From NCBI RefSeq assembly GCF_019636075.1, contig NZ_JAHBYG010000006.1, forward strand, positions 1-64,000: a stretch of DNA of 64,000 nt. The letters are read 5' to 3'. This stretch comes from Ferrovibrio sp. (GTDB lineage Bacteria > Pseudomonadota > Alphaproteobacteria > Ferrovibrionales > Ferrovibrionaceae). A program made the position numbers and the translations under genes. This document shows, one piece after another, positions 1 through 64,000 of this stretch; within the stretch, counting starts at the first letter, position 1, and each line of letters opens with the position of its first letter. The notes below the pieces were generated by a model. The model ran no database searches and was not told the origin of the DNA. It worked only from the letters and a program-made list of their open reading frames with translations.

Positions 1-199
1 ACATCAACTCGGACCACTTCAATGGGGGGAGATCAACGTGCTGTTCTCCACCGGTCCGAATACCGAGCTCGGCGGAGACAACGATACGCCCTGCCATCTC
101 GACATGCCGTTGCGCGGCTGCAGCCTGTTTCTCGATGGCCAGCAGGTGCTGAAGGATGGCGAGGTGTTGATCCCGGAAATGCGCGCCCCCGGTCGCTGA
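1..199 (+). CDS. nicX: C-terminal end of a NicX-like 2,5-dihydroxypyridine 5,6-dioxygenase (5' end outside window)
   Basis: Only the last 65 codons are present, open from base 2 to a TGA at 197-199. The visible part carries a GPNTELGG stretch, a CHLD motif that fits the His-x-Asp iron ligands of the NicX/M29-type fold, and a closing L-D-G-Q-x-V-x-x-G-E segment. NicX opens the ring of 2,5-dihydroxypyridine to N-formylmaleamate with a mononuclear iron. The assignment is strengthened by the next gene, which matches the enzyme for the following step and starts 31 bases later. An M29 aminopeptidase-like protein is the alternative, since most of the protein is not visible. Confidence 0.72.
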   Translation, partial: HQLGPLQWGEINVLFSTGPNTELGGDNDTPCHLDMPLRGCSLFLDGQQVLKDGEVLIPEMRAPGR

Positions 200-229
200 C
201 GCGGGTTATTGCTGAAGGAGCGGGTTTAT

Positions 230-1039
230 ATGTCTGCTGATAACACATTCCTGTATGGCGCTCATCAGCGCGCCAATGGCATTCGCCAGCATTATCTGCG
301 GTTTGGCGGCTCCGGTATGCCGTTGGTTCTGGTGCCCGGCATCACCAGCCCGGCTGCGATGTGGGGTTTTGTTGCCCGTCGGCTTGGCCGGCATTACGAT
401 ACCTATGTAATGGATGTGCGCGGGCGCGGCCTGTCTGAAAGCGGAGCGCATCTCGATTATGGCCTCGATGCCTGTGCCGCCGATGTGGCGGGCTTTGCCG
501 CCGCGATGAAGTTCGACCGTTTCGTGCTGATGGGCCATTCCATGGGGGCGCGCATCATTCTGCGTGCCGCACGCCATGCCGCCATGCCGCTCGAACATCT
601 GGTGTTGCTCGATCCGCCGGTCAGCGGGCCTGGTCGCCGGCCTTATCCGATGCCGCTGCAACCTTATCTTGATCTGCTGCGCCACGCCGAGCAGGGCAAT
701 GCCTATGATGTACTACAGGGCAAAACCAGCTGGCCAGAGGAACTGGTAAGGCTGCGTGCGGAATGGGTGCATACCTGCGACGAGCGTGCCATCGTGGAAA
801 CCCATCGCAGTTTCCATGAGGATGATGTGCATGCCGACCTGCCGCATATCCGTTGCCCGACCGCGTTGATGGTGGCAAGCCGCGGCGATGTGATCCGTTC
901 CGAAGATGAAACGGAAATACAGCGCTTGCTGCCGGGGATTGCCATTGCTCGGGTGCCTGATGCGGGCCATATGATTCCGTTCGAAAATTACGACGGCTTC
1001 TTCACGGCGCTTGGCGATCTGCTCAAGAAGGCGATCTAG
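230..1039 (+). CDS. nicD: N-formylmaleamate deformylase, alpha/beta hydrolase (NicD-like)
   Basis: This 269-residue alpha/beta hydrolase should release formate from N-formylmaleamate to give maleamate in the cytoplasmic nicotinate pathway. It closely follows the NicD sequence I know from Pseudomonas: ANGIRQHYLRFGG at the start, VPGITSPA, DVRGRGLS, a GHSMGAR nucleophile elbow with Ser near residue 103, LVDPPVSGPGRR-like text (here LLDPPVSGPGRR), and GHMIP carrying the catalytic His. The ATG at 230 is preferred over an in-frame TTG at 209 because AAGGAG lies nine bases upstream. It is probably cotranscribed with the nicX end. Downstream steps (maleamate amidase, maleate isomerase) are not in the window. 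Confidence 0.88.
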   Translation: MSADNTFLYGAHQRANGIRQHYLRFGGSGMPLVLVPGITSPAAMWGFVARRLGRHYDTYVMDVRGRGLSESGAHLDYGLDACAADVAGFAAAMKFDRFVLMGHSMGARIILRAARHAAMPLEHLVLLDPPVSGPGRRPYPMPLQPYLDLLRHAEQGNAYDVLQGKTSWPEELVRLRAEWVHTCDERAIVETHRSFHEDDVHADLPHIRCPTALMVASRGDVIRSEDETEIQRLLPGIAIARVPDAGHMIPFENYDGFFTALGDLLKKAI

Positions 1040-1076
1040 CCCTTCAACCAGCGCACTTTGTTCATTGTCATCGATA

Positions 1077-1109
1077 AAAAGCCCCGGAAGTTCTGCTTCC
1101 GGGGCTTTT
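1077..1109. terminator. Strong bidirectional intrinsic terminator after nicD
   Basis: Perfect inverted repeat with 14-base arms (AAAAGCCCCGGAAG and CTTCCGGGGCTTTT) and a TTCTG loop, 37 bases after the nicD stop. The A-tract and T-tract flanks let it work in both directions. It insulates the nicotinate genes from the IclR cluster that follows. Confidence 0.9.
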
Positions 1110-1208
1110 GCATGCGTCTTGTGCTCTAGTCGGCGGAAATCTCGAAGCGATTTTTCAGCTTACTTCTTTGATAAATATATTATTAAATTTAAATAATTAT
1201 AAATTATA

Positions 1209-1232
1209 TTCCGCATTGCGGAACTAAGTTCC
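1209..1232. promoter_or_regulatory. Overlapping palindromes, candidate IclR operator
   Basis: Two perfect inverted repeats share a half-site: TTCCGC-ATT-GCGGAA (1209-1223) and GGAAC-TAA-GTTCC (1220-1232). They sit 56 bases before the iclR start, just after a very AT-rich stretch (about 1165-1210) in an otherwise GC-rich window, which probably contains the promoter. Spacing and symmetry fit a dimeric IclR regulator controlling itself and the genes behind it. This is inference from position and sequence only. Confidence 0.5.
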
Positions 1233-1288
1233 ATTTTATTTGCGGGTCGATTGCCGGCCCTCTAGCATCCAGCACAGGAGAAACGCCC

Positions 1289-2143
1289 ATGAACACCAAC
1301 CAGCGCGCACGCCATCTAAGGCTGCCCGAAGCGACGGCTGAGGATGAAGCCGGTGCGGCGGATCGTCAGTTCGTCGCTGCCCTGGGCCGTGGTCTCGATA
1401 TTCTGCGGTGTTTCGATGAGGGCGATGCAGAACTCGGCAACCAAGATTTCGTGCAGCGTACGGGCCTTCCAAAGGCCACGGTATCGCGGCTGACCTATAC
1501 CCTGGCTCGCCTCGGTTTCCTCACCTATGTGGAACGCAGCGGCCGTTACACCATCGGTGCCGGCGTGGTTGCCCTGGCGCGCACCATGTTGAACAACCTG
1601 GATATCCGACAGCTCGCCCGCCCTCAGATGCTGGAATTGGCCGAGCGTTTCGGCGCCGTGTGCTGCATGGCGGCGCGGGATCGTAATCATATCGTGTTCA
1701 TCGAAATGGCGCGCAGTTCGTCTGCGATCACGCTTTCCACCGATGTCGGCTCGCGTGTGCCGATCGAAAGCACGGCACTGGGTCGTGCCTATCTTGCCGT
1801 CATGCCCGCCGATGAGCGAACGGCCTTGCTGGCCGATTTGAAGCAGGCGCGCGGCAAGGATTGGCCGGCGGCGAAAGCTGCGATCGCGCAGGGGCAGGAG
1901 CAATTCCGCCGTCAGGGTTTCGTGGTGTCGCTGCAATCCTGGCAGCGCGATGTGAATGCCGTGGCGGTGCCGCTGGTGATGCCCAATGGCAGCGGCATCT
2001 ACAGTTTCATGTGCGGCGGGCCGTCTTTCCTGATCAAGCAGGCGGCGCTGGAAAACGAGATCGGACCGGCTCTGCGGCAGATGGTTTATCGGCTGGAAGT
2101 CGGTATCGGCGGACGGCGCGGCGTGCATCGCCTGCGCGATTGA
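1289..2143 (+). CDS. IclR-family transcriptional regulator
   Basis: The 284-residue protein has the IclR layout: an N-terminal winged helix-turn-helix (about residues 28-95, with GLPKATVSRLTYTLARLGFL as recognition region) and a C-terminal effector-binding domain ending in a LEVGIGGRRG tail. AGGAG precedes the ATG. It is the first gene of a tight same-strand run (next start 23 bases after its stop), so it is likely the local regulator responding to an aromatic or related acid, as PcaR/PobR-type relatives do. The overlapping palindromes at 1209-1232 are its likely operator. The effector cannot be told from sequence. Confidence 0.88.
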   Translation: MNTNQRARHLRLPEATAEDEAGAADRQFVAALGRGLDILRCFDEGDAELGNQDFVQRTGLPKATVSRLTYTLARLGFLTYVERSGRYTIGAGVVALARTMLNNLDIRQLARPQMLELAERFGAVCCMAARDRNHIVFIEMARSSSAITLSTDVGSRVPIESTALGRAYLAVMPADERTALLADLKQARGKDWPAAKAAIAQGQEQFRRQGFVVSLQSWQRDVNAVAVPLVMPNGSGIYSFMCGGPSFLIKQAALENEIGPALRQMVYRLEVGIGGRRGVHRLRD

Positions 2144-2166
2144 AAAGTATAGAACGGAGGGGTGGG

Positions 2167-2955
2167 ATGGCCGAACGATTGGCGGATTATATGGCGACGG
2201 GCGATGGCCCGGTTACGGTATTCCTGTTGCATGGCGGTTATGGCGCGAAGGAATACTGGCGGCCCGAAATCGCAGCGCTTGCCCAGGCCGGCTATCGCGT
2301 GATTGCGTGGGACGCGCCCGGCTACGGCCTCAGTCCCCTGCCCGAAGGCACATACAGCATCGAGCGATTGGCCGATGCGGCTGCGCAATTGATCCGTGCA
2401 CGCGGCAGCAAGTGCAATGTGGTTTTCGGCCACAGCATGGGCGGCCTGATCGCACCGAAACTGGCGGCTGCCTATCCGGATCTGGTGCAGGGGATGGTGC
2501 TGTCGGCCACCATGGCTTCGCTGGCTCAGGGCGGTGCGAATTTCAAGGACGACTTCATGAAGAAGCGTCTCGATCCGATCAACATGGGGGCCACCCTGGC
2601 CGATGCGGCAATCCCGCTGGTGCGCTCCATGATGGCGCCGGGTTCGAGCGGGCCGCTGGTGGATTTGATCGTGGAAACCGCGGCGGGTACGCCATCGGCC
2701 ACGTTCCGTGCCGCGCTGCAGGCCATTGCCAGTTATGACGGCACGCCGGTTCTGGCGCAGGTGAAGGCGCCGACTTTGTGCATCGCCGGCGAGCATGATC
2801 CGGTCGGTTCGCCGGCCAACATGCAGAAGTTGGCCGACATGATCAAGGATGCGGAATTCGCCGCCATCGCTGGTGCCGGCCATTATGCCTGGGCGGAAAA
2901 ACCGGATGCATTCAATAAAGCCCTGTTCGATTTTCTCAAACGCCGCGTGGCGTGA
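2167..2955 (+). CDS. Alpha/beta hydrolase
   Basis: A 262-residue cytoplasmic alpha/beta hydrolase. LLHGGYG forms the oxyanion region, GHSMGG near residue 84 holds the nucleophile Ser, GEHDPVG the acid Asp and GAGHYAW the catalytic His, so the triad is complete. CGGAGGGG lies directly before the ATG at 2167. The size and fold are shared by ester, lactone and C-C bond hydrolases such as enol-lactone hydrolases (PcaD) and meta-cleavage product hydrolases. Its place between an IclR regulator and a dioxygenase suggests a role on a cleavage product. Substrate unknown. Confidence 0.85.
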   Translation: MAERLADYMATGDGPVTVFLLHGGYGAKEYWRPEIAALAQAGYRVIAWDAPGYGLSPLPEGTYSIERLADAAAQLIRARGSKCNVVFGHSMGGLIAPKLAAAYPDLVQGMVLSATMASLAQGGANFKDDFMKKRLDPINMGATLADAAIPLVRSMMAPGSSGPLVDLIVETAAGTPSATFRAALQAIASYDGTPVLAQVKAPTLCIAGEHDPVGSPANMQKLADMIKDAEFAAIAGAGHYAWAEKPDAFNKALFDFLKRRVA

Positions 2956-2973
2956 GCAAGCGAGGAGAAAGCC

Positions 2974-4461
2974 ATGCTGAACGTCGATGCGGAAATCAAC
3001 CTTACGCTCCGCCCGGATACCGACAATCCTTTCCTGCTGGGGCCGTTTCAGCCGAACAGCAAGGAATATACCGCCGATTCCGACAGCCTGAAGGTAATCG
3101 GCGAGATACCGAAGGATCTGCACGGCATCTATGTGCGCAACACGCATAACCAGGTGCATGAGCCGATGGGCACGTATCATCCCTTCGATGGCGACGGCAT
3201 GCTGCATGCCATGCGCTTCGAAAATGGCCGTGCGGTCTATCGCAATCGTTTCGTGCGCACCACCGGTTTCTATGCCGAGCAGGCGGCCGGTCGTTCGCTC
3301 TGGCCGGGCTTGCTGCAGCCGCATCTGGGCTCGTTGCGCGGCTGGGGCGCGATGCATTCCATGAAGGATAATGCCGGCACCGATGTGATCTGCCATGCAG
3401 GCAAGTTACTGGCTTCGATGTCGCAAGGCAGCGAACCCTGGCGGCTCGATCCGATCACGCTGGAAACCCTCGGTCCCGATCCGGCCTGGACCCGCAAGGT
3501 GCCAGATGGGCTTTCCTCGCATTACAAGGTGGATCCGGAAACCGGCGAGATGATGTTCTTCAACTATCCGGAACATTGGCCCTACATGCATTACGGCGTG
3601 ATCGACCGCGAAAACCGCCTGGTGCATTACACGGCGGTGGAACTGCCCGGCGCACGCTGGCCGCATGATCTCGGCATCACCCGCAACTACACCATCCTGC
3701 ATGACTTGCCGCTGTATTTTGATCCGGAGGGGTTGAAGCAGGGCCAGCATAACCTGGTGTTCAACCGCGATCAGGCGGCGCGTTTCGGCGTCATTCCGCG
3801 CCATGGCGATGGTAAAACAGTCCGTTGGTTCGAGGCTTCGCCCTGTTTCATCCTGCACCTCACCAATTGCTATGAAGAAGGCGATGAAGTGGTGATGGAT
3901 GGCTGCATCATGCCGGATTTCAAGAAGCCGCCTGTGGGGGCGACGGAGAATGTCTACGAGCGCATCCGCGCGAATCTGGACAAGCATAACAACCCGACCA
4001 AGATGCATCGCTGGCGTTTCAACCTGAAAACCGGGCAGACCCGCGAGCAGTATCTGGATGACGAGATCACGGAATTTCCGGTTTGCAGCAACGATTTCGT
4101 CGGCCGGCCTTACCGCTACAGCTACAATGTTCTCTACAAGAAGGGCGATTGGTTGTTTTCCGGCTTGAAGCGTTTCGACTTGCAGACCGGGCAGACCCAG
4201 CGCCATGAATATGGCGAAGGCCGCTATGGCAGCGAGCCGCAGGTGGCGCGTCGCATCGGCGCCAAGGCGGAGGATGATGGTTATCTCATCACTTTCGTTG
4301 CCGATATGAAGGAAAACACCTCTGAATGCCTGATCCTGGATGCAGCCAATATAGATGCCGCGCCGGTTGCGCGCATTCTGCTGCCCGAGCGGATCAGCAT
4401 CGGCACCCATGCCTGCTGGGTGGAAGGCGAGCGCATCCATGGCGAACGCAGCGTCGCCTGA
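2974..4461 (+). CDS. Carotenoid oxygenase / stilbene-cleaving dioxygenase family protein
   Basis: The 495-residue protein belongs to the RPE65/carotenoid cleavage oxygenase family, seven-bladed propellers with a non-heme Fe(II) held by four His, cleaving C=C bonds with O2 to two carbonyl products. The usual N-terminal GIYVRN and HPFDGDGMLH motifs are present, and the four His can be placed near residues 182 (SSHYKVDPETG), 230 (HDLGITRNY), 294 (FILHLTNCYEEGD) and 478 (GTHACW). No signal peptide is visible. Bacterial members cleave carotenoids or lignin-derived stilbenes; the catabolic neighbours favour a stilbene-like or other aromatic alkene, by inference only. Confidence 0.88.
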   Translation: MLNVDAEINLTLRPDTDNPFLLGPFQPNSKEYTADSDSLKVIGEIPKDLHGIYVRNTHNQVHEPMGTYHPFDGDGMLHAMRFENGRAVYRNRFVRTTGFYAEQAAGRSLWPGLLQPHLGSLRGWGAMHSMKDNAGTDVICHAGKLLASMSQGSEPWRLDPITLETLGPDPAWTRKVPDGLSSHYKVDPETGEMMFFNYPEHWPYMHYGVIDRENRLVHYTAVELPGARWPHDLGITRNYTILHDLPLYFDPEGLKQGQHNLVFNRDQAARFGVIPRHGDGKTVRWFEASPCFILHLTNCYEEGDEVVMDGCIMPDFKKPPVGATENVYERIRANLDKHNNPTKMHRWRFNLKTGQTREQYLDDEITEFPVCSNDFVGRPYRYSYNVLYKKGDWLFSGLKRFDLQTGQTQRHEYGEGRYGSEPQVARRIGAKAEDDGYLITFVADMKENTSECLILDAANIDAAPVARILLPERISIGTHACWVEGERIHGERSVA

Positions 4462-4471
4462 GGCTTGATGC

Positions 4472-5182
4472 ATGGCTGATCTGGTTCTGTTGCCCGGCGT
4501 AAACAACACCGCCGAGACATTCCATGCGGTGATTGCGGCGTTGCCCGCGAACATACGCGGCCTTGCGCTGGACTGCCCGCCGCTGGAAAGCGTGGAGGCC
4601 ATTGCCGATGCATTGCTGCCCGGTTTGCCCGCGCGGTTCTATCTCGGCGGTTTCTCCTTCGGCGGTTATGTCGCTCTGGCGATGTTGGAACGCGCTCCCG
4701 AACGCGTGCTCGGCATAGCCATGATCGCCTCGGCCTCCTTCGCGGATACGCCCGAGCAGCGGCCGGCGCGCGAGGCCGCCATTGCGGCTGCGCAGCGGGG
4801 TGAGCATCTGAAGCTGGTGGCAGGCCAGGGCGCGGTGGTGATGCATCCGAAAGCCGCTGCCGATGCCGCTCTGGTGGAATTGCGCATGAAACTGGCTGCC
4901 GATTATGGCGCCCAGCGTCTTATCGCTCATGCCCGGGCGATGATGGCGCGGCCGGATCGTACCGCATTGCTGACGAATTCCGGCAGGTCTGTATTGCTGG
5001 CGGCGGCGCGGGAGGATCGGGTGGTGCCGCCGGCTTTGATGCAAAAAATGGCCGATGCCGCACCTCATGCCGTATTCGAAACCATCGCGGAATCGGGGCA
5101 TCTATTGCCGCTGGAACAGCCCGCGCTGCTGGCGGCTAGCCTGGCACGCTGGATCGGCGCGGCGGAAGGCCGGAATAGCTGA
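4472..5182 (+). CDS. Second alpha/beta hydrolase of the IclR cluster
   Basis: A 236-residue compact alpha/beta hydrolase with LLPGVNNT at the start, a GFSFGGY nucleophile elbow near residue 69, and a GHLLPLE segment carrying the His. The first two strands are short and no large lid is visible, so it resembles small esterases of the BioH/RutD type more than the hydrolase at 2167. It follows the dioxygenase gene by ten bases and is surely cotranscribed. Having two different hydrolases around one C=C-cleaving enzyme suggests successive steps of one pathway. Substrate unknown. Confidence 0.8.
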   Translation: MADLVLLPGVNNTAETFHAVIAALPANIRGLALDCPPLESVEAIADALLPGLPARFYLGGFSFGGYVALAMLERAPERVLGIAMIASASFADTPEQRPAREAAIAAAQRGEHLKLVAGQGAVVMHPKAAADAALVELRMKLAADYGAQRLIAHARAMMARPDRTALLTNSGRSVLLAAAREDRVVPPALMQKMADAAPHAVFETIAESGHLLPLEQPALLAASLARWIGAAEGRNS

Positions 5183-5251
5183 AGGCGCCAGTTTGCATTC
5201 CACAGCTTGCATTCGATTGAGTGAGTTAAAAAACATAAAGCGGAGGAAAAC

Positions 5252-6217
5252 ATGTCCAAAACAATGCTTGCGCTCGCCCTGGGCGCGGTATTCGCACTGA
5301 CGGCAGGCACCGGTCAGGCGCAGAACGATTGGCCGAACAAGCCGATCACCATGATCGTGCCATATCCCGCAGGCGGTTTTGCCGATAGCGTTACCCGGGC
5401 CGCCTCGGCGGAGGCGGCGCAGATCCTGAAGCAGCCTATCGTGGTGGATAACAAGCCGGGTGCCGCCGGTCGTATCGGCACCGATGCGATCACCCGCGCC
5501 GCGCCGGATGGCTACACCATCGGTATCGCGGTGCCGGCCACGCTGTCGCTGCTGCCGCTGATCGACAAGCGCTATGAGAATCTGTCGAAGCAATACACGC
5601 CGATCACCATCGCCGTGCGCACCTATTCGGCGCTGGCGGTGAATCCCGATAAGGTGTCGGCCAAGACCTTCAAGGAATTCGCCGCGCTGGTGAAGCAGAA
5701 GCAGCTCAGCTACGGCTCGGCCGGCATCGGCACCAGCTATCACCTTTGGGTGGAAAGCATTCTGAACCAGTTGGGCGCCGAAGCGGTTCATGTGCCGTAT
5801 CGCGGCGAGGCGCCGGGCGTGGCCGATCTGGTGGCGGGCCATGTCGATTTCATGATGATCAGCGGCGCTTCCAAGTCGCTGATGGAAAGCGGCAAACTGC
5901 GTGTGCTGGCCACCACGGGTCCGGTGCGCTGGTCGGTCTATCCCGATGTGCCGACCTTGAAGGAGGCCGGGCTGGACCAGTTTTCCGCCATCGGCTGGCT
6001 CAGTTTCATCGCGCCGCCGGGGCTGCCCAAGCCGCTTCAGGATAAGCTGAATGCGGCCTATGTGCAGGCGTTGAAATCCGAGGCGGTGAGCAAGATGACG
6101 GTCAGCCAGGGCTACGAATTGGTAGCCAGCCCGCCGGAGGCCCTGCCGCAAACCGTGGCCGAGGATATGAAGTTGTTTGCTCCGATCTTCGCCAGCGGTC
6201 GCGTCAAATTGGAGTGA
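5252..6217 (+). CDS. Bug/TctC-family periplasmic solute-binding protein
   Basis: The 321-residue protein begins with a Sec signal peptide (about residues 1-23, ending GTGQAQ) and then shows the Bug-family pattern WPNKPITMIVPYPAGG, VVDNKPGAAGRIGT and DVPTLKEAG. Bug proteins bind carboxylates, often aromatic acids, and in some cases serve tripartite tricarboxylate transporters. No TctA/TctB membrane genes are in the window, so it is an orphan receptor here. GGAGG precedes the ATG. It lies 69 bases after the hydrolase gene and probably supplies or senses the cluster substrate. Confidence 0.9.
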   Translation: MSKTMLALALGAVFALTAGTGQAQNDWPNKPITMIVPYPAGGFADSVTRAASAEAAQILKQPIVVDNKPGAAGRIGTDAITRAAPDGYTIGIAVPATLSLLPLIDKRYENLSKQYTPITIAVRTYSALAVNPDKVSAKTFKEFAALVKQKQLSYGSAGIGTSYHLWVESILNQLGAEAVHVPYRGEAPGVADLVAGHVDFMMISGASKSLMESGKLRVLATTGPVRWSVYPDVPTLKEAGLDQFSAIGWLSFIAPPGLPKPLQDKLNAAYVQALKSEAVSKMTVSQGYELVASPPEALPQTVAEDMKLFAPIFASGRVKLE

Positions 6218-6231
6218 GGCTGCGAAATGGG

Positions 6232-6259
6232 TTCCGAGATCGGGAAACCGGTCTCGGAA
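6232..6259 (+). other. Stem-loop with GAAA tetraloop between the Bug and AhpD-like genes
   Basis: TTCCGAGATCGG, GAAA, CCGGTCTCGGAA: a 12-pair stem with one T-G wobble closed by a GNRA-type loop, starting 15 bases after the Bug stop codon. No T-run follows, so it looks like an mRNA-protecting or processing hairpin between two operon genes and not like a terminator. It fits Bug-protein genes needing more transcript than their neighbours. Confidence 0.45.
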
Positions 6260-6379
6260 TCGCGGTTCTTGAAGAAAAATGCCGGCGGCCTTGAAAATCT
6301 TCGGCTGTTTCTTGGTTTCCTGTCACAGCGGGGCTGTCAGGCTCGTCTAGCTGTCATGGTGTTTAAAAAGGAGAAAGCC

Positions 6380-6841
6380 ATGACCCCTCGCATGACCGAT
6401 CATTTCAAGCGCGCGGCCCCCGGCTACAAGGCGTTGCTGGGATTCGAGATGGCGCTGAAGGAAAGCCCGCTGGAGCATACGCTGCTGCATCTGATCAAGC
6501 TGCGCGCTTCGCAGATCAACGGCTGCGCCTTCTGCCTGCAGATGCATGCCGCCGAGGCGCTGAAGGATGGCGAGACGCAATTGCGCCTGCATCTGCTGGC
6601 CGGCTGGCGCGACAGCACATTGTATTCGGCGCGCGAGCGGGCGGCGCTGGGCTGGACCGAAGCGCTTACCCTGGTGGCACAAACCCATGCGCCGGAAGCC
6701 GACTGGCAGGCGGTTTCGGCCGAATTCAACGCCGATGAACTAGCCTGGCTGTCTTATGCCATCGGCATGATCAATCTCTGGAATCGCGTGCAGGTGGGCT
6801 TCCGCGCCCCGCATGGCATGGATATGCCCAAGGAGCGTTGA
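6380..6841 (+). CDS. Carboxymuconolactone decarboxylase / AhpD-like protein
   Basis: A 153-residue all-helical protein of the CMD/AhpD superfamily. NGCAFCLQMH near residues 46-56 gives the CxxC plus downstream His of AhpD-type peroxidases, so this is the redox-active branch and not the pathway decarboxylase, which lacks the cysteine pair. The ATG at 6380 has AAGGAG upstream; the open frame runs in from 6227 but that part overlaps the stem-loop and looks non-coding. It may protect against peroxides made by the oxygenase chemistry of the cluster. It ends 18 bases from a convergent LysR gene. Confidence 0.83.
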   Translation: MTPRMTDHFKRAAPGYKALLGFEMALKESPLEHTLLHLIKLRASQINGCAFCLQMHAAEALKDGETQLRLHLLAGWRDSTLYSARERAALGWTEALTLVAQTHAPEADWQAVSAEFNADELAWLSYAIGMINLWNRVQVGFRAPHGMDMPKER

Positions 6842-6859
6842 TGGCAGAGCGTTGCTGCC

Positions 6860-7765
6860 TCAGCCTGGATGCAGGAATTGCTGCAGGCGCGGCACCATGA
6901 AATCCAGAAACGCCCGCACTCGCTGGGGCAGATGCGGTCCGCCCAGATAAACCGCGTGGATTTCCTCTTCGTCGTTTTCCACCGCATCGCCTAGCACTTC
7001 CACGAGTTGACCGGCGGCCAGGTCGTCGCGGATATGATATTCCGCCAGCCTGGCCAGTCCGGCGCCGGCCAGCGCCAGTTGGCGCACCGTTTCGCCGTTA
7101 TTGGCCAGCAGCAGGCTGTTGACGCTGCGCTCGACCGCGCGGCCGTTTTCACGCAATGGCCAGACCGGGGCAATGCGGCGGAAATTGAAGCTCAGGCAAA
7201 TATGCCGTGCCAGCTCGTTCGCCGTTTTCGGAATACCATGGCGGGCCAGATAGGCGGGCGAGGCCACGATATGCCGACGCGGCACACCAATCCGCCGCGC
7301 CATCATGCCCGAAGATGGCAACCGGCCGGAGCGGAAGGCGATATCGGTGCGGTCGAGATACAAATCCACCACTTCATCGGATAGCGACAGGTCTACCGCG
7401 ATATTCGGGTAGGCCTGCCAGAAGGCCGGCAGCAAAGGCTCCAGGCCATGCATGCCGAACGGCACCGAGGAATTGATCCGGATGATGCCGCCGGTGGCTG
7501 TTGCACCCTGCGATACCGCGCGTTCGATCTCATCCAGTTCCCCCAACAGGGCCTGGCTGCGCTCATAGTAAATCTGGCCTTCGGCAGTGAGCGAAAGGCG
7601 GCGGGTGGAGCGTTCCAGCAATCGCACCCCCAGCCGGGTTTCGATACGGGCGATCAACTTGCTGATGGTGGAGGGCGTCATGCGCAGCAGGCGAGCGGCT
7701 TCGGAAAAGCTGCCGGCTTCCACCACCCGCAAAAACACCTGCATTTCGCCGGTACGGTTATCCAT
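6860..7765 (-). CDS. LysR-family transcriptional regulator
   Basis: A 301-residue LysR protein with an N-terminal helix-turn-helix (residues 1-60, GSFSEAARLLRMTPSTISKLIARIE region) and a C-terminal substrate-binding domain. SLTAEGQIYYERSQALLGELDE and the GLEPLLP region are typical of the large AaeR/CrgA-like branch. It is divergent from an MFS transporter gene 121 bases away with a TGTGA-N7-TCACA palindrome between them, the usual arrangement of a LysR regulator with its target exporter. The effector is unknown. Confidence 0.9.
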   Translation of the reverse strand: MDNRTGEMQVFLRVVEAGSFSEAARLLRMTPSTISKLIARIETRLGVRLLERSTRRLSLTAEGQIYYERSQALLGELDEIERAVSQGATATGGIIRINSSVPFGMHGLEPLLPAFWQAYPNIAVDLSLSDEVVDLYLDRTDIAFRSGRLPSSGMMARRIGVPRRHIVASPAYLARHGIPKTANELARHICLSFNFRRIAPVWPLRENGRAVERSVNSLLLANNGETVRQLALAGAGLARLAEYHIRDDLAAGQLVEVLGDAVENDEEEIHAVYLGGPHLPQRVRAFLDFMVPRLQQFLHPG

Positions 7766-7777
7766 GGCGCCCTCATT

Positions 7778-7794
7778 TGTGACTTCATTTCACA
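7778..7794. promoter_or_regulatory. Palindrome in the LysR/MFS divergent promoter
   Basis: TGTGA and TCACA arms are separated by seven bases, 13 bases upstream of the lysR ATG and about 92 upstream of the MFS ATG. It has the T-N11-A spacing expected for LysR binding. A second, looser repeat (GGATAT ... ATATCC) lies at about 7817-7850. Confidence 0.4.
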
Positions 7795-7886
7795 GATGAT
7801 GTGGCTCCGCGCTGGATATTCAAGCACCATACCGGGGGTTATATCCAGGAATACACAAAAACCTGCCCCTAAAAACGAGCCTTCCC

Positions 7887-9104
7887 ATGAATGCGATCAC
7901 ACAAGCCTCCGCCCTGCGCGGCGAATCGTCCGATCTGCCCGACACGCCGCCACGTCATGCCGGCCTGGCACTTTTTGCCCTGGCGATCGGTGCCTTCGGC
8001 ATTGGCACAACCGAATTTTCTCCCATGGGCCTGCTGCCGGTGATTGCCCAGGGGGTGGATGTTTCGATCCCCACGGCGGGGTTGCTGATCAGCGCCTATG
8101 CCATCGGCGTGATGGTGGGAGCGCCGATCATGACTCTGGCATTCAGCCGCTTGGGCAAGCGGAGCGCGCTGATGCTGTTGATGGGCATCTTCACCATCGG
8201 CAATATCATGTCGGCCCTGGCGCCGGGCTATTTCACCCTGCTGTTGGCGCGTCTGGTCACCAGCCTGAATCATGGGGCGTTTTTCGGCCTCGGCGCAGTG
8301 GTGGCGGCCAATCTGGTGCCGAAAGACAAGCAGGCCAGTGCGATTGCGACAATGTTTCTCGGCCTCACCATTGCCAATGTGGGCGGCGTGCCGGCGGCCA
8401 CCTGGATCGGTCAGCAGATCGGCTGGCGCATGGCCTTTGCCGGCACGGCTCTGCTCGGGCTGCTGGCGATTGCGGCGTTATGGCTGGCTTTGCCCAAGGG
8501 CCGGCCTGGCAAAGCCCCCGATCTGCGCCGCGAATTGCGCGTGCTGGTGCGGCCTGCCGTGTTGCTGGCCATGGCCACCACGGTGCTCGGTGCCAGTGCG
8601 ATGTTTGCGCTGTATACGTATGTGGCGCCGACCCTGACCGAGCTTACCGCCGCATCCGATGCCTTCGTCACCCTTGGTCTGGTGTTGATCGGCGTCGGCT
8701 TCACCCTGGGCAACATGCTGGGCGGGCGGCTGGCCGATTGGTCGCTGGATCGCGCCACGAAGATTTTCCTGGCCGCGCTGGCATTGATCATGCTGCTGCT
8801 GCCGGTGGTTTTCGCCAGTCATCTGGGCGCGGCAATCGGCTTGCTGGTATGGGGCGCGGCGGCTTTTGCCATCGTGCCGCCGGTGCAGATGCGGGTGATG
8901 CAGGCCGCTGCTGAAGCTCCCGGTCTGGCTTCCTCGATCAATGTGGGCGCGTTCAATCTCGGCAATGCGCTGGGGGCTGCCATCGGCGCTGCGGTGATCA
9001 GCGCAGGCCTGGGCTATGCCGCGATTCCGATTGCGGGCGCGTTGCTCGCCGCTGCCGGTCTGTTGCTGGTCTGGCTTGGCCGGTCGCGCCGCCATGGGGT
9101 CTGA
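7887..9104 (+). CDS. MFS transporter, DHA1/AraJ-like exporter
   Basis: The 405-residue protein has twelve hydrophobic segments after a polar N-terminus of about 28 residues. GIGTTEFSPMGLLPVIA in helix 1, SAYAIGVMVGAP in helix 2 and the SRLGKRSA loop are signatures of the AraJ/YdhP group of drug and sugar exporters (DHA1). It sits in the inner membrane and probably expels small organic molecules by proton antiport. The divergent LysR gene is its likely regulator. No clear ribosome site precedes the ATG beyond ACGAG. Confidence 0.88.
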   Translation: MNAITQASALRGESSDLPDTPPRHAGLALFALAIGAFGIGTTEFSPMGLLPVIAQGVDVSIPTAGLLISAYAIGVMVGAPIMTLAFSRLGKRSALMLLMGIFTIGNIMSALAPGYFTLLLARLVTSLNHGAFFGLGAVVAANLVPKDKQASAIATMFLGLTIANVGGVPAATWIGQQIGWRMAFAGTALLGLLAIAALWLALPKGRPGKAPDLRRELRVLVRPAVLLAMATTVLGASAMFALYTYVAPTLTELTAASDAFVTLGLVLIGVGFTLGNMLGGRLADWSLDRATKIFLAALALIMLLLPVVFASHLGAAIGLLVWGAAAFAIVPPVQMRVMQAAAEAPGLASSINVGAFNLGNALGAAIGAAVISAGLGYAAIPIAGALLAAAGLLLVWLGRSRRHGV

Positions 9105-9125
9105 CGGCAAGAAACGGCCATACAT

Positions 9126-9614
9126 TCAGGCCGCCACGCCCTTGCGGTAGGTCGTGTAGAGGATCACCTCCGCATCCAGACCGGCCAGATGCTTTTCGAT
9201 CAACGGACGCACATCGGCCCAATCCAGGCCGCCCACGCCGGTGGCCAGCCGGGGCAGCGCCACGCTGCGCGGCTTTTCATCGCCGATCATTTGCGCCAGC
9301 GCTTTCAAGGCATGGTTCACATTCGGCAGACTGGCCTTGCCGGGTTTGCCGCCGGCGCCTTCCGATGGTTCCTGCGTCAGCAGGTTGATGATCCGCACGG
9401 TGCCGCCCTCCGGCTTGGCGCCGGCCCATGACCAGATTTCGCCGGGCTTGGGATGGTTCTGCTGGCAGTAATGCCGGAAATCCTTCGCCATGGCCGGATA
9501 GCGTTCACGCAAGGCCAAGGCCAGCCCGCTATCGAAATGATCATGCGGCGCCACGCCATGGGCGATGATATCGGCCTGGCTCAAGAGGATGTCGCCTTCA
9601 ACGTCGCGGATCAC
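9126..9614 (-). CDS. Macro-domain (ADP-ribose-binding) protein
   Basis: A 162-residue stand-alone macro domain. GDILLSQADIIAHGVAPH matches the N-terminal nucleotide-binding loop (a variant of GDI...DAIVN), and ALPRLATGVGGLDWADV is the phosphate-binding loop. Such proteins bind ADP-ribose or remove it from proteins or RNA, or act on O-acetyl-ADP-ribose. The GTG at 9614 is chosen because GAAGGAG stands just before it; longer in-frame openings upstream lack support. It is convergent with the MFS gene and shows no functional link to either neighbour. Confidence 0.8.
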   Translation of the reverse strand: MIRDVEGDILLSQADIIAHGVAPHDHFDSGLALALRERYPAMAKDFRHYCQQNHPKPGEIWSWAGAKPEGGTVRIINLLTQEPSEGAGGKPGKASLPNVNHALKALAQMIGDEKPRSVALPRLATGVGGLDWADVRPLIEKHLAGLDAEVILYTTYRKGVAA

Positions 9615-9717
9615 AGAACTCTCCTTCGTTTGATACGGGAGAAACCTTAATCGCGCGCAGCGGAAGCCGCCTTGCGTTAGATCAATGGCGCAGCCTGTTC
9701 CACACAAAAATTGATGT

Positions 9718-10839
9718 TCACTGGGCTGTGAGCAGCGCCTTGCGGAAACGCAGTGCGGCCAGGGCGAAGAACACCACGCCGGTGGCACCCAGCGCAATCA
9801 TGCGCGGCCAGATGATGGCGATGTCGGCGCCGCGATACAGGATCGCCTGGGCCAGACCAACGAAATGCAGCGCGGGCGATACCTGCATGGCGGTTTGCAG
9901 CCAATCCGGCATGCTTTCCATCGGCGTGGTGCTGCCGGAAAGCAGATTCATCACCATCAGCAGCGGGATCGACAGCAACCCGAATTGCGCCATCGACGTG
10001 GATATGGTGGCCACCAATATGCCCAAGGCAGCCACCGAAAACATGTAGAGCGCCGATGCGGTGATAAAAAGCGGGATCGAACCCGATACCGGCACGCCCA
10101 GCAGGATTTCCACCACCACGATCAGCGAAAAGCTGGCTGCGGCCAGGATCACCAGGCCATTGGCCCAGATCTTGGCCAGCATGATTTCGATGGGCGTTAC
10201 CGGCATGACCAGCAAATGCTCGATGGTGCCATGTTCGCGCTCGCGGATCAGCGCGGCGCCGGTCAGGATCACCGCCAGGATGGTGATGTTGTTGATCACC
10301 TGCATCACGGCGGTGAACCAGTCGGATTTCAGATTGGGATTGAAGCGCGCCCGCACCACCAGATCGATCGGCAAGGCTTGGGTGCTGCCAGGCAGGGCGG
10401 CAGCCACTTCCTGGTAGATGATGTTTTGCAGATAGGCCGCGCCATTGCCGGCCTGCGACATGGCTGTGGCATCTATATTGATCTGTACCGATGGGTATTG
10501 CCCGGCCAGCACATCCTGTTCGAATTTCGGCGGTATCTCGATCACGAATACATATTGTCCGGCATCCACCGCCGTATCGATCTGACGGGCGTCTATCAGT
10601 ACCGGGGGTTTGAAGAAGGGCTGCTGGATCGCATCCTGCAAGCGGCGCGATAGCGGCGAACGGTCTTCATCCACCACCGCCACGGCGGCATTCTCCACCT
10701 CGAATTTCGCGCCCGTTGCCACGGCGTATACCGCGAAGGTGAAGGTGTAGACGATCAACCCAAGCAGTATGGGATCGGCGCGCAGGCTGCGCAATTCCTT
10801 GATGCCGAGGCGGAAGATACGGGCCAGGAAGCGCAGCAT
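9718..10839 (-). CDS. ABC-2 type permease, YhhJ-like
   Basis: A 373-residue ABC-2 permease: one N-terminal membrane segment, a long extracytoplasmic region (about residues 40-170 with the ENAAVAVVDEDRSPLS start), then five hydrophobic segments. IREREHGTIEHLLVMPVTPIEIMLAK is the conserved ABC-2 cytoplasmic motif. It begins two bases after the stop of the large ABC gene and is the last member of the operon, matching the hlyD-rbbA-yhhJ order known in enterobacteria. It likely pairs with the second half of the exporter. Confidence 0.88.
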   Translation of the reverse strand: MLRFLARIFRLGIKELRSLRADPILLGLIVYTFTFAVYAVATGAKFEVENAAVAVVDEDRSPLSRRLQDAIQQPFFKPPVLIDARQIDTAVDAGQYVFVIEIPPKFEQDVLAGQYPSVQINIDATAMSQAGNGAAYLQNIIYQEVAAALPGSTQALPIDLVVRARFNPNLKSDWFTAVMQVINNITILAVILTGAALIREREHGTIEHLLVMPVTPIEIMLAKIWANGLVILAAASFSLIVVVEILLGVPVSGSIPLFITASALYMFSVAALGILVATISTSMAQFGLLSIPLLMVMNLLSGSTTPMESMPDWLQTAMQVSPALHFVGLAQAILYRGADIAIIWPRMIALGATGVVFFALAALRFRKALLTAQ

Positions 10840-10841
10840 GC

Positions 10842-13562
10842 CTAGGCTCCCTGTTTGCGCAAGGCGGCCACCGAGGCCAGGATGAAACCGATGCCGAACA
10901 GCGCCAGAATGATGATGTTGCGCCACACATCGGCCAGGCCCAGCCCTTTGGCGAACACGCCCAGGCTGACCGGTTGATACCAGGCGGCGGGAAACCCCAA
11001 GCCGATCAACTGCCCGGTCCCCGACAATGATGCCACCGGCACCAGCAGGCCTGAGAAATTCACCGCCGGAATGATAGCGAGGATGGCGGTGGCGAAGATT
11101 GCCGCCACCTGGCTGCGCACGAAACTGGAAACGAACAGACCGAAAGCCGTGGTGGATAGCACATAGGCCAGCGACCCCAGCGCCAGTGCCAGGAAAGAGC
11201 CGGTAAGCGGCACCGCGAAGATTATGCGCGCCAGTATGATCAAGCAGAAGAAACTCAGGAAACCGATCACCACATAGGGCAGTTGCTTGCCGAGCAGGAA
11301 TTCCAGTTTGCTCACCGGTGTGGATTGGAAATTGGCAATCGAGCCGGTTTCCTTTTCCTTCACGATGCCCAGCGCGGTCATGATCGCGGGGATCAGCACC
11401 AGCAGCAGCACGATCACGCTGGGTACGATGGCATTGGCGCTTTTGAAGGATTGGTTGTAGCGAAAGCGGGTTTCGATGCCGATGGGATAAAGCGGCTGTG
11501 CCTCGCCTTTATGGCGCCGGGTCTGATCGGCCAGATAGCTGGCGGCCAGGCCGCTGACATAGCCACGTGTGGTTTCGGCGCGGAAGGGCATGGCGCCATC
11601 CAGCCAGATGGCAATGGCCGGGGTTTCGCCGCGCATCAGCTGTTTGCCGAAATCCGGCGGAATTTCGATGGCCAGTGTAAGCTCGCCATTCTGCAGGCGG
11701 TGATCCAGTTCGTGCGCCGAAGCAATTGGTGGCTTCTCGATGAAATAGCGCGAGCCCTGAAAGCTTTCCAGCAATTGCCGACTTTGCGCCGATTGATCCT
11801 GGTCGTAGGCGGCAAAGGGCAGTTTCTCCACATCGAAGGAAATGCCATAGCCGAAAGTGAGCAGCAGCAGCGCCGGCCCCAGCAATGCAAAGGCCAGCCG
11901 CAGCGGGTCGCGCAGGATTTCCAAACTCTCGCGCAGGGCATAGGCCCAAAGCCGGCGCAGATCCACCCTTCGCGGTTTTGCCGGAGGCGCGACTGCTATC
12001 GCGGCCCGTGGCGCGGCATCCTGTTCGGCGTTGCCCATGCCGGCTTCCTGCAGGATTTCGATGAAGGCATCTTCCAGATCGGCTTTGCCGCGCGCGGCGG
12101 CCAGATCGGCGGGTTTGCCCACTGCCAGCACGCGGCCGGCATGCATCAGCGAAATGCGGTCGCAGCGCTCGGCCTCGTTCATGAAATGGGTGGACAGGAA
12201 GATCGTCACTCCATCGCGGCGCGACAGCGCGATCAGTTCACGCCAGAAATCGTCGCGGGCCACCGGATCCACGCCCGAGGTGGGTTCGTCCAGGATCAGG
12301 ATTTCCGGGCGATGGATGATCGCCACGGCCAGTTGCAGGCGCTGGCGTATACCCAGCGGCAGGTCTTCCGGCCGGCTATCGGCCATCGCCGCCAGATCGA
12401 ACCGCGTCAGCATCTCGTTCACCCGGGCATCTATGCTGTCGGCGGGCAGGCCGAATAATTGCGCATGTAGCAACAGGTTCTGCCGCAAAGTCAGTTCGCC
12501 ATAGAGCGAGAAGGATTGCGACATGTAGCCAACCCTGCGGCGGGTTTCCATGTCGCCTGCATGCAATGGCTGGCCAAACAACAATGCGCTGCCCTCGCTG
12601 GCCGGCAGCAGGCCGGTCAGCATCTTCATCGTTGTGCTTTTGCCGCAGCCATTGGAACCGAGAAAGCCGAAGATTTCGCCTTTGCCGATGCGGAAGCTTA
12701 CAGTGTCCACTGCCGTGAAGCCGTTGAAACGTCGGGTCAGGCCTTCCGCTTCGATGGCGGGCGGGCCGTCGGTTTCGGCACGGGGCGGTATTTCCGGCGG
12801 GCTGGCATCCTTGCCGGCGCGGCCGGGCATCAGCGCAATGAAGGCGCGCTCCAGGCTGGATGCTGCGGCCTGCTGCTTGATCTCGGCTGGATTGCCGGTG
12901 GCGATCACCTTGCCGCCATGCAGGGCGGCCAGCCAGTCGAAACGCTCGGCTTCTTCCATATAGGCGGTGGCAACCACCACGCTCATGCCTGGCCGTCGCG
13001 CCCGCATGCGCTCGATCAGCGCCCAGAATTGCCGGCGCGACAGCGGGTCGATGCCGGTGGTGGGTTCGTCCAGGATCAGCAGGTCGGGATCGTGGATCAG
13101 CGCCGCGCAGATGCCCAGCTTCTGTTTCATACCGCCGGAAAGCTTGCCGGCCGGCCGGTCATGAAAAGCGGAAAGCCCCGTGGCTTCCAGCAATTCCGCG
13201 ATGCGCGCATCGCGTTCCGCTCCGCCCTGGCCGAACAGCCGGCCGAAGAAATGTAGATTCTCCGCCACGCTCAGGGTGGGATACAGATTGCGACCCAGGC
13301 CCTGCGGCATATAGGCGATGCGGGCGCAGATGGCGTGCCGCGCAGCAGGCTGGCCGATATCCTCGCTCAAGGCCTGGATGCTGCCCTGTTGAATCCGCGT
13401 GATGCCGGCGCCCAGGCCCAGCAGGGTGGATTTGCCCACGCCTTCCGGGCCGATCAGGCCGGCCATGCAGCCCGCCGGTACGATCAGGCTTACATCATCC
13501 AGCGCCAGCGTCTTGCCATAGCGATGCGAGACGCCATCGAAACGCAGTGCGGCCTCGCTCAT
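10842..13562 (-). CDS. RbbA-type ABC transporter: two ATPase domains fused to an ABC-2 permease
   Basis: A 906-residue three-part protein. ATPase domain 1 (about 1-230) has Walker A GPEGVGKST, signature KLSGGMKQK and Walker B LLILDEPT; domain 2 (about 270-500) has GSNGCGKST and ILILDEPTSG, but its signature reads DLPLGIRQR, a degenerate form of LSGGxxQ. The C-terminal ABC-2 permease (about 530-906) repeats the design of the downstream YhhJ-like protein. Length and order match E. coli RbbA/YhiH (about 911). It overlaps the HlyD gene by ATGA. An exporter role is expected; a ribosome-linked role was claimed for E. coli RbbA, which cannot be judged here. Confidence 0.9.
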   Translation of the reverse strand: MSEAALRFDGVSHRYGKTLALDDVSLIVPAGCMAGLIGPEGVGKSTLLGLGAGITRIQQGSIQALSEDIGQPAARHAICARIAYMPQGLGRNLYPTLSVAENLHFFGRLFGQGGAERDARIAELLEATGLSAFHDRPAGKLSGGMKQKLGICAALIHDPDLLILDEPTTGIDPLSRRQFWALIERMRARRPGMSVVVATAYMEEAERFDWLAALHGGKVIATGNPAEIKQQAAASSLERAFIALMPGRAGKDASPPEIPPRAETDGPPAIEAEGLTRRFNGFTAVDTVSFRIGKGEIFGFLGSNGCGKSTTMKMLTGLLPASEGSALLFGQPLHAGDMETRRRVGYMSQSFSLYGELTLRQNLLLHAQLFGLPADSIDARVNEMLTRFDLAAMADSRPEDLPLGIRQRLQLAVAIIHRPEILILDEPTSGVDPVARDDFWRELIALSRRDGVTIFLSTHFMNEAERCDRISLMHAGRVLAVGKPADLAAARGKADLEDAFIEILQEAGMGNAEQDAAPRAAIAVAPPAKPRRVDLRRLWAYALRESLEILRDPLRLAFALLGPALLLLTFGYGISFDVEKLPFAAYDQDQSAQSRQLLESFQGSRYFIEKPPIASAHELDHRLQNGELTLAIEIPPDFGKQLMRGETPAIAIWLDGAMPFRAETTRGYVSGLAASYLADQTRRHKGEAQPLYPIGIETRFRYNQSFKSANAIVPSVIVLLLVLIPAIMTALGIVKEKETGSIANFQSTPVSKLEFLLGKQLPYVVIGFLSFFCLIILARIIFAVPLTGSFLALALGSLAYVLSTTAFGLFVSSFVRSQVAAIFATAILAIIPAVNFSGLLVPVASLSGTGQLIGLGFPAAWYQPVSLGVFAKGLGLADVWRNIIILALFGIGFILASVAALRKQGA

Positions 13563-14629
13563 TGCGGCAGTTTCACCGCTAGTTCGGCGGGCCAGGCGGC
13601 ATTGCCGTCGCTGCGCACGTATCCCACGCCGCGTATGCCCACCTTCACCTGGGATTCGTATTGCTTCAGGATTTGCGGCGAGATGCGCAGTTTCACGCGG
13701 AACATCAGCTTCTCGCGTTCATCGCTGGTTTCCACTGCCTTGGGCGTGAATTGCGCTTCGGCGGCCACGAAAGAAACGCTGGCCGGCAACATGTATTCAG
13801 GGGCCGGATCGAGTTGCAGCCGCGCTTCATCGCCGATGCCCAACCGCCCCGCCACGCGGGCCGGCAGGAATACGGTCATGTACACATCCGACAAATCGAG
13901 CAAGGTTGCCACCGGCGCGCCGGCAGCCACCACTTCGCCGCCCTGCACCAGCTTGTATTCCACCCGGCCGCGTCGCGGTGCTTTCAATTCGGCATCGGCC
14001 AGTTGCGCTTGAATGCGCGCCAGATCGGCGCGGGCCGCATCGGTGCTGGCGCGGCTCTCGTCCAGGCTGGCATTGGCCGCGCGCAGGGCTGCTTCGGCGG
14101 CATGCAATTGGCTGCGGCGCAGGTCCAACTGCTGATTGGTGCCATAGCCCTTGGCATTCAGCTCGGCAGCGCGTTGATGCTCTTGCTGAGCCAGCAGCAA
14201 TTCGCTCTTGCGCTGGGCGATGGCGGCCTGGGCGGCAATGCCGGCATTCTCGGCGCGCCGGATCTGTGCCTCGGCGCCGCTGCGTTGGGCCTCCAACTCG
14301 GCGGTATCCATGCGCGCCACGATGGCGCCGGCTTCCACGGTCTGGCCTTCCTGTACCAGCATCTGGGCGATGCGGCCGCCGTATTTAGCCGCCACCAGCA
14401 CTTGCTCGGCTTCGATGCGGCCATTGGCCAGAGCCACGTGGGCGGGCAGTTTTCTGCCGCTCAGTTTGCTCCATAGGCTGCTCAGGCGTTCGCTCAGGCG
14501 CGCGCCTTCGCTTTGGGCCAGAGCGGGTGGGGCGCTGCCGAGCATCAGCAGGGCGCAGAACAGGATCAGGCTATGGCGCAGCAAGGCGGTACTCCAGATG
14601 TATGACAAGGGGAGGCGATGTTTTTTCAT
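13559..14629 (-). CDS. HlyD-family membrane fusion protein (YhiI-like)
   Basis: The 356-residue protein has one N-terminal hydrophobic segment ending APPALAQ (signal peptide or anchor), a lipoyl half GRIEAEQVLVAAKYGGRIAQMLVQEGQTVEAGAI (split about residues 69-107), a long helical hairpin rich in Ala, Gln and Glu (about 112-215), and a beta-barrel C-terminus. It would span the periplasm and couple the RbbA/YhhJ pump to an outer-membrane channel, none of which is encoded here. ATGA overlaps occur at both ends, so translation is coupled through the operon. Confidence 0.9.
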   Translation of the reverse strand: MKKHRLPLSYIWSTALLRHSLILFCALLMLGSAPPALAQSEGARLSERLSSLWSKLSGRKLPAHVALANGRIEAEQVLVAAKYGGRIAQMLVQEGQTVEAGAIVARMDTAELEAQRSGAEAQIRRAENAGIAAQAAIAQRKSELLLAQQEHQRAAELNAKGYGTNQQLDLRRSQLHAAEAALRAANASLDESRASTDAARADLARIQAQLADAELKAPRRGRVEYKLVQGGEVVAAGAPVATLLDLSDVYMTVFLPARVAGRLGIGDEARLQLDPAPEYMLPASVSFVAAEAQFTPKAVETSDEREKLMFRVKLRISPQILKQYESQVKVGIRGVGYVRSDGNAAWPAELAVKLPQ

Positions 14630-15165
14630 TTTCCGAGATCGAGCAGGATGCGGAAGGCCACCAGATCGGTAACCACCACCAGCAACAGCAGGATCAGCAG
14701 GATGGTGAAGCGATGGATGTCGCGCGACAGGCTGCCGCGATGGCCCAGAATGCTGCGCAGATGGCTGGAAAAGCCCTGCATCAATTCCTCGCGTTTACGG
14801 GCTTCGCCGAATTGCCAGACCTGCAGCATGCCCAGGGTGAGTATCATCGCCGCGCCGGCAAAAAGCAGGAAATACGCCACGAAATGCGCGATGCCAGCGG
14901 CCACCGGGGCCAGCGCGCAGAGCGCCACGATGCCCAGGCTGAGCAGGGTGAAATATTCCAGCACACGCCATTGCTGGCGTTTTGCGAACAGGATGTTCTG
15001 ACCGCTTTCCTCGAACAGCATGCGGAATTCGGCATGGCTGAGATCATCGAGATCGCTGGGCTGATTGGGTTCGTGCCGATCTTCGGCTTCCGCCGGCGCG
15101 GCTGCGGGCTTCGGTTTGGCCGGCGCTGCGGAAGCTGCCGGGCGGGTAGTGGGTGCGGTTGCCAT
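14626..15165 (-). CDS. Unrecognised membrane protein heading the RbbA-type operon
   Basis: A 179-residue protein I do not recognise. The first 40 residues are low-complexity (Ala/Pro/Lys), then an acidic stretch PSDLDDLSHAEFRMLFEES, and three strong hydrophobic segments at about 68-90, 92-115 and 155-177 separated by a basic loop (EARKREELMQGFSSHLRSILGHRG). It overlaps the HlyD start by ATGA, so it is made with the pump, but it is not part of the classic hlyD-rbbA-yhhJ set. AAGGAGACGG precedes the ATG and is itself preceded by the 13-bp repeats at 15180-15231. Possibly an accessory or assembly factor. Confidence 0.7.
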   Translation of the reverse strand: MATAPTTRPAASAAPAKPKPAAAPAEAEDRHEPNQPSDLDDLSHAEFRMLFEESGQNILFAKRQQWRVLEYFTLLSLGIVALCALAPVAAGIAHFVAYFLLFAGAAMILTLGMLQVWQFGEARKREELMQGFSSHLRSILGHRGSLSRDIHRFTILLILLLLVVVTDLVAFRILLDLGK

Positions 15166-15179
15166 GATCCGTCTCCTTG

Positions 15180-15231
15180 TCGAAGAACTGGGTCGAAGAG
15201 CTGGGTCGAAGAACTGGGTCGAAGAGCTGGG
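15180..15231. repeat. Four tandem copies of a 13-bp unit in the leader of the exporter operon
   Basis: TCGAAGAACTGGG and TCGAAGAGCTGGG alternate twice (15180-15192, 15193-15205, 15206-15218, 15219-15231), so the array can also be read as two 26-bp units. On the transcribed (-) strand it lies 18 bases after the phaC stop and runs directly into the AAGGAG of the next gene. Non-coding; a copy-number change would alter the leader. Confidence 0.95.
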
Positions 15232-15249
15232 CTCAAATCCACATCCGGG

Positions 15250-17127
15250 CTAGCGCCCCATCACATAACTGCCGGGCGCGTCGCCAAGCGGCTTATAGCC
15301 GGCGGCGGCATTGCCCATCTCTTTCGGTGCCGCCACCTGCTTGCCGGATTTGGCCGCCAGCCAGGCCTGCCAGGCCGGCCACCACGAGCCTTCATGCACA
15401 TCCTGCCGTTCCATCCAGGAGGCGATGTCGATCTCGCCATCATGGCGGCTGCGATGTTCGAGGCGAAAGCGCCGGTTGCGCCGGCCGGGTTCGCTCACGA
15501 TGCCGGCATTATGGCCGCCGCTGGTCAGCAGCAGGGTGATATCGGTATGGGTGAGGCGGTCGATCTTGAACACCGAACGCCACGGCGCCACATGGTCCTG
15601 CTCGGTGCCGATGGCGAAAACCGGCGCGCGGATATTGCCCAACGACACCAGTTCGCCATCCAGCCGATAACGGCCCTCGGCCAGGTCGTTGTTCAGGAAA
15701 AGCTGGCGCAGATATTCGCTGTGCATGCGATAGGGCATGCGGGTCTGGTCGGCATTCCAGGCCATCAGATCGTTCAACTGGCCGCGTTCGCCCATCATGT
15801 ATTCATTCAGCATGCGCGACCAGATCAGATCGTTGGAACGCAGCAATTGAAACGCACCGGCCATCTGCTTGGTATCGAGAAAGCCCTGTTCCCACATCAT
15901 GTCTTCCAGGAAGCGCACCTGGCTTTCGTCGATGAACAATGTCAATTCGCCGGCTTCCTTGAAATCCACCTGGGCCGCCAGCAGGGTGAGGCTGGCCAGG
16001 CGTTCGTCGCCGCGCCCGGCAAGGGCGGAGGCGGCAATCGATAGCAATGTGCCGCCCAGGCAATAGCCGGCGGCATGCAGGCGCTGGCCCGGCTGGATGG
16101 CGGAAACCGCATCGATGGCGGCCAGTGCGCCCAGCCGCAGATACTCTTCCATGCCGAGATCGCGGTCGTCGTATTCCGGATTCTTCCACGACACCATGAA
16201 GACGGTGTGGCCCTTGCTCACCAGGTAACGCACCAGCGAATTCTGCGGCGAAAGATCGAGGATATAATATTTCATGATCCAGGCCGGCATGATCAGAACC
16301 GGCTCGGCATGCACGGTCTTGGTGGTGGGTGCATACTGGATCAGTTCGATCAGGCGATTGCGATATACCACCTTGCCCGGCGTAACGCCCACATCGCGGC
16401 CGACCTGGAAGGCCTCGGCGCCCACCGGCGGCAGGCCCAGCAGATTGCGCTGGCTGTCTTCCATCAAATTCTGCCAGCCATGCAGCAGATTCTGGCCGCC
16501 GGTTTCGAGGGTTTTCTGTTGCAGCACCGGATTGGTGAGCAGGAAGTTGCTGGGCGAAAAAATGTCGAGCAATTGCCGCGCGGTGAATTCCATCACCTGC
16601 TCATGATGGCGCGAAACACCGGGCACGCCGGTGGTGGCGTTGTACCACCATTGCTGGGTGAGCAGGAAAGACTGGTAGATCATGTTATAGGGCGGTTGCT
16701 GCCAGGCCGGATCGCTGAAGCGGCGGTCTTGCGCCAGCGGCTGGATGCAGGGCTCGGGGCTGTCATTGCGGGTGGCGCAATGGGCGGCATGGGTGGCCAT
16801 GCGCAACACCTTGCGGCCGGCCTTGCGCAGCAGATCGGTGCGCTTGCCGGGCGCGCTCAGCAGATGCGCGGCCCAATCGGTATAGGCCAGGGTAAGCGAG
16901 GCGGGCGACAGGCCGGCGGTGAGCCGGGCCAGAAAGGCGTTGGCAAAACGGTCGGCCAGAAAATCGCTGTGATCGGGTTCGCCGATGGCCACGGGCTGTG
17001 CTGCCTGCACAGCGGGAATGGCCACGGGCTGTGCTGCCTGCACAGCGGGAGCCGGCTTGCCGACGGGGCCGGTTCCCGGCTGGCTGGCCGATACGGGAAG
17101 ATTGGTTTTGGCTTTACGCGTGGCCAT
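15250..17127 (-). CDS. phaC: Poly(3-hydroxyalkanoate) synthase, class I
   Basis: The 625-residue enzyme polymerises (R)-3-hydroxyacyl-CoA into PHA on the granule surface. An alpha/beta fold carries the PhaC lipase-like box GYCLGGT with nucleophile Cys near residue 353, the acid in GTEQDHVAPW and the His in SGGHNAG; VMSWKNPEYDDRDLGMEEY is typical of the class. The Ala/Pro/Gln-rich N-terminus contains a 33-bp in-frame duplication (16985-17050). The ATG at 17127 is chosen over an in-frame TTG at 17160. No phaA, phaB, phasin or depolymerase gene is nearby, so this is a solitary synthase. Confidence 0.95.
   Translation of the reverse strand: MATRKAKTNLPVSASQPGTGPVGKPAPAVQAAQPVAIPAVQAAQPVAIGEPDHSDFLADRFANAFLARLTAGLSPASLTLAYTDWAAHLLSAPGKRTDLLRKAGRKVLRMATHAAHCATRNDSPEPCIQPLAQDRRFSDPAWQQPPYNMIYQSFLLTQQWWYNATTGVPGVSRHHEQVMEFTARQLLDIFSPSNFLLTNPVLQQKTLETGGQNLLHGWQNLMEDSQRNLLGLPPVGAEAFQVGRDVGVTPGKVVYRNRLIELIQYAPTTKTVHAEPVLIMPAWIMKYYILDLSPQNSLVRYLVSKGHTVFMVSWKNPEYDDRDLGMEEYLRLGALAAIDAVSAIQPGQRLHAAGYCLGGTLLSIAASALAGRGDERLASLTLLAAQVDFKEAGELTLFIDESQVRFLEDMMWEQGFLDTKQMAGAFQLLRSNDLIWSRMLNEYMMGERGQLNDLMAWNADQTRMPYRMHSEYLRQLFLNNDLAEGRYRLDGELVSLGNIRAPVFAIGTEQDHVAPWRSVFKIDRLTHTDITLLLTSGGHNAGIVSEPGRRNRRFRLEHRSRHDGEIDIASWMERQDVHEGSWWPAWQAWLAAKSGKQVAAPKEMGNAAAGYKPLGDAPGSYVMGR
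16985..17050. repeat. 33-bp in-frame tandem duplication inside phaC
   Basis: Two perfect copies (16985-17017 and 17018-17050) encode AVQAAQPVAIP twice within the flexible N-terminal region of PhaC. The period is divisible by three, so the frame is kept. Each unit contains an internal inverted repeat (GCTGTGC ... GCACAGC), which may have favoured slippage. Confidence 0.95.
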
Positions 17128-17223
17128 AAGATGGATCCGCTTGCTTTTGGGAGGTTGCAAGCAGTATGCACCGTATTGCCAGGGCTGGCATTGACTTCTG
17201 TCAATGCCAGAAAATCCCGAAAA

Positions 17224-18024
17224 TCAGCTATCGAAGCCTGGATCCGAGGCGGATACCCGGCGCAGAAAGGCCGCCCATTCGGTATCGGCAAGCGTGCCTG
17301 CCGCCATTCTGTCATATGTGTTGGAATATTGCCTGGCCACCTTTTCGGGTATGCCCGGCGGCACCGGCGCGGCGGGCTGACCGGCTGCCTGGAAAGCGAG
17401 CTGCGCCTGGCAGGACCGCTGCAGGTTATGCATCAGCTTGAAGGCTTCCGCTACGGAACGGCCGCAGGTGAGCAGGCCGTGATGGCGCAGGATCATCACT
17501 GGTTTTTCGCCCAGATCGGCTACCAGGCGCTGACGCTCATCCAGATCCAGGGCGAGGCCTTCATAGGTGTGATAGGCGATTTTGCCATGGAACTGCATGG
17601 CCCACTGATTCAGCGGCAGCAGGCCATCCTGCTGACACGATACGGCCACGCCGGCCACGGTATGGGTATGCAGCACGCAAGCCACATCATGCCGCGCGGC
17701 ATGGATGGCGCTGTGGATGGTGAAGCCGGCTGGGTTGATGCCCAGGCCCAGTTTATCTTCGATCACATTGCCGTCGATATCCACCGCCACCAGATTGGAA
17801 GCGGTCACCTCCTCGAAGCGCATGCCGAACGGATTGATCAGAAAGCATTCGCGCCCGCTGTCATCGCTGGGCAGGCGCGCCGAGATATGGGTGAAGATAC
17901 TGTCGTCCATACCCAGGCGATGAATCAGGCGATAGCAGGCAGCCAGATCCACGCGCGTCTGCCAGGCGGCATCCGAAGGCTTGGCAAGTGTGAGATGGGA
18001 CGGCTTCGTTTTCATTGGCTGCAT
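17224..18024 (-). CDS. Class II aldolase/adducin-family protein
   Basis: A 266-residue class II aldolase/adducin fold. The zinc-site His pair is visible in VLHTHTVAG (about residue 117) and a further His in RHHGLLTCG (about residue 180); HISARLP and INPFGMRFEEVTASNLVAVD are the usual substrate and phosphate loop regions. Members act as fuculose- or ribulose-phosphate aldolases/epimerases, or as decarboxylases or oxygenases of unknown acids. Length exceeds the usual 215-230 because of N- and C-terminal tails. It is the last gene of the IclR-ABC transporter run, 62 bases after the ATPase gene, so it may process the imported compound. Confidence 0.8.
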   Translation of the reverse strand: MQPMKTKPSHLTLAKPSDAAWQTRVDLAACYRLIHRLGMDDSIFTHISARLPSDDSGRECFLINPFGMRFEEVTASNLVAVDIDGNVIEDKLGLGINPAGFTIHSAIHAARHDVACVLHTHTVAGVAVSCQQDGLLPLNQWAMQFHGKIAYHTYEGLALDLDERQRLVADLGEKPVMILRHHGLLTCGRSVAEAFKLMHNLQRSCQAQLAFQAAGQPAAPVPPGIPEKVARQYSNTYDRMAAGTLADTEWAAFLRRVSASDPGFDS

Positions 18025-18059
18025 GGCGCTTTGGTTCCTGATTGGTGCCGCAGGGCGAT

Positions 18060-18101
18060 CACTAGGCTGGGATCACTGGACTGAGATCACTGGACTGGGA
18101 T
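18060..18101. repeat. Three tandem 14-bp units across the stop codon of the PotA-like gene
   Basis: CACTAGGCTGGGAT, CACTGGACTGAGAT and CACTGGACTGGGAT follow one another on the + strand. The innermost copy (18088-18101) encodes the last residues of the ATPase (IPVQ) on the (-) strand, and the TGA at 18087-18089 straddles the border to the second copy. The outer copies are untranslated duplicates of the gene end. Confidence 0.9.
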
Positions 18102-19145
18102 CAGATGCATGTCGTTTTCGCGCCAGGCGATACGAATGGTATCGCCCTCATGCAGATGCGAAGCCTGCACGGAAGGAAGCCGTGCGCGGAGGTTCAGACC
18201 CGCGGCGCTGCCGATCAATAGCACGGAATCGCCATAATGGACCAGACCTTCGATCAGGAAGGATAGCACGCAATGGCCCTGTTCGTCGCCGCCCGTCCAC
18301 AGGCCGATGGCTTCAGGCCGCACCAGGCCGTGAAACTTGCCGGCCTGCGACGGCGCGGCGATGTTCAGTGCGCCTATCCCCTGGGCAACCAGGCCGTCAT
18401 TCTGGCGGGTAACGTCCAGGAAATTGCTGTCGCCGATAAAGCTGCCGACAAAACGTGTGGTCGGCCGCTGGTAGATATCCAGCGGCGGCGCAAATTGCTC
18501 CACCACGCCCTGGCTGAACACCGCGATGCGGTCAGACATGGTCATCGCTTCGCTCTGGTCATGGGTCACGTAGATCGTGGTGATGCCCAGTTCGCGGTGG
18601 ATACGCTTGATCTCCACCTGCATCTGCTCGCGCAGATTTTTGTCCAGCGCGCCCAGCGGTTCGTCCAGCAGCAGCACATCGGGGCCGAAAACCAGGGCGC
18701 GCGCCAAAGCCACGCGCTGTTGCTGGCCGCCAGACATTTCGCGCGGATGCCGCCCGCCGAATGCGGCCAGGCCCACCATGTCCAGTGCTTCTGCGGCGCG
18801 CCTGGCGATTTCGGCGGCCGGGGTTTTGCGCATGCGCAGCGGAAAGCCCACATTCTCCAGCGCGGTCATGTGCGGAAACAGCGCGTAATTCTGAAACACC
18901 ATGCCGATATTGCGCTTATGCGCCGGCACCGGGGCGATCTCGCGGCCGCCCAGCAGAATGCTGCCGGAGGTGGGCATCTCGAACCCGGCCACCATCATCA
19001 GCGTGGTGGTCTTGCCCGAGCCGCTGGGCCCCAGGAAGGACACGAACTCGCCCTTGCGTATATCCAGCGAAATGCCGCGCACCGCCTGCTGTTTGCCATC
19101 GTAGGATTTCACCAGATCCCGGATTTCGAGATAGGCCTGCGTCAT
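18087..19145 (-). CDS. PotA-like ABC transporter ATP-binding protein
   Basis: A 352-residue ATPase: Walker A GPSGSGKTT, Q-loop NYALFPHM, signature MSGGQQQR, Walker B VLLLDEPLGALD, H-loop VTHDQ, then a TOBE domain (about 275-350). It energises import with the two permeases and binding protein encoded upstream, in the polyamine/putrescine/2-aminoethylphosphonate/iron group. An ATG at 19205 overlaps the permease stop (ATGA) and would add 20 residues of unlike sequence; the ATG at 19145 is preferred because AGGGGG precedes it and the protein then begins at the usual point. Its 3' end is built of 14-bp repeats. Confidence 0.9.
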   Translation of the reverse strand: MTQAYLEIRDLVKSYDGKQQAVRGISLDIRKGEFVSFLGPSGSGKTTTLMMVAGFEMPTSGSILLGGREIAPVPAHKRNIGMVFQNYALFPHMTALENVGFPLRMRKTPAAEIARRAAEALDMVGLAAFGGRHPREMSGGQQQRVALARALVFGPDVLLLDEPLGALDKNLREQMQVEIKRIHRELGITTIYVTHDQSEAMTMSDRIAVFSQGVVEQFAPPLDIYQRPTTRFVGSFIGDSNFLDVTRQNDGLVAQGIGALNIAAPSQAGKFHGLVRPEAIGLWTGGDEQGHCVLSFLIEGLVHYGDSVLLIGSAAGLNLRARLPSVQASHLHEGDTIRIAWRENDMHLIPVQ

Positions 19146-19201
19146 CACCACCCCCTGGGAATGCGTTTGAGACAGTGCATTCATATGTCTATCGAAAACC
19201 G

Positions 19202-19990
19202 TCATGCCGCGCGGAATTGGCTGCGGGCCTTCACGATGGCACGCCAGGCCAGCGGGCTCAGCACCGCCAGCAGCACCACGGCGAACAGCAAGGTGGATAC
19301 CACCGATATGATCGGGTCCGCCTCGATACGGATACTGTCGAACATCTTGCGCGGCAGCGTGGAAGCCGCCTGGCCGGAAATGAAGATCGCCACCACCGCT
19401 TCGTCGAAGGAATGGATGAAGGCGAACAGGCCGCCCACCAAGAAGCCGGGCCGCAGCACCGGGAACGTAACTTCCCAGAAGGTGCGCAGCGGGCTGGCGC
19501 CGAGATTCATCGCCGCGCGTTCCAGGTTGCGGTCGAAGCCCTTCAGCGATGCGGCGATGATCAGATAACAGACCGGCACCGAAAGGCAGGTATGCGCCAG
19601 CACCACGCCCAGCGGCGAATGGATGATCTTCAACTGGCTGAAATAGGTGTAATAACCCAGCGCCATCACGATATTGGGCACGATCATCGGCATCATCAGC
19701 AGCAGATTGATCGCGCTGCGGCCCATGAAGCGCTGGCGCACCATGGCAAAGCTGGCCGGGATCACCAGCAGCATGGTCAGCAGCATGGTGGCCAGGCCGA
19801 TGCCGATGCTGTTGAAAACCGGGGTAAGCCAGCGTTCGTCGCCGAAGAACGAACGGTAATAGCCCAGCCAATAGCCCGGCGGCGGAAATTCAAAGGAATT
19901 CGCGGTGCTGAACGACATCGGCACCACGACCAGCAACGGGCCGAGCACGAAGAGCGCGACGAGCAGAGCGAGGGCGAGGGTGATGCGCAT
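19202..19990 (-). CDS. PotC-like ABC permease
   Basis: A 262-residue inner-membrane permease with six hydrophobic segments. The EAA motif that docks the ATPase is RAAMNLGASPLRTFWEVTFP (about residues 160-179). It starts four bases after the stop of the PotB-like gene. PotC-group permeases work as heterodimers with a PotB-type partner, which is present next door, so the transporter is complete. Confidence 0.92.
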   Translation of the reverse strand: MRITLALALLVALFVLGPLLVVVPMSFSTANSFEFPPPGYWLGYYRSFFGDERWLTPVFNSIGIGLATMLLTMLLVIPASFAMVRQRFMGRSAINLLLMMPMIVPNIVMALGYYTYFSQLKIIHSPLGVVLAHTCLSVPVCYLIIAASLKGFDRNLERAAMNLGASPLRTFWEVTFPVLRPGFLVGGLFAFIHSFDEAVVAIFISGQAASTLPRKMFDSIRIEADPIISVVSTLLFAVVLLAVLSPLAWRAIVKARSQFRAA

Positions 19991-19994
19991 CGGC

Positions 19995-20828
19995 TCAGCC
20001 CCACAACTTGTCGAGACCGACAAAGCGGTTATACAGCGCAAACACCGTGAGCGTGACCGCCAGCAGGATCACCGAAGTGGCGGAGGCCTCGCCGAATTCG
20101 AGGAATTCCTCGATCTGCTGGCCGATCAGGCCGGCGATCATCTGCTCGCGCGGGCTGCCCAGCAGCACCGGCGTTACGTAAAAGCCCAGGCACATGATGA
20201 AAACCAGCGTGCAGCCATTCACGATCCCGGGCGCGCTGAGCGGCAGGAAGATGCGGCGGAAGGCATCGAAAGGCGAGGCACCCAGGCTGCGCGCGGCGCG
20301 CGTCAGGTTGGGGTCGATCTTCTTCATCACCGAATACAGCGCCAGCACCATGAACGGGATCAGCAGATGCACCATGGCCAGCGTGGACGAGAAGCGCGTG
20401 AACAGCAATTGCGGCGCAGGCACGATGCCCAGCATCTCCATGGCGGCGCGCAACGGGCCGTTATTGCCCAGGATCACCATCCAGGCAAAGGTGCGGACCA
20501 GGAAGCTGGTCCAGAAACTCATGGTCACGATCAATAGAATCGTGGTGGCGAAGGCGCCGCCCAGCCGCACCACCATATAGGCCAGCGGATAGGCCATCAG
20601 CAGCGCCAGCACGGTAACGAAAGCGGCGGTCTGGAAGGTGCCGAACAGCACCTTCCAGTAGAAGCCGTCGGTGATGAACGCGGTGTAATGCTTCAGGGTG
20701 AAGCCCGGATCCATCACGCTGAAATACAGCACCTGGCTGAGTGGGACGAGGAAGAATACGGCGAGGAAGCCCACCACCGGCAGCAACAGCAGCCAGAGCA
20801 GCGCCCTCTCATTACGAAGTGTGGTCAT
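19995..20828 (-). CDS. PotB-like ABC permease
   Basis: A 277-residue inner-membrane permease with six hydrophobic segments and the EAA motif RAARSLGASPFDAFRRIFLP (about residues 180-199). The ATG at 20828 has GGAGG five bases upstream; an in-frame GTG four codons earlier is less likely. It forms the transport pore with the PotC-like protein encoded directly downstream. Confidence 0.92.
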   Translation of the reverse strand: MTTLRNERALLWLLLLPVVGFLAVFFLVPLSQVLYFSVMDPGFTLKHYTAFITDGFYWKVLFGTFQTAAFVTVLALLMAYPLAYMVVRLGGAFATTILLIVTMSFWTSFLVRTFAWMVILGNNGPLRAAMEMLGIVPAPQLLFTRFSSTLAMVHLLIPFMVLALYSVMKKIDPNLTRAARSLGASPFDAFRRIFLPLSAPGIVNGCTLVFIMCLGFYVTPVLLGSPREQMIAGLIGQQIEEFLEFGEASATSVILLAVTLTVFALYNRFVGLDKLWG

Positions 20829-20857
20829 CCTCGCCTCCACCCAGGCAGGTTAATCTA

Positions 20858-21937
20858 TCAGCGTGCGATCCAGCGATCGAACTGCTTGCTGGCTTCCGCC
20901 AGTTGATCGCTCGCCTTGGTGGTATCCTGCAACACCACCTTCTTGATGTTTTCCGGCGAGGTAGGCATCAGCTTGGCATCCTCGGCCGGAACGAAATCGA
21001 ACGCCTTGGGATTGAGCGGACCATAAACATTGGCCAGGCTGAATTTCGATACATTGTCGCCGCGCACGGCGGTCTGCACGAATTTCCAGGCCAGCGCGGC
21101 GCGCGGCGAACCCTTGGCAACCACCCAATAGGCGCGGTCGAGCAGGGCCTTGTCCCAGATCATCTCGATCGGCTGGCCTTCGCGGATCAGGCGCACCGGA
21201 TAGGTCTGCCAGATGCCGATCATGTCCACTTCGCCATCGCGCAGCAGCTGGCCGGATTGCGGGCCCTGGGTCCACCACACGCGGATATGCGGCTTGATCT
21301 TGTCCAGCTTGGCGAATGCGCGATCCAGATCCAGCGGAAACAGCTTGTCGGGATCCACGCCATCGGCCAGCAAGGCAATTGCCAGCACGCGGCCGGCATG
21401 GCGCTGCAGGCAGCGCGAGCCGGGGAATTTGATCGGATCGAAGAAGTCGGCCCAGGTCTTCGGGCCGCCATTGGGGAACTTGTCCTTGCGATACGAAATC
21501 AGCGTGGCGAAGGCGTGCGAGGCCACGCCGTTCTGGAAGATCGCGCCATCCCACAGGGCAGACTTGTCCAGCGGCGCCTTGCTCACGTCTTCCAGCAGTC
21601 CGGCCTCGTTGGCGCGCACGATATCGGCATCGCCAAGCGTGGTCACGTCGAACTCGTACACGCCGGTTTTCACCTGGGCGGCCAGTTTGGCGAAAGACAC
21701 CGGGGAGACGGTCTTGATCTCCACGTTGTTCTCGCGCATGAACGGCTCGAACAGGTTCACCTTGGCGGATTCTTCCCAGGGGCCGCCCCAGGTATTCACA
21801 TACAGCACGTCGCGCGCATGGGCGCGGCTGATGAACGGGCCCGGAAAGCTCAGCGCGGCAGTGGCGCCGGCCAGAGTAAGGGCCTTGCGGCGGTTCACCA
21901 CCAGCTTGCTGCCCATGTTGGTTTTTTCGTCAGTCAT
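20858..21937 (-). CDS. PotD-like periplasmic binding protein with Tat-type signal
   Basis: The 359-residue protein starts with NRRKALTLAGATAALSFPG, a twin-arginine-like signal (about residues 15-40, ending RAHA), then YVNTWGGPWEESAKVNLFEPF, typical of PotD/AfuA group binding proteins (TIGR-type extracellular solute-binding family 1). VKTGVYEFDVTTLGDADIVRA and WWTQGPQSGQLLRDGEVDM follow the spermidine/putrescine pattern. Tat export suggests folding before secretion. It is 60 bases downstream of the M19-like gene. The ligand could be a polyamine, an amino-acid derivative or a betaine-like compound; sequence alone does not settle it. Confidence 0.88.
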   Translation of the reverse strand: MTDEKTNMGSKLVVNRRKALTLAGATAALSFPGPFISRAHARDVLYVNTWGGPWEESAKVNLFEPFMRENNVEIKTVSPVSFAKLAAQVKTGVYEFDVTTLGDADIVRANEAGLLEDVSKAPLDKSALWDGAIFQNGVASHAFATLISYRKDKFPNGGPKTWADFFDPIKFPGSRCLQRHAGRVLAIALLADGVDPDKLFPLDLDRAFAKLDKIKPHIRVWWTQGPQSGQLLRDGEVDMIGIWQTYPVRLIREGQPIEMIWDKALLDRAYWVVAKGSPRAALAWKFVQTAVRGDNVSKFSLANVYGPLNPKAFDFVPAEDAKLMPTSPENIKKVVLQDTTKASDQLAEASKQFDRWIAR

Positions 21938-21997
21938 TGTCTCACCCTCTTTGTGTTTTCCCTGCGTAAAAATAAAAGCGGTTCCTACTCGAAATCC

Positions 21998-22981
21998 TCA
22001 GCCGAACACGGCCTTGTAAACGCGATGCCAATTGCCATGGGTCAGCTTGGCCACTTCGGCGGCATTGAATCCGCGGCGCGCCAGGCCATCCGATACCAGG
22101 CCGAGATTTTCCGGCTCCTTGAACCAATCGGCCGGCGGCGCCTTGCCGGTATTGGTGGCCGAGCCGGCGCCGTAATCCGGGCCGCGGGTCCAGCGCCCGG
22201 TGCGCATCCAGTCCAGATCCTTCACCGTGGTGTTGTGGCTGCGGTCGGTGCCGATGCCCACATGGTCGATGCCGGCGATATCCACCGTGCGCGCCACCAT
22301 CTCGCACCAATTGTCCACCGAGGCGCAGTAATGGTTGCCGGTGATGTTGCGGTAGGTGGCGCAGCCGATCACGCCGCCATTGTCGCGCAGGGCATGCAGC
22401 ACGTCGTCGGTCTTGTTGCGCTTATGCGGAAACAGGCTGTCGGCATTGGCGTGGCTGATCGCCACCGGTTTCTGCGAATGCTTCACGGCATCCAGCGTGG
22501 TGCGATTGCCCACATGGGAAAGATCCACCAGCATGCCGCAGGCATTCATCTCGCGGATTACTTCCTTGCCATAGCGCGCCAGGCCGGAATCATGCTCTTC
22601 GTAGCAGCTGCCGCCCAGGTCGTTCTGATTGTTGTAGGTGAGCTGCACCACGCGCACGCCCATATCGGCGAACAATTCCACGAAGGCGATGCGGCTTTCG
22701 AACAGCACGGCATTCTGGAAGCCCAGCAGCAGGGCCAGCTTGCCCTCGCTCACCGCGCGGTCGATATCGCCGCTGGTCAGCGCGATCGAAACGATATCGC
22801 TGTTGGCGCGCGCCAGGGCCCGCCAGCGGGTGATCGATTCCATCGATTCGATGGCATTCTCCCAGAAGCCGAGCGTAACGGTGACGCAGCGCACGCCGCC
22901 CTTGAGCAGCGATTCAAACACCGCGCGGTCGAAATGCCCGCATTGCAGGCCATCATAGATGAGTGGTTTGGCAGCAGACAT
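21998..22981 (-). CDS. M19-like (renal dipeptidase family) protein with altered metal site
   Basis: A 327-residue amidohydrolase-fold protein of the membrane-dipeptidase group without a signal peptide, so cytoplasmic. LVDLSHVG, ISHANA and GIDHVGIGTD keep the C-terminal His, His and Asp of family M19. The N-terminal His-x-Asp (usually DGHND) reads DGLQC near residues 10-14, and the bridging Glu position reads LGFQNA (Gln near 90). It should therefore not be a standard binuclear zinc dipeptidase. A related subfamily with the DGLQ start exists in other alphaproteobacteria as I recall it. Located between two unrecognised genes and the ABC importer, it probably acts on the imported compound. Confidence 0.8.
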   Translation of the reverse strand: MSAAKPLIYDGLQCGHFDRAVFESLLKGGVRCVTVTLGFWENAIESMESITRWRALARANSDIVSIALTSGDIDRAVSEGKLALLLGFQNAVLFESRIAFVELFADMGVRVVQLTYNNQNDLGGSCYEEHDSGLARYGKEVIREMNACGMLVDLSHVGNRTTLDAVKHSQKPVAISHANADSLFPHKRNKTDDVLHALRDNGGVIGCATYRNITGNHYCASVDNWCEMVARTVDIAGIDHVGIGTDRSHNTTVKDLDWMRTGRWTRGPDYGAGSATNTGKAPPADWFKEPENLGLVSDGLARRGFNAAEVAKLTHGNWHRVYKAVFG

Positions 22982-22993
22982 CCCAGGTGTTCC

Positions 22994-23758
22994 TTATGCG
23001 GCGGCTGTGGAATCGGCGGCGCCGGTCAGCAGCGAAAAATCGGTTTCGTCGTCGTCGGTGCGCCCGATGATGCGACCTTGATCATCCAGGATGATCGGGC
23101 CGGCATGGCGGCGCGACACCACTGAATCCGGCGTCAGCGAACGGTTGGACAATTCGTAGATATCGGCCCAGAGCGCGCGCTCGGTTGGGAAACCGCGTTT
23201 CAGCATGCCGGCCAGGAAGGCATCGGTGCCCACGCTGTCGGCTGCCGCGATCTGGCCACGCTTGTCGGCAGCGGTGATGCGATAGGCATTGCCTTCGGCC
23301 GTCACCGTCACATCTGCCTGCTGGCGCAGGGCCAGCGGCACAAGGGCGGCCAGGAATTCGCCATGCCGCACGTTGCGCAGCAGCAGGCTTGCCGACTTGC
23401 CGGTCTCGAAGGCTTGCGCCACGGCGATATCCAGCACGGCCGGGCCTACCGACCAAGCATGTTCGCCCAGGGCATCAAGCTGGGCATCAAGCTGGGCATC
23501 AAGCTGCGCATCTGGCGCGTCAACGCTCAGCAGCTTCAGCCTGGTGGGCTGCATGCCGCGCAGGCTGTCGAAATTGTCGCGCAGATGGGCCAGGCCGTTC
23601 AGGCCCAGGCCCTCGGCGGCGATCACCATTTCGCGCGCCGCTGAAACCGCACCCGGCGGCAGGCCGGTCAGCAGCATGATGCGCTCCACCATCAGGCGCG
23701 TTTCGCGCACCGACAGCAGTACATCGGGGCCGTCTTTCAGCAGGGATTCAGCGCTCAT
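22994..23758 (-). CDS. Unrecognised 254-residue protein of the IclR-ABC operon
   Basis: I do not recognise this family. The protein is soluble with no signal peptide. The first 60 residues (VRETRLMVERIMLLTGLPPGAVSAAREMVIAAEGLGLNGLAHL) and the central GPAVLDIAVAQAFETGKSASLLLRNVRHGEF look a little like the N-terminal part of malate/L-lactate dehydrogenases of the Ldh_2 type, but no cofactor site is obvious. Residues about 85-96 are three copies of QLDA from a 12-bp repeat. It overlaps the 572-residue gene upstream by ATGA and the M19-like gene starts 12 bases after its stop, so the three are made together. It might be an accessory subunit. Confidence 0.7.
   Translation of the reverse strand: MSAESLLKDGPDVLLSVRETRLMVERIMLLTGLPPGAVSAAREMVIAAEGLGLNGLAHLRDNFDSLRGMQPTRLKLLSVDAPDAQLDAQLDAQLDALGEHAWSVGPAVLDIAVAQAFETGKSASLLLRNVRHGEFLAALVPLALRQQADVTVTAEGNAYRITAADKRGQIAAADSVGTDAFLAGMLKRGFPTERALWADIYELSNRSLTPDSVVSRRHAGPIILDDQGRIIGRTDDDETDFSLLTGAADSTAAA
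23471..23506. repeat. Three tandem 12-bp units coding QLDA repeats
   Basis: GGCATCAAGCTG is repeated perfectly at 23471-23482, 23483-23494 and 23495-23506. On the (-) strand the array encodes repeated Q-L-D-A in a linker-like part of the 254-residue protein. Its period is divisible by three, so the frame is unchanged by copy number. Confidence 0.95.
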
Positions 23759-25473
23759 CGTGTGGGCTCCGCAGGATAGAACCAGTCGTCATGGGTGCCG
23801 GCGCGCAAATCCTCCGGCAACGGCGCGCCGTGATAGATCACGCCGCGCAGGTTGCGGTTGAGGAAGTCGCGGGTCTTGTCGATGCCGTGCAGGCCGATAT
23901 TGAGCATCCGCACCATCTGGATGGGCAGGAATTCCTCGCCCATGATGTTCATGTGCGGCGAGTGGTAGCGCAGGCCATGCAGGGTTTGCACACGCGCGAC
24001 GATGCTGCGGAATTGCGGCTGTTCGAGCAGGAAATAGGCCAGCATGCGGTCGGCCGGCTGCTGTGCCAGTGCGGCATCCAGTTCCTGGATCAGGCGCGGC
24101 AGATCAAGGCCCAGATTGAAAGCCCATTCCACTTCCTCGCGCGGACCGCGGCGCGGTTCCTCGGCCGTGGCCGATTTGTACCAGACATAGCGGCGCGAGG
24201 CTTCGGTGCTCAGATCCATCTTGAAGCACCAGGCATATTCATCGCGCAGAATCTGCCGCAGCAGCCCGGCCTTCATCTGCGGCTGGGTGGCGGTTTCCTC
24301 GCTCACGATCAGGCTTTCCGCCAAACCGTCGGCGATCTCCGGCACCAGGTCGATCAGCATGGAATGCAGGGTTTCCAGGGTTTCCGGCAACATGCCGGCT
24401 TCGGCATGGGCGCAAAGCGCCACGAACGGCAATTCCGGTTTGCTGCCCAGCAATTGCCCGCTCGCGGCGTAATCGGCCACCAGCTTGCGCAGGGCGGCCA
24501 GTTCTTCCGCCACGCGGGTGGATGGCACCAGTGCGTCGTAGACCATGCGGTCTTCCTGGCGGAAGCGGATGGCACGCTCCAGCAATACCAGCAGGCGCTT
24601 CACTTCGGCGCTGTCGGGCCGGGCCGACAGCGACTTGCCGTGCGCCAGCGCGGTTTCGCGCGCGGTGATGAAGCGGTCGATCAGCTTGGGGTGGTTGTTG
24701 GCGAACAGGATCAGGCCCAGCGCCGAACCATTGCCCACACCGAGGAAGCGGCGGTATTCCGGCGCCAGTTCGGCCGAGCCGGCCGAGCGATGGCGGGCCA
24801 GGCAATTCACCAGGTCGGTGGCGAATTCGCGCATCAGATAAGCGCTCAGCATCTGCGCTGCCAGCGGCTTGCGCAGGGCATGATCGTTTTCCAGCGTGAG
24901 GAACGAGCGGGTGCCGAAGGTGCCGTTGCCATCCAGGCCGGTATTGCGCATCAGGTAGCAGACCTGGGCGATGGTGGCGCTATCGGGCTGGCGGCCCTGT
25001 GCCAGGCTTTCGACGGTGTGATCGAAGGCGCGCGACGAGCGGTTGGAGCGCGCCCAGACCAGGCTGCGTTCGGTGGCGCGCCCGGCATACAGCTTGGGCA
25101 GTTCGGTCTGCGTCTGCTCGATATCGGCGGCGCTCATCGGGCCTTCCACCAGAGCGCCCATCATGTCCCACGAACGGCCGATGATGCGGCCGGTGCGGCC
25201 GCGCGGATTGTATTCGAAGGAAAAGACCGGGAAATCGAACACCCCCTTTGGGGTTTCGATGCGATATAGCGCACGGCCCTTGGCGCGCTCGTCGATATCG
25301 AATTGCAGCTTGCGCACCGACCAGCGTTCGCGGCTGGCCTCGGCGATGAAGGCGCGCGAAACGCTTACCCGGCTGGGCTGCAAGGCGGCCAGGGTTTCGG
25401 GTTTCATCAGCTTTTGCGGATCGCGCAGCGGTACCAGCGGCTGTTTCGGTAGAGCTTTCTCGGCGGCGCTCAT
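23755..25473 (-). CDS. Unrecognised 572-residue protein of the IclR-ABC operon
   Basis: I do not recognise this family. It is a soluble, largely helical protein without signal peptide or membrane segments. Notable stretches are FDFPVFSFEYNPRGRTGRIIGRSWDMMGAL near residue 75, YLMRNTGLDGNGTFGTRSF near 165, FLGVGNGSALGLILFANNHPKLIDRF near 230 and LRYHSPHMNIMGEEFLPIQMVRMLNIGLHG near the C-terminus. No Walker, Rossmann or metal motif is evident. Its ATG shares one base with the stop of the IclR gene (TGATG) and its end overlaps the 254-residue gene by four bases, so it is tightly coupled to both. The regular His/Asn-rich C-terminus suggests an enzyme. Confidence 0.75.
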   Translation of the reverse strand: MSAAEKALPKQPLVPLRDPQKLMKPETLAALQPSRVSVSRAFIAEASRERWSVRKLQFDIDERAKGRALYRIETPKGVFDFPVFSFEYNPRGRTGRIIGRSWDMMGALVEGPMSAADIEQTQTELPKLYAGRATERSLVWARSNRSSRAFDHTVESLAQGRQPDSATIAQVCYLMRNTGLDGNGTFGTRSFLTLENDHALRKPLAAQMLSAYLMREFATDLVNCLARHRSAGSAELAPEYRRFLGVGNGSALGLILFANNHPKLIDRFITARETALAHGKSLSARPDSAEVKRLLVLLERAIRFRQEDRMVYDALVPSTRVAEELAALRKLVADYAASGQLLGSKPELPFVALCAHAEAGMLPETLETLHSMLIDLVPEIADGLAESLIVSEETATQPQMKAGLLRQILRDEYAWCFKMDLSTEASRRYVWYKSATAEEPRRGPREEVEWAFNLGLDLPRLIQELDAALAQQPADRMLAYFLLEQPQFRSIVARVQTLHGLRYHSPHMNIMGEEFLPIQMVRMLNIGLHGIDKTRDFLNRNLRGVIYHGAPLPEDLRAGTHDDWFYPAEPTR

Positions 25474-26219
25474 CAGCTTTGCCCTCGCAGCATTTGGGTG
25501 ATCTTGGCGGCAGTCTCGCAAAGCGCGGGACGGGTTTTTTCGGCATCGAAGCGCGGCTTCGGGCCGACCAGCGACAGCGCCGCGATGCAGCGGCCGCTGG
25601 CTTCGAAAACCGGCGCGGCACTGGCCAGGATGCCTTCCAGGCGCGGACCCGAAACCGCATAGCCATCGCGGCGCACGCGCTCCAGCAATTCGGGCGCCGG
25701 CGCGGCAATGCCGCTATCGATCATCCGTTGCAGGCGGTCGGGCGGCAGATAGGCGGCCAAGATCTGGCCGGATGCCGAATTGTCGAAGCTCAGCATGGCG
25801 CCCACTTTCAGCTCGGCGCGCAGAATGCCTTCCGATTCCACGCGCTGCACGATGCGGGCGCCTGGGCCATCCAGCACCGCCAGCGAGGCGGTTTCGGATG
25901 TGGCATCCACCAGTTGCTGCATCAGCGGCACAATCCGCACACCCAGATTGGCCTGTTCCAGGGCGGCATTGGTCAGGCGGGCGGCATGCATGGTGAGGCG
26001 GAAGCTGCCGTCTTCCAGCTGCTCCACCCATCCAGCTTCGATCAGGGTGACCAGGCGCTGATACACCGTGGCGCGTTCTGCCCCCAGCATGCGGGCCAGT
26101 TCGACCAGGCGCAGGCTCTTACGCATCTCGGCCATGGCATCCAGCACTGCCAGCGTCTTCAGCACGCTGCTCAGGGGCCTTACGCCCTTGGCGGGCTCGG
26201 AGGAATTGGGGCTGTTCAT
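25473..26219 (-). CDS. IclR-family regulator of the ABC/M19-like operon
   Basis: A 248-residue IclR protein: winged helix-turn-helix at about residues 17-80 (LRLVELARMLGAERATVYQRLVTLIEAGWV) and an effector domain with GQILAAYLPPDRLQRM and VSGPRLEGILASAAPVF. The ATG at 26219 is taken as start since the upstream extension would need a TTG at 26282 and would cover the operator repeats. No Shine-Dalgarno sequence precedes this ATG, so translation may begin on a leaderless or very short-leader mRNA. The gene leads a same-strand run reaching the aldolase at 17224. Confidence 0.87.
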   Translation of the reverse strand: MNSPNSSEPAKGVRPLSSVLKTLAVLDAMAEMRKSLRLVELARMLGAERATVYQRLVTLIEAGWVEQLEDGSFRLTMHAARLTNAALEQANLGVRIVPLMQQLVDATSETASLAVLDGPGARIVQRVESEGILRAELKVGAMLSFDNSASGQILAAYLPPDRLQRMIDSGIAAPAPELLERVRRDGYAVSGPRLEGILASAAPVFEASGRCIAALSLVGPKPRFDAEKTRPALCETAAKITQMLRGQS

Positions 26220-26256
26220 GTATTCTATTAAAATACGTTGTCTTGTATTAATATAC
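26220..26256. promoter_or_regulatory. Two AT-rich inverted repeats directly before the IclR start
   Basis: GTATT-N7-AATAC (26220-26236) and GTAT-TAAT-ATAC (26245-26256) share the GTAT/ATAC arms and are centred about 22 bases apart, close to two helical turns. They abut the iclR ATG and cover the probable -10 region, so bound regulator would block transcription. A TTGACC hexamer at 26277-26282 on the (-) strand may contribute a -35 element. Confidence 0.5.
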
Positions 26257-26358
26257 TCACAGAGAATCCGCCCTTTGGTCAAGCAGAATTTTTCGCGTCG
26301 CTATGGCAGCGACCCGCTAATACCGGTCAGTGGGAGGGGCCTGTCAGCGGCCGATCGC

Positions 26359-27201
26359 TCAGGTGAGCTTGAAGCCCAGCTTGTTCAGCACGTCGCGCAG
26401 GCAATGGCGCCCCATCAGGGCTTCCGGGCTGCCCACGCGGCGCATCATCTGCCGGCTCCAGTCGATGGACGGCATGCCCTGGCTGTCCTGGAAGCGATGC
26501 ATGGCGCCATCATATTCGGCCACCAGCTGCTGCTCGGTCTCGGCCGGAATTTCATAGCGTTCGCGGTGCAGGATGGCTTGCGGCTTCAGGCGCGGGCGGA
26601 TCGCGGCCTCGCGCTGCGGATCGGGATAGCCCACGGTGAGGCCGAATACCACGAAGGCTTCCGGCGGCAGGCCCAGCTCGGCGGCCACTTCAGCCGGCTT
26701 GTTGCGCATGGCGCCGATGAAGCAGCAGCCCAGCCCCAGCGATTCCAATGCCACCACGGTATTCTGCGCCGCCAGCGCGGCATCCACGATGCCCAGCACG
26801 AAGCTTTCCAGATAATCCAGGCCCGGAGTTGCTGCCTGTTGTGCGTCGCCGATGCGGCGCAGGCGCGAAAGATCGGCCAGGAACAGCAGCAGCAGCGGCG
26901 CCTTGGCCACATGGGCCTGATCGCCGGCCAGGGCCGCCAGCCGTGCCTTGCGCCCGGCATCCTGCACCGCCACCGCGCTCCATACCTGCATGTTGCTGGA
27001 GGTGGAAGCGGATTGCGCGGCCGCCATCAGCGTATCCAGCAAGCCCTCCGGCAGCGGCGTATCGGCATAGGCGCGCACCGAACGATGGCTCAGCAATGCA
27101 TCGATCACCGCGCTATGCGGGCCGTTCAGCAGCGCCTTGGCATCGCCGTAGCGGGCTTGCAGCATGGCATCGGTTTCGGGGTTTGCGCTGGTGGTGGTCA
27201 T
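26359..27201 (-). CDS. FMN-dependent nitroreductase (NfsA-like)
   Basis: A 280-residue flavin reductase of the nitroreductase superfamily. HRSVRAYADTPL near residue 38 and SASTSSNMQVWSAV near residue 65 form the FMN-binding region; AALESLG-type helix text (VVALESLGLGCCFIGAMR) and VFGLTVGYP complete the NfsA/Frp pattern. It reduces nitro compounds or quinones with NADPH. It starts four bases after the efflux pump gene stops, so the pair is an operon, a sensible detoxification set. Confidence 0.88.
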   Translation of the reverse strand: MTTTSANPETDAMLQARYGDAKALLNGPHSAVIDALLSHRSVRAYADTPLPEGLLDTLMAAAQSASTSSNMQVWSAVAVQDAGRKARLAALAGDQAHVAKAPLLLLFLADLSRLRRIGDAQQAATPGLDYLESFVLGIVDAALAAQNTVVALESLGLGCCFIGAMRNKPAEVAAELGLPPEAFVVFGLTVGYPDPQREAAIRPRLKPQAILHRERYEIPAETEQQLVAEYDGAMHRFQDSQGMPSIDWSRQMMRRVGSPEALMGRHCLRDVLNKLGFKLT

Positions 27202-27205
27202 CGGT

Positions 27206-28441
27206 TCAACCTTTCATCGAGGCGCGCGCCGAAGCGCTGAGCCAGCAGGCGATAGCGGCGCCCAATCCGAACAGAATCATGGTGGCCACCATGGGCCAGG
27301 CACTGGGATGCATATCCTGCCAATGGCCGACAATCTGGCTGGCAATCGCGCCAACCACCATGGTGATGCAGCCGACAATGCCCGAGCCGGTGCCGGCCAG
27401 GCGCGGATTCACCGAAACCGCGCCGGCCATGCCATTGGGCATCGCGATGCCGTTGCTGAAAGCCACCATCATCATGGGCAGAAACAGCAGCACCGGATTG
27501 GTGGCGCTGATCCAGGCGCCCAGGCCCACCAGGCACGAGCCCAGCAGGGCCAGCAGCGCGGCAAAGGCCATCATGCGATCATTGCCGACCCGCCGCGCCA
27601 TGCGCGATGTGGTGAAATTGCCGCTCATGAAGCCGATGGAAACCAGCATGAAGCACACGCCATACACCACCGGCGGATAGCCCATCACCGTCACCACCAC
27701 GAAGGCGGCGCCAGACAGGAAGGAAAAGAAAATCGCCGATGAACAGGCGGTTTGCATTGTGTAGCCCAGAAAGGCCGGATTGCGCAGCAGGCTCCAATGG
27801 TCTGATATGAAACTGCCAGGGGTCCAGCGCGCTGGTGGGCCGCCCTCCGCAGTGCCGGGTTCGCGCTGCAAGGTTTCCGGCAGATACAGCAGGATCAAGC
27901 CGAAGGCGGCCAGGCCGAACAGCGTGCAGACCACAAAGCTGGTGCGCCAGCCAGCCAGTTGGTCGAACAGGCCGCCCATGGCCGGCGAGATCATCGGCAC
28001 CAGAGACATCACCATGCTGATGCGGCCGATCATCATGGCGGCGTCTTCGCGGTCGTAGCGGTCGCGCACCACGGCGCGCGGAATCACCAGGCCGGCACAG
28101 CCGCCGATCGCTTGCAGCATGCGGCCCAGTATCAGCACTTCGATGGTCCAGGCGGCTGCGCAGAGCAGGCCGCCCAGCACATACAGGCCCATGCCGGATA
28201 GCAGGGCAGGGCGGCGGCCGATGCGGTCTGAGATCGGGCCATAGGCGATCTGCGCCATGCCCAGCGCCAGCAGATAGAGGGTAAGGGTGAGCTGTACGGT
28301 GCCGTAATCGGCTGAGAACACCGCCTGGATGCCGGGCATCGAGGGCAGGAAGATGTTCAGTGCCATCGGCCCCATCGCCGTGGCGACAATGAGAAGCAAC
28401 AGAAAAAGCCGCCCTGAGGCGGGTTTGTATGGGAATACCAT
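27206..28441 (-). CDS. MFS drug efflux transporter, Bcr/CflA type
   Basis: A 411-residue inner-membrane protein with twelve hydrophobic segments. LNIFLPSMPGIQAVF in helix 1, the loop GPISDRIGRRPALLSG and QAIGGCAGLVIPRAVVRD (motif C region) are hallmarks of Bcr/CflA drug:H+ antiporters. The ATG at 28441 gives the normal family start; the frame extends upstream but that part is not conserved-looking and contains the hairpin at 28474-28495. Cotranscribed with the nitroreductase. Confidence 0.9.
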   Translation of the reverse strand: MVFPYKPASGRLFLLLLIVATAMGPMALNIFLPSMPGIQAVFSADYGTVQLTLTLYLLALGMAQIAYGPISDRIGRRPALLSGMGLYVLGGLLCAAAWTIEVLILGRMLQAIGGCAGLVIPRAVVRDRYDREDAAMMIGRISMVMSLVPMISPAMGGLFDQLAGWRTSFVVCTLFGLAAFGLILLYLPETLQREPGTAEGGPPARWTPGSFISDHWSLLRNPAFLGYTMQTACSSAIFFSFLSGAAFVVVTVMGYPPVVYGVCFMLVSIGFMSGNFTTSRMARRVGNDRMMAFAALLALLGSCLVGLGAWISATNPVLLFLPMMMVAFSNGIAMPNGMAGAVSVNPRLAGTGSGIVGCITMVVGAIASQIVGHWQDMHPSAWPMVATMILFGLGAAIACWLSASARASMKG

Positions 28442-28473
28442 TGTCTCGAACGGGAAAGCGGGGAATGGGAACC

Positions 28474-28495
28474 CGGCAGAGAATAGTCTCTGCCG
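28474..28495. promoter_or_regulatory. Perfect inverted repeat in the efflux-pump leader
   Basis: CGGCAGAGA-ATAG-TCTCTGCCG, nine-base arms with a four-base spacer, 33-54 bases upstream of the Bcr-type pump ATG and within the 173-base divergent gap to the CapD-like gene. It may be an operator for a dimeric repressor or an mRNA hairpin; no regulator gene adjoins it. Confidence 0.45.
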
Positions 28496-28614
28496 ATGCC
28501 GGGTCAAGCATGCCCCGCATATTACATACGCATACAACATCGCCATGACGCCCTGGAATAGTTTGTCCGAAACGGCTAAAACGCCGCATTCGAGATTGCG
28601 CCACAGGGAGCGGC

Positions 28615-29829
28615 ATGTTCGACGGCGATACATGGGCGGATCTGGCCACCAATCGGCGCGAATCCTATTTCGCTGCCGATCTGGCCCGCAATGATGCCGT
28701 GTTGCGCGATGCCGTCGCCGGTCGGCGCTTCCTGGTGATCGGTGCCGCCGGCAGCATCGGCTCGTCCACCCTGGCGCGCCTGGCCGATTACGGCCCGGCC
28801 AGCCTGCATGCCGTGGATCAGGATGAAAATGCCCTGGCCGAACTGGTGCGCCACCTGCGCAGCCGGCCCCAGCGTTTGAGCGTACCCGATTTCCGCGCGC
28901 TGCCGCTGGATTACGGCGGGTCGATCATGCGCCAATGGCTGGCGTCGCAACCGGCTTACGATGGCGTATTGAATTTTTCCGCCATGAAGCATGTGCGCTC
29001 CGAAAAGGATGCCTATTCGCTGCTGCGCATCCTTGAAACCAACGTGATCAAGCTGGCGCGTTTCCTGAGCTGGCTGCGTGAATACGGCCATGATCGCGCT
29101 TTCTTTTCGGTCTCCACCGACAAGGCGGCCAATCCCACGTCGCTGATGGGGGCCAGCAAGCGCATCATGGAGCATGCGATGTTTTCCCATATCGGCAATG
29201 CCCGTGCGGTACGCTCGGCGCGCTTTGCCAATGTGGCGTTTTCCAATGGCAGTCTGTTGCAGGCTTTTCTGGTGCGGCTGGAACGCCAGCAGCCCCTGGC
29301 GGCGCCGCGCGATACCAAACGCTATTTCGTCTCGCCGCGCGAAAGCGGCGAAATCTGCCTGCTGGCGGCCTTGGCGATTCCATCGGCCACCATTGCCGTG
29401 CCGGCACTGGATCCGGAAAAGGATCTGATCGAACTGTCCGGCGTGGCCGAACGCCTGCTGCTGCGGCGCGGATTGCAGCCGGTGCATTACGACGACGAGG
29501 CGGCTGCCGTGGCCAATGTGCAGGCCGAATTGGCGCGTGGGCGCTATCCGCTGCTGCTCACGCCGCTCGATACCAGCGGCGAAAAGCCGTATGAGGAATT
29601 CGTCGGCGCCGGCGAAAGCCTGGTCGATCTTGGCAATCTGTCCGCCCTGCGCGGCGTGCCGTATCTGCCGGCGGCCGAGGGCGCGCTGGATGCCTTCATC
29701 GCTGAAATCGAGGCCGCCATGCAGGCGGCGGAAGCGCCGTCGAAAGCCGATCTGGTGGCTGCCATGGCGCGCATGGTGCCGCAGATGCGCCATGTCGAAA
29801 CCGGCAAGAGCCTGGATAACCGCGTTTAA
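28615..29829 (+). CDS. CapD/FlaA1-like nucleotide-sugar 4,6-dehydratase, soluble form
   Basis: A 404-residue extended SDR. GAAGSIGSSTLARL near residue 44 is the NAD-binding loop, and FFSVSTDKAANPTSLMGASKRIMEHAM near residue 163 is the active-site region, with Met in place of the SDR Tyr exactly as in the FlaA1/PseB/WbpM group. These enzymes turn UDP-GlcNAc into a 4-keto-6-deoxy sugar for surface glycans. The membrane part of WbpM is missing, as in FlaA1. GGGAG precedes the ATG. Its last four bases overlap the convergent tag gene. Confidence 0.83.
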   Translation: MFDGDTWADLATNRRESYFAADLARNDAVLRDAVAGRRFLVIGAAGSIGSSTLARLADYGPASLHAVDQDENALAELVRHLRSRPQRLSVPDFRALPLDYGGSIMRQWLASQPAYDGVLNFSAMKHVRSEKDAYSLLRILETNVIKLARFLSWLREYGHDRAFFSVSTDKAANPTSLMGASKRIMEHAMFSHIGNARAVRSARFANVAFSNGSLLQAFLVRLERQQPLAAPRDTKRYFVSPRESGEICLLAALAIPSATIAVPALDPEKDLIELSGVAERLLLRRGLQPVHYDDEAAAVANVQAELARGRYPLLLTPLDTSGEKPYEEFVGAGESLVDLGNLSALRGVPYLPAAEGALDAFIAEIEAAMQAAEAPSKADLVAAMARMVPQMRHVETGKSLDNRV

Positions 29830-30455
29830 GGCCGGCGCTTCAGCTTGTTCACCTGGGCGTGGCGATGGCAGCCCAGTGTGTGGTCGTTCACCATGCCCAC
29901 CGCCTGCATGAAGGCATAAACGATGGTGGGGCCCACGAAGGTGAAGCCACGCTTTTTCAGCGCCTTCGACATCGCCTGGCTTTCCGGGCTTTCCACCGGC
30001 ACCTGGTGCAAGGCGGTCCAGCTGTTGCGTTTGGGCTTGCCGCCGACGAAATCCCACAGGAAATCCGAGAAGCTGCCTTCCTGCTCCTGAATCTCCAGCC
30101 AGCCGCGCGCATTCAGCACGCTGCCCTCGATCTTGGCGCGGTTGCGCACGATGCCGGCATCCTGCATCAACCTGTCCAGCTTGCGGCGATCATAGCGCGC
30201 GATCTTGTGCGGATCGAAGCCGTCGAAAGCAGCACGGAAATTATCGCGCTTGCGCAGGATGGTGATCCACGACAGGCCGGCCTGGAAACCATCCAGTATC
30301 AGCTTTTCGAACAGCGCGCGGTCATCCCATTCCGGCACGCCCCATTCGGTATCGTGATAGGCCATGTAAAGCGGATCGGTGCCGCACCAGCCGCAGCGGC
30401 ATTTGCCATCCGCGCCGATCAGGTCGCGGCGATCATCCTCTGGCCCCACCGGCAT
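29826..30455 (-). CDS. tag: DNA-3-methyladenine glycosylase I
   Basis: The 209-residue base-excision enzyme removes 3-methyladenine from DNA. CGWCGTDPLYMAYHDTEWGVP near residue 22 supplies the zinc Cys and substrate-pocket Glu/Trp, LILDGFQAGLSWITILRKR is the recognition helix, and the C-terminal GMVNDHTLGCHRH provides the zinc His/Cys residues. A few extra residues precede the usual start. It begins 17 bases after the ygfZ gene stops and is probably cotranscribed with it. Confidence 0.95.
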   Translation of the reverse strand: MPVGPEDDRRDLIGADGKCRCGWCGTDPLYMAYHDTEWGVPEWDDRALFEKLILDGFQAGLSWITILRKRDNFRAAFDGFDPHKIARYDRRKLDRLMQDAGIVRNRAKIEGSVLNARGWLEIQEQEGSFSDFLWDFVGGKPKRNSWTALHQVPVESPESQAMSKALKKRGFTFVGPTIVYAFMQAVGMVNDHTLGCHRHAQVNKLKRRP

Positions 30456-30472
30456 GCCATCCTCCTCAGTTT

Positions 30473-31354
30473 CTAGACGGCATAATCCGGCAGCGTGGCT
30501 TGCAGGGCAATGCCTTCCGCCAGTAACGGCGCGCCGCCTGCATTGGCTTTGGCCACCAATTCGTTGCGCAGCAGGGCCAGGCCCTGGCGGCCGTCATGGC
30601 TCAGCAGGATGCCGGCATCGCTGCCATCCTGGCTGATGCTGCTGCCGGTGGGCGGCAGGTCGGCTGTGGCCTGCACATGGTAAAGCTGCTTTTTCACCAG
30701 GCCGCGATACTTGGTGCGCGCGGTCACTTCCTGGCCGACATAGCAGCCCTTGGCGAAATCCACGCCCTGCAGGGCCTCGAAATGGTTTTCCAGCAGCAAT
30801 CCCTTGTCGATCTCGATATCCCGGCTGCCATCGGGTACGCCCAGGCGCAGGCGCAGCGCCTCATAGGCGGCAAAATCCGCAGGAATGCCCAGGTTCGGGC
30901 TTTCGCTTTCCGGCAGCCAGAGCCGTGCCCCCAGGGCGGCCAGGCGGGGATCGATGCAGGCAAAGCCGCCGTTTAAGGCGCCGGCCGCGCCGGCCTGCTC
31001 GGGCAGATCCAGGCTCTGGGCAGCGCCCGGCCCGATCAGGGCATAGGCCCGCCAGCCGGGCTGGGCCGCGATCTCCACTTTTGCCCGCAGGCGATAGAGC
31101 TTCAGTCTTTTGGCCAGGTCTTCCAGGCGATTTTCCGCCACATCCAGCCACAGCATGCCGGCATGCTCCTGGATGAACATATCGGCCAGGAACTTGCCCT
31201 GGGGGGTCAGCAGGGCGGCATAAAGCGCATGGTCGGGCGCCGCCTTGGTCACGTTGTTGGAAACCAGACCATTCAGGAAGCCCTTGGCCTCGGGGCCCTC
31301 CAGGCGCAGCAGGGCGCGCCCCGGCAGTGCAATGATGTGCTGTGTATCGGCCAT
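30473..31354 (-). CDS. ygfZ: Folate-binding Fe-S cluster repair protein YgfZ
   Basis: A 293-residue GcvT-like protein with the YgfZ signature KGCYVGQEVTARTKYRG near residue 205, whose Cys is needed in E. coli for maintenance of certain Fe-S enzymes through tetrahydrofolate. The N-terminal RALLRLEGPEAKGFLNGLVSNNV is the folate-domain start. The ATG at 31354 has no visible Shine-Dalgarno; a GTG three codons upstream is possible. The gene is divergent from the GT9 operon, 66 bases away. Confidence 0.92.
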   Translation of the reverse strand: MADTQHIIALPGRALLRLEGPEAKGFLNGLVSNNVTKAAPDHALYAALLTPQGKFLADMFIQEHAGMLWLDVAENRLEDLAKRLKLYRLRAKVEIAAQPGWRAYALIGPGAAQSLDLPEQAGAAGALNGGFACIDPRLAALGARLWLPESESPNLGIPADFAAYEALRLRLGVPDGSRDIEIDKGLLLENHFEALQGVDFAKGCYVGQEVTARTKYRGLVKKQLYHVQATADLPPTGSSISQDGSDAGILLSHDGRQGLALLRNELVAKANAGGAPLLAEGIALQATLPDYAV

Positions 31355-31420
31355 GGCGAACACTTATGGCCACCCGGCTGCCTTGGCAAGCCCGCCCCTG
31401 CCTTTTATAACCCTTGCGCC

Positions 31421-32392
31421 ATGCGGATATTGTTCATCACGGCCAACCGGCTGGGCGACGCGGTGTTGTCCACCGGCCTGTTGCGCGCGCTCACCGAATT
31501 GATTCCCTCGGTGCGCTTCACCATCGTGTGCGGCCCTGCCGCGGCCGGGCTGTTCGATGCCGAGGCCTTCCCACAGCTCGAACGCCTGATCGTGATGCGC
31601 AAGTTGCCCTGGGCCAGGCATTGGTGGGAGCTGTGGAAACAGGTGGCGGCCACCCGCTGGGGCATGATCATCGATTTGCGCGGCTCGGGGATTTCGCAAC
31701 TGCTGCTGGCGCGCCGCCGCCGGGTATTCCGTGGTTCCGCCAACATGCAGCACCGGGTGATCGATCTGGCGCGCGTGTTGCGGGTGCCGGATGTGCCGGC
31801 CCCGAAATTGTGGATCGGCGAAAAGCACCATGCCAAGGCCGCCACGCTGTGGCCTCAGAATGAAGGGCCCGTGCTTGCCCTGGGCCCCACCGCCAATTGG
31901 GGTGGCAAGATGTGGCCGGGCGAGCGGTTCGCTGAATTGGCGCTACGGCTCACTGCCGCAGACGGCATTCTGCCCAATGCCCGCATTGCGGTGTTCGGCG
32001 GCCCGGGCGAGGAAGCTTTGGCTGCCCCGGCCTTGGCGGCTTTGCCGGCGGATCGCACGCTGAATTTCATCGGCAAGCTGGGCCTGCTGGATATCGCGGC
32101 CAGCCTGCAGCGCTGCGTGCTCTATATCGGCAACGATAGCGGGCTGATGCATCTGGCGGCGGCCAGCGGGGTGCCCACGGTGGGCCTGTTCGGCCCCAGC
32201 CGCGAGTTGAATTACGGCCCGTGGGGCCAGCGCACGGCAGCCATCCGCACCGATCTCAGCTATCATGAAATTCTCGCCCAACCGGGCTATGATCACCGCA
32301 AGCAGGATAGCCATATGCTCAGCTTGAGCGTGGACAAGGCCCAGCGCGGCGTTGAACGGCTCTGGCGCTATATTCAGGATGATGACCAGTGA
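31421..32392 (+). CDS. Glycosyltransferase family 9 (heptosyltransferase-like)
   Basis: A 323-residue GT-B enzyme of the ADP-heptose:LPS heptosyltransferase family. RLGDAVLSTGLLRALTELIP opens the acceptor domain; GPTANWGGKMWPGERFAELA and GNDSGLMHLAAASGVPTVGLFGPS form the nucleotide-sugar pocket. It adds a sugar to the LPS core or a related glycan at the cytoplasmic face. It heads a run whose next gene starts within its stop codon (GTGA). Which sugar it uses cannot be told from sequence. Confidence 0.9.
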   Translation: MRILFITANRLGDAVLSTGLLRALTELIPSVRFTIVCGPAAAGLFDAEAFPQLERLIVMRKLPWARHWWELWKQVAATRWGMIIDLRGSGISQLLLARRRRVFRGSANMQHRVIDLARVLRVPDVPAPKLWIGEKHHAKAATLWPQNEGPVLALGPTANWGGKMWPGERFAELALRLTAADGILPNARIAVFGGPGEEALAAPALAALPADRTLNFIGKLGLLDIAASLQRCVLYIGNDSGLMHLAAASGVPTVGLFGPSRELNYGPWGQRTAAIRTDLSYHEILAQPGYDHRKQDSHMLSLSVDKAQRGVERLWRYIQDDDQ

Positions 32393-33138
32393 AACTCTCC
32401 GCCCTGGTGGTTGCCCATAACGAAGAAGCCCAGCTTGGCGAATGCCTGGGGCGGCTGGGCTTTGCCGATGAAATCGTGGTGGTGCTGGATCGTTGCACCG
32501 ATGCATCCAAGCAGATCGCCCTGGCGGCCGGTGCGCGCATCCTGGAAGGCGGCTGGCCGCTGGAAGGTCCGCGCCGCAATGCCGGCATCGCGATTTGCAG
32601 CGGCGATTGGATCGTGGAAGTGGATGCCGATGAGCGCGTCTCGCCGGAACTCGCCGCCGAAATACGCGAAACGATTGCCTCTGCCACGCCGGGCTATTTC
32701 CTGATCCCGTTCGACAATTACATCGGCACGCGGCTGGTGCGTTATGGCTGGGGTGCGGCCTGGGGCGTATCCGCCGCGCCGCGCTTGTTCTCGCGCGGGG
32801 CCAAGATATGGGGCGACCAGCGCATCCATCCGGCGCTCAAACTGCAAGGCGAGAAACGCAGCCTGCGCAATCCGATGGCGCATTTTGTCGATACCAATAT
32901 CTCCGACATGCTGCGCCGGCTGGATCGCTACACCACGGCGCGCGCCGCCGATCTGCGCGAGAAGGGCGATATCGGCGCCTTCTGGCCCAATCTGCGCCGC
33001 ATCTTCAGCCGATTCTGGAAATGCTATGTCGCCCGCAAAGGATACCGCGAAGGGCAATACGGCTTCCTGATCGCCCTGATGGCCGGGCTGTATCCGATCT
33101 TGAGCTACCTCAAGGCCAATCTGGAACGAGAGCCCTGA
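32389..33138 (+). CDS. Glycosyltransferase family 2, WaaE/KdtX-like
   Basis: A 249-residue GT-A enzyme beginning KLSALVVAHNEEAQLGECLG, with VLDRCTDAS and the metal-binding EVDADERVSPEL near residue 85. The pattern matches LPS-core beta-glucosyltransferases of the WaaE/KdtX group. Translation starts at a GTG overlapping the GT9 stop (GTGA), showing coupling. The C-terminal part (about 170-240) is basic and amphipathic and probably sits on the membrane. Confidence 0.9.
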   Translation: MKLSALVVAHNEEAQLGECLGRLGFADEIVVVLDRCTDASKQIALAAGARILEGGWPLEGPRRNAGIAICSGDWIVEVDADERVSPELAAEIRETIASATPGYFLIPFDNYIGTRLVRYGWGAAWGVSAAPRLFSRGAKIWGDQRIHPALKLQGEKRSLRNPMAHFVDTNISDMLRRLDRYTTARAADLREKGDIGAFWPNLRRIFSRFWKCYVARKGYREGQYGFLIALMAGLYPILSYLKANLEREP

Positions 33139-33142
33139 CGCC

Positions 33143-34192
33143 ATGCGCCCCCTGCCCATGCGCTTATTGCAGGTGATGGCCGGTGCCCGCCAGGGCGGCG
33201 CGGAAACCTATTTCGTCAATCTGGCGCTGGCCTTTCAGGCCGCCGGGATAGAACAGCGCGCGGTGATCCGCCGCCATTATGAACGCGCCGGCCAGTTGCA
33301 GGCCGGCGGCGTGCAGGTGGATCAGTTCGGCTTTGGCGGCCGGCTGGATATCCTTACGCCTCTGCGCCTGCGTCTGCTGGCGCGCGATTACAAACCCGAT
33401 ATCGTGCTTACCTGGATGAACCGCGCCAGCACGATGATGCCGCGCGGGCCATATCCCATCGTGGCCCGCCTCGGCGGTTATTACGATCTGAAGAATTACG
33501 CCAAGGCCGATTGGCTGGTGGCCAACACGCCCGATATCGCGCGCCATTGCATCACGGCCGGCTTCCGCGCCGATCGTGTGCGCATGATCGCCAATTACGG
33601 CCGCTTCGAGGTTGCGCCCAAAGTGCCGCGCGCCAGCCTGGATACGCCGGAAACCGCGCCGCTGTTGCTGGCCATGGGCCGGCTGCATGTCAACAAGGCG
33701 TTCGATGTGCTGTTGCGCGCTCTGGTGCTGCTGCCCGGCGCCTATCTCTGGCTGGCCGGCGAGGGGCCGGAACGGGCGGCCTTGCAGCAACTGGCGCAGG
33801 ATCTCGGCGTGGCGCACCGCGTGCGTTTTCTCGGTTGGCGCAACGACCGCGAAGCACTGGCGGCGGCCTGCGATGTGTATGTTGTGCCGTCGCGGCATGA
33901 ACCGTTCGGCAATGTGATCCTGGATGCCTGGGGCGCCGGTAAACCACTGGTCTGCACCGCCAGCCAGGGGCCGCGCGATTTCGTGCAGGCCGATATCACC
34001 GGCCTGATGGTGCCGGTGGATGACGAGAATGCGCTGGCTGCCGCCATCCATGCCGTGCTGCATGACGAAGCGCTGGCGGCCCGCCTGGGCGCTGCCGGCA
34101 AGGCGCGCTTCAAGGCCGCGCATGACGAAGCCGCCATCGTGGCGCAATGGCAGGATTTGTTTATCGAGGTGCGGGCAGCATGTGCGGCATAG
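33143..34192 (+). CDS. Glycosyltransferase family 4
   Basis: A 349-residue GT-B glycosyltransferase. MAGARQGGAETYFVNLALAFQ is the usual N-terminal glycine-rich loop (about residues 9-30), GRLHVNKAFDVLLRAL starts the donor domain, and PSRHEPFGNVILDAWGAGKPLV near residue 250 is the conserved EX7E nucleotide-sugar motif. It starts four bases after the GT2 stop and its last 13 bases overlap asnB. An ATG five codons in (33158) is an alternative start. Confidence 0.9.
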   Translation: MRPLPMRLLQVMAGARQGGAETYFVNLALAFQAAGIEQRAVIRRHYERAGQLQAGGVQVDQFGFGGRLDILTPLRLRLLARDYKPDIVLTWMNRASTMMPRGPYPIVARLGGYYDLKNYAKADWLVANTPDIARHCITAGFRADRVRMIANYGRFEVAPKVPRASLDTPETAPLLLAMGRLHVNKAFDVLLRALVLLPGAYLWLAGEGPERAALQQLAQDLGVAHRVRFLGWRNDREALAAACDVYVVPSRHEPFGNVILDAWGAGKPLVCTASQGPRDFVQADITGLMVPVDDENALAAAIHAVLHDEALAARLGAAGKARFKAAHDEAAIVAQWQDLFIEVRAACAA

Positions 34193-35949
34193 CCGGCCTG
34201 ATGCGTGCCGATGGCGCAGCGCCGGATCCGGCGCTGCTGCGCGCCATGCTGGATGCCATCGCCCATCGCGGCCCCGATGGCGAAGGCATCTATGCTGCCG
34301 ATGGCGTGGCTCTGGGCCAGCGCCGGCTTGCCATCATCGATCTGCAAACCGGCGATCAGCCTATCGTTGCGCCTGACGGCACGGCTTTGGTGGCCAATGG
34401 CGAGATTTACAATTACCGCGAATTATACGCCCGTCTGCCGGATCAGGCCTTTGCCACCAAATCCGATTGCGAGCCGCCGCTGCATCTCTATCGCAAGGAA
34501 GGCCTGGGCTTTACCGAGCATCTGCGCGGCATGTATGCGCTGGCGATTTACGATCCGGCCAGCCGGCAACTGCTGCTGACCCGAGATCCTTTCGGCATCA
34601 AACCACTCTATTACGCGCAGGCCGCCGGCCATTTGATTTTCGCATCCGAAATCGGCGCGTTATTCGCCACCGGCCTGCTGCAAAAGCAATTGCGACCCGA
34701 GGCGCGCGACGAATTGCTCAACCTGCAATTCACCACCGGCGCCGAAACCATCTTCAAGGGCGTCTACCGTCTGCTGCCGGGCGAATTGCTGGTCTGTGCC
34801 AAGGGCGAGATCATCGGCCATCACCGCCGCGCCGCGCTGGCGCCCGCTGTGCCCGATGCGATGGATGAACAGGCCGCGCTGCTGCGCCTGAATGCCGAAC
34901 TGGCCGAGGCGGTGGATTTGCATCAGCGCTCCGATGTGCCGTATGGATTGTTTCTGTCGGGCGGCATCGATTCCAGCATCCTGCTGGCCATGATGGCGCG
35001 GCTGAATGATCGTCCGGTGCTCAGCTATTCGCTGGGCTTTCCCGATAGCGGCCTGCATGACGAACGCGGCCTGGCGGAAAAACTGGCCCGGCAAGTTGGC
35101 GCGCAGCATCGCAGCGTGGATTTCGTGGAGGCGGATTTCTGGTCGCTGCTGCCGGTCATGGCACAGGCGATGGACGATCCGGCCGCCGATTATGCCTGCC
35201 TGCCCACGCTCAAGCTGGCGCAGCTTGCGGCCAGTGAAGTGAAGGTGGTGCTGTCGGGCGAGGGCGGCGACGAAATCTTCGCCGGCTATGGCCGCTATCG
35301 GTCGGCCACGCGATTTTTCTGGCGCAAGCCGATGCGGGCCAAGGGCACGCTGATCGGCCAGGGCCTGTATCGGCAGGATCCGGCCGAATGGCGCGCCGGT
35401 TTCGCCCAGGCCGAAGCCATGGCGGCAGAGCCGGGCGAAGATCGACTGCAAACCGCACAGCGCCTGGATATGGCCGATTGGCTGCCCAACGATCTGCTGC
35501 TCAAGGCCGATCGCTGCCTGATGCGCCATGCCCTGGAAGGCCGCACGCCGTTTCTGGATTGCGGCGAGGCCAGCCGCGCCGGGCTTTCGGCTTTTGGCTT
35601 CGGCCTGGCCGACAAGCTGAAGCTGCGCCATGGCCAAGGCAAATATCTGCTGCGGCAATGGCTGGCCCAGCATTTGCCCGAGGCCGAACCGTTTTCGCGC
35701 AAACGCGGCTTCACCGTGCCGGTGGGCCGGTGGATGGCCCATCGCGGTGGCAAGCTGGCACCGCTGGTGGCGGCCCAGCCCGGCGTGGTGGAATGCTTCC
35801 GGCCCGAGGCGGTGCAGGCGTTGTTTGCCTCCGGGGCGGAAAAACACGCCGCTGCTGCCTGGTCGATCTTGTTCTACGCGCTTTGGCACCAACATCATGT
35901 GATGGGCCGGTCTGCGGAAGGCGATGCCTTCGCTCTGCTGGCCGCATAG
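34180..35949 (+). CDS. asnB: Glutamine-hydrolysing asparagine synthetase (AsnB family)
   Basis: A 589-residue two-domain enzyme. MCGIAGLMRADG gives the N-terminal nucleophile Cys2, followed by the glutaminase domain (NGEIYNYREL, to about residue 200); the synthetase domain has the ATP P-loop LFLSGGIDSSILL near 260 and SGEGGDEIFAGYGRYR near 360. It overlaps the GT4 gene, which ties it to the glycan operon. AsnB paralogues inside polysaccharide loci often amidate sugars or acids instead of making free asparagine, so this could be a glycan-modifying amidotransferase. Confidence 0.9.
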   Translation: MCGIAGLMRADGAAPDPALLRAMLDAIAHRGPDGEGIYAADGVALGQRRLAIIDLQTGDQPIVAPDGTALVANGEIYNYRELYARLPDQAFATKSDCEPPLHLYRKEGLGFTEHLRGMYALAIYDPASRQLLLTRDPFGIKPLYYAQAAGHLIFASEIGALFATGLLQKQLRPEARDELLNLQFTTGAETIFKGVYRLLPGELLVCAKGEIIGHHRRAALAPAVPDAMDEQAALLRLNAELAEAVDLHQRSDVPYGLFLSGGIDSSILLAMMARLNDRPVLSYSLGFPDSGLHDERGLAEKLARQVGAQHRSVDFVEADFWSLLPVMAQAMDDPAADYACLPTLKLAQLAASEVKVVLSGEGGDEIFAGYGRYRSATRFFWRKPMRAKGTLIGQGLYRQDPAEWRAGFAQAEAMAAEPGEDRLQTAQRLDMADWLPNDLLLKADRCLMRHALEGRTPFLDCGEASRAGLSAFGFGLADKLKLRHGQGKYLLRQWLAQHLPEAEPFSRKRGFTVPVGRWMAHRGGKLAPLVAAQPGVVECFRPEAVQALFASGAEKHAAAAWSILFYALWHQHHVMGRSAEGDAFALLAA

Positions 35950-35958
35950 GAGACTCTC

Positions 35959-37296
35959 ATGGCTTACGATCTGCTGCTGCGTCATGGCATGGTGGCGACC
36001 CCGAATGGCATCGAGGCCACCGATATCGGCGTGCTGAATGGCCGTATCGTTGCCATCGGCGATCTCGGCCGGGCCGATGCCGCTGAGGTTTTCGATGCCA
36101 AGGGGCTTACGGTGCTGCCCGGTGTGATCGACACCCAGGTGCATTTCCGCGAGCCCGGGCTGGAGCATAAGGAAGATCTGAAAAGCGGCACGGCGGCTGC
36201 GGCTCTGGGCGGCGTGACGGCGATTTTCGAAATGCCCAACACCAAGCCGAATACGGCGACCGCCGAGGCGCTGAACGAAAAGCTCACCCGCGCCAAGGGC
36301 CGCACCTATACCGATCATGCGTTTTTCATCGGCGCCACCGGCGACAATATCGCCGCATTGCCCAAGCTGGAGCGCCTGCCCGGCTGTTCGGGCGTGAAGG
36401 TATTCATGGGTGCTTCCACCGGCGACCTGCTGGTACAGGATGATGCCACTTTGGAAAAGGTGCTGCGCAGCGGCAATCGCCGCGTGGCGATCCATGCCGA
36501 GGATGAGGATCGCATGCGGGCGCGCCGGCCGATTGCCGAAGCGCCTGGCGCCACCGCGCACGCCCATGCCGAATGGCGCGATGCCGAATCCGCGCGGCTG
36601 GCAACGGAACGCTTGCTGCGCCTGGCGCGCCGCGCCGGCCGCCGCGTGCATGTGCTGCATATCACCACCGGCATTGAACTGCCGCTGCTGGCGCAGAATC
36701 GCGATATCGCCACGGTGGAAACCACGCCGCAGCACCTGACCTTGTTCGCACCCGATTGTTATGACCGCCTGGGCACGCTGGCGCAGATGAATCCGCCGAT
36801 CCGCAGCAAGGAGCATCGCGATGCGCTGTGGCAGGCGGTGCGCGATGGCGTGATCGATGTGATCGGTTCCGACCACGCGCCGCATACGTTGGAGGAAAAG
36901 GCGCAGCCCTATCCGGCCAGCCCCAGCGGCATGCCTGGCGTGCAAACCCTGCTGCCGCTGCTGCTGGATCATATGAACCAGGGCCGCCTCACCTTGCAGC
37001 GCCTGATCGATCTCACCTCGGCTGGGCCGCAGCGTATCTACGGCATCGCCGGCAAGGGCCGCATCGCGCTGGGCTATGATGCGGATTTCACCATCGTGGA
37101 TCTGAAGGCCCGGCGGGTGATCGAGAAAGACTGGCTGGCCTCGAAATGCGGTTGGTCGCCCTTCGAGGGCATGCAGGTTACCGGCTGGCCGATGGCCACC
37201 ATCGTGCGCGGCCATTTTGCCATGCGCGATGGCCAGCTCGGCGCGCCGATCGGCGAGCCGGTGCGGTTCGTCGAAACATTTCCCGCCCAGGCATGA
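35959..37296 (+). CDS. Dihydroorotase-family amidohydrolase with Gln in the HxH motif
   Basis: A 445-residue amidohydrolase very like alphaproteobacterial dihydroorotases: LPGVIDTQVHFREPGLEHKEDL, VTAIFEMPNTKPNT, GVKVFMGASTGDLL, and DVIGSDHAPHTLEEK carrying the catalytic Asp. It would close N-carbamoyl-aspartate to dihydroorotate in pyrimidine synthesis. The first metal motif is Gln-Val-His near residue 60 where classical enzymes have His-x-His. I believe this form recurs in related bacteria, so it may be normal for the subfamily. It starts nine bases after asnB, an unusual partner. Confidence 0.82.
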   Translation: MAYDLLLRHGMVATPNGIEATDIGVLNGRIVAIGDLGRADAAEVFDAKGLTVLPGVIDTQVHFREPGLEHKEDLKSGTAAAALGGVTAIFEMPNTKPNTATAEALNEKLTRAKGRTYTDHAFFIGATGDNIAALPKLERLPGCSGVKVFMGASTGDLLVQDDATLEKVLRSGNRRVAIHAEDEDRMRARRPIAEAPGATAHAHAEWRDAESARLATERLLRLARRAGRRVHVLHITTGIELPLLAQNRDIATVETTPQHLTLFAPDCYDRLGTLAQMNPPIRSKEHRDALWQAVRDGVIDVIGSDHAPHTLEEKAQPYPASPSGMPGVQTLLPLLLDHMNQGRLTLQRLIDLTSAGPQRIYGIAGKGRIALGYDADFTIVDLKARRVIEKDWLASKCGWSPFEGMQVTGWPMATIVRGHFAMRDGQLGAPIGEPVRFVETFPAQA

Positions 37297-37305
37297 GACC
37301 CAGTA

Positions 37306-37635
37306 ATGAGGCTGCTTGCCTGGCTGGCGCGCTGGCTGCTGCATCGCAGATTGGAGAAGGCCGGCATGGATTGGGTGAAGATCGAACATCTTGAGGTCGA
37401 TCCGCCGGCCAAGCGCATAACGGCGCTGCTGCGGCTGGAAGGCGAAGCCGAGCCGGTGCGCCTGGTGCTGCATTATCGCAACGACGCCGATCGCCTGGTG
37501 GCCGAACGCGTGGATGTGAGCAAACCCTGGGCGCAGAAGCTGGCCATGCAATGGCTGAACGACATCAATGCCCAGGCCGCGAAAAGCCAGGCCGAGAATC
37601 CGGCCATCGCCAAATTGCTGCGCGCGCTGCTTTAG
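37306..37635 (+). CDS. Small protein of unknown function after the dihydroorotase gene
   Basis: A 109-residue protein I do not recognise. The first 17 residues (MRLLAWLARWLLHRRLE) form a basic amphipathic helix that could attach it to the membrane; the rest reads as a short beta/alpha unit (IEHLEVDPPAKRITALLRLEGEAEPVRLVLHY) and an acidic-basic C-terminal helix. It starts nine bases after the dihydroorotase stop and ends the operon, just before the palindromic repeats. Its regular codon use supports a real gene. Confidence 0.6.
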   Translation: MRLLAWLARWLLHRRLEKAGMDWVKIEHLEVDPPAKRITALLRLEGEAEPVRLVLHYRNDADRLVAERVDVSKPWAQKLAMQWLNDINAQAAKSQAENPAIAKLLRALL

Positions 37636-37670
37636 CCGCGCTCCGAGCCGATGCGACGCGGTCGCTGAAC

Positions 37671-37759
37671 CATGGACCACCGGAACACGTCCGGTGGTGA
37701 CGGATTTAGGCCGGGTCTCTTATTCGGCGTCACCCTCGGATTTATTCCGAGGGTCCATG
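37671..37759. repeat. Pair of inverted REP/BIME-like palindromic units
   Basis: Unit 1 (37671-37703) has a CATGGACC head, an ACCGGA/TCCGGT stem and a GGTGACG end. Unit 2 (37727-37759) is the same element reversed: GCGTCACC, stem CTCGG-ATTTATT-CCGAG, then GGTCCATG. Heads are conserved while stems differ. A matching pair occurs at 49693-49783. Located between a + and a - gene, it may also act as terminator or mRNA stabiliser. Confidence 0.85.
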
Positions 37760-37776
37760 CCCGATGCGGCGCGCGG

Positions 37777-38079
37777 TCAATGCAGCCGCAATTCGGCCTC
37801 GGCCGCGCGGAATTGCGCCGGCCGTACCAGTTGCGCCGAAACCACCCGCACCGAATGCAGCTTGCCATCCAGCCTGGCTTCCCAGAAAGCCAGGAATTTC
37901 TGCAGGCTGGGGAATTTCGGCGCCAGATCGTATTCCTGCCACAGATAGGTTTGCAGCAGGGCGGGATGATCCGGCATGTGGTAGAGGATTTCCGCCGTGG
38001 TCAGGCGGTAGCGCAGCATCTTTTCAAGCTGCTCGGCTTCGGTGGAAGTCCGTGAAACGGAACCGGCATCAAACTGCAT
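37777..38079 (-). CDS. usg: Usg-family protein
   Basis: A 100-residue protein matching the Usg family of alphaproteobacteria (named for its place near tryptophan genes in Caulobacter): LTTAEILYHMPDHPALLQTYLWQEYDLAPKFPSL is the family core, with a closing L-H-S-V-x-V and E-L-R-L-H. The biochemical role is unknown. Here it stands alone between palindromic repeats and an SDR gene, away from trp genes. The C-terminal LRLH end is conserved in relatives I recall, so the gene is full length. Confidence 0.88.
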   Translation of the reverse strand: MQFDAGSVSRTSTEAEQLEKMLRYRLTTAEILYHMPDHPALLQTYLWQEYDLAPKFPSLQKFLAFWEARLDGKLHSVRVVSAQLVRPAQFRAAEAELRLH

Positions 38080-38202
38080 GTCGCCTCCATGAATCGCATA
38101 CTCAGCGTGTAAAAGCCTGCCGAATATTCTGGATGCGATGCAACGGGATTTTCACATCACGGCAAAGATTGGCACTCGCCTGAATCGAGCGCCAATAATC
38201 GC

Positions 38203-38961
38203 CTAGCCGCGGCCCACGAAAGGCATCGTGGTGGCCATGATGGTCATGAACAGGATGTTCGATTCCGGCGGCAGGGTGGCGATCTGCACCACGGCGGCGG
38301 CCACATGGTTCACATCCATGCGCGGCTCGATCATCATCTCGCCATTGGGCTGCAGCACGCCCTTGGTCATGCGTTCGGTCATTTCGGTGGCGGCGTTGCC
38401 GATATCGATCTGGCTGCATGTGATGCCGAATTTGCGGCCATCCAGCGCGGTGGATTTGGTCAGTCCGGTGATGGCATGCTTGGTGGAGGTGTAAGGCGCC
38501 GAAAAGGGGCGCGGCGCATGGGCCGAGATCGAGCCGTTATTGATGATGCGGCCGCCGCCCGGCTGCTGCCGGCGCATCAGGCCGAAGGCTTCCCGCGTGC
38601 AGAGGAAGGCGCCGGTCAGGTTGGTGTTCACCACTGCCAGCCATTGCTCCACGCTCAATTCGTCCATCGGCACGGCGGGCGCACCGATGCCGGCATTGTT
38701 GAACAATACATCAAGCCGCCCGAAGCGTTTTTCGGTTGCCGCAAAAAGATTGCGCACCACCACGGCATCGCCCACATCGCCGGCAACGCCGATGGCATCG
38801 GCGCCGGCTTCCTGGCAGGCGCGCACGGCGGCATCCAGCTCGGCCATGCGGCGCCCGGTCAGCGCCAGGTCGAATCCGGCCTTGGCCAGAGCGATGGCCG
38901 ATGCCTTGCCGATGCCGGCGGTGGCGCCGGTAACCAGGGCGACTTTACGCTGGGTGTTCAT
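38203..38961 (-). CDS. SDR-family oxidoreductase
   Basis: A 252-residue classical short-chain dehydrogenase/reductase. [10 protein letters not shown] near residue 11 binds the NAD(P) phosphate, NNAGIG near 90 stabilises the core, NGSISA holds the Ser, and YTSTKHA gives Tyr and Lys of the catalytic set. The cofactor loop ALTGRR suggests NADP. The nearest relatives are general 3-ketoacyl or alcohol dehydrogenases; substrate unknown. It lies 67 bases downstream of ccrM on the same strand, with no obvious functional tie. Confidence 0.88.
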
Positions 38962-39028
38962 ACGCGGTTTCCTCCGATGGCGTTTCCGCCATCAGTCTGG
39001 CGCGCAGCCAGCCGGGAAACAAGCGTCG

Positions 39029-40315
<1,287 letters not shown>

Positions 40316-40328
40316 TGAGTGGCAAATC

Positions 40329-40970
40329 CTAGATTTGGTGGGCAAACCGCCTAAGCGGCGCGAAATCTAGTCTGTGATGCCGTGTGGCGCCCAACCGCTC
40401 CAGCCCCTCGCGGTGAATTGCCGTGCCATACCCCTTGTTGCTGCCCCAGCCATAACCGGGATAGCGGCCATCCAGCCGCTGCATCAGGCGGTCGCGGATC
40501 ACCTTGGCGATGATCGAGGCGGCGGCAATCGAGAGGCATTTGGCATCGCCGTCCACCACGGCGGTGGCCGGGCAGGGCAGATCGCGTGGGCAATGCTTGC
40601 CATCGATCAGCGCATGGCCGGGCTGTTGCGGCAGCGCCAGAACGGCGCGGCGCATGGCCAGCAGGCTGGCCTGCAGGATGTTGAATTGCGAAATCTCCGC
40701 CACGCTGGCGGCGCCCACGCCCACCAGGGCATTGGCCCGGATCGCTGCGAACAGGGCTTCGCGCTTGGCTTCGCTCAGGGCTTTCGAATCATCGATGCCG
40801 CTGGGCAGGCGTGCGGGATCCAGAATGGCGGCTGCCGCCACCACCGGTCCGGCCCAGGGGCCGCGCCCGGCCTCGTCTACGCCGCAGATCGGGCCGCAGA
40901 TCGGGCCGCCGCCGGCACCGGACAGGCGGATTTCCATGCTCAGATCGGGTTGGGGCCGTTTTGTTGCCAT
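40329..40970 (-). CDS. rnhB: Ribonuclease HII
   Basis: A 213-residue enzyme that removes RNA from RNA-DNA hybrids. [18 protein letters not shown] gives the DEAGRG active-site motif (about residues 30-47), LIDGKHCP the third acidic residue and [17 protein letters not shown] the conserved helix. The N-terminus includes a short GPICGPIC duplication from 12-bp repeats (40881-40904) directly before the catalytic Asp. It precedes ccrM on the same strand, an order seen in other alphaproteobacteria. Confidence 0.95.
40881..40910. repeat. 12-bp tandem repeat at the RNase HII N-terminus
   Basis: GCCGCAGATCGG is repeated at 40881-40892 and 40893-40904 with a partial third copy, giving GPICGPICG on the (-) strand one residue ahead of the active-site Asp. 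The period is divisible by three. Confidence 0.9.
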
Positions 40971-41061
40971 GATCGCCTATTATATCTGCTGCGCGCTTGC
41001 CCGGTATCGGCGGCAGTGAAAGAATTACAGGGAAAGCTTGGCGGCCAATAGGGAGACGTTC

Positions 41062-41856
41062 ATGAGCCAGATTGATCCGGATGGCGAAATCCTCACCCGT
41101 CTCGAAGACGGCGTGTTCGTCATCGGCATCAACCGGCCGGCCAAGTATAACGGCTTCACGCCAAAAATGCTGCGCGAGTTGTCTGCCGCCTATACCGCCT
41201 TCGAGCGCGAGGACAAGGCGCGCGTGGGTCTGCTCTATGCCGAGGGCCCGCATTTCACCGCCGGGCTGGATCTGCCCAAGGTGGCGCCGCTGATGGGCAA
41301 GAACAATCTGCTGGTCGGCCTGGGCCAGATCGATCCTTGCAATAACCAGTCGCCGTTTCGCAGCAAGCCGCTGGTGGCTGCCGTGCAGGGCATCACGTAT
41401 ACGCTGGGCATCGAATTGATGCTGGCGGCCGATATGGTGGTGGCGGCCAGCGATTGCCGCTTCAGCCAGTTGGAAGTGAAGCGCGGCATCATGGCCACGG
41501 GCGGTGCCACCATCCGCATGGTGGAGCGCGCCGGCTGGGGCAATGCCATGCGCTATCTGCTCACCGGCGACGAATTCGATGTGGCCACCGCTTTGCGGTT
41601 CGGCTTCGTGCAGGAAGTGACCGAGCCCGGCGGCCAATATGCCGAAGCCATGCGGCTGGCGCGCAGTATCGCCGCGCAGGCGCCGCTGGCTCTGGCTGCC
41701 ACCATCCGCAATGCGCGGCTGGCGGTGGAACATGGCCCGATGGCGGCGGTGGAGGATTTCCGTGCCACGCAGCAGGTGTTGATGCAAAGCCAGGATGTGA
41801 AGGAAGGCGTGGCCAGCTTCGTGGAGCGCCGGCCGGCGCGGTTCACCGGGCAATGA
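41062..41856 (+). CDS. Crotonase / enoyl-CoA hydratase family protein
   Basis: A 264-residue crotonase-fold enzyme. HFTAGLDLPKV near residue 68 and AAVQGITYTLGIELMLAADMVVA near 112 form the oxyanion hole and CoA pocket; SQLEVKRGIMATGGATIRM covers the usual catalytic region. GGGAG precedes the ATG at 41062, which removes eight residues of an upstream extension. The protein acts on acyl-CoA thioesters (hydration, isomerisation or decarboxylation). It overlaps the M48 protease gene by ATGA, although their jobs seem unrelated. Divergent from rnhB, 91 bases away. Confidence 0.87.
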   Translation: MSQIDPDGEILTRLEDGVFVIGINRPAKYNGFTPKMLRELSAAYTAFEREDKARVGLLYAEGPHFTAGLDLPKVAPLMGKNNLLVGLGQIDPCNNQSPFRSKPLVAAVQGITYTLGIELMLAADMVVAASDCRFSQLEVKRGIMATGGATIRMVERAGWGNAMRYLLTGDEFDVATALRFGFVQEVTEPGGQYAEAMRLARSIAAQAPLALAATIRNARLAVEHGPMAAVEDFRATQQVLMQSQDVKEGVASFVERRPARFTGQ

Positions 41857-43340
41857 TCGGGATGAATGGCATGAAGCTGCTACGCGGCCTTGTCCTGCTC
41901 TGTGCGCTGCTGGCATTGCCGGTCTGTGGGCCGGCGCAGGCGCAGATTTTCATGTCGCCGGAAAAAGCCAAGCAGGTCGGCGCCGAAGAGCATCCGAAAA
42001 TCCTGAAAGAGTTCGGCGGGGTTTACGACGATCCGGAAATCGGCGCCTATGTGGCCACGATTGCCGGCAGGCTGGCCGGGCAATCGGGCATTCCGGCCGG
42101 CGAGTTTCATTTCACCGTGCTGGATAGCCCGGTGGTGAATGCCTTCGCGCTGCCGGGCGGCTATGTCTATATCACGCGCGGCACGCTGGCCCTGGCCAAT
42201 AACGAGGCCGAGGCCGGCGCGGTGCTGGGCCATGAGATCGGCCATGTGGTGGCCAAGCATTCCGAACAGCGTTACGACCGCGCCATCGGCACCAATATCC
42301 TCACCGCCGGCGGCGCCATTCTGGGCTCGATCTTTCTCGGCCAGGGCGCCGGCGATTTGATCGGCCAGGTCGGCAGCGTGGCGGGCGGCGCCTATCTGGC
42401 CGGTTTCAGCCGCGAGAATGAATTCGAGGCCGATCTGATCGGTCTGCGCCTGCTCGGCCATGTCGGTTATGCGCCGATCGCCGCTGCCGGCTTTTTGCAA
42501 TCGCTGTCGGATTATTCCGATCTGGAAACCCGCATCGCCGGCCAGGCCGGGCGCGACCGCACCATGGATATGTTCGCCACCCACCCGCGCGGGCCCGACC
42601 GCGTGCAGCGTGCCATGGATGAGGCGCAAAGCCAGCCGGCGCATCCGATTTATCGGCGCGATGAATATCTCGACCGCATCAACGGCCTGCTCTATGGCGA
42701 CGATCCCAAGCAGGGTGTGGTGCGCGGCAATACGTTCAGCCATCCCGATCTGCGGCTCAGCTTCACCGCGCCCGATGGCTGGCGCATCATCAACCGCCCC
42801 GATGCGGTGCTGGTGCGCGGGCCGGATAGCATCGGTCAATTGCAATTCGACATGGAACGCGACAAGCGCAAGCGCGATTCCGCGCGCGACATGCTAGATT
42901 ACATCACCCGCAGTTGGGCCAGCAATCTGCGTTTTTCCAGCACCGATCGGTTCGATGTGAACGGCATGCCGGCCGCCCTTGCCGCCAGCCGCATCCAATC
43001 CAAGGATGGCAGCACGCTGGATGTGCGGCTGGTGGCGGTTCGCATGCCCGATGGGCAGATCGTGCGTTTCGTCATCTCGGCGCGTCCGCAATCCATGGCC
43101 GGCATCGAACCTTCGATGATCCGCGCCGTGCATTCCTTGCGCTATCTCACCCCCGATCAGGCCAAGGCGATCCAGCCGCTGCGCCTGAAGGTGATCAATG
43201 CGCAGGCCGGCGATACTTCGGATACGCTCGCCCGCCGCATGCCGGCCGGCAATTTCCAGCGCGAGCGGTTCCGTGTGCTCAACGGCTTGCGCGAGGGCGA
43301 GGAAATCCGCCCCGGCGAACGCGTGAAGATCGTGGAATAG
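41853..43340 (+). CDS. M48-family periplasmic metalloprotease (BepA-like)
   Basis: A 495-residue exported protease: signal peptide to about residue 30 (ending GPAQAQ), M48 domain with zinc motif LGHEIGHVVAKH near 130 and the distal Glu in ENEFEADLIG near 190, then a C-terminal part (about 280-495) that lacks the TPR repeats of BepA and ends in an ETR-like motif rich in LRxGExxRPGExxKIVE, suggesting a LysM-like or envelope-binding end. It likely degrades misfolded outer-membrane proteins. The first ATG overlaps the crotonase stop; ATGs at 41862 and 41871 are alternatives. Confidence 0.88.
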   Translation: MIGMNGMKLLRGLVLLCALLALPVCGPAQAQIFMSPEKAKQVGAEEHPKILKEFGGVYDDPEIGAYVATIAGRLAGQSGIPAGEFHFTVLDSPVVNAFALPGGYVYITRGTLALANNEAEAGAVLGHEIGHVVAKHSEQRYDRAIGTNILTAGGAILGSIFLGQGAGDLIGQVGSVAGGAYLAGFSRENEFEADLIGLRLLGHVGYAPIAAAGFLQSLSDYSDLETRIAGQAGRDRTMDMFATHPRGPDRVQRAMDEAQSQPAHPIYRRDEYLDRINGLLYGDDPKQGVVRGNTFSHPDLRLSFTAPDGWRIINRPDAVLVRGPDSIGQLQFDMERDKRKRDSARDMLDYITRSWASNLRFSSTDRFDVNGMPAALAASRIQSKDGSTLDVRLVAVRMPDGQIVRFVISARPQSMAGIEPSMIRAVHSLRYLTPDQAKAIQPLRLKVINAQAGDTSDTLARRMPAGNFQRERFRVLNGLREGEEIRPGERVKIVE

Positions 43341-43357
43341 CCATCGGTCGCATTGCC

Positions 43358-44254
43358 ATGAACCTGCGCCAGATGGAGTTGTTTCATGCGATCATGCGCA
43401 CCGGCTCGATCACGGCTGCGGCGCGGCTGCTCAATGTGACCCAGCCGGCGGTGAGTGCCGGGCTGAAACATTGCGAAACCCAGTTGAAGATGAAGCTGTT
43501 CGAGCGGGTGAGCGGACGTTTGCAACCCACGCCCGAGGCCGAGGCGCTGTTTCCCGAGATCGAGGGGATTTTCGCCAAGGTGGAGGCGGTGGGCCATCTC
43601 ACCAAGGATTTGCAGGGCGGCCGGCTGGGCAACCTGTCGATTGCCGCCGGCTTTCCCATGGCCAACAGTTTCGTGGCCCAGGCCTTGTCGGGTTTCCTGG
43701 TGCAGCGGCCGCGTTTGCGAGTGACCGTGCAGGCGCTTACCTCGCAGCAGGTGATCAATCAGGTGGTGAACCGCGAGGCCGAACTCGGCATCATTTACGA
43801 ACCGGTGGTGAGCGAGGCCATCGAGACCGAGAAGCTCGCCCAGGCGCGGCTGGCCTGTATCATGCGGCCCGATCACCCGCTGGCCCGCCTGCGCGAAATC
43901 CGCATCCGCGATCTCGCCGGCCAGCCGCTGATCACCTATCTGCCGCAGGCCATGCTGCGCGCCCATGTGGATCACGCCTTCAGTCGCGCCGGTTTCGTGC
44001 CCGATATCGTTGCGCAGGTGGATCGGTCGATCACCGGCGCCATGATGGCGCGCTATGGCGCCGGCATTGCCCTGGTGGAGCCTTTCCTGGTCTCGGCGCT
44101 GGAAACCCCGCATCTGGTGGCACGCCCGTTGCGTCCGGCCATCGAGATCGGCGTGTTGCTGATCCGCAATCGCGCCGCGCCGCGTTCGCGTATCGGCGAT
44201 GCCTTTGTTGCGCATCTGAAGACGCTTCTGCGCCAGCGCGGCACGCATAAATAG
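43358..44254 (+). CDS. LysR-family transcriptional regulator
   Basis: A 298-residue LysR regulator: helix-turn-helix at residues 1-60 (MRTGSITAAARLLNVTQPAVS) and a substrate-binding domain starting GRLGNLSIAAGFP. It lies 17 bases after the M48 gene and 100 bases before the HpaI-type aldolase gene on the same strand. Because the aldolase, Bug protein and Rieske oxygenase genes follow, it is the most likely regulator of that group, but LysR regulators normally face their targets, so this is a guess from position. Confidence 0.88.
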   Translation: MNLRQMELFHAIMRTGSITAAARLLNVTQPAVSAGLKHCETQLKMKLFERVSGRLQPTPEAEALFPEIEGIFAKVEAVGHLTKDLQGGRLGNLSIAAGFPMANSFVAQALSGFLVQRPRLRVTVQALTSQQVINQVVNREAELGIIYEPVVSEAIETEKLAQARLACIMRPDHPLARLREIRIRDLAGQPLITYLPQAMLRAHVDHAFSRAGFVPDIVAQVDRSITGAMMARYGAGIALVEPFLVSALETPHLVARPLRPAIEIGVLLIRNRAAPRSRIGDAFVAHLKTLLRQRGTHK

Positions 44255-44354
44255 CAGTTATGGATTTCCGCTGATTTTTGATTGGACGCTTATGGCCTTG
44301 CTTGCCAGACTGCCGGCGTTTCCGAATCAGATGCGTTGATGGCAGCGAGTAATC

Positions 44355-45137
44355 ATGGCGGCTGGTAATCTCAAGCGGCGGCTCAAGGCCGGCGAAACCC
44401 TGTTTGGTATTTTTTGCGATATTCCATCGCCGCAGATTGTCGAACTGGCCGGATTGATCGGCTACGACTTCGCCTTCATCGATGCCGAACATACAACCGC
44501 GAGCCTGGATGGTGTGGAGCATATGGTGCGCGCCGCCGATACGCGCGGCCTGGCCTCGCTGGTGCGTGTGGGCCATAACCATCATTCCAGCATCCTGCGC
44601 CACATGGATAGCGGTGCCAATGGCGTATTGATGCCGTTGGTGAACAGCGCCGAGGATGTGCTGGATGCGGTGGCGGCGGTGAAATATCCGCCGCTGGGCC
44701 GGCGCGGCCTGGCCCATGTGCGCGCCGCCGGCTATGCGGTGAATACCGGGCTTGGCGCATTCATGGCGCAATCCAATGCCGAAACCGTGGTGATGGTGCA
44801 GATCGAAACCGCCGAAGCGGTGAAGAATCTGGATGCCATCTGTGCGGTGGAGGAGTTGGACGCGGTGTTTTTCGGCGCCACCGACCTGGCTGCGTCGCTG
44901 GGTTATTCGACGCAATTGCAGGCCAGCGGCAGCGAGCATCCAGAGATCATCAAGCTGGTGCTCGATCTCGGCTACAAGGCGATGAAGGCCGGCAAGCCGG
45001 TGGGTATCAGCGCGCATTCGCTGGCTGCCTATAACCGCTGGCGCAGCGCCGGATTCCAGATCATGGCAACGGTTGCCAGCTTGCAATTCGTGGCGGGTGC
45101 GCGCGGTTTGCTGAAGGATTGCCGGCCGGGCTCGTAA
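44355..45137 (+). CDS. HpcH/HpaI-family class II aldolase
   Basis: A 260-residue TIM-barrel metal aldolase. FAFIDAEHTTASLDGVEHM carries the catalytic His, DSGANGVLMPLVNSAEDV and VKYPPLGRRGLAHVRAAGY the metal and phosphate-loop region, and MVQIETAEAVKNLDAI plus GATDLAASLG complete the HpaI pattern. These enzymes split 4-hydroxy-2-keto acids to pyruvate plus an aldehyde, the usual last step of meta-cleavage or homoprotocatechuate routes. The next gene, a Bug protein, starts 31 bases on. No strong ribosome site precedes the ATG. Confidence 0.87.
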   Translation: MAAGNLKRRLKAGETLFGIFCDIPSPQIVELAGLIGYDFAFIDAEHTTASLDGVEHMVRAADTRGLASLVRVGHNHHSSILRHMDSGANGVLMPLVNSAEDVLDAVAAVKYPPLGRRGLAHVRAAGYAVNTGLGAFMAQSNAETVVMVQIETAEAVKNLDAICAVEELDAVFFGATDLAASLGYSTQLQASGSEHPEIIKLVLDLGYKAMKAGKPVGISAHSLAAYNRWRSAGFQIMATVASLQFVAGARGLLKDCRPGS

Positions 45138-45168
45138 ACCGGCCGCGGTATTCGGGAGGAAAAAAAGA

Positions 45169-46146
45169 ATGAAACGTTTTGCGATTGCTTTCGCCATTGC
45201 CGCCCTGCTGCCGGCTGGGCTGTTGCCGGCTGCCGGCCATGCCCAGGCCGGCTATCCATCGAAGCAGATCACCATCGTGGTGCCGTTCGGCGCCGGCGGT
45301 GGCACCGATGTGCTTACCCGCATCGTCGGCGCCCGCATTTCCGAACAGGTGGGCCAGCCGGTGATCGTGGAAAACAAGCCCGGCGCCAGCGGCATCATCG
45401 GCACCAACCAGGTGGCCAAGGCGCCGGCCGATGGCTATACCGTGCTGATGGTGCCATCCTTGCTGGCGATCGGCCAGGCGATCCGGCCCAAGCCGCCTTA
45501 TGATCTGCAGAAGGATTTCGCCTCGGTGTCGATCATCGGCGAAACCCCCTTCGTGCTGATCTCCAGCCCGGATTTCGCCGCCAAGTCGCTGCCCGATCTG
45601 GTGCGGCTGGCCAAGGCCCAGCCCGGTAAATTCAGCTATGCCTCCACCGGCCAGGGCTCCACCGCGCATCTGGCGGTGGAGTTGCTGAAAAACACCGCCG
45701 GCATCGACCTGCTGCATGTGCCGATGAGCCGCGAGCCCGAAGCGGTGACCGAAGTGATGACCGGCCGCATCGATGTGATGTTTGCGTCATTGCAAGCCGC
45801 CAGCGCCCATGTGAAGGCCGGCAAGCTGCGCGGCCTGGCGGTGGGCTCGCAAAAGCGCGTGTCCGTGCTGCCGGATGTGCCATCCACCGCCGAGGCCGGC
45901 TATGCGGCCGTGCAGGCGGTGTCGTGGTACGGCCTGATGGTGCCGGCTGGCACGCCCGCCGATACGGTGAGCAAGCTGCATGGCGAGGTGGCCAAGGCGA
46001 TTGCCGCGCCCGATGTGGCCAAGCGTTTCCTCGATATGGGCACCGAGCCTTCGGCGCTCACGCCTAAGGAGATGGATGCGGTGATCGCCGCCGAACTGGT
46101 GCGGTGGAAAAACACCGCCGATGCCATCGGCCTCAAGGTCGAGTGA
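45169..46146 (+). CDS. Bug/TctC-family periplasmic solute-binding protein
   Basis: A 325-residue exported protein with a signal peptide (residues 1-25, ending GHAQA) and the family pattern YPSKQITIVVPFGAGGGTD, VIVENKPGASGIIGT and DVPSTAEAGY. It probably captures an aromatic or keto acid that feeds the aldolase or the oxygenase next to it. GGGAGG lies upstream of the ATG. It ends against the convergent oxygenase beta-subunit gene with no gap. No TctAB genes are nearby. Confidence 0.9.
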   Translation: MKRFAIAFAIAALLPAGLLPAAGHAQAGYPSKQITIVVPFGAGGGTDVLTRIVGARISEQVGQPVIVENKPGASGIIGTNQVAKAPADGYTVLMVPSLLAIGQAIRPKPPYDLQKDFASVSIIGETPFVLISSPDFAAKSLPDLVRLAKAQPGKFSYASTGQGSTAHLAVELLKNTAGIDLLHVPMSREPEAVTEVMTGRIDVMFASLQAASAHVKAGKLRGLAVGSQKRVSVLPDVPSTAEAGYAAVQAVSWYGLMVPAGTPADTVSKLHGEVAKAIAAPDVAKRFLDMGTEPSALTPKEMDAVIAAELVRWKNTADAIGLKVE

Positions 46147-46620
46147 TTAGAGCGGATAGATCAGCGAGTTGAGAATCATCTCGCTGTCGAACACGCAGAT
46201 CCGTTCGGCCAGTTTCGGGCCTTCAGGCGTGGCCTTGAAGCGGTCGATATAGCGGCCGACATTGAACACTTCGCTTATCCCGCCGGGCCTGGTGCGGAAC
46301 ACCGCGTAATTGGCCTCGGCCGTTGCGCTGCCATCCGTATGATGTTCCAGCAAAGCCGTGCCGATCACATGGCGCTGGTAATACGGCGCGTGATACAGCG
46401 TGTTCTTGATGCCATACACGCGGTCGCGCAGCATGCCATGGCCTTCCAGCGCCAGGATGCAAAGCGGCAGGCCGGCATCGTAATTCTCCCGCGCCACGAT
46501 TTTGTACATCGCATCGGGCAGGAAGAAATCCGGCCAAGCGTCGAACTCGCCGGCATCCAGGCAGGCGGCATAGCGGGCATTGAAGCGATCTATGGCGGCT
46601 TGATCCAGAGCGCTACTCAC
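46147..46620 (-). CDS. Ring-hydroxylating dioxygenase beta subunit
   Basis: A 157-residue NTF2-like small subunit of a Rieske oxygenase: RFNARYAACLDAGEFDAWPDFFLPDAMYKIVARENYDAGLPL then NVGRYIDRF. It stabilises the alpha-subunit hexamer and does not carry metal. The GTG at 46620 overlaps the alpha-subunit stop (GTGA) and has AAGGA nine bases upstream; it is preferred over the TTG at 46641. Its immediate coupling to the alpha gene confirms the pair. Confidence 0.88.
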   Translation of the reverse strand: MSSALDQAAIDRFNARYAACLDAGEFDAWPDFFLPDAMYKIVARENYDAGLPLCILALEGHGMLRDRVYGIKNTLYHAPYYQRHVIGTALLEHHTDGSATAEANYAVFRTRPGGISEVFNVGRYIDRFKATPEGPKLAERICVFDSEMILNSLIYPL

Positions 46621-47894
46621 AGCCCAAGTTCCTTGCGCCAATAGCCATACATACCGCGGATCAGGGTTTCGGTCACCATATGCTCGGTGGGGGCCACGTC
46701 GCGGCCATCCAATTCGCAGAGCGTGCTGCCATCCGCGCCGCGCTGGCGGAAGCCATCCTGGCTCAGTTCGATCACCTCGCCATCATCGGCGGAAACGAAA
46801 CCGGCCGGGCCGAACAGGTTGGCCTGGCGCAGGCGGCGCTGCGTCATCTCCTCGCTATCGTCCTTGAAGCCGAAATGCGTCCAGATGAAATCGAAGGCGC
46901 CGGGGCCGGCCGGCACGATATGGCGGGTGGACAGCGAATTCACCTGCTGCTGGATGATCAGGCTGGGAAACAGCGTGATCATGGTAACGCTGGGTCCGTT
47001 CCACCACGGCTCGGGCACCACATCCAGCAGACGCGGATCGTTCAGCGCCATGTCGGCCTTGAAGCTGGTCACGCCCTGGGTCACGTCGCTGGCGCCGCCC
47101 TGGTTGCGCTGCGAGATCATCACCGCATGGCGGCCATGCTCGTCCATCACCATGCGCGAGCGCTGATCGGCGCGCCACAGGCCGAAGGTGACAAACCAGG
47201 TATGCAGCAGGCCGGGATGATAGGGATCCTTGATATTCTCCATCATCAGTTTCCAGTTGCCCGGAATGCGCTGGCGGTTCACGCCCAGCAGGGTCAACTC
47301 GCGGCCTTTGAAGATGCGGTCCAGCCAGGGCATCACGGCGGGGCCGATATACTCCTCGAAGCTGGGCGTCTGGTCGCTGAAGCTGGCGAAGATCAGCCCG
47401 CCATAGCGCGCCACCCGCAGTTTCACCAGGCCATGCGCCTTCATGTCGAAATCCGCCGGCATGCCGCCCTGTTTTTCGCCGTCACGTTCCACGCCCTGGC
47501 GGAAGGGCAGGCCGGCCAGGTCGCCGTTCAGCTTGTAGGTCCATTGATGATAGGGGCAGACGAAGCTGCGCGCCTTGCCGCGCTGCTGCTGGCAGAAGCG
47601 CACGCCGCGATGGGCGCAGCGGTTTTCCATCACGGCGATCTCGCCATCGCGTTGGCGCACCACGATCACCTGCCGCTCGCCCACGAAGCTCAGGCGGTAA
47701 TCGCCGAAGGCCGGAATCTCGGCCTCCAGGCCGACATAGCACCAATGCGGGCCATAGAAGAAATACTGCAATTCGCGCTGATAGATGTCCGGGTCGGTAT
47801 AGGCCCAATAGGGAATCCGGCTGGAGCCCGGTTCAGCCCAGCGGCTGACGGCCTCGGGGATGCGATTCTCTGGATTGCGATGTGGGGCGTTCAT
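46617..47894 (-). CDS. Rieske ring-hydroxylating oxygenase alpha subunit
   Basis: A 425-residue catalytic subunit. The Rieske [2Fe-2S] ligands are in CAHRG (about residue 92) and CPYHQW (about 113); the mononuclear iron site is ENIKDPYHPGLLHTW near 215, with the bridging Asp and two His intact. The sequence is of the anthranilate/salicylate/terephthalate-type alpha subunits that insert O2 into aromatic acids. GGAGGAAAC precedes the ATG. Reductase and ferredoxin genes are not in the window, so electrons must come from elsewhere. A perfect palindrome lies 18 bases upstream. Confidence 0.92.
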   Translation of the reverse strand: MNAPHRNPENRIPEAVSRWAEPGSSRIPYWAYTDPDIYQRELQYFFYGPHWCYVGLEAEIPAFGDYRLSFVGERQVIVVRQRDGEIAVMENRCAHRGVRFCQQQRGKARSFVCPYHQWTYKLNGDLAGLPFRQGVERDGEKQGGMPADFDMKAHGLVKLRVARYGGLIFASFSDQTPSFEEYIGPAVMPWLDRIFKGRELTLLGVNRQRIPGNWKLMMENIKDPYHPGLLHTWFVTFGLWRADQRSRMVMDEHGRHAVMISQRNQGGASDVTQGVTSFKADMALNDPRLLDVVPEPWWNGPSVTMITLFPSLIIQQQVNSLSTRHIVPAGPGAFDFIWTHFGFKDDSEEMTQRRLRQANLFGPAGFVSADDGEVIELSQDGFRQRGADGSTLCELDGRDVAPTEHMVTETLIRGMYGYWRKELGL

Positions 47895-47911
47895 CGTGTT
47901 TCCTCCCGCAG

Positions 47912-47933
47912 TTTATTTGTATTTACAAATAAA
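47912..47933. promoter_or_regulatory. Perfect AT-rich palindrome before the oxygenase operon
   Basis: Arms TTTATTTGTA and TACAAATAAA are separated by TT, so all 20 arm bases pair. It sits 18 bases upstream of the alpha-subunit ATG and overlaps the probable transcription start. The TTGTA/TACAA core resembles sites of some GntR-family repressors. No GntR gene is in the window. A repressor operator is the simplest reading. Confidence 0.6.
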
Positions 47934-48070
47934 ACCAAATTGAGGCCCTGTCAATTCAATATCTTATCGCCATGCAAGCAGCGCGTGTCCACGTAAATGC
48001 CCAAATTCGGCCCAGCTTTTGCGCCCTTCGCCGGTCAGTTTCGCCCCGTAACCAACAAGGAGACGCTCTC

Positions 48071-48358
48071 ATGACCGCTTCCACCCCGACCCTCAAAACC
48101 GCTTCCCGCTCGCCTGTATCCAGCTCATCTGTATCCGGTTCGCTGGCGCCCCGCTTGCTGGCAGTCGCTTTGCTGGCCGTGGCGGCCACCGGCTGTTCGG
48201 GCCTGAACAAGCAAGAACAGCGCGCGCTTTCCGGCGGTGCCATGGGCGCGGCCGGCGGTGCGGCCTTGGGCATCATCACCGGCGGCAGCGCCTTTACCGG
48301 CGCCTTGATCGGCGGTGCCGGCGGCGCTGCCGTGGGCGCCCTGATGAAGGATAAATAA
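48071..48358 (+). CDS. Small glycine-zipper lipoprotein
   Basis: A 95-residue lipoprotein. A basic, Ser/Thr-rich start is followed by a hydrophobic core and the lipobox AATGC (Cys near residue 42), then LNKQEQRALSGG and a glycine-zipper region (AMGAAGGAALGIITGGSAFTG to the end, about 55-92) as in YMGG-like and Lpp-type OmpA-associated proteins. It should be anchored in the outer membrane. AAGGAG lies upstream of the ATG. Two 15-bp copies (48110-48139) encode the SPVSS/SSVSG stretch near the N-terminus, which lengthens the signal region unusually. Confidence 0.82.
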   Translation: MTASTPTLKTASRSPVSSSSVSGSLAPRLLAVALLAVAATGCSGLNKQEQRALSGGAMGAAGGAALGIITGGSAFTGALIGGAGGAAVGALMKDK

Positions 48359-48419
48359 CGGTATATTTCCGGAATACTTATTGACGGCCCATCGCGGGCC
48401 CCGTTAGGTCTTGGAAGCG

Positions 48420-48438
48420 CCTGTTGCGGCGCAACAGG
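48420..48438. promoter_or_regulatory. Inverted repeat upstream of puuD
   Basis: CCTGTTGC-GGC-GCAACAGG, perfect eight-base arms, ending 15 bases before the puuD ATG. It could be an operator or a hairpin partly covering the ribosome site GGCGGGGG. A TTGACG hexamer at about 48381 may belong to the promoter. Confidence 0.4.
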
Positions 48439-48453
48439 GCCGGCGGGGGCGCG

Positions 48454-49644
48454 ATGGGCGATTTATTCTGGGAGTGGATCAATCTGGTGCTCCGCTGGAT
48501 GCACCTGATTTTCGGCATCGCCTGGATCGGCTCGTCTTTCTTCTTCGTCTGGCTCGATAACAGCCTGCGTTCCAACAACAAGGAAGGCGTGCTGGGCGAA
48601 ACCTGGATGCTGCATGGCGGCGGCTTCTATTTCACCGAAAAATACTCGGTCGCGCCGCCGCATATGCCGGCCGAACTGCACTGGTTCAAATACGAAAGCT
48701 ATTTCACCTGGCTGTCCGGCTTTTTCCTGATGGCCGTGCTGTATTACCTGGGCGCCGATCTCTACATGATCGACGAGAAGGTGATGCATCTCGGCCGTGC
48801 CGAGGCCATCGGCTTCAGCCTGGTTTCGCTGGCCATGGGCTGGATCGTCTATGATCTGCTCTGCCGCTCGCCGCTGGGCAAGAACACCGCCGTGCTGGCG
48901 ATCTGCGGCTTCGTGCTGCTGGTGGGCGCGGCTTATGGCTATACCCATCTGTTTTCCGCCCGCGCCGCCTATGTGCATGTGGGTGCGCTGATCGGCACCA
49001 TCATGACCGCGAATGTGTTTTTCGTGATCATCCCCAATCAGCGTTTCACCGTGGACGACATGCTCGCCGGCCGCACGCCGGATCCGATCTGGGGCAAGCA
49101 GGCCAAGCAGCGTTCGCTGCACAACAATTATCTCACCCTGCCGGTGCTGTTCGCCATGATCAGCAACCATTATCCGGTCACCTATGGCCATCCCTATGGC
49201 TGGGGCATCCTGGCCGGCGTGTTCATCGTCGGCTTTCTGGTGCGGCATTTCTTCAATCTGAAGAACCAGGGCCATGGCATGCAGTTCCGCTATCTGGTGG
49301 CGGCTTTCCTGGTGATGACCGGGCTGTTCTTCTTCTCGCAATGGGATCCGCACAAGGCCGCCCGCGCCGCCCTGGCCGGCGAAGTGACGGTGGAAGACGT
49401 GCAGGCCATCGTGGCCGCGCGCTGTGTGGCCTGCCATGCCGGCAAGCCTACTTTCGACGGCATCACCGAAGCGCCCAAGGGCGTGATGCTGGAAACCCCG
49501 CAACAGATGCGGCGTTTCGCGGCCAGCATCAATCAGCAGGCGGTGCGCGCCGAGGCGATGCCGCCGGGCAATGTTACCGAGATCACACCTGAGGAACGCG
49601 CCAAGCTGGGTGCCTGGATCGAGGGCGGCGCGAAGCTGAATTAG
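48454..49644 (+). CDS. puuD: Membrane-bound urate hydroxylase with cytochrome c domain
   Basis: The 396-residue protein converts urate to 5-hydroxyisourate and passes electrons to the respiratory chain, unlike soluble urate oxidase. About eight membrane segments begin with WEWINLVLRWMHLIFGIAWIG; HGGGFYF and HWFKYESYFTWLSGFF carry conserved His and aromatic residues. The C-terminal cytochrome c domain has one CVACH heme motif near residue 323 and MPPGNVTEIT with the probable axial Met. It is the first step of the ureide cluster that follows, although the next genes are on the other strand. Confidence 0.93.
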   Translation: MGDLFWEWINLVLRWMHLIFGIAWIGSSFFFVWLDNSLRSNNKEGVLGETWMLHGGGFYFTEKYSVAPPHMPAELHWFKYESYFTWLSGFFLMAVLYYLGADLYMIDEKVMHLGRAEAIGFSLVSLAMGWIVYDLLCRSPLGKNTAVLAICGFVLLVGAAYGYTHLFSARAAYVHVGALIGTIMTANVFFVIIPNQRFTVDDMLAGRTPDPIWGKQAKQRSLHNNYLTLPVLFAMISNHYPVTYGHPYGWGILAGVFIVGFLVRHFFNLKNQGHGMQFRYLVAAFLVMTGLFFFSQWDPHKAARAALAGEVTVEDVQAIVAARCVACHAGKPTFDGITEAPKGVMLETPQQMRRFAASINQQAVRAEAMPPGNVTEITPEERAKLGAWIEGGAKLN

Positions 49645-49692
49645 AGCGTTTCGCCATGCCCGGACATGCTGAGAGGGTGGCGGATTTACTCA

Positions 49693-49783
49693 GTGTCATC
49701 CTCGGATTTATTCCGAGGATCCATGCCTGACATAGCGCGGCCGCTGAACCATGGACGCTGGGGACAAGCCCGAGGGTGACGCG
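49693..49783. repeat. Second pair of REP/BIME-like palindromic units
   Basis: Unit (-) at 49693-49725 reads GTGTCATCCTCGG, loop ATTTATT, CCGAGGATCCATGCC. Unit (+) at 49750-49783 reads CATGGACGCTGGGG, loop ACAAG, CCCGAGGGTGACGCG. The pair is the same element as at 37671-37759, in the opposite order, with a C-G to T-A pair swap in one stem. It lies between convergent puuD and guaD. Confidence 0.85.
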
Positions 49784-49793
49784 AAGGGATCGG

Positions 49794-49840
49794 TTCAATA
49801 CGGCCCAGGCTTCAATACGGTCCAGACTTCAATACGGTAC
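49794..49840. repeat. 17-bp tandem repeats across the guaD stop codon
   Basis: TTCAATACGGCCCAGGC (49794-49810) and TTCAATACGGTCCAGAC (49811-49827) are followed by a partial third copy (49828-49837) that holds the guaD TGA (49829-49831) and the codons of its last Pro-Tyr. The two complete copies are untranslated duplicates of the gene end; each again spells Pro-Tyr-stop in its own frame. Confidence 0.9.
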
Positions 49841-50302
49841 CTTGCCGGGCAGGGTGCGCCATTCCTCGAACACGCCGATGGCTTCCTCGCGCAGCAGCGG
49901 ATCGCAGGGCAGGCTGCGCTGATCCATCGGCAGCGCCAGTTCGCGATACAGGAACGCATCGTCGAAATCGATCGCCGCCGCATCGGCCTGGGTGTTTGCG
50001 TAGAATACCCGGTCGATGCGCGCCCAATAGGTGGACGACAGACACATCGGGCAGGGCTCGCAACTGGTATAAAGCATGCCGCCGCGCAGATCGAAGCGGC
50101 CCAGTTGTTTGCAGGCGGCGCGGATCGCCACCACTTCGGCATGGGCGGTGGGGTCGTTGCTGGTGGTTACCTGGTTCCAGCCTTCGCCCACGATCTTGCC
50201 ATCCATCACCACAACGGCACCGAACGGCCCGCCATGGCCGGCCCGCATATGGTCGCGGCTCAGTGCGATGGCCCGGCGCATATAGGCGGCATGATCGGTC
50301 AT
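49829..50302 (-). CDS. guaD: Guanine deaminase, cytidine-deaminase fold
   Basis: A 157-residue zinc deaminase that turns guanine into xanthine. HAEVVAIRAA (about residue 54) and TSCEPCPMC (about 84) give the His, catalytic Glu and two Cys. GGPFGAVVVMDGKIV, NQVTTSNDPTAHAE and YWARIDRVFYA follow Bacillus subtilis GuaD closely, including the C-terminal Tyr that reaches into the neighbouring active site there. That Tyr is the last codon and sits inside a tandem repeat. It is the last gene of the (-) strand group glycerate kinase, uraD, uraH, guaD and feeds purines toward urate. Confidence 0.88.
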   Translation of the reverse strand: MTDHAAYMRRAIALSRDHMRAGHGGPFGAVVVMDGKIVGEGWNQVTTSNDPTAHAEVVAIRAACKQLGRFDLRGGMLYTSCEPCPMCLSSTYWARIDRVFYANTQADAAAIDFDDAFLYRELALPMDQRSLPCDPLLREEAIGVFEEWRTLPGKVPY

Positions 50303-50307
50303 GAGGG

Positions 50308-50661
50308 TCAGCTCCCGCGATAGGTGGAGTAGCTCCAGGGCGAAGCCAGCAGCGGCACATGATAATGCCCATTGGCATCGGCGATACCGAAGCGCAGCGG
50401 GATTTCGTCCAGGAAATTCGGTTGCGGCAACACCGCGCCGGCGGCGGCGAAATAATCCCCGATGCGAAACACCAGTTCATACACGCCGGGCTGCACTTCA
50501 TCGCCGGTCAGCAGCGGTGCGTCGGTGCGGCCGTCGGTGTTGGTGACGGTGCTTTTCAGCAAGTCGCGATGTTCGCCGCGCAGCCGGTAAAGATCGATCT
50601 CCACGCCGCTGGCGGGTTTGCCATGCATGGTGTCCAGCACATGGGTGCTCAGGCGGCCCAT
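50308..50661 (-). CDS. uraH: 5-Hydroxyisourate hydrolase (transthyretin-like)
   Basis: A 117-residue transthyretin-like enzyme, second step of urate breakdown (5-hydroxyisourate to OHCU). [17 protein letters not shown] at the N-terminus gives the active-site His, [12 protein letters not shown] the Arg, and the C-terminal [19 protein letters not shown] the diagnostic YRGS tail. No signal or peroxisome-like extension. It starts 11 bases after uraD stops and ends five bases before guaD. Confidence 0.95.
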
Positions 50662-50672
50662 CGCTATCTCCT

Positions 50673-51173
50673 TCACAAGATGAGGGCGTCCAGCCGCATG
50701 CGGGCGATCTTGCCCACTTCGGCCAGGGCCAGGGAAAATTCCGCGTCGCTGGGCGCGGCGATGCGGCGTTCGAAGGCGGCGAAGATCTGGCTTTTCGTGC
50801 GCAGCTTCACCGCGATGATGAAGGGAAAACCATGCTTGGCACGATAGGCGCGATTGAGATCGACGATGCGCGCCTTTTCTTCCGGGCTCAGGCGGGTGAG
50901 GCCCACGCTGTCCTGCTCGCCGGTGGAATGGCTGGTCAGCGTGCCGGCATCGGCTTCCTTGCCGGCCAGTTCGGGATGGGCATTCAGCAGGGCCAGCTGC
51001 GCGGTCCGCTCGGCGCGCCACATGGCGCCAGCCAGGGCGCTGTGCAGGGTTTCGATATCGCCGAACGGTCGCAGGCCGGCCACGGCCGCCGGCACCCAGG
51101 GCGAATGCTCGAAAATATCCTTCAGCGCCGCAACGAAATCCGCCTCCGGCAAGGCGTTCAGTTTATCAAGCAT
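50673..51173 (-). CDS. uraD: OHCU decarboxylase
   Basis: A 166-residue helical enzyme that decarboxylates OHCU to (S)-allantoin. The family motifs are present: [11 protein letters not shown] near residue 22, [14 protein letters not shown] near 62, [17 protein letters not shown] near 84 and [19 protein letters not shown] near 113. It works directly after uraH in the pathway and shares its operon. The preceding glycerate kinase gene ends 48 bases upstream. Confidence 0.95.
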
Positions 51174-51215
51174 GGGGCCTCCTGAGCCCCAGCTTAGCGC
51201 AACTCGCCGGCTATA

Positions 51216-51263
51216 GCAGCACTAGTATGGGGCAGCACCAGTATCGGGCAGCACCAGTATGGC
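51216..51263. repeat. Three tandem 16-bp units forming the end of the glycerate kinase gene
   Basis: GCAGCACTAGTATGGG, GCAGCACCAGTATCGG and GCAGCACCAGTATGGC follow one another. Read on the (-) strand, successive copies fall in different frames and encode ILVLP, DTGAA and PY, after which the base change in the last copy makes the TAG stop (51222-51224). Confidence 0.92.
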
Positions 51264-52535
51264 GCGGAAGTCATTCACGTTGGTCAGGGTCGGGCCGGTC
51301 TGCACCAGGCCGCCTGCCGCCTGGAAAAAGCCATAGCCATTGTTGGCCGCCAGCGCCGCCTTGGCGTTTACGCCCTTGGCCGCCGCCTGCGCGATGCTGT
51401 CTGGATGCAGGATGGCGCCGGCATTATCCTCGCTGCCATCGATGCCATCGGTGTCGCAGGCCAGGGCATGGATGCCGGCCTCGCCCTCCAGCTTTACCGC
51501 CAGGCTGAGCAGGAATTCGCTGTTGCGCCCGCCGCGCCCCTTGGGCGCATCCGGCGGCTGCTTGCGGATCGTCACCGTGGTTTCGCCGCCCGAAAGCAAC
51601 ACACAGGGCGCCGGCAATGGCTGGCCATGGCGGCGCACCTGGCGGGCGATGCCGGCCATCACGATGCCCAACTCGCGCGCTTCGCCTTCCAGCGCATCGC
51701 CCAGGATCAGCGGCGCGATGCCGGCTGCGCGGGCGGCCTGGGCCGCGGCTTCCAGCGCCATTTGCGGCGTGGCCACCATGATGTTTTGCACGCCGGCCAG
51801 GCGCGGATCGCCCGGCTTTGCGGTTTCATCCATGCCGCGTTGCAGATGCGTGGTCACGCCCGGCGGCGGTGTGATGCGGTATTTTTCCAGCACCGCGCGG
51901 GCATCGGCAAAGCTGGTGGGATCGGCCACCGTGGGGCCGGAAGCGATCACCGCGGGGTCGTCGCCCGGCACATCGGATATCAGCAGAGCCACCACTTTTG
52001 CCGGTGCTGCCGCCATGGCCAGCCGGCCGCCTTTGATGGCCGAGAGATGTTTGCGCAGGCAATTCATCTCGGCAATCGTGGCGCCCGAGGCCAGCAGCGC
52101 CTGGTTCACGGCCTTTTTATCGGCCAGGCTCAGCCCTTCGGCGGGCAAAGCCAGCAAAGCCGAGCCGCCGCCCGAGATCAGGCAGAGCACCAGATCCTGT
52201 GCGCTGAGGCCTTGCACGGCTTGCAGGATTTCGGCCGCCGCCGCCGCGCCGGCTGCGTCCGGCACCGGATGCGATGCCTCGCGCACGGTTATGCGCCGGC
52301 AGGGCACGCCATGGCCATAACGCGTTACCACCACGCCGGAAAGCGGCGCATCCTCGGGCCAGGCTTGCTCCACCGCCCGGGCCATGGTGGCGGCTGCCTT
52401 GCCGGCGCCCACCACGATGGTGCGGCCGGGCGGCTTGGGGGGGGCAGGCAGGAAGGGCCCCAGGCAGCGGGCCGGGTCGGCGGCAGCCAGGGCGGCATCG
52501 AACAAGGAACGGAGGAATTTGTCGGCATCCAGCAT
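51222..52535 (-). CDS. Glycerate 2-kinase, MOFRL family (GckA/TtuD-like)
   Basis: A 437-residue class II glycerate kinase. VVGAGKAAATMARAVE near residue 40 and LISGGGSALLALPAEGLSL near 113 form the N-terminal domain; the MOFRL domain has LLSGGETTVTI and GGRNSEFLLSLA then ACDTDGIDGSEDNAGA. It phosphorylates glycerate, linking glyoxylate (a ureide breakdown product) to central metabolism through tartronate semialdehyde. It opens the operon with uraD, uraH and guaD, in line with that use. The last 13 residues come from 16-bp repeats. Confidence 0.92.
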   Translation of the reverse strand: MLDADKFLRSLFDAALAAADPARCLGPFLPAPPKPPGRTIVVGAGKAAATMARAVEQAWPEDAPLSGVVVTRYGHGVPCRRITVREASHPVPDAAGAAAAAEILQAVQGLSAQDLVLCLISGGGSALLALPAEGLSLADKKAVNQALLASGATIAEMNCLRKHLSAIKGGRLAMAAAPAKVVALLISDVPGDDPAVIASGPTVADPTSFADARAVLEKYRITPPPGVTTHLQRGMDETAKPGDPRLAGVQNIMVATPQMALEAAAQAARAAGIAPLILGDALEGEARELGIVMAGIARQVRRHGQPLPAPCVLLSGGETTVTIRKQPPDAPKGRGGRNSEFLLSLAVKLEGEAGIHALACDTDGIDGSEDNAGAILHPDSIAQAAAKGVNAKAALAANNGYGFFQAAGGLVQTGPTLTNVNDFRAILVLPDTGAAPY

Positions 52536-52603
52536 GGTTTTTCTTATCCCGGCCCGGCTAATATGGTGCCTGCAATCTATACGGTTCTTCCAGCGAGGCC
52601 GCC

Positions 52604-53863
52604 ATGTCCGTGACCCCGATTTTTTCTGACCGCGTGATGGCACGGCTGGACGAACTCGGCCGTATCAGCGATGTAGCCGAGCATCTCACCCGCACCACTT
52701 ATACCCCGGCCCACAAACAGGCCAACGATCTGGTGGGCGGCTGGATGCGCGAAGCCGGCCTGCGCGTGCACCAGGATGGCATCGGCAATCTGATCGGCCG
52801 GCTGCCCGCCGTTGATAATGGCGCCCCCTGGCTGATGCTGGGGTCGCATCTCGATACCGTGCGCAATGCCGGCAAATACGATGGCATGCTGGGCGTTATC
52901 GCGGCGATTGCCTGCGTGGAGGAAATCCGCAAGCAGGGCCTCAGCCTGCCATTCGGCATCGAACTGGTGGGTTTCACCAACGAGGAAGGCACCCGTTTCG
53001 GCACCGCGATGACCGGCAGCCGCGCCATTGCCGGCACATTCGAGCCCGCCATGCTGGCCGCCAAGGACCGCGATGGCATCAGCTACGAACAGGCGATGCG
53101 CGAATTCGGCCTCGATCCCGCCGATATCGCCTCGTGCAAATGGCCGGCCGATATCGCTGGCCGCAAGCTGGCCGCCTTCATGGAATTGCATATCGAGCAG
53201 GGCCCGGTGCTGGAAGCCAACAATCTGGCGCTGGGCGTTGTTACCGCGATTTCCGGCGCCCGGCGCTATCGCGTGGAATTCAAGGGCCTGGCCGGACATG
53301 CCGGCACGGTGCCGATGGGCAGCCGCCGCGATGCCCTGCTGGCCGCAGCCGAAGCCGCGTTGTATATCGAGCGCCGCTGCACCGGCACGCCCACGCTTGT
53401 GGGCACCGTGGGCCAGATGGAAGCGCTGCCCGGCGCGGTGAACGTGATCCCCGGCCTGGCGCGGTTCTCCATCGATATCCGCGCCGGGGTGGATGCCGTG
53501 CGCGATCTGGCTGCCGATGATGTGCTGGCGGAAGTGCAGGCGATTGCCAAACGCCGCAATGTGGAGGCGACCGTCACGCCGCTTTACAACAGCGCCGCCA
53601 CGCCCTGCGATCCGCGCCTGATGGATGCCGTGGAGGCCGCCATCAAGGCGCAGAATGTGCCCGGCATGCATCTGCCCTCGGGCGCGGGGCATGATGCCAT
53701 GACGATTGCCGATCTCTGCCCGGTGGGTATGATCTTCATGCGCTGCACGCGCGGCATCAGCCATAATCCGCTGGAAGCCGTGTTGCCCCAGGATGTGGAA
53801 CTGGCCACGGCGGCGCTGTATCACTTCATCACGCATTTTGACCCGGCCGCGCTCGCGGCCTGA
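52604..53863 (+). CDS. allC: Allantoate amidohydrolase (M20 carbamoylase family)
   Basis: A 419-residue binuclear metalloenzyme. GSHLDTVRNAGKYDGMLGV (about residues 84-102) supplies the His and the bridging Asp, FTNEEGTRFG (about 126) the Glu pair, and MELHIEQGPVLE the dimer-site region of the N-carbamoyl amidohydrolase group. It turns allantoate into ureidoglycine, CO2 and ammonia. Hydantoinase-associated N-carbamoyl-amino-acid amidase is the close alternative, but puuE and the urate genes around it make AllC the better call. Divergent from the glycerate kinase gene, 68 bases away. Confidence 0.85.
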   Translation: MSVTPIFSDRVMARLDELGRISDVAEHLTRTTYTPAHKQANDLVGGWMREAGLRVHQDGIGNLIGRLPAVDNGAPWLMLGSHLDTVRNAGKYDGMLGVIAAIACVEEIRKQGLSLPFGIELVGFTNEEGTRFGTAMTGSRAIAGTFEPAMLAAKDRDGISYEQAMREFGLDPADIASCKWPADIAGRKLAAFMELHIEQGPVLEANNLALGVVTAISGARRYRVEFKGLAGHAGTVPMGSRRDALLAAAEAALYIERRCTGTPTLVGTVGQMEALPGAVNVIPGLARFSIDIRAGVDAVRDLAADDVLAEVQAIAKRRNVEATVTPLYNSAATPCDPRLMDAVEAAIKAQNVPGMHLPSGAGHDAMTIADLCPVGMIFMRCTRGISHNPLEAVLPQDVELATAALYHFITHFDPAALAA

Positions 53864-53880
53864 GCTTTCCGGAGTCCGTC

Positions 53881-55119
53881 ATGCCCGTTTCCTCGCATGT
53901 TTCCCTGCATGCCTTCATCGCCAGCCAGCAGGATGCCATGCGCAGCATGCTGGCCGAATTGGTGAAGGTGCCATCCGACAATCCGCCCGGCGATTGCGCG
54001 CCCCATGCCGCCCGCGCCGCGCAATTGCTGGAAGCCTTGGGCCTGGAGGTGGAGCGCCATCCGGTGCCGGAAGCCGAATGCCGTGCCAATGGCATGATCT
54101 CCTGCACCAACCTGATCGTGCGCCATCGCTTCGGCCCCGGCGGCCCGGTGGTGGCGCTGAATGCCCATGGCGATGTGGTGGCGCCGGGCGAGGGTTGGAG
54201 CGTCGATCCCTATGCCGCCGTGGTGAAGGATGGCGTGATGTATGGCCGTGGTGTGGCGGTGTCGAAATCCGATTTCGTCACCTATGCCTATGCTTTGCTG
54301 GCGCTCAAGGCCGCCGGCAATCTCAAGCGCGGCGCCATCGAACTGCATCTCACCTATGACGAGGAAGCCGGCGGCGCCATCGGCCCGGAATGGATTCTCG
54401 CCAAGGGCCTCAGCAAGCCCGATTACGCTTTCTCGGCGGGTTTTTCCTATGCCGTCACCACCGCGCATAACGGCTGCCTGCATCTGGAAGTGACGGTGAG
54501 CGGCAAATCCGCCCATGCCGCCCGGCCCGATACCGGGCATGACGCGCTGGAAGCCGCCACGGCGGTGCTGAACGCGCTCTATGCCTATCGCGATGGCCTG
54601 GGCGCACAGCGCTCGCAGGTGCCGGGCATCGTGTCGCCGTCCATGGTGGTGGGGCTGATCAAGGGCGGCATCAACACCAATGTGGTGCCGGATAAGGTCA
54701 GCTTCCGGCTGGATCGCCGCATGATCCCGGAGGAGCAGCCGGAAGCGGTGGAAGCTGGTCTGCGCGAGGTGATCGCCAAGGCGGTGGCCGGCCTGCCCGG
54801 CATTTCCGTGCGGGTGGATCGCATCATGCTGGCGCGGCCCTTCAGCGCCGTGCCGGGCGTGGAAAAACTGATCGCTATCCTCACCCAAGAGGCCACGCGC
54901 ATCATGGGCGTGGCGGTGGGCACCGAAGGCATCCCGCTTTATACCGATGCGCGGCATTATTCGGCGGCCGGCATCAAAACCGTGCTGTATGGCGCCGGCC
55001 CGCGCAATCTGCTGGAAGCCAATGGCCACCGCGCCGACGAAAAGCTGATCCTCACCGATCTCTACAAGGCCACCGAAGTGGTGGCGTCCACGCTGGAAAA
55101 ACTGCTGGGGGAAGCATGA
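53881..55119 (+). CDS. M20 hydrolase variant coupled to puuE
   Basis: A 412-residue protein of the ArgE/DapE/CPG2 group. NAHGDVVAPGEGW near residue 94, LTYDEEAGGAIG near 160, a dimerisation domain (about 195-300) and EANGHRADEKL near 380 keep most metal ligands. The bridging Asp, normally GRGxxDMK, reads GRGVAVSKSDF near residue 122, with Val at the Asp position. That makes ordinary peptidase activity doubtful unless the nearby Asp substitutes. It overlaps puuE by ATGA and follows allC by 17 bases, so it belongs to the ureide operon; a ureidoglycine- or carbamoyl-compound substrate is plausible. Confidence 0.8.
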   Translation: MPVSSHVSLHAFIASQQDAMRSMLAELVKVPSDNPPGDCAPHAARAAQLLEALGLEVERHPVPEAECRANGMISCTNLIVRHRFGPGGPVVALNAHGDVVAPGEGWSVDPYAAVVKDGVMYGRGVAVSKSDFVTYAYALLALKAAGNLKRGAIELHLTYDEEAGGAIGPEWILAKGLSKPDYAFSAGFSYAVTTAHNGCLHLEVTVSGKSAHAARPDTGHDALEAATAVLNALYAYRDGLGAQRSQVPGIVSPSMVVGLIKGGINTNVVPDKVSFRLDRRMIPEEQPEAVEAGLREVIAKAVAGLPGISVRVDRIMLARPFSAVPGVEKLIAILTQEATRIMGVAVGTEGIPLYTDARHYSAAGIKTVLYGAGPRNLLEANGHRADEKLILTDLYKATEVVASTLEKLLGEA

Positions 55120-56102
55120 GCCGCAAGCTTGCCGCCAAGGCCGGGCTGTTGAAGCTGCCCATGGGCAAGACGCCCTATCCGCGCGATCTGAAAGGCTATG
55201 GCGCGCATCCGCCCGATCCGCGCTGGCCCGGCAATGCCAATGTGGCGGTGTCCTTCGTGGTGAATTTCGAAGAGGGCGGCGAGCGCAACATCCTGCATGG
55301 CGATGCGGAATCGGAAGTCTTTCTGCATGAAGTGCCGGGCGGCACGCCGCGCCGGCGCATGCGCGACGAACAGGTGGAATCGGTTTACGAATACGGCACC
55401 CGCGCCGGCTTCTGGCGCATCATGCGCCTGTTTCAGGAACGCCGGCTGAATTTCACCTCCTACGCCGTGGGCATGGCGGTGGCGCGCTATCCGGAAGCCG
55501 TGCGGGCGATGGTGGAGCAGGGCCACGAGATCGCCTCCCATGGCTGGCGCTGGATCGATTACAGCCGCGTGCCGATTGCCACCGAACGCGCCCATATGAA
55601 GCTGGCGATTGCCGCCATCGAACAGGCAGCCGGCGAACGCCCGGTGGGCTGGTATACCGGGCGGCTATCGTCCAACACCCGCAAGCTGGTGATCGAGGAG
55701 GGCGGCTTCCTTTACGATTCCGATGCCTACGACGACGACCTGCCTTACTGGGTGCCGGCTTCAGGCGCGGGCAAAGGCAAGCAGGGCGCGAAGAAATCGC
55801 ATCTGGTGATCCCCTATACGTTCGACAACAACGACATGAAATTCGCCACGCTCAACGGCCTCGGCACCGGGCAGGATTTCTACGATTACCTCAAGGATGC
55901 CTTCGATTGCCTCTACGACGAAGGCCGCCGCGGCGCGCCGAAGATGATGTCGGTGGGCCTGCATTGCCGGCTCGCCGGCCGCCCCGGCCGCGCCCAGGCG
56001 CTGGCGCGCTTCCTTGATTACATCCAGGCGCATGACAATGTGTGGATCTGCCGCCGCTGCGACATCGCCGAACATTGGCATCGCGTGCATCCGCCGAAGT
56101 GA
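55116..56102 (+). CDS. puuE: Allantoinase, polysaccharide-deacetylase fold
   Basis: A 328-residue NodB-fold allantoinase that opens allantoin to allantoate without the metal site of classical allantoinases. YPRDLKGYGAHPPDPRWPG, NFEEGGERNILHGDAESE and SHGWRWIDY are the PuuE signature segments; WYTGRLSSNTRKLVIEEGGFLYDSD follows the known enzyme. It is the third gene of the + strand ureide operon. Start ATG lies inside the stop of the M20 gene. Confidence 0.93.
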   Translation: MSRKLAAKAGLLKLPMGKTPYPRDLKGYGAHPPDPRWPGNANVAVSFVVNFEEGGERNILHGDAESEVFLHEVPGGTPRRRMRDEQVESVYEYGTRAGFWRIMRLFQERRLNFTSYAVGMAVARYPEAVRAMVEQGHEIASHGWRWIDYSRVPIATERAHMKLAIAAIEQAAGERPVGWYTGRLSSNTRKLVIEEGGFLYDSDAYDDDLPYWVPASGAGKGKQGAKKSHLVIPYTFDNNDMKFATLNGLGTGQDFYDYLKDAFDCLYDEGRRGAPKMMSVGLHCRLAGRPGRAQALARFLDYIQAHDNVWICRRCDIAEHWHRVHPPK

Positions 56103-56148
56103 TTTTCAGCCTGTCGGTGCGGGCTCAAACAAACAGGGAGACGCTATA

Positions 56149-56517
56149 ATGCTGCGCAAGATTCTGATTGTTGCCATGGCCGCGCTTTTGCAATGCGCCA
56201 GCCTGCCGATCTCGGCCTGGGCCGCCGGCGCGATTGCCGTGGTGGATGAGGAAGGCGCCGATCCCGCCGATATCGGCTATGGCGTGGGCTATGGCGAAAA
56301 CCGCGACGAAGCCGCCAAGGAAGCCATGGCCGAATGCCGCAAGGCCGGCAACAAGGGCTGCAAGATCGCCGTGCGCTTCGATACCTGCGGCGCCTATGCC
56401 GCCTCCAAAACCCATTTCGGTGTCGGCTGGGGCGAAAGCAAGGCCATCGCCAGCAGCAAAGCCCTGGCCGAATGCGGCGGCAGCTGCAAACTGGTCGTCG
56501 CCGATTGCGACGAGTAA
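56149..56517 (+). CDS. DUF4189-like secreted protein
   Basis: A 122-residue exported protein: signal peptide about residues 1-26 (ending SAWAA), then a DUF4189-type domain with GYGVGYGENRDEAAKEAMAECRKAGNKGCKI and a second repeat GVGWGESKAIASSKALAECGGSCKL, each with a Cys pair that could form disulfides. Function unknown. GGGAG precedes the ATG at 56149. It is followed by terminator-like palindromes and then by the AT-rich insertion. Confidence 0.75.
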   Translation: MLRKILIVAMAALLQCASLPISAWAAGAIAVVDEEGADPADIGYGVGYGENRDEAAKEAMAECRKAGNKGCKIAVRFDTCGAYAASKTHFGVGWGESKAIASSKALAECGGSCKLVVADCDE

Positions 56518-56572
56518 ACCGCAGGTTTCCGGGGCCTGGCAATCCGCCTGGCCCTGGGGGCGGCTGATGCAG

Positions 56573-56630
56573 CCCCAGAAAACACAAAAGCCGCGTCATG
56601 ACGCGGTTCTGCAATAATTGGAAAATTGGA
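56573..56630. repeat. Direct repeat, outer copy of the tRNA-Gly terminator region
   Basis: This copy holds CCCCAGAAAACACAAAAG, the palindrome CCGCGTC-AT-GACGCGG and, 11 bases later, GGAAAATTGGA. The same elements recur in the same order at 57490-57548 next to tRNA-Gly. On the (-) strand the hairpin followed by CTTTTGTGTTTT is a good terminator and lies just after the DUF4145-like gene. Confidence 0.85.
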
Positions 56631-56632
56631 AT

Positions 56633-57325
56633 TTAATTTGCCGGATCTATCTTGCTTAGATCGCTCTCCAATTGCTCAATTCTTGCTGGCAATACATATA
56701 AATAAGAAATCAAGTAACTGAGAAGTTCTACGATCTGACGGGCCACTGCTTCATCAGGCTCAAGTTCCATATCAAAGTGGGCGCCTAGATTTCCTCCACT
56801 CCGAATGGCGTGAGATAGCGCGCTTAAAGGTGCGGAGAGATCTTTTTCTTCTTTTGCGGCATCAATCAGTTTGGCAAGTGGCAAATTTCGTTTTTCTTCT
56901 GGAACTAAAAATTTAAAAATGCCTTCAAGTGTTCGTCGACCTGAAACAGCAGCCGCTGCATAAATACCGGCATTATAAGATTCAATCGTTGAGATTAGAG
57001 CTCGTCTAAGAGGTGATGGAATAAAATCTACCTCAGAGGGCTCTGGGAAGAAATTTTGAGGGCTGGGATGCATATAAATTTCAGCAGAGTGGATGGTTGC
57101 CACCCCACTGGTATTGATTGACCAAAAACCGACCTTTCCATTACAGGAAGGACAATTTCCGGCGGCCGATACTGAATTCAGATGTCCCCCTGTTGAAAAG
57201 CCGTACAGAGTGAAAATCACTTTCGCATTACATTTTGGGCATATAGCACTTACGGCTGCAGGTCGAATCAGTCTGCCACTTATCTCGCAGCCCCGAATTG
57301 CAGAGGGATCAATCTTCTGCATCAT
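56633..57325 (-). CDS. DUF4145-like protein, AT-rich, probably acquired
   Basis: A 230-residue protein. CPKCNAKVIFTLYG and CPSCNGKVGFWSI (about residues 24-70) give four Cys of a zinc ribbon; the helical part ALISTIESYNAGIYAAAAVSGRRTLEGIFKFL and LIDAAKEEKDLS is the DUF4145 pattern, a domain often found alone or in restriction and defence loci. Codon use is far richer in A and T than in any neighbour. The gene lies exactly between two direct repeats and its stop is two bases from the outer one. This fits horizontal gain; a defence role is only a possibility. Confidence 0.8.
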   Translation of the reverse strand: MMQKIDPSAIRGCEISGRLIRPAAVSAICPKCNAKVIFTLYGFSTGGHLNSVSAAGNCPSCNGKVGFWSINTSGVATIHSAEIYMHPSPQNFFPEPSEVDFIPSPLRRALISTIESYNAGIYAAAAVSGRRTLEGIFKFLVPEEKRNLPLAKLIDAAKEEKDLSAPLSALSHAIRSGGNLGAHFDMELEPDEAVARQIVELLSYLISYLYVLPARIEQLESDLSKIDPAN

Positions 57326-57489
57326 TTTTTCCCTGATTAACGATGTTTCCTTGATTACTTATAACGTTTTGATTGTGCATTTCAGGAAATTTATAAATAT
57401 AACTAGTTTTTCCGCCCGATTAAGTTGGTCTGTAACCGCCCGGTGACCACGGGCTCCCTGGCCCCGGTCAGGCTGCTCCCTGCATCAAC

Positions 57490-57548
57490 CCCCAGAAAAC
57501 ACAAAAGCCGCGTCGTGGACGCGGCTTTGAGATGTTCGGAAAATTGGA
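57490..57548. repeat. Direct repeat, tRNA-proximal copy with terminator
   Basis: The copy carries CCCCAGAAAACACAAAAG, CCGCGTC-GTG-GACGCGG-CTTT and GGAAAATTGGA, whose last four bases are the encoded CCA end and discriminator of tRNA-Gly. On the (-) strand the hairpin plus TTTTGTGTTTT is the tRNA-Gly terminator. Confidence 0.85.
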
Positions 57549-57619
57549 GCGGGCGATGAGATTCGAACTCACGACCCCAACCTTGGCAAGGTTGTGCTCT
57601 ACCCCTGAGCTACGCCCGC
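57545..57619 (-). tRNA. tRNA-Gly (anticodon GCC)
   Basis: Reading the (-) strand, GCGGGCG pairs with CGCCCGC in the acceptor stem, the D arm is GCTCAGGGGTAGAGC, the anticodon arm CAACC-TTGCCAA-GGTTG shows GCC, and the T arm has GTGAG-TTCGAAT-CTCAT. The CCA end is encoded (57545-57547). Confidence 0.97.
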
Positions 57620-57921
57620 TCGGCGGCAAGGACGGTCAAGCCGGCCCGTTGCAGCGCCGGACTATAGCGGCCGTTTTCCGCTTTGCAAGCGTCGGATGGC
57701 ACAAAAAAATCCGTTTTTATACCGGGGCTTGGCCGGGGTTGGGCTTGGGCATAGCCGGGCGGCTGGGGGCGGTGGCCCGGCTCGGGCGGGTTTAGGGCTT
57801 GCGCCTGCGGTCCGGGTCGAGTATCAGGATGCCGCCTCGCGCGCCGGCCCTGGGTTTATCCCGCAAGCCATGGCGCGCCGACCGGCCGGCCGGGCCCGCT
57901 TCTGCGCTGCCCAGCCCCCAG
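57620..57921. other. Gap between the two tRNA genes
   Basis: About 300 very GC-rich bases lie between tRNA-Gly and tRNA-Glu. Open frames here have no ribosome site or protein-like composition. A run of A with ATCC then GTTTTTATA at about 57703-57722 may belong to promoters of the tRNA-Gly gene. I see no further structure. Confidence 0.6.
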
Positions 57922-57997
57922 GTCCCCTTCGTCTAGAGGCCTAGGACGGCGCCCTCTCACGGCGCAAACAGGGGTTCGAATCCCCTAGGGGACGCCA
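57922..57997 (+). tRNA. tRNA-Glu (anticodon CTC)
   Basis: GTCCCCT pairs with AGGGGAC, the D arm starts TCGTCTAGAGGCC, the anticodon arm GCGCC-CTCTCAC-GGCGC shows CTC, and the T arm is CAGGGG-TTCGAAT-CCCCT. Discriminator G and encoded CCA end at 57997. It follows E. coli tRNA-Glu closely outside the anticodon stem. Confidence 0.97.
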
Positions 57998-58054
57998 TTC
58001 TCGTACAAAACCGGGAATACAAATCGCACGCTATCGCCCCTCAAGGCCCTGCCC

Positions 58055-58435
58055 TCAGGGTATGGGCGTCGGCTGATACAGGATCAGCTGCCAGGTGCTG
58101 CCGCGTTTCTGCCAGAGCACGGCAAACAGATTGTTGAGGCTGCGCCGCGCGCCGTCCATTTCGATTTCCGCTGCCATCCGGCCGGTCACCAGGGCGGCGG
58201 CATCGCCCAGCGGGCGGATCGCCTGGTCATGCATGGCGATGCTCAGATAGCGCACAAAGCCGCTGCCCAGCTTTTCCAGATACTGCGCCTTGCTGTCGCT
58301 CTGGGCATTGGAATGGGTGTAGAGCAGATCCGGCGCCAGCAGCGCATCCATCGCCGCCGTATCGCCATCCAGCATGGCCTGCCGGCGCGCCGCTTCCAGC
58401 CGGCGGATGTCTGCGATGGTGGTTTCGTCGCTCAT
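58055..58435 (-). CDS. SnoaL/DUF4440-like NTF2-fold protein
   Basis: A 126-residue NTF2-fold protein: IADIRRLEAARRQAMLDGDTAAMDALLAPDLLYTHSNAQSDSKAQYLEKL is typical of DUF4440 and polyketide-cyclase-like domains, and the C-terminus VLWQKRGSTWQLILYQPTPIP gives the closing strand. Such proteins act as small isomerases, hydrolases or ligand carriers. It follows the GT39-like gene by 23 bases on the same strand, but has no evident link to glycans. Confidence 0.78.
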   Translation of the reverse strand: MSDETTIADIRRLEAARRQAMLDGDTAAMDALLAPDLLYTHSNAQSDSKAQYLEKLGSGFVRYLSIAMHDQAIRPLGDAAALVTGRMAAEIEMDGARRSLNNLFAVLWQKRGSTWQLILYQPTPIP

Positions 58436-58458
58436 GGCATCCTCCGGTTTCCGGTTTT

Positions 58459-59856
58459 TTATCTGCGGCGTTTCGGCGCCGCCCAGGTGAGGCCCAGCGC
58501 GGCCAGCGTGAGCAAGGCCGGCTCCATCGGCACGCGGAAGCGCGATTGCCCGAGGAACAGATAGCTCAGCGTGAAATAGATCAGCTCGGCCAGCAACAGC
58601 AGCAGCAGGCCGGTCTCGCCCTGGCGCCATAGCCGCCACAGGCCGAACAATCCAGCCAGGCGCATCAGCAGCGCAAAAGCGGCGGTGAGCATCACCAGCA
58701 GCGGATAGACCACCTGGCCCTGGCCGAGAAAATCCCGCGCGAAGGCGGCCAGGCCCTGCCAGCGATAGCTTTGCAGGAATTGCGTGGGCGTTTCGCCCGG
58801 CAGGTCCAAGTAATTCTTGGCATTGGCCGCGCCGCCGCCCACCAGCAGGGCAGCCCAGGAACGCAGCAAGCCCTTGGCCAGCGTTACCGGCGATTGTTGC
58901 AACAGCAGCGGCCCGATCACGCTGGCGGCAAAGGCCGAACGTTCCACCGCCGGGCGGTTTTCGAAATCGCTCAGCCCGGCCTTTTCGGCCGCTTCGTTGA
59001 TCAGGCGATATCGCTGGCTGGAGGCCTCGCTGGCCGAAAGCCCCTGGCCGATCTGCAACAGCTCCACATATTGGTCGGAAAGATAGAAGCCGGCATTGCT
59101 GGTGAAAAACGGCTTGCCGAATTCGGCCGCGTTGCGGGCAAACCACGGCGCCACGCAGAGCATGGCCGCCAGCGTCATCGCAATGCCGGCGGTGATGATG
59201 CCTTGCGGCGGCTTGCGCCGTGCGCCGCTATGCAGCGGGGCGGCGATCAGCGCCAGGATCGGCAGCAGGAAAGGCAGCAGCGGAATCGCATACAGCGCCA
59301 CCGGGCGGGTGAGCGTGGCCAGGCCCAGCAGCAGGCCCACGCCGATGGCGCGCATCCAGCCGGGCATCAGCGCCTGCCGCCAGATACCCACCAGCGCCAG
59401 GGTGGCCAGCAGGGTGAACAGGCTTTCCGGCTGCACCAGATGCGCGGTGAACAACGCATTGGGATTGAACAGCACCAGCAATTGCGCCAGGTCGCGGGCA
59501 TTGTCCAGCGGTCGCGGCAGCAGGCCGCGCACGGCCAGTGCGGTGGCCCACAGCATGGCCAGTTGCAGCATCACGATGGCATTCAGCGCGGCAGGCCAGG
59601 ATAGCAGGCCCACGATGGGCGCCAGAAAGATCGAATAGAGCGGCGGCGCAAAGCTGAGCGGCACATCCAGCGCCTCCGGCCCGCTGGCCAGGATGCCATG
59701 CTGCCACAGGGTTTTTGCCGGGCCCATATACACCGCCGCATCGCCGCCATGCAGATAGGTGGCTTCGGGCGCGGCCCAAAACAGCAGCAGCAGATTCAGT
59801 GCGATGAAAATCGCCGCCAATGTACCTTGCCGGCCAAGCCGCAGTTTCCACTTCAT
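58459..59856 (-). CDS. GT39/ArnT-like membrane glycosyltransferase
   Basis: A 465-residue polytopic protein with about ten membrane segments. An Asp near the N-terminal first loop (TYLHGGDAAVYMGPAK) followed by the periplasmic-loop pattern LTRPVALYAIPLLPFLLP resembles lipid-linked-sugar-dependent mannosyltransferases of the GT39/PMT/ArnT fold. It would move a sugar from polyprenyl phosphate to a glycan or protein outside the inner membrane. It overlaps the methyltransferase stop by ATGA and so belongs to a three-gene glycan unit. Direct acceptor unknown. Confidence 0.72.
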   Translation of the reverse strand: MKWKLRLGRQGTLAAIFIALNLLLLFWAAPEATYLHGGDAAVYMGPAKTLWQHGILASGPEALDVPLSFAPPLYSIFLAPIVGLLSWPAALNAIVMLQLAMLWATALAVRGLLPRPLDNARDLAQLLVLFNPNALFTAHLVQPESLFTLLATLALVGIWRQALMPGWMRAIGVGLLLGLATLTRPVALYAIPLLPFLLPILALIAAPLHSGARRKPPQGIITAGIAMTLAAMLCVAPWFARNAAEFGKPFFTSNAGFYLSDQYVELLQIGQGLSASEASSQRYRLINEAAEKAGLSDFENRPAVERSAFAASVIGPLLLQQSPVTLAKGLLRSWAALLVGGGAANAKNYLDLPGETPTQFLQSYRWQGLAAFARDFLGQGQVVYPLLVMLTAAFALLMRLAGLFGLWRLWRQGETGLLLLLLAELIYFTLSYLFLGQSRFRVPMEPALLTLAALGLTWAAPKRRR

Positions 59857-60584
59857 TGCGTGCGCTCCAACACGGTCAGCAGCCGGAAGGCCATCAGCGG
59901 GCCCAGCGCTGGCATCAGCCGGTCTTCCAGCCGCAGCAGCGGTGCGGCGGCAAAACCCGGCAACAGCGACCAGGCCTTGAAGCCGCCCGAAAGCGGATAG
60001 GCAAACAGCGACAGCCAATCGGCGCGCAGCAGCCGCAGGCCGGGCATCGTGGCCGCCAGCTTCCTGGCATCGCGGCGAAACAACAGCGTGGGTATCGCCT
60101 GGTTGGAATCCCAGGGATTGCCTGGATCGCATTGCGGCGTGTCGCTCAAGGGTTCGGCCTGCATGCGCACCGGCTCGGGATGAAACAGGTGGAAAAACAC
60201 ACGGCTCAGCGGCGTGATGCCGGGTTCGATCAGCACCAGCCGGCCGCCCGGCCGCAACACACGCTGCGCCTCGGCCAGAAAACGCTTCGGATAAGCCAGG
60301 TGATGCAGCACATCCACCATCACGATATTGCCGAAGCTGCAATCGGCAAAAGGCAAGGCCTGGGCATCGGCCACCGCATCCAGCCAGGGCGCCGCGGCGA
60401 TATCGGTGGAGATTGCGTCCGGCAGGAAGCTTTTCAGATTGCCCGAGCCGCCGCCGATTTCCAGCGTGCGGCCCTGGGGCTGGCAATGCGCCAGGATGCG
60501 GCGGTAATAATCCTGGTAGATCGCGCGCAGCACGGGCTTGCGCTGCCAGGCGGCGCGATAATCGGTCGCCGCCTCGTCGCCCAT
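59853..60584 (-). CDS. SAM-dependent methyltransferase
   Basis: A 243-residue class I methyltransferase. TLEIGGGSGNLKSFLP near residue 40 is the AdoMet loop, VMVDVLHHLAYPKRFLAEAQRVLRPGGRLVLIEPG completes the fold, and the C-terminal half is hydrophobic and Leu/Pro-rich, suggesting membrane contact. It lies two bases after the methyltransferase-GT2 fusion gene and overlaps the GT39-like gene, so it probably modifies the glycan or the lipid-linked sugar handled by those proteins. Confidence 0.82.
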   Translation of the reverse strand: MGDEAATDYRAAWQRKPVLRAIYQDYYRRILAHCQPQGRTLEIGGGSGNLKSFLPDAISTDIAAAPWLDAVADAQALPFADCSFGNIVMVDVLHHLAYPKRFLAEAQRVLRPGGRLVLIEPGITPLSRVFFHLFHPEPVRMQAEPLSDTPQCDPGNPWDSNQAIPTLLFRRDARKLAATMPGLRLLRADWLSLFAYPLSGGFKAWSLLPGFAAAPLLRLEDRLMPALGPLMAFRLLTVLERTQ

Positions 60585-60586
60585 GT

Positions 60587-62038
60587 TCAGAAAGCCTTCA
60601 GCTTGCGATAGGCGAACAGCACCATGCGCAGCAGCAGCACGCCATGGCGGAAGCGGCTGATCTGGGTTTCGCCATAGCTGCGGCTGGCATAGCGGATCGG
60701 CACTTCCACCACTTTCAGATTCTGCTTCACCGCGCCGAAGATCAGGTCGAAATCGCCGAACGGATCGAAATCGCCGAAATAGCTGCGGTTCTCCTTCAGC
60801 ACGGCATAATGCCGGCGCGAGATCACCTTGGTGCCGCACAGCGTGTCGGTGAAGCGCTGGTTCAGCAGGAAGCTGAAGATGATCGAGAAAGCGTGGTTGG
60901 CGAAGAAATTCAGCGTCTGCATGGCGCCATCCTGCATCGGATAGACCAGGCGGCTGCCATTGATGAAATCGCCCTTGCCGGTGGTGAGCGCGCGCCAGAA
61001 TTTCGGCAGGTCTTCCGGCGGCACGGTCAGGTCGGCATCCAGGATCATCAATATGTCGCCGCGCGCGGCATCGAAGCCCATCCACACCGCATCGGCCTTG
61101 CCCTTGCCGGTCTGCTGCATGCATTTGATATCCCAATCGGGATAGGCATCGCGCACGCGCTGCATCTCTTCCCAGGTGCCATCCTGCGAATGGCCTTCCA
61201 CGAAGATCACTTCCATATCCTCGGCGAAGCGCGGCAGGCGCTGGATCGCCGGTTCTATATTGCCGCGTTCGTTGCGCGCCGGAATCACCACCGACACCGA
61301 ATGCGGCACGGTTTCGCGCCGCTTGGGCAACGATTGCGCCACCACGAAATTGCGCAGGCAGAGCGCCCGCACCAGCGGCAGGGTGGCGACATAGCGGTTC
61401 AGCAAACCGCCCAGGCCGAGCAGGCGCTTGGGCGACAGCATGCGCATTTCGCTGCGGATCGGGTCGAAATCGGCCAGCCCCAGCAGGGCCTCGATATCGC
61501 TCGGCCGCAGCCAGTTCTTCGGCGTGGCCGGCATCTTGAAGCCCAGCGCCTCGGCGGTTTTCAGCACCGGCGCCCAGAGCGGCGAATGATACACGATCAC
61601 CAGCCGCGTATCGGCATCGCACAGCCGGTGCAGCAGGCTGAGGCTGCGCTCCACGTCTTCCAGGTCGCCGATCGTATCGGCCAGCAGGATGAAATCGAAC
61701 GGACCTTCGATGGCGTCCAGCGTGGCCGGCGCCTCGATATCGCCGGTATGGAATTCCAGGCCGGGAAAGCGCGCGCGGGCTTCGTCGATGCAAACCTGCG
61801 ACAGGTCCACGCCCACGCCGCGCGAAGGCTCCAGCGCCGCCAGCAGGTCGCCGGTGGCGCAGCCCAGTTCCAACACCCGCTTGCCGGCCGGAATCAAAAA
61901 GCGCAGATAGGCCAGGTCCTGGTCATGGAAAAACCGGTTGCGCGCGATCCAGCCCTGCCGTTCCGGCGCATAGCGGTCGGCATGGTCGCGGATGGCGCGT
62001 TTGCGCAGGGAGGTCGGGTCGGCCGGGGAAATCGCCAT
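60587..62038 (-). CDS. Fusion of a SAM methyltransferase and a polyprenyl-phosphate GT2
   Basis: A 483-residue two-domain protein. Residues about 1-235 form a class I methyltransferase (ELGCATGDLLAALEPSRGVGVDLS, then LADTIGDLEDVERSL); residues about 245-483 are a GT2 of the dolichol-phosphate-mannose-synthase group (SVVIPARNERGNIEPAI, EGHSQDGTWEEMQRV, ILDADLTVPPEDLPKF, QISRFRHG). The GT2 would charge polyprenyl phosphate with a hexose, which the GT39-like protein two genes downstream could then use. The fusion in one polypeptide is unusual. Divergent from gmd. Confidence 0.87.
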   Translation of the reverse strand: MAISPADPTSLRKRAIRDHADRYAPERQGWIARNRFFHDQDLAYLRFLIPAGKRVLELGCATGDLLAALEPSRGVGVDLSQVCIDEARARFPGLEFHTGDIEAPATLDAIEGPFDFILLADTIGDLEDVERSLSLLHRLCDADTRLVIVYHSPLWAPVLKTAEALGFKMPATPKNWLRPSDIEALLGLADFDPIRSEMRMLSPKRLLGLGGLLNRYVATLPLVRALCLRNFVVAQSLPKRRETVPHSVSVVIPARNERGNIEPAIQRLPRFAEDMEVIFVEGHSQDGTWEEMQRVRDAYPDWDIKCMQQTGKGKADAVWMGFDAARGDILMILDADLTVPPEDLPKFWRALTTGKGDFINGSRLVYPMQDGAMQTLNFFANHAFSIIFSFLLNQRFTDTLCGTKVISRRHYAVLKENRSYFGDFDPFGDFDLIFGAVKQNLKVVEVPIRYASRSYGETQISRFRHGVLLLRMVLFAYRKLKAF

Positions 62039-62177
62039 CAGCGGGTCATGCCATCAAAGGGTTAACAGGCAGTTGGCGGATGTTTAGCAACCCCCCTGCC
62101 GCCCCGCAAGCTTGACAGCGGCTGGGGCAGGGCCTAAGCCCAGCCAGGAGCGATTTTAGGCGTGGGAGACGGCGTAT

Positions 62178-63254
62178 ATGGCGGAAAAAGTGGCCCTGAT
62201 CACCGGCGTGACCGGCCAGGACGGCGCCTATCTGGCCGAGCTGCTGCTCGCCAAGGGATATACGGTACACGGCATCAAGCGCCGGTCCTCCTCGTTCAAC
62301 ACCGCCCGTATCGATCATCTCTACCACGATCCGCATGAGCGCGAGGTGCGCTTCCATCTGCATTACGGCGACATGACCGATGCCACCAACCTGATCCGGC
62401 TGGTGCAGCAGATTCAGCCCACCGAGATTTATAACCTGGCCGCCCAGAGCCATGTGCAGGTCAGTTTCGAAACCCCGGAATACACCGCCAATGCCGATGC
62501 GCTGGGCACGCTGCGGCTGCTGGAAGCCATCCTGATCCTGGGCCTGCAAAAGACCGTGCGGTTCTATCAGGCATCGACATCCGAGCTTTACGGCAAGGTG
62601 CAGGAAACCCCGCAGCGCGAAACCACGCCGTTCTATCCGCGCAGCCCCTATGCGGTTGCCAAGCTGTATGCCTATTGGATCGTGGTGAATTACCGCGAGG
62701 CCTATGGCCTGCATGCCTCCAACGGTATCCTGTTCAATCATGAAAGCCCGGTGCGCGGCGAAACCTTCGTCACCCGCAAGATCACCCGCGCGGTGGCCGC
62801 CATCCAGCTCGGGTTGCAGCAGCGGCTCTATGTCGGCAACCTGGATGCCAAGCGCGATTGGGGCCATGCCCGCGATTATGTGGAGGGCATGTGGCGTATG
62901 CTGCAGCAGGACAAGCCGGATGATTTCGTGCTCGCCACCGGCCGCACCCACAGCGTGCGCGATTTCATCGAGATGGCCTTCCTGGAAACCGGCCGCAAGA
63001 TTCGCTGGCAGGGCAAGGGCGTGGATGAAAAAGGCTATGATGCAGCCAGCGGCGCCGAACTGGTGGCGGTCGATCCGCGCTATTTCCGCCCCACCGAAGT
63101 AGACCTGCTGTTGGGCGATCCGGCCAAGGCGCGCGAAAAGCTCGGCTGGCAGGCCACCACCAGCCTGGAAAGCATGGTGCGCGAAATGGTGGCGGCCGAT
63201 CTGGTGGCGGTGAAGCGCGAAAGCGATGTGCGCCGCCACGGCCTGCACGAATAA
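62178..63254 (+). CDS. gmd: GDP-mannose 4,6-dehydratase
   Basis: A 358-residue extended [22 protein letters not shown] at the start binds [20 protein letters not shown] is the substrate loop, [16 protein letters not shown] and [16 protein letters not shown] hold the Thr/Ser-Glu and Tyr-x3-Lys catalytic set, and [21 protein letters not shown] is diagnostic for Gmd. It makes GDP-4-keto-6-deoxymannose, precursor of GDP-fucose, GDP-rhamnose or GDP-perosamine; no partner gene is visible in the window. GGGAG precedes the ATG and a TTGACA hexamer lies at 62112-62117. manC follows by three bases. Confidence 0.96.
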
Positions 63255-63257
63255 GCC

Positions 63258-64000
63258 ATGGCGATCCGTCCGGTCATCCTTTCGGGCGGTGCGGGCACGC
63301 GGCTCTGGCCGTTGTCGCGCGAATTATATCCCAAGCAGCTGCATGCCCTGGCCGGCGACCGAACGCTTTTGCAGCAGACTGCCCAGCGTTTGCAGGCCGA
63401 AGGCTTCGGCCAGCCTTTGGTGATCTGCAACGAGCAGCATCGCTTCATCGTGGCCGAACAATTGCGCGAAGCCGGCATCGAGCCGCTTTCCGTGGTGGTG
63501 GAGCCGGTGGGGCGCAACACCGCGCCGGCGGTGGCGGTGGCGGCCAGCCTGGCGGCACCCGATGATCTGCTGCTGCTGCTGCCGTCCGATCATCTGGTGC
63601 GCAAGCCGGATGCGTTTTTGCAGGCGGTGCGCAATGCCGCGCCGCTGGCCCAGGCCGGCCATCTGGTCACGTTCGGCATCCAGCCCACCGCGCCGGAAAC
63701 CGGCTATGGCTATATCCAGCGCGGGCCGGCATTGGGCGATGCCGGCTATCAGGTGGCGCGGTTCGCCGAAAAGCCCGATGCGGCCACGGCGGCGCGCTAT
63801 ATAGCCGGCGGAGATTTTTTCTGGAATGCCGGCATCCTGCTGTTTCGCGCCGATGCCATGCTGGCCGAATTGCAGGCGCATTGCCCCGATCTGCTGGCGG
63901 GCACGCAACAGGCGCTTTCCGCCGGGGCGCGGGATCTGTTTTTCTTCCGCCTGGATAACGCGGCTTTTTCGGCCATACGCGGCGAGTCCATCGACTATGC
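63258..64000 (+). CDS. manC: Mannose-1-phosphate guanylyltransferase, N-terminal part (runs off window)
   Basis: The first 247 codons are visible and remain open at the window end. PVILSGGAGTRLWPLSRELYPKQLH is the nucleotidyltransferase signature, VVEPVGRNTAPAVAVAA the metal and phosphate loop, LLLPSDHLV the catalytic Asp region and FAEKPD with FFWNAGILLF the sugar pocket of ManC/AlgA-type enzymes. It makes GDP-mannose, the substrate of the gmd product three bases upstream, so both form one pathway module. Whether it also has the PMI isomerase domain cannot be seen. Confidence 0.95.
   Translation, partial: MAIRPVILSGGAGTRLWPLSRELYPKQLHALAGDRTLLQQTAQRLQAEGFGQPLVICNEQHRFIVAEQLREAGIEPLSVVVEPVGRNTAPAVAVAASLAAPDDLLLLLPSDHLVRKPDAFLQAVRNAAPLAQAGHLVTFGIQPTAPETGYGYIQRGPALGDAGYQVARFAEKPDAATAARYIAGGDFFWNAGILLFRADAMLAELQAHCPDLLAGTQQALSAGARDLFFFRLDNAAFSAIRGESIDY

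What the first reader, a model, noticed from the sequence alone, without database searches (positions are those of the whole stretch)
56573..57619. AT-rich gene inserted between duplicated tRNA-Gly terminators
The DUF4145-like gene is the only clearly AT-rich gene in the window. It is bracketed by direct repeats of about 58 bases that contain the tRNA-Gly terminator hairpin and the last bases of the tRNA. The inserted segment is about 0.9 kb, too small for an integrase, so it may be a cassette moved in trans or the remnant of a larger island. Zinc-ribbon DUF4145 proteins turn up in defence loci.
Basis: partly seen in the sequence, partly recalled or inferred. Interest (0 to 1): 0.6.

Follow-up and report, generated by a model that had tools for sequence, protein, structure and literature searches.

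The report
Small foreign gene cassette beside tRNA-Gly
A single foreign, probably phage-related gene sits in a site next to a glycine tRNA gene where related Ferrovibrio bacteria carry nothing, toxin or defence-like genes, or full integrating islands, so it is most likely the cut-down leftover of such an island.

Summary
A 693-bp DUF4145 gene (44% GC; window mean 63%) lies between two copies, about 83-85% identical, of the tRNA-Gly(GCC) terminator plus the last four tRNA bases. The repeat occurs twice in the genome. The host is a Ferrovibrio-group alphaproteobacterium. In nine congeners the same side of the same tRNA is empty (four), or holds: a 13-kb island with integrase, primase and a defence-like kinase, flanked by terminator plus half-tRNA repeats; a 1.5-kb deaminase pair between tRNA repeats; a 0.78-kb HigBA toxin-antitoxin pair; and (two genomes) islands whose far end is a tRNA fragment, one beside an integrase. 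So it is a genus-wide integration hotspot. A 35-bp motif just inside the tRNA-proximal end matches the 13-kb island's end in register and no other site in the family, linking the 0.9-kb insert to integrase-bearing elements. The distal copy lacks the tRNA half, and the genome has no close relative of that integrase, so I favour a deletion relic (CIME-like) over an active trans-mobilised cassette. The cargo is a zinc-ribbon plus HEPN-superfamily protein, plausibly an antiphage or toxin RNase, untested. New member of a known kind.

The parts
57545..57619 (-). tRNA-Gly(GCC), integration target; its 3' end faces the insert
   Evidence: ARAGORN; the tRNA-Gly(-)/tRNA-Glu(+) pair is found at the site in 8 congeners
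57490..57548 (-). Proximal repeat: tRNA-Gly terminator hairpin plus last 4 bases of the tRNA
   Evidence: terminator scan 57528-57504
57431..57465 (.). 35-bp element end (TGTAACCGCCCGGTGACCACGGGCTCCCTGGCCCC) shared in register with the 13-kb island of G003; absent from empty site and distal copy
   Evidence: 0 of 5000 shuffles reach the score
56633..57325 (-). DUF4145 (HEPN superfamily) gene with N-terminal CxxC...CxxC zinc ribbon, 230 aa
   Evidence: phrog_1305 E=8e-22
56573..56630 (-). Distal repeat: terminator plus TCCA without any tRNA half; lies just 3' of the gene's stop codon and can act as its terminator
56149..56517 (+). DUF4189 gene between the deacetylase gene and the distal repeat; not found at the deacetylase locus of congeners

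Best explanation
The insert is the relic of a tRNA-Gly-specific integrative element. An element with its own copy of the tRNA-Gly 3' part and terminator recombined into the tRNA, restoring the tRNA next to an element-borne terminator and displacing the host terminator to the far end (step shown by comparison in G003/G009, inferred here). Later deletion removed the integrase/replication module and the displaced tRNA half, up to the TCCA, leaving one tRNA-proximal cargo gene on the tRNA strand between the two terminators (inferred). The proximal terminator still ends tRNA-Gly transcription and the distal one ends the cargo gene (inferred from positions). The cargo is a zinc-ribbon plus HEPN-superfamily protein of a phage-borne family, most likely an RNase-type defence or addiction gene kept by selection (inferred).
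For: Same site in a congener (G003) holds a 13-kb island (integrase, VapE-like primase/helicase, kinase, DUF3010) between a full tRNA and a distal terminator plus tRNA half, and G009 is the matching empty site: its terminator is identical to G003's displaced copy. The insert's tRNA-proximal 35 bp match that island's end in register, and the core motif occurs with no mismatch at no other place in 18 family genomes. G003's AT-rich cargo occupies the same tRNA-proximal place and strand. Two more congeners have distal tRNA fragments, one beside an integrase. Gene absent from the site in 9 of 9 congeners (one has a 26% relative elsewhere); in a class sample 4 of 384 other genomes have any relative. 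GC 0.44 against 0.63. No integrase in the insert and no close relative of G003's in the genome.
Against: No intermediate (DUF4145 plus integrase at this site) is known. G000's flanks are rearranged relative to congeners on both sides, so the distal copy cannot be checked against its own syntenic empty site. The shared 35-bp end could have been host sequence captured by G003's element. The distal copy may never have had a tRNA half if crossover was at the tRNA end. Most genomes are drafts.
Confidence: 0.6

Rival explanations
1. A genuine integrase-less mini-cassette: a roughly 0.92-kb circle (gene plus one terminator/tRNA-end att) inserted as such by an integrase supplied in trans by an element using the same tRNA.
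For: Two other small integrase-less inserts at the same place in congeners: a 1.5-kb deaminase pair between 65-nt tRNA repeats and a 0.78-kb HigBA pair abutting the tRNA 3' end. Integrase-bearing elements share the site and, in G003, the 35-bp end. Insert is compact: promoter region, one gene, terminator.
Against: Repeats diverged to about 83-85% and the distal one lacks the tRNA half; the G004 insert has no visible repeats; no helper integrase like G003's in this genome.
Confidence: 0.22
2. The repeat reflects local duplication of the terminator during the chromosomal rearrangement seen around this tRNA in G000, with the DUF4145 gene brought in by illegitimate or homologous recombination, not by site-specific integration.
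For: Both flanks lack synteny with congeners; the deacetylase locus is elsewhere in relatives; the two G000 copies share a TC/GA stem extension not seen in the three copies of G003 and G009.
Against: Does not explain the element end shared with G003's island, or the repeated occupation of exactly this place in the genus.
Confidence: 0.13
3. Native gene and terminator pair, with low GC by chance.
For: None beyond the intact reading frame.
Against: Absent from the site in all congeners, about 6 sd below local GC, a single-repeat empty site in G009.
Confidence: 0.02

Closest known systems
CIME (cis-mobilizable element; decayed ICE/IME keeping attL and attR)
   Same: Cargo at a tRNA site between att-like repeats, no integrase or transfer genes (definition in PMC5704250; Dehalococcoides ssrA islands without integration modules, PMC3146451)
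   Different: Only 0.9 kb and one gene; distal att is truncated to the terminator plus 4 tRNA bases, so retained att function is doubtful; no accretion shown
tRNA-targeted genomic islands with tyrosine integrase (Islander type, PMC4383910)
   Same: Target tRNA restored, displaced fragment at far end; seen for the G003 island at the same site
   Different: The G000 insert has no integrase and no tRNA fragment beyond 4 nt; the duplicated block is mostly the terminator
DUF4145/HEPN zinc-ribbon proteins (PF13643; PMC3710099; BxaP in PMC10799925)
   Same: DUF4145 match above cut-off, N-terminal Cys pairs, R...GN..H motif region conserved among relatives
   Different: Stand-alone gene without a restriction-modification or BREX partner beside it; activity unknown

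Membership tests
CIME | lacks integrase and transfer genes | tested here: met
   only gene-like ORF of the insert is DUF4145
CIME | flanked by retained attL and attR | tested here: inconclusive
   both repeats present, but the distal one lacks the tRNA half seen in the G003 island
CIME | derived by decay of an integrative element at the same site | tested here: inconclusive
   35-bp end shared with the G003 island supports it, but no intermediate is known and the decay itself is inferred
CIME | mobilised in cis by an adjacent element | not testable with these tools
   no adjacent element in this genome
tRNA-targeted genomic island (Islander type) | integrase gene within island | tested here: not met
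tRNA-targeted genomic island (Islander type) | intact tRNA at one end, tRNA fragment at the other | tested here: not met
   only TCCA plus terminator at the distal end
DUF4145 (PF13643) | score above curated cut-off | tested here: met
   29.1 against 23.1 bits
HEPN RNase | conserved R and H of the Rx4-6H motif | tested here: inconclusive
   R...G(N/D)..H conserved in 7 of 7 aligned proteins, but the R-H spacing is 7 residues (RSGGNLGAH), one more than Rx4-6H
HEPN RNase | four-helix HEPN fold | tested here: inconclusive
   single-sequence AlphaFold model mostly helical after residue 100 but pLDDT 44; a solved DUF4145 protein, 9y9c, matches the profile at 1.7e-10
known anti-phage defence system | match to a PADLOC model | tested here: not met

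The most novel reading that the evidence does not exclude
The tRNA-Gly(GCC) 3' end in Ferrovibrio is an exchange site for sub-2-kb, integrase-less cassettes (DUF4145/HEPN, DCD-like plus cytidine deaminase, HigBA), each a minimal defence or addiction unit, mobilised in trans by integrases of resident or incoming satellites that share element ends and carry their own tRNA terminator.
Probability: 0.15. Interest if true: 0.65.

Novelty: new member of a known kind. Interest (0 to 1): 0.42.

Why it matters
It describes a tRNA-Gly integration hotspot in a little-studied alphaproteobacterial genus, with empty, small and full-size states side by side, and gives a sequence link between a one-gene insert and an integrase-bearing island. 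I found no earlier description in the papers searched. That makes the question of whether tiny tRNA-linked defence cassettes are relics or are moved in trans testable. It also shows an element carrying the target tRNA's terminator, so target and cargo transcription could stay insulated.

Tried and rejected
Genome and viral contig scans with the protein found no relatives; the alignment was too diverse for another viral scan; phage records gave no tblastn hit, plasmids only Deinococcus and Cytobacillus. PADLOC and NCBIfam do not match the DUF4145 protein. AlphaFold on the single sequence was poor, so no fold search was run. The terminator repeat as a dispersed genomic repeat was rejected: two copies only. 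A degenerate tRNA half inside the DUF4145 3' end was rejected: score 12 against a shuffle 95% level of 16. The conserved left neighbour of congeners was sought in G000 and lies on another contig, so the left flank is rearranged. A first terminator comparison cut some copies short and was redone.

Full report
Observation. The gene at 56633-57325 (-) encodes a 230-aa DUF4145 protein. Its GC is 0.443 (GC3 0.34) against a 690-bp sliding mean of 0.630 (sd 0.031), and no other ORF of 150 aa or more in the window falls below 0.585. It is bracketed by direct repeats 56573-56630 and 57490-57548. The repeat is the tRNA-Gly terminator hairpin plus TCCA, the last four tRNA bases. It occurs only twice in the 4.0-Mb genome.

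Host and site. The tRNA-Gly(-)/tRNA-Glu(+) pair is found together in eight congeners. On the 3' side of tRNA-Gly I find: G009, a single terminator with no insert; G007, G002 and G005, no evident insert; G003, 13 kb; G006, 1.5 kb; G004, 0.78 kb against the 97%-identical flanks of G007; G001 and G008, islands whose far end is a 47-nt tRNA fragment next to the conserved left neighbour gene. For G001 the tRNA and the fragment are on different contigs, and for G008 the tRNA itself was not recovered, so those two islands are inferred from their far ends.

The intact relative. In G003 the island lies between a distal copy (terminator plus tRNA 3' half, to about the anticodon) and the full tRNA. Its distal terminator is identical to the single terminator of G009, and the left flank is the same, so the distal copy is the displaced host end and the proximal terminator came with the element. 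It encodes a tyrosine integrase, a VapE-like primase/helicase, a 1252-aa phage-family protein (phrog_18693), a Ser/Thr kinase related to PD-T4-6 and MADS kinases, and DUF3010. The two AT-rich cargo genes are tRNA-proximal, on the tRNA strand, as the DUF4145 gene is in G000.

The link. The 35 bp at 57431-57465 match the tRNA-proximal end of the G003 island, one base apart in register from the terminator; none of 5000 shuffles reached the score. The core motif has no mismatch-free copy elsewhere in 18 family genomes, and its 3-mismatch hits are no more common than in the reversed control. It is absent from the empty site and from the distal copy. So the 0.9-kb insert ends like an integrase-bearing element.

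Relic or cassette. G000's distal copy stops at TCCA and has no tRNA half, and the genome has no close relative of the G003 integrase (best 34% over about 89 aa). I read this as a deletion relic. The trans-mobilised alternative keeps some weight because the G006 insert (DCD-like plus cytidine deaminase, between 65-nt tRNA repeats) and the G004 insert (HigBA) are also small and without integrase.

Complication. Left of the distal repeat, G000 has a core deacetylase locus that in congeners lies elsewhere (in G003, about 650 kb from the tRNA); the congeners' own left neighbour is on another G000 contig. The right flank is also not shared beyond tRNA-Glu. The site therefore lies at or near a rearrangement breakpoint, and a same-flank empty site could not be shown for G000 itself.

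Cargo. DUF4145 belongs to the HEPN superfamily, mostly with a conserved RNase motif and sometimes fused to zinc ribbons (PMC3710099); a DUF4145-containing protein, BxaP, protects against T4 (PMC10799925). This protein has Cys pairs of a zinc ribbon and an R...GN..H motif conserved in seven of seven aligned proteins, with R-H spacing one longer than the published Rx4-6H. It matches the phage family phrog_1305 over nearly its whole length (E=8e-22) and a solved DUF4145 protein, 9y9c. Relatives are rare: four of 384 other genomes in a class sample. Antiphage or addiction function is inference.

Transcription. The distal terminator lies 3' of the gene's stop on the same strand, and the proximal one lies 3' of the tRNA, so each transcript has its own terminator. 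This is read from positions only.

Verdict. Real: most likely a relic of a tRNA-Gly-targeted element in a Ferrovibrio integration hotspot. New member of a known kind.

Noticed in passing
L032:8404-9950 (G006): 1.48-kb, 45% GC insert at the same tRNA-Gly between 65-nt tRNA repeats, encoding a dCTP-deaminase-like protein with a C-terminal membrane-like segment and a separate cytidine deaminase related to the anti-phage dCTP deaminase; possibly an undescribed two-gene defence unit.
   Followed up: partly
L033:9202-9984 (G004): 0.78-kb HigB/HigA toxin-antitoxin insert abutting the tRNA-Gly 3' end, absent from the 97%-identical flanks of G007; about 31 bp of G007 sequence are replaced and no repeat is visible.
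   Followed up: partly
L026:3761-16829 (G003): 13-kb satellite-like element with integrase, VapE-like primase, a 1252-aa protein (phrog_18693; weak PD-Lambda-4_A match), PD-T4-6/MADS-like kinase and DUF3010; it carries its own version of the tRNA-Gly terminator.
   Followed up: partly
window 56100-57620 and G000:C18:20181-21230: Chromosomal rearrangement breakpoint at the tRNA-Gly site: the left flank is a core locus that lies elsewhere in congeners, and the usual left neighbour is on another contig.
   Followed up: partly
window 56149-56517: DUF4189 gene next to the distal repeat, not found after the deacetylase gene in congeners; may also be acquired.
   Followed up: no
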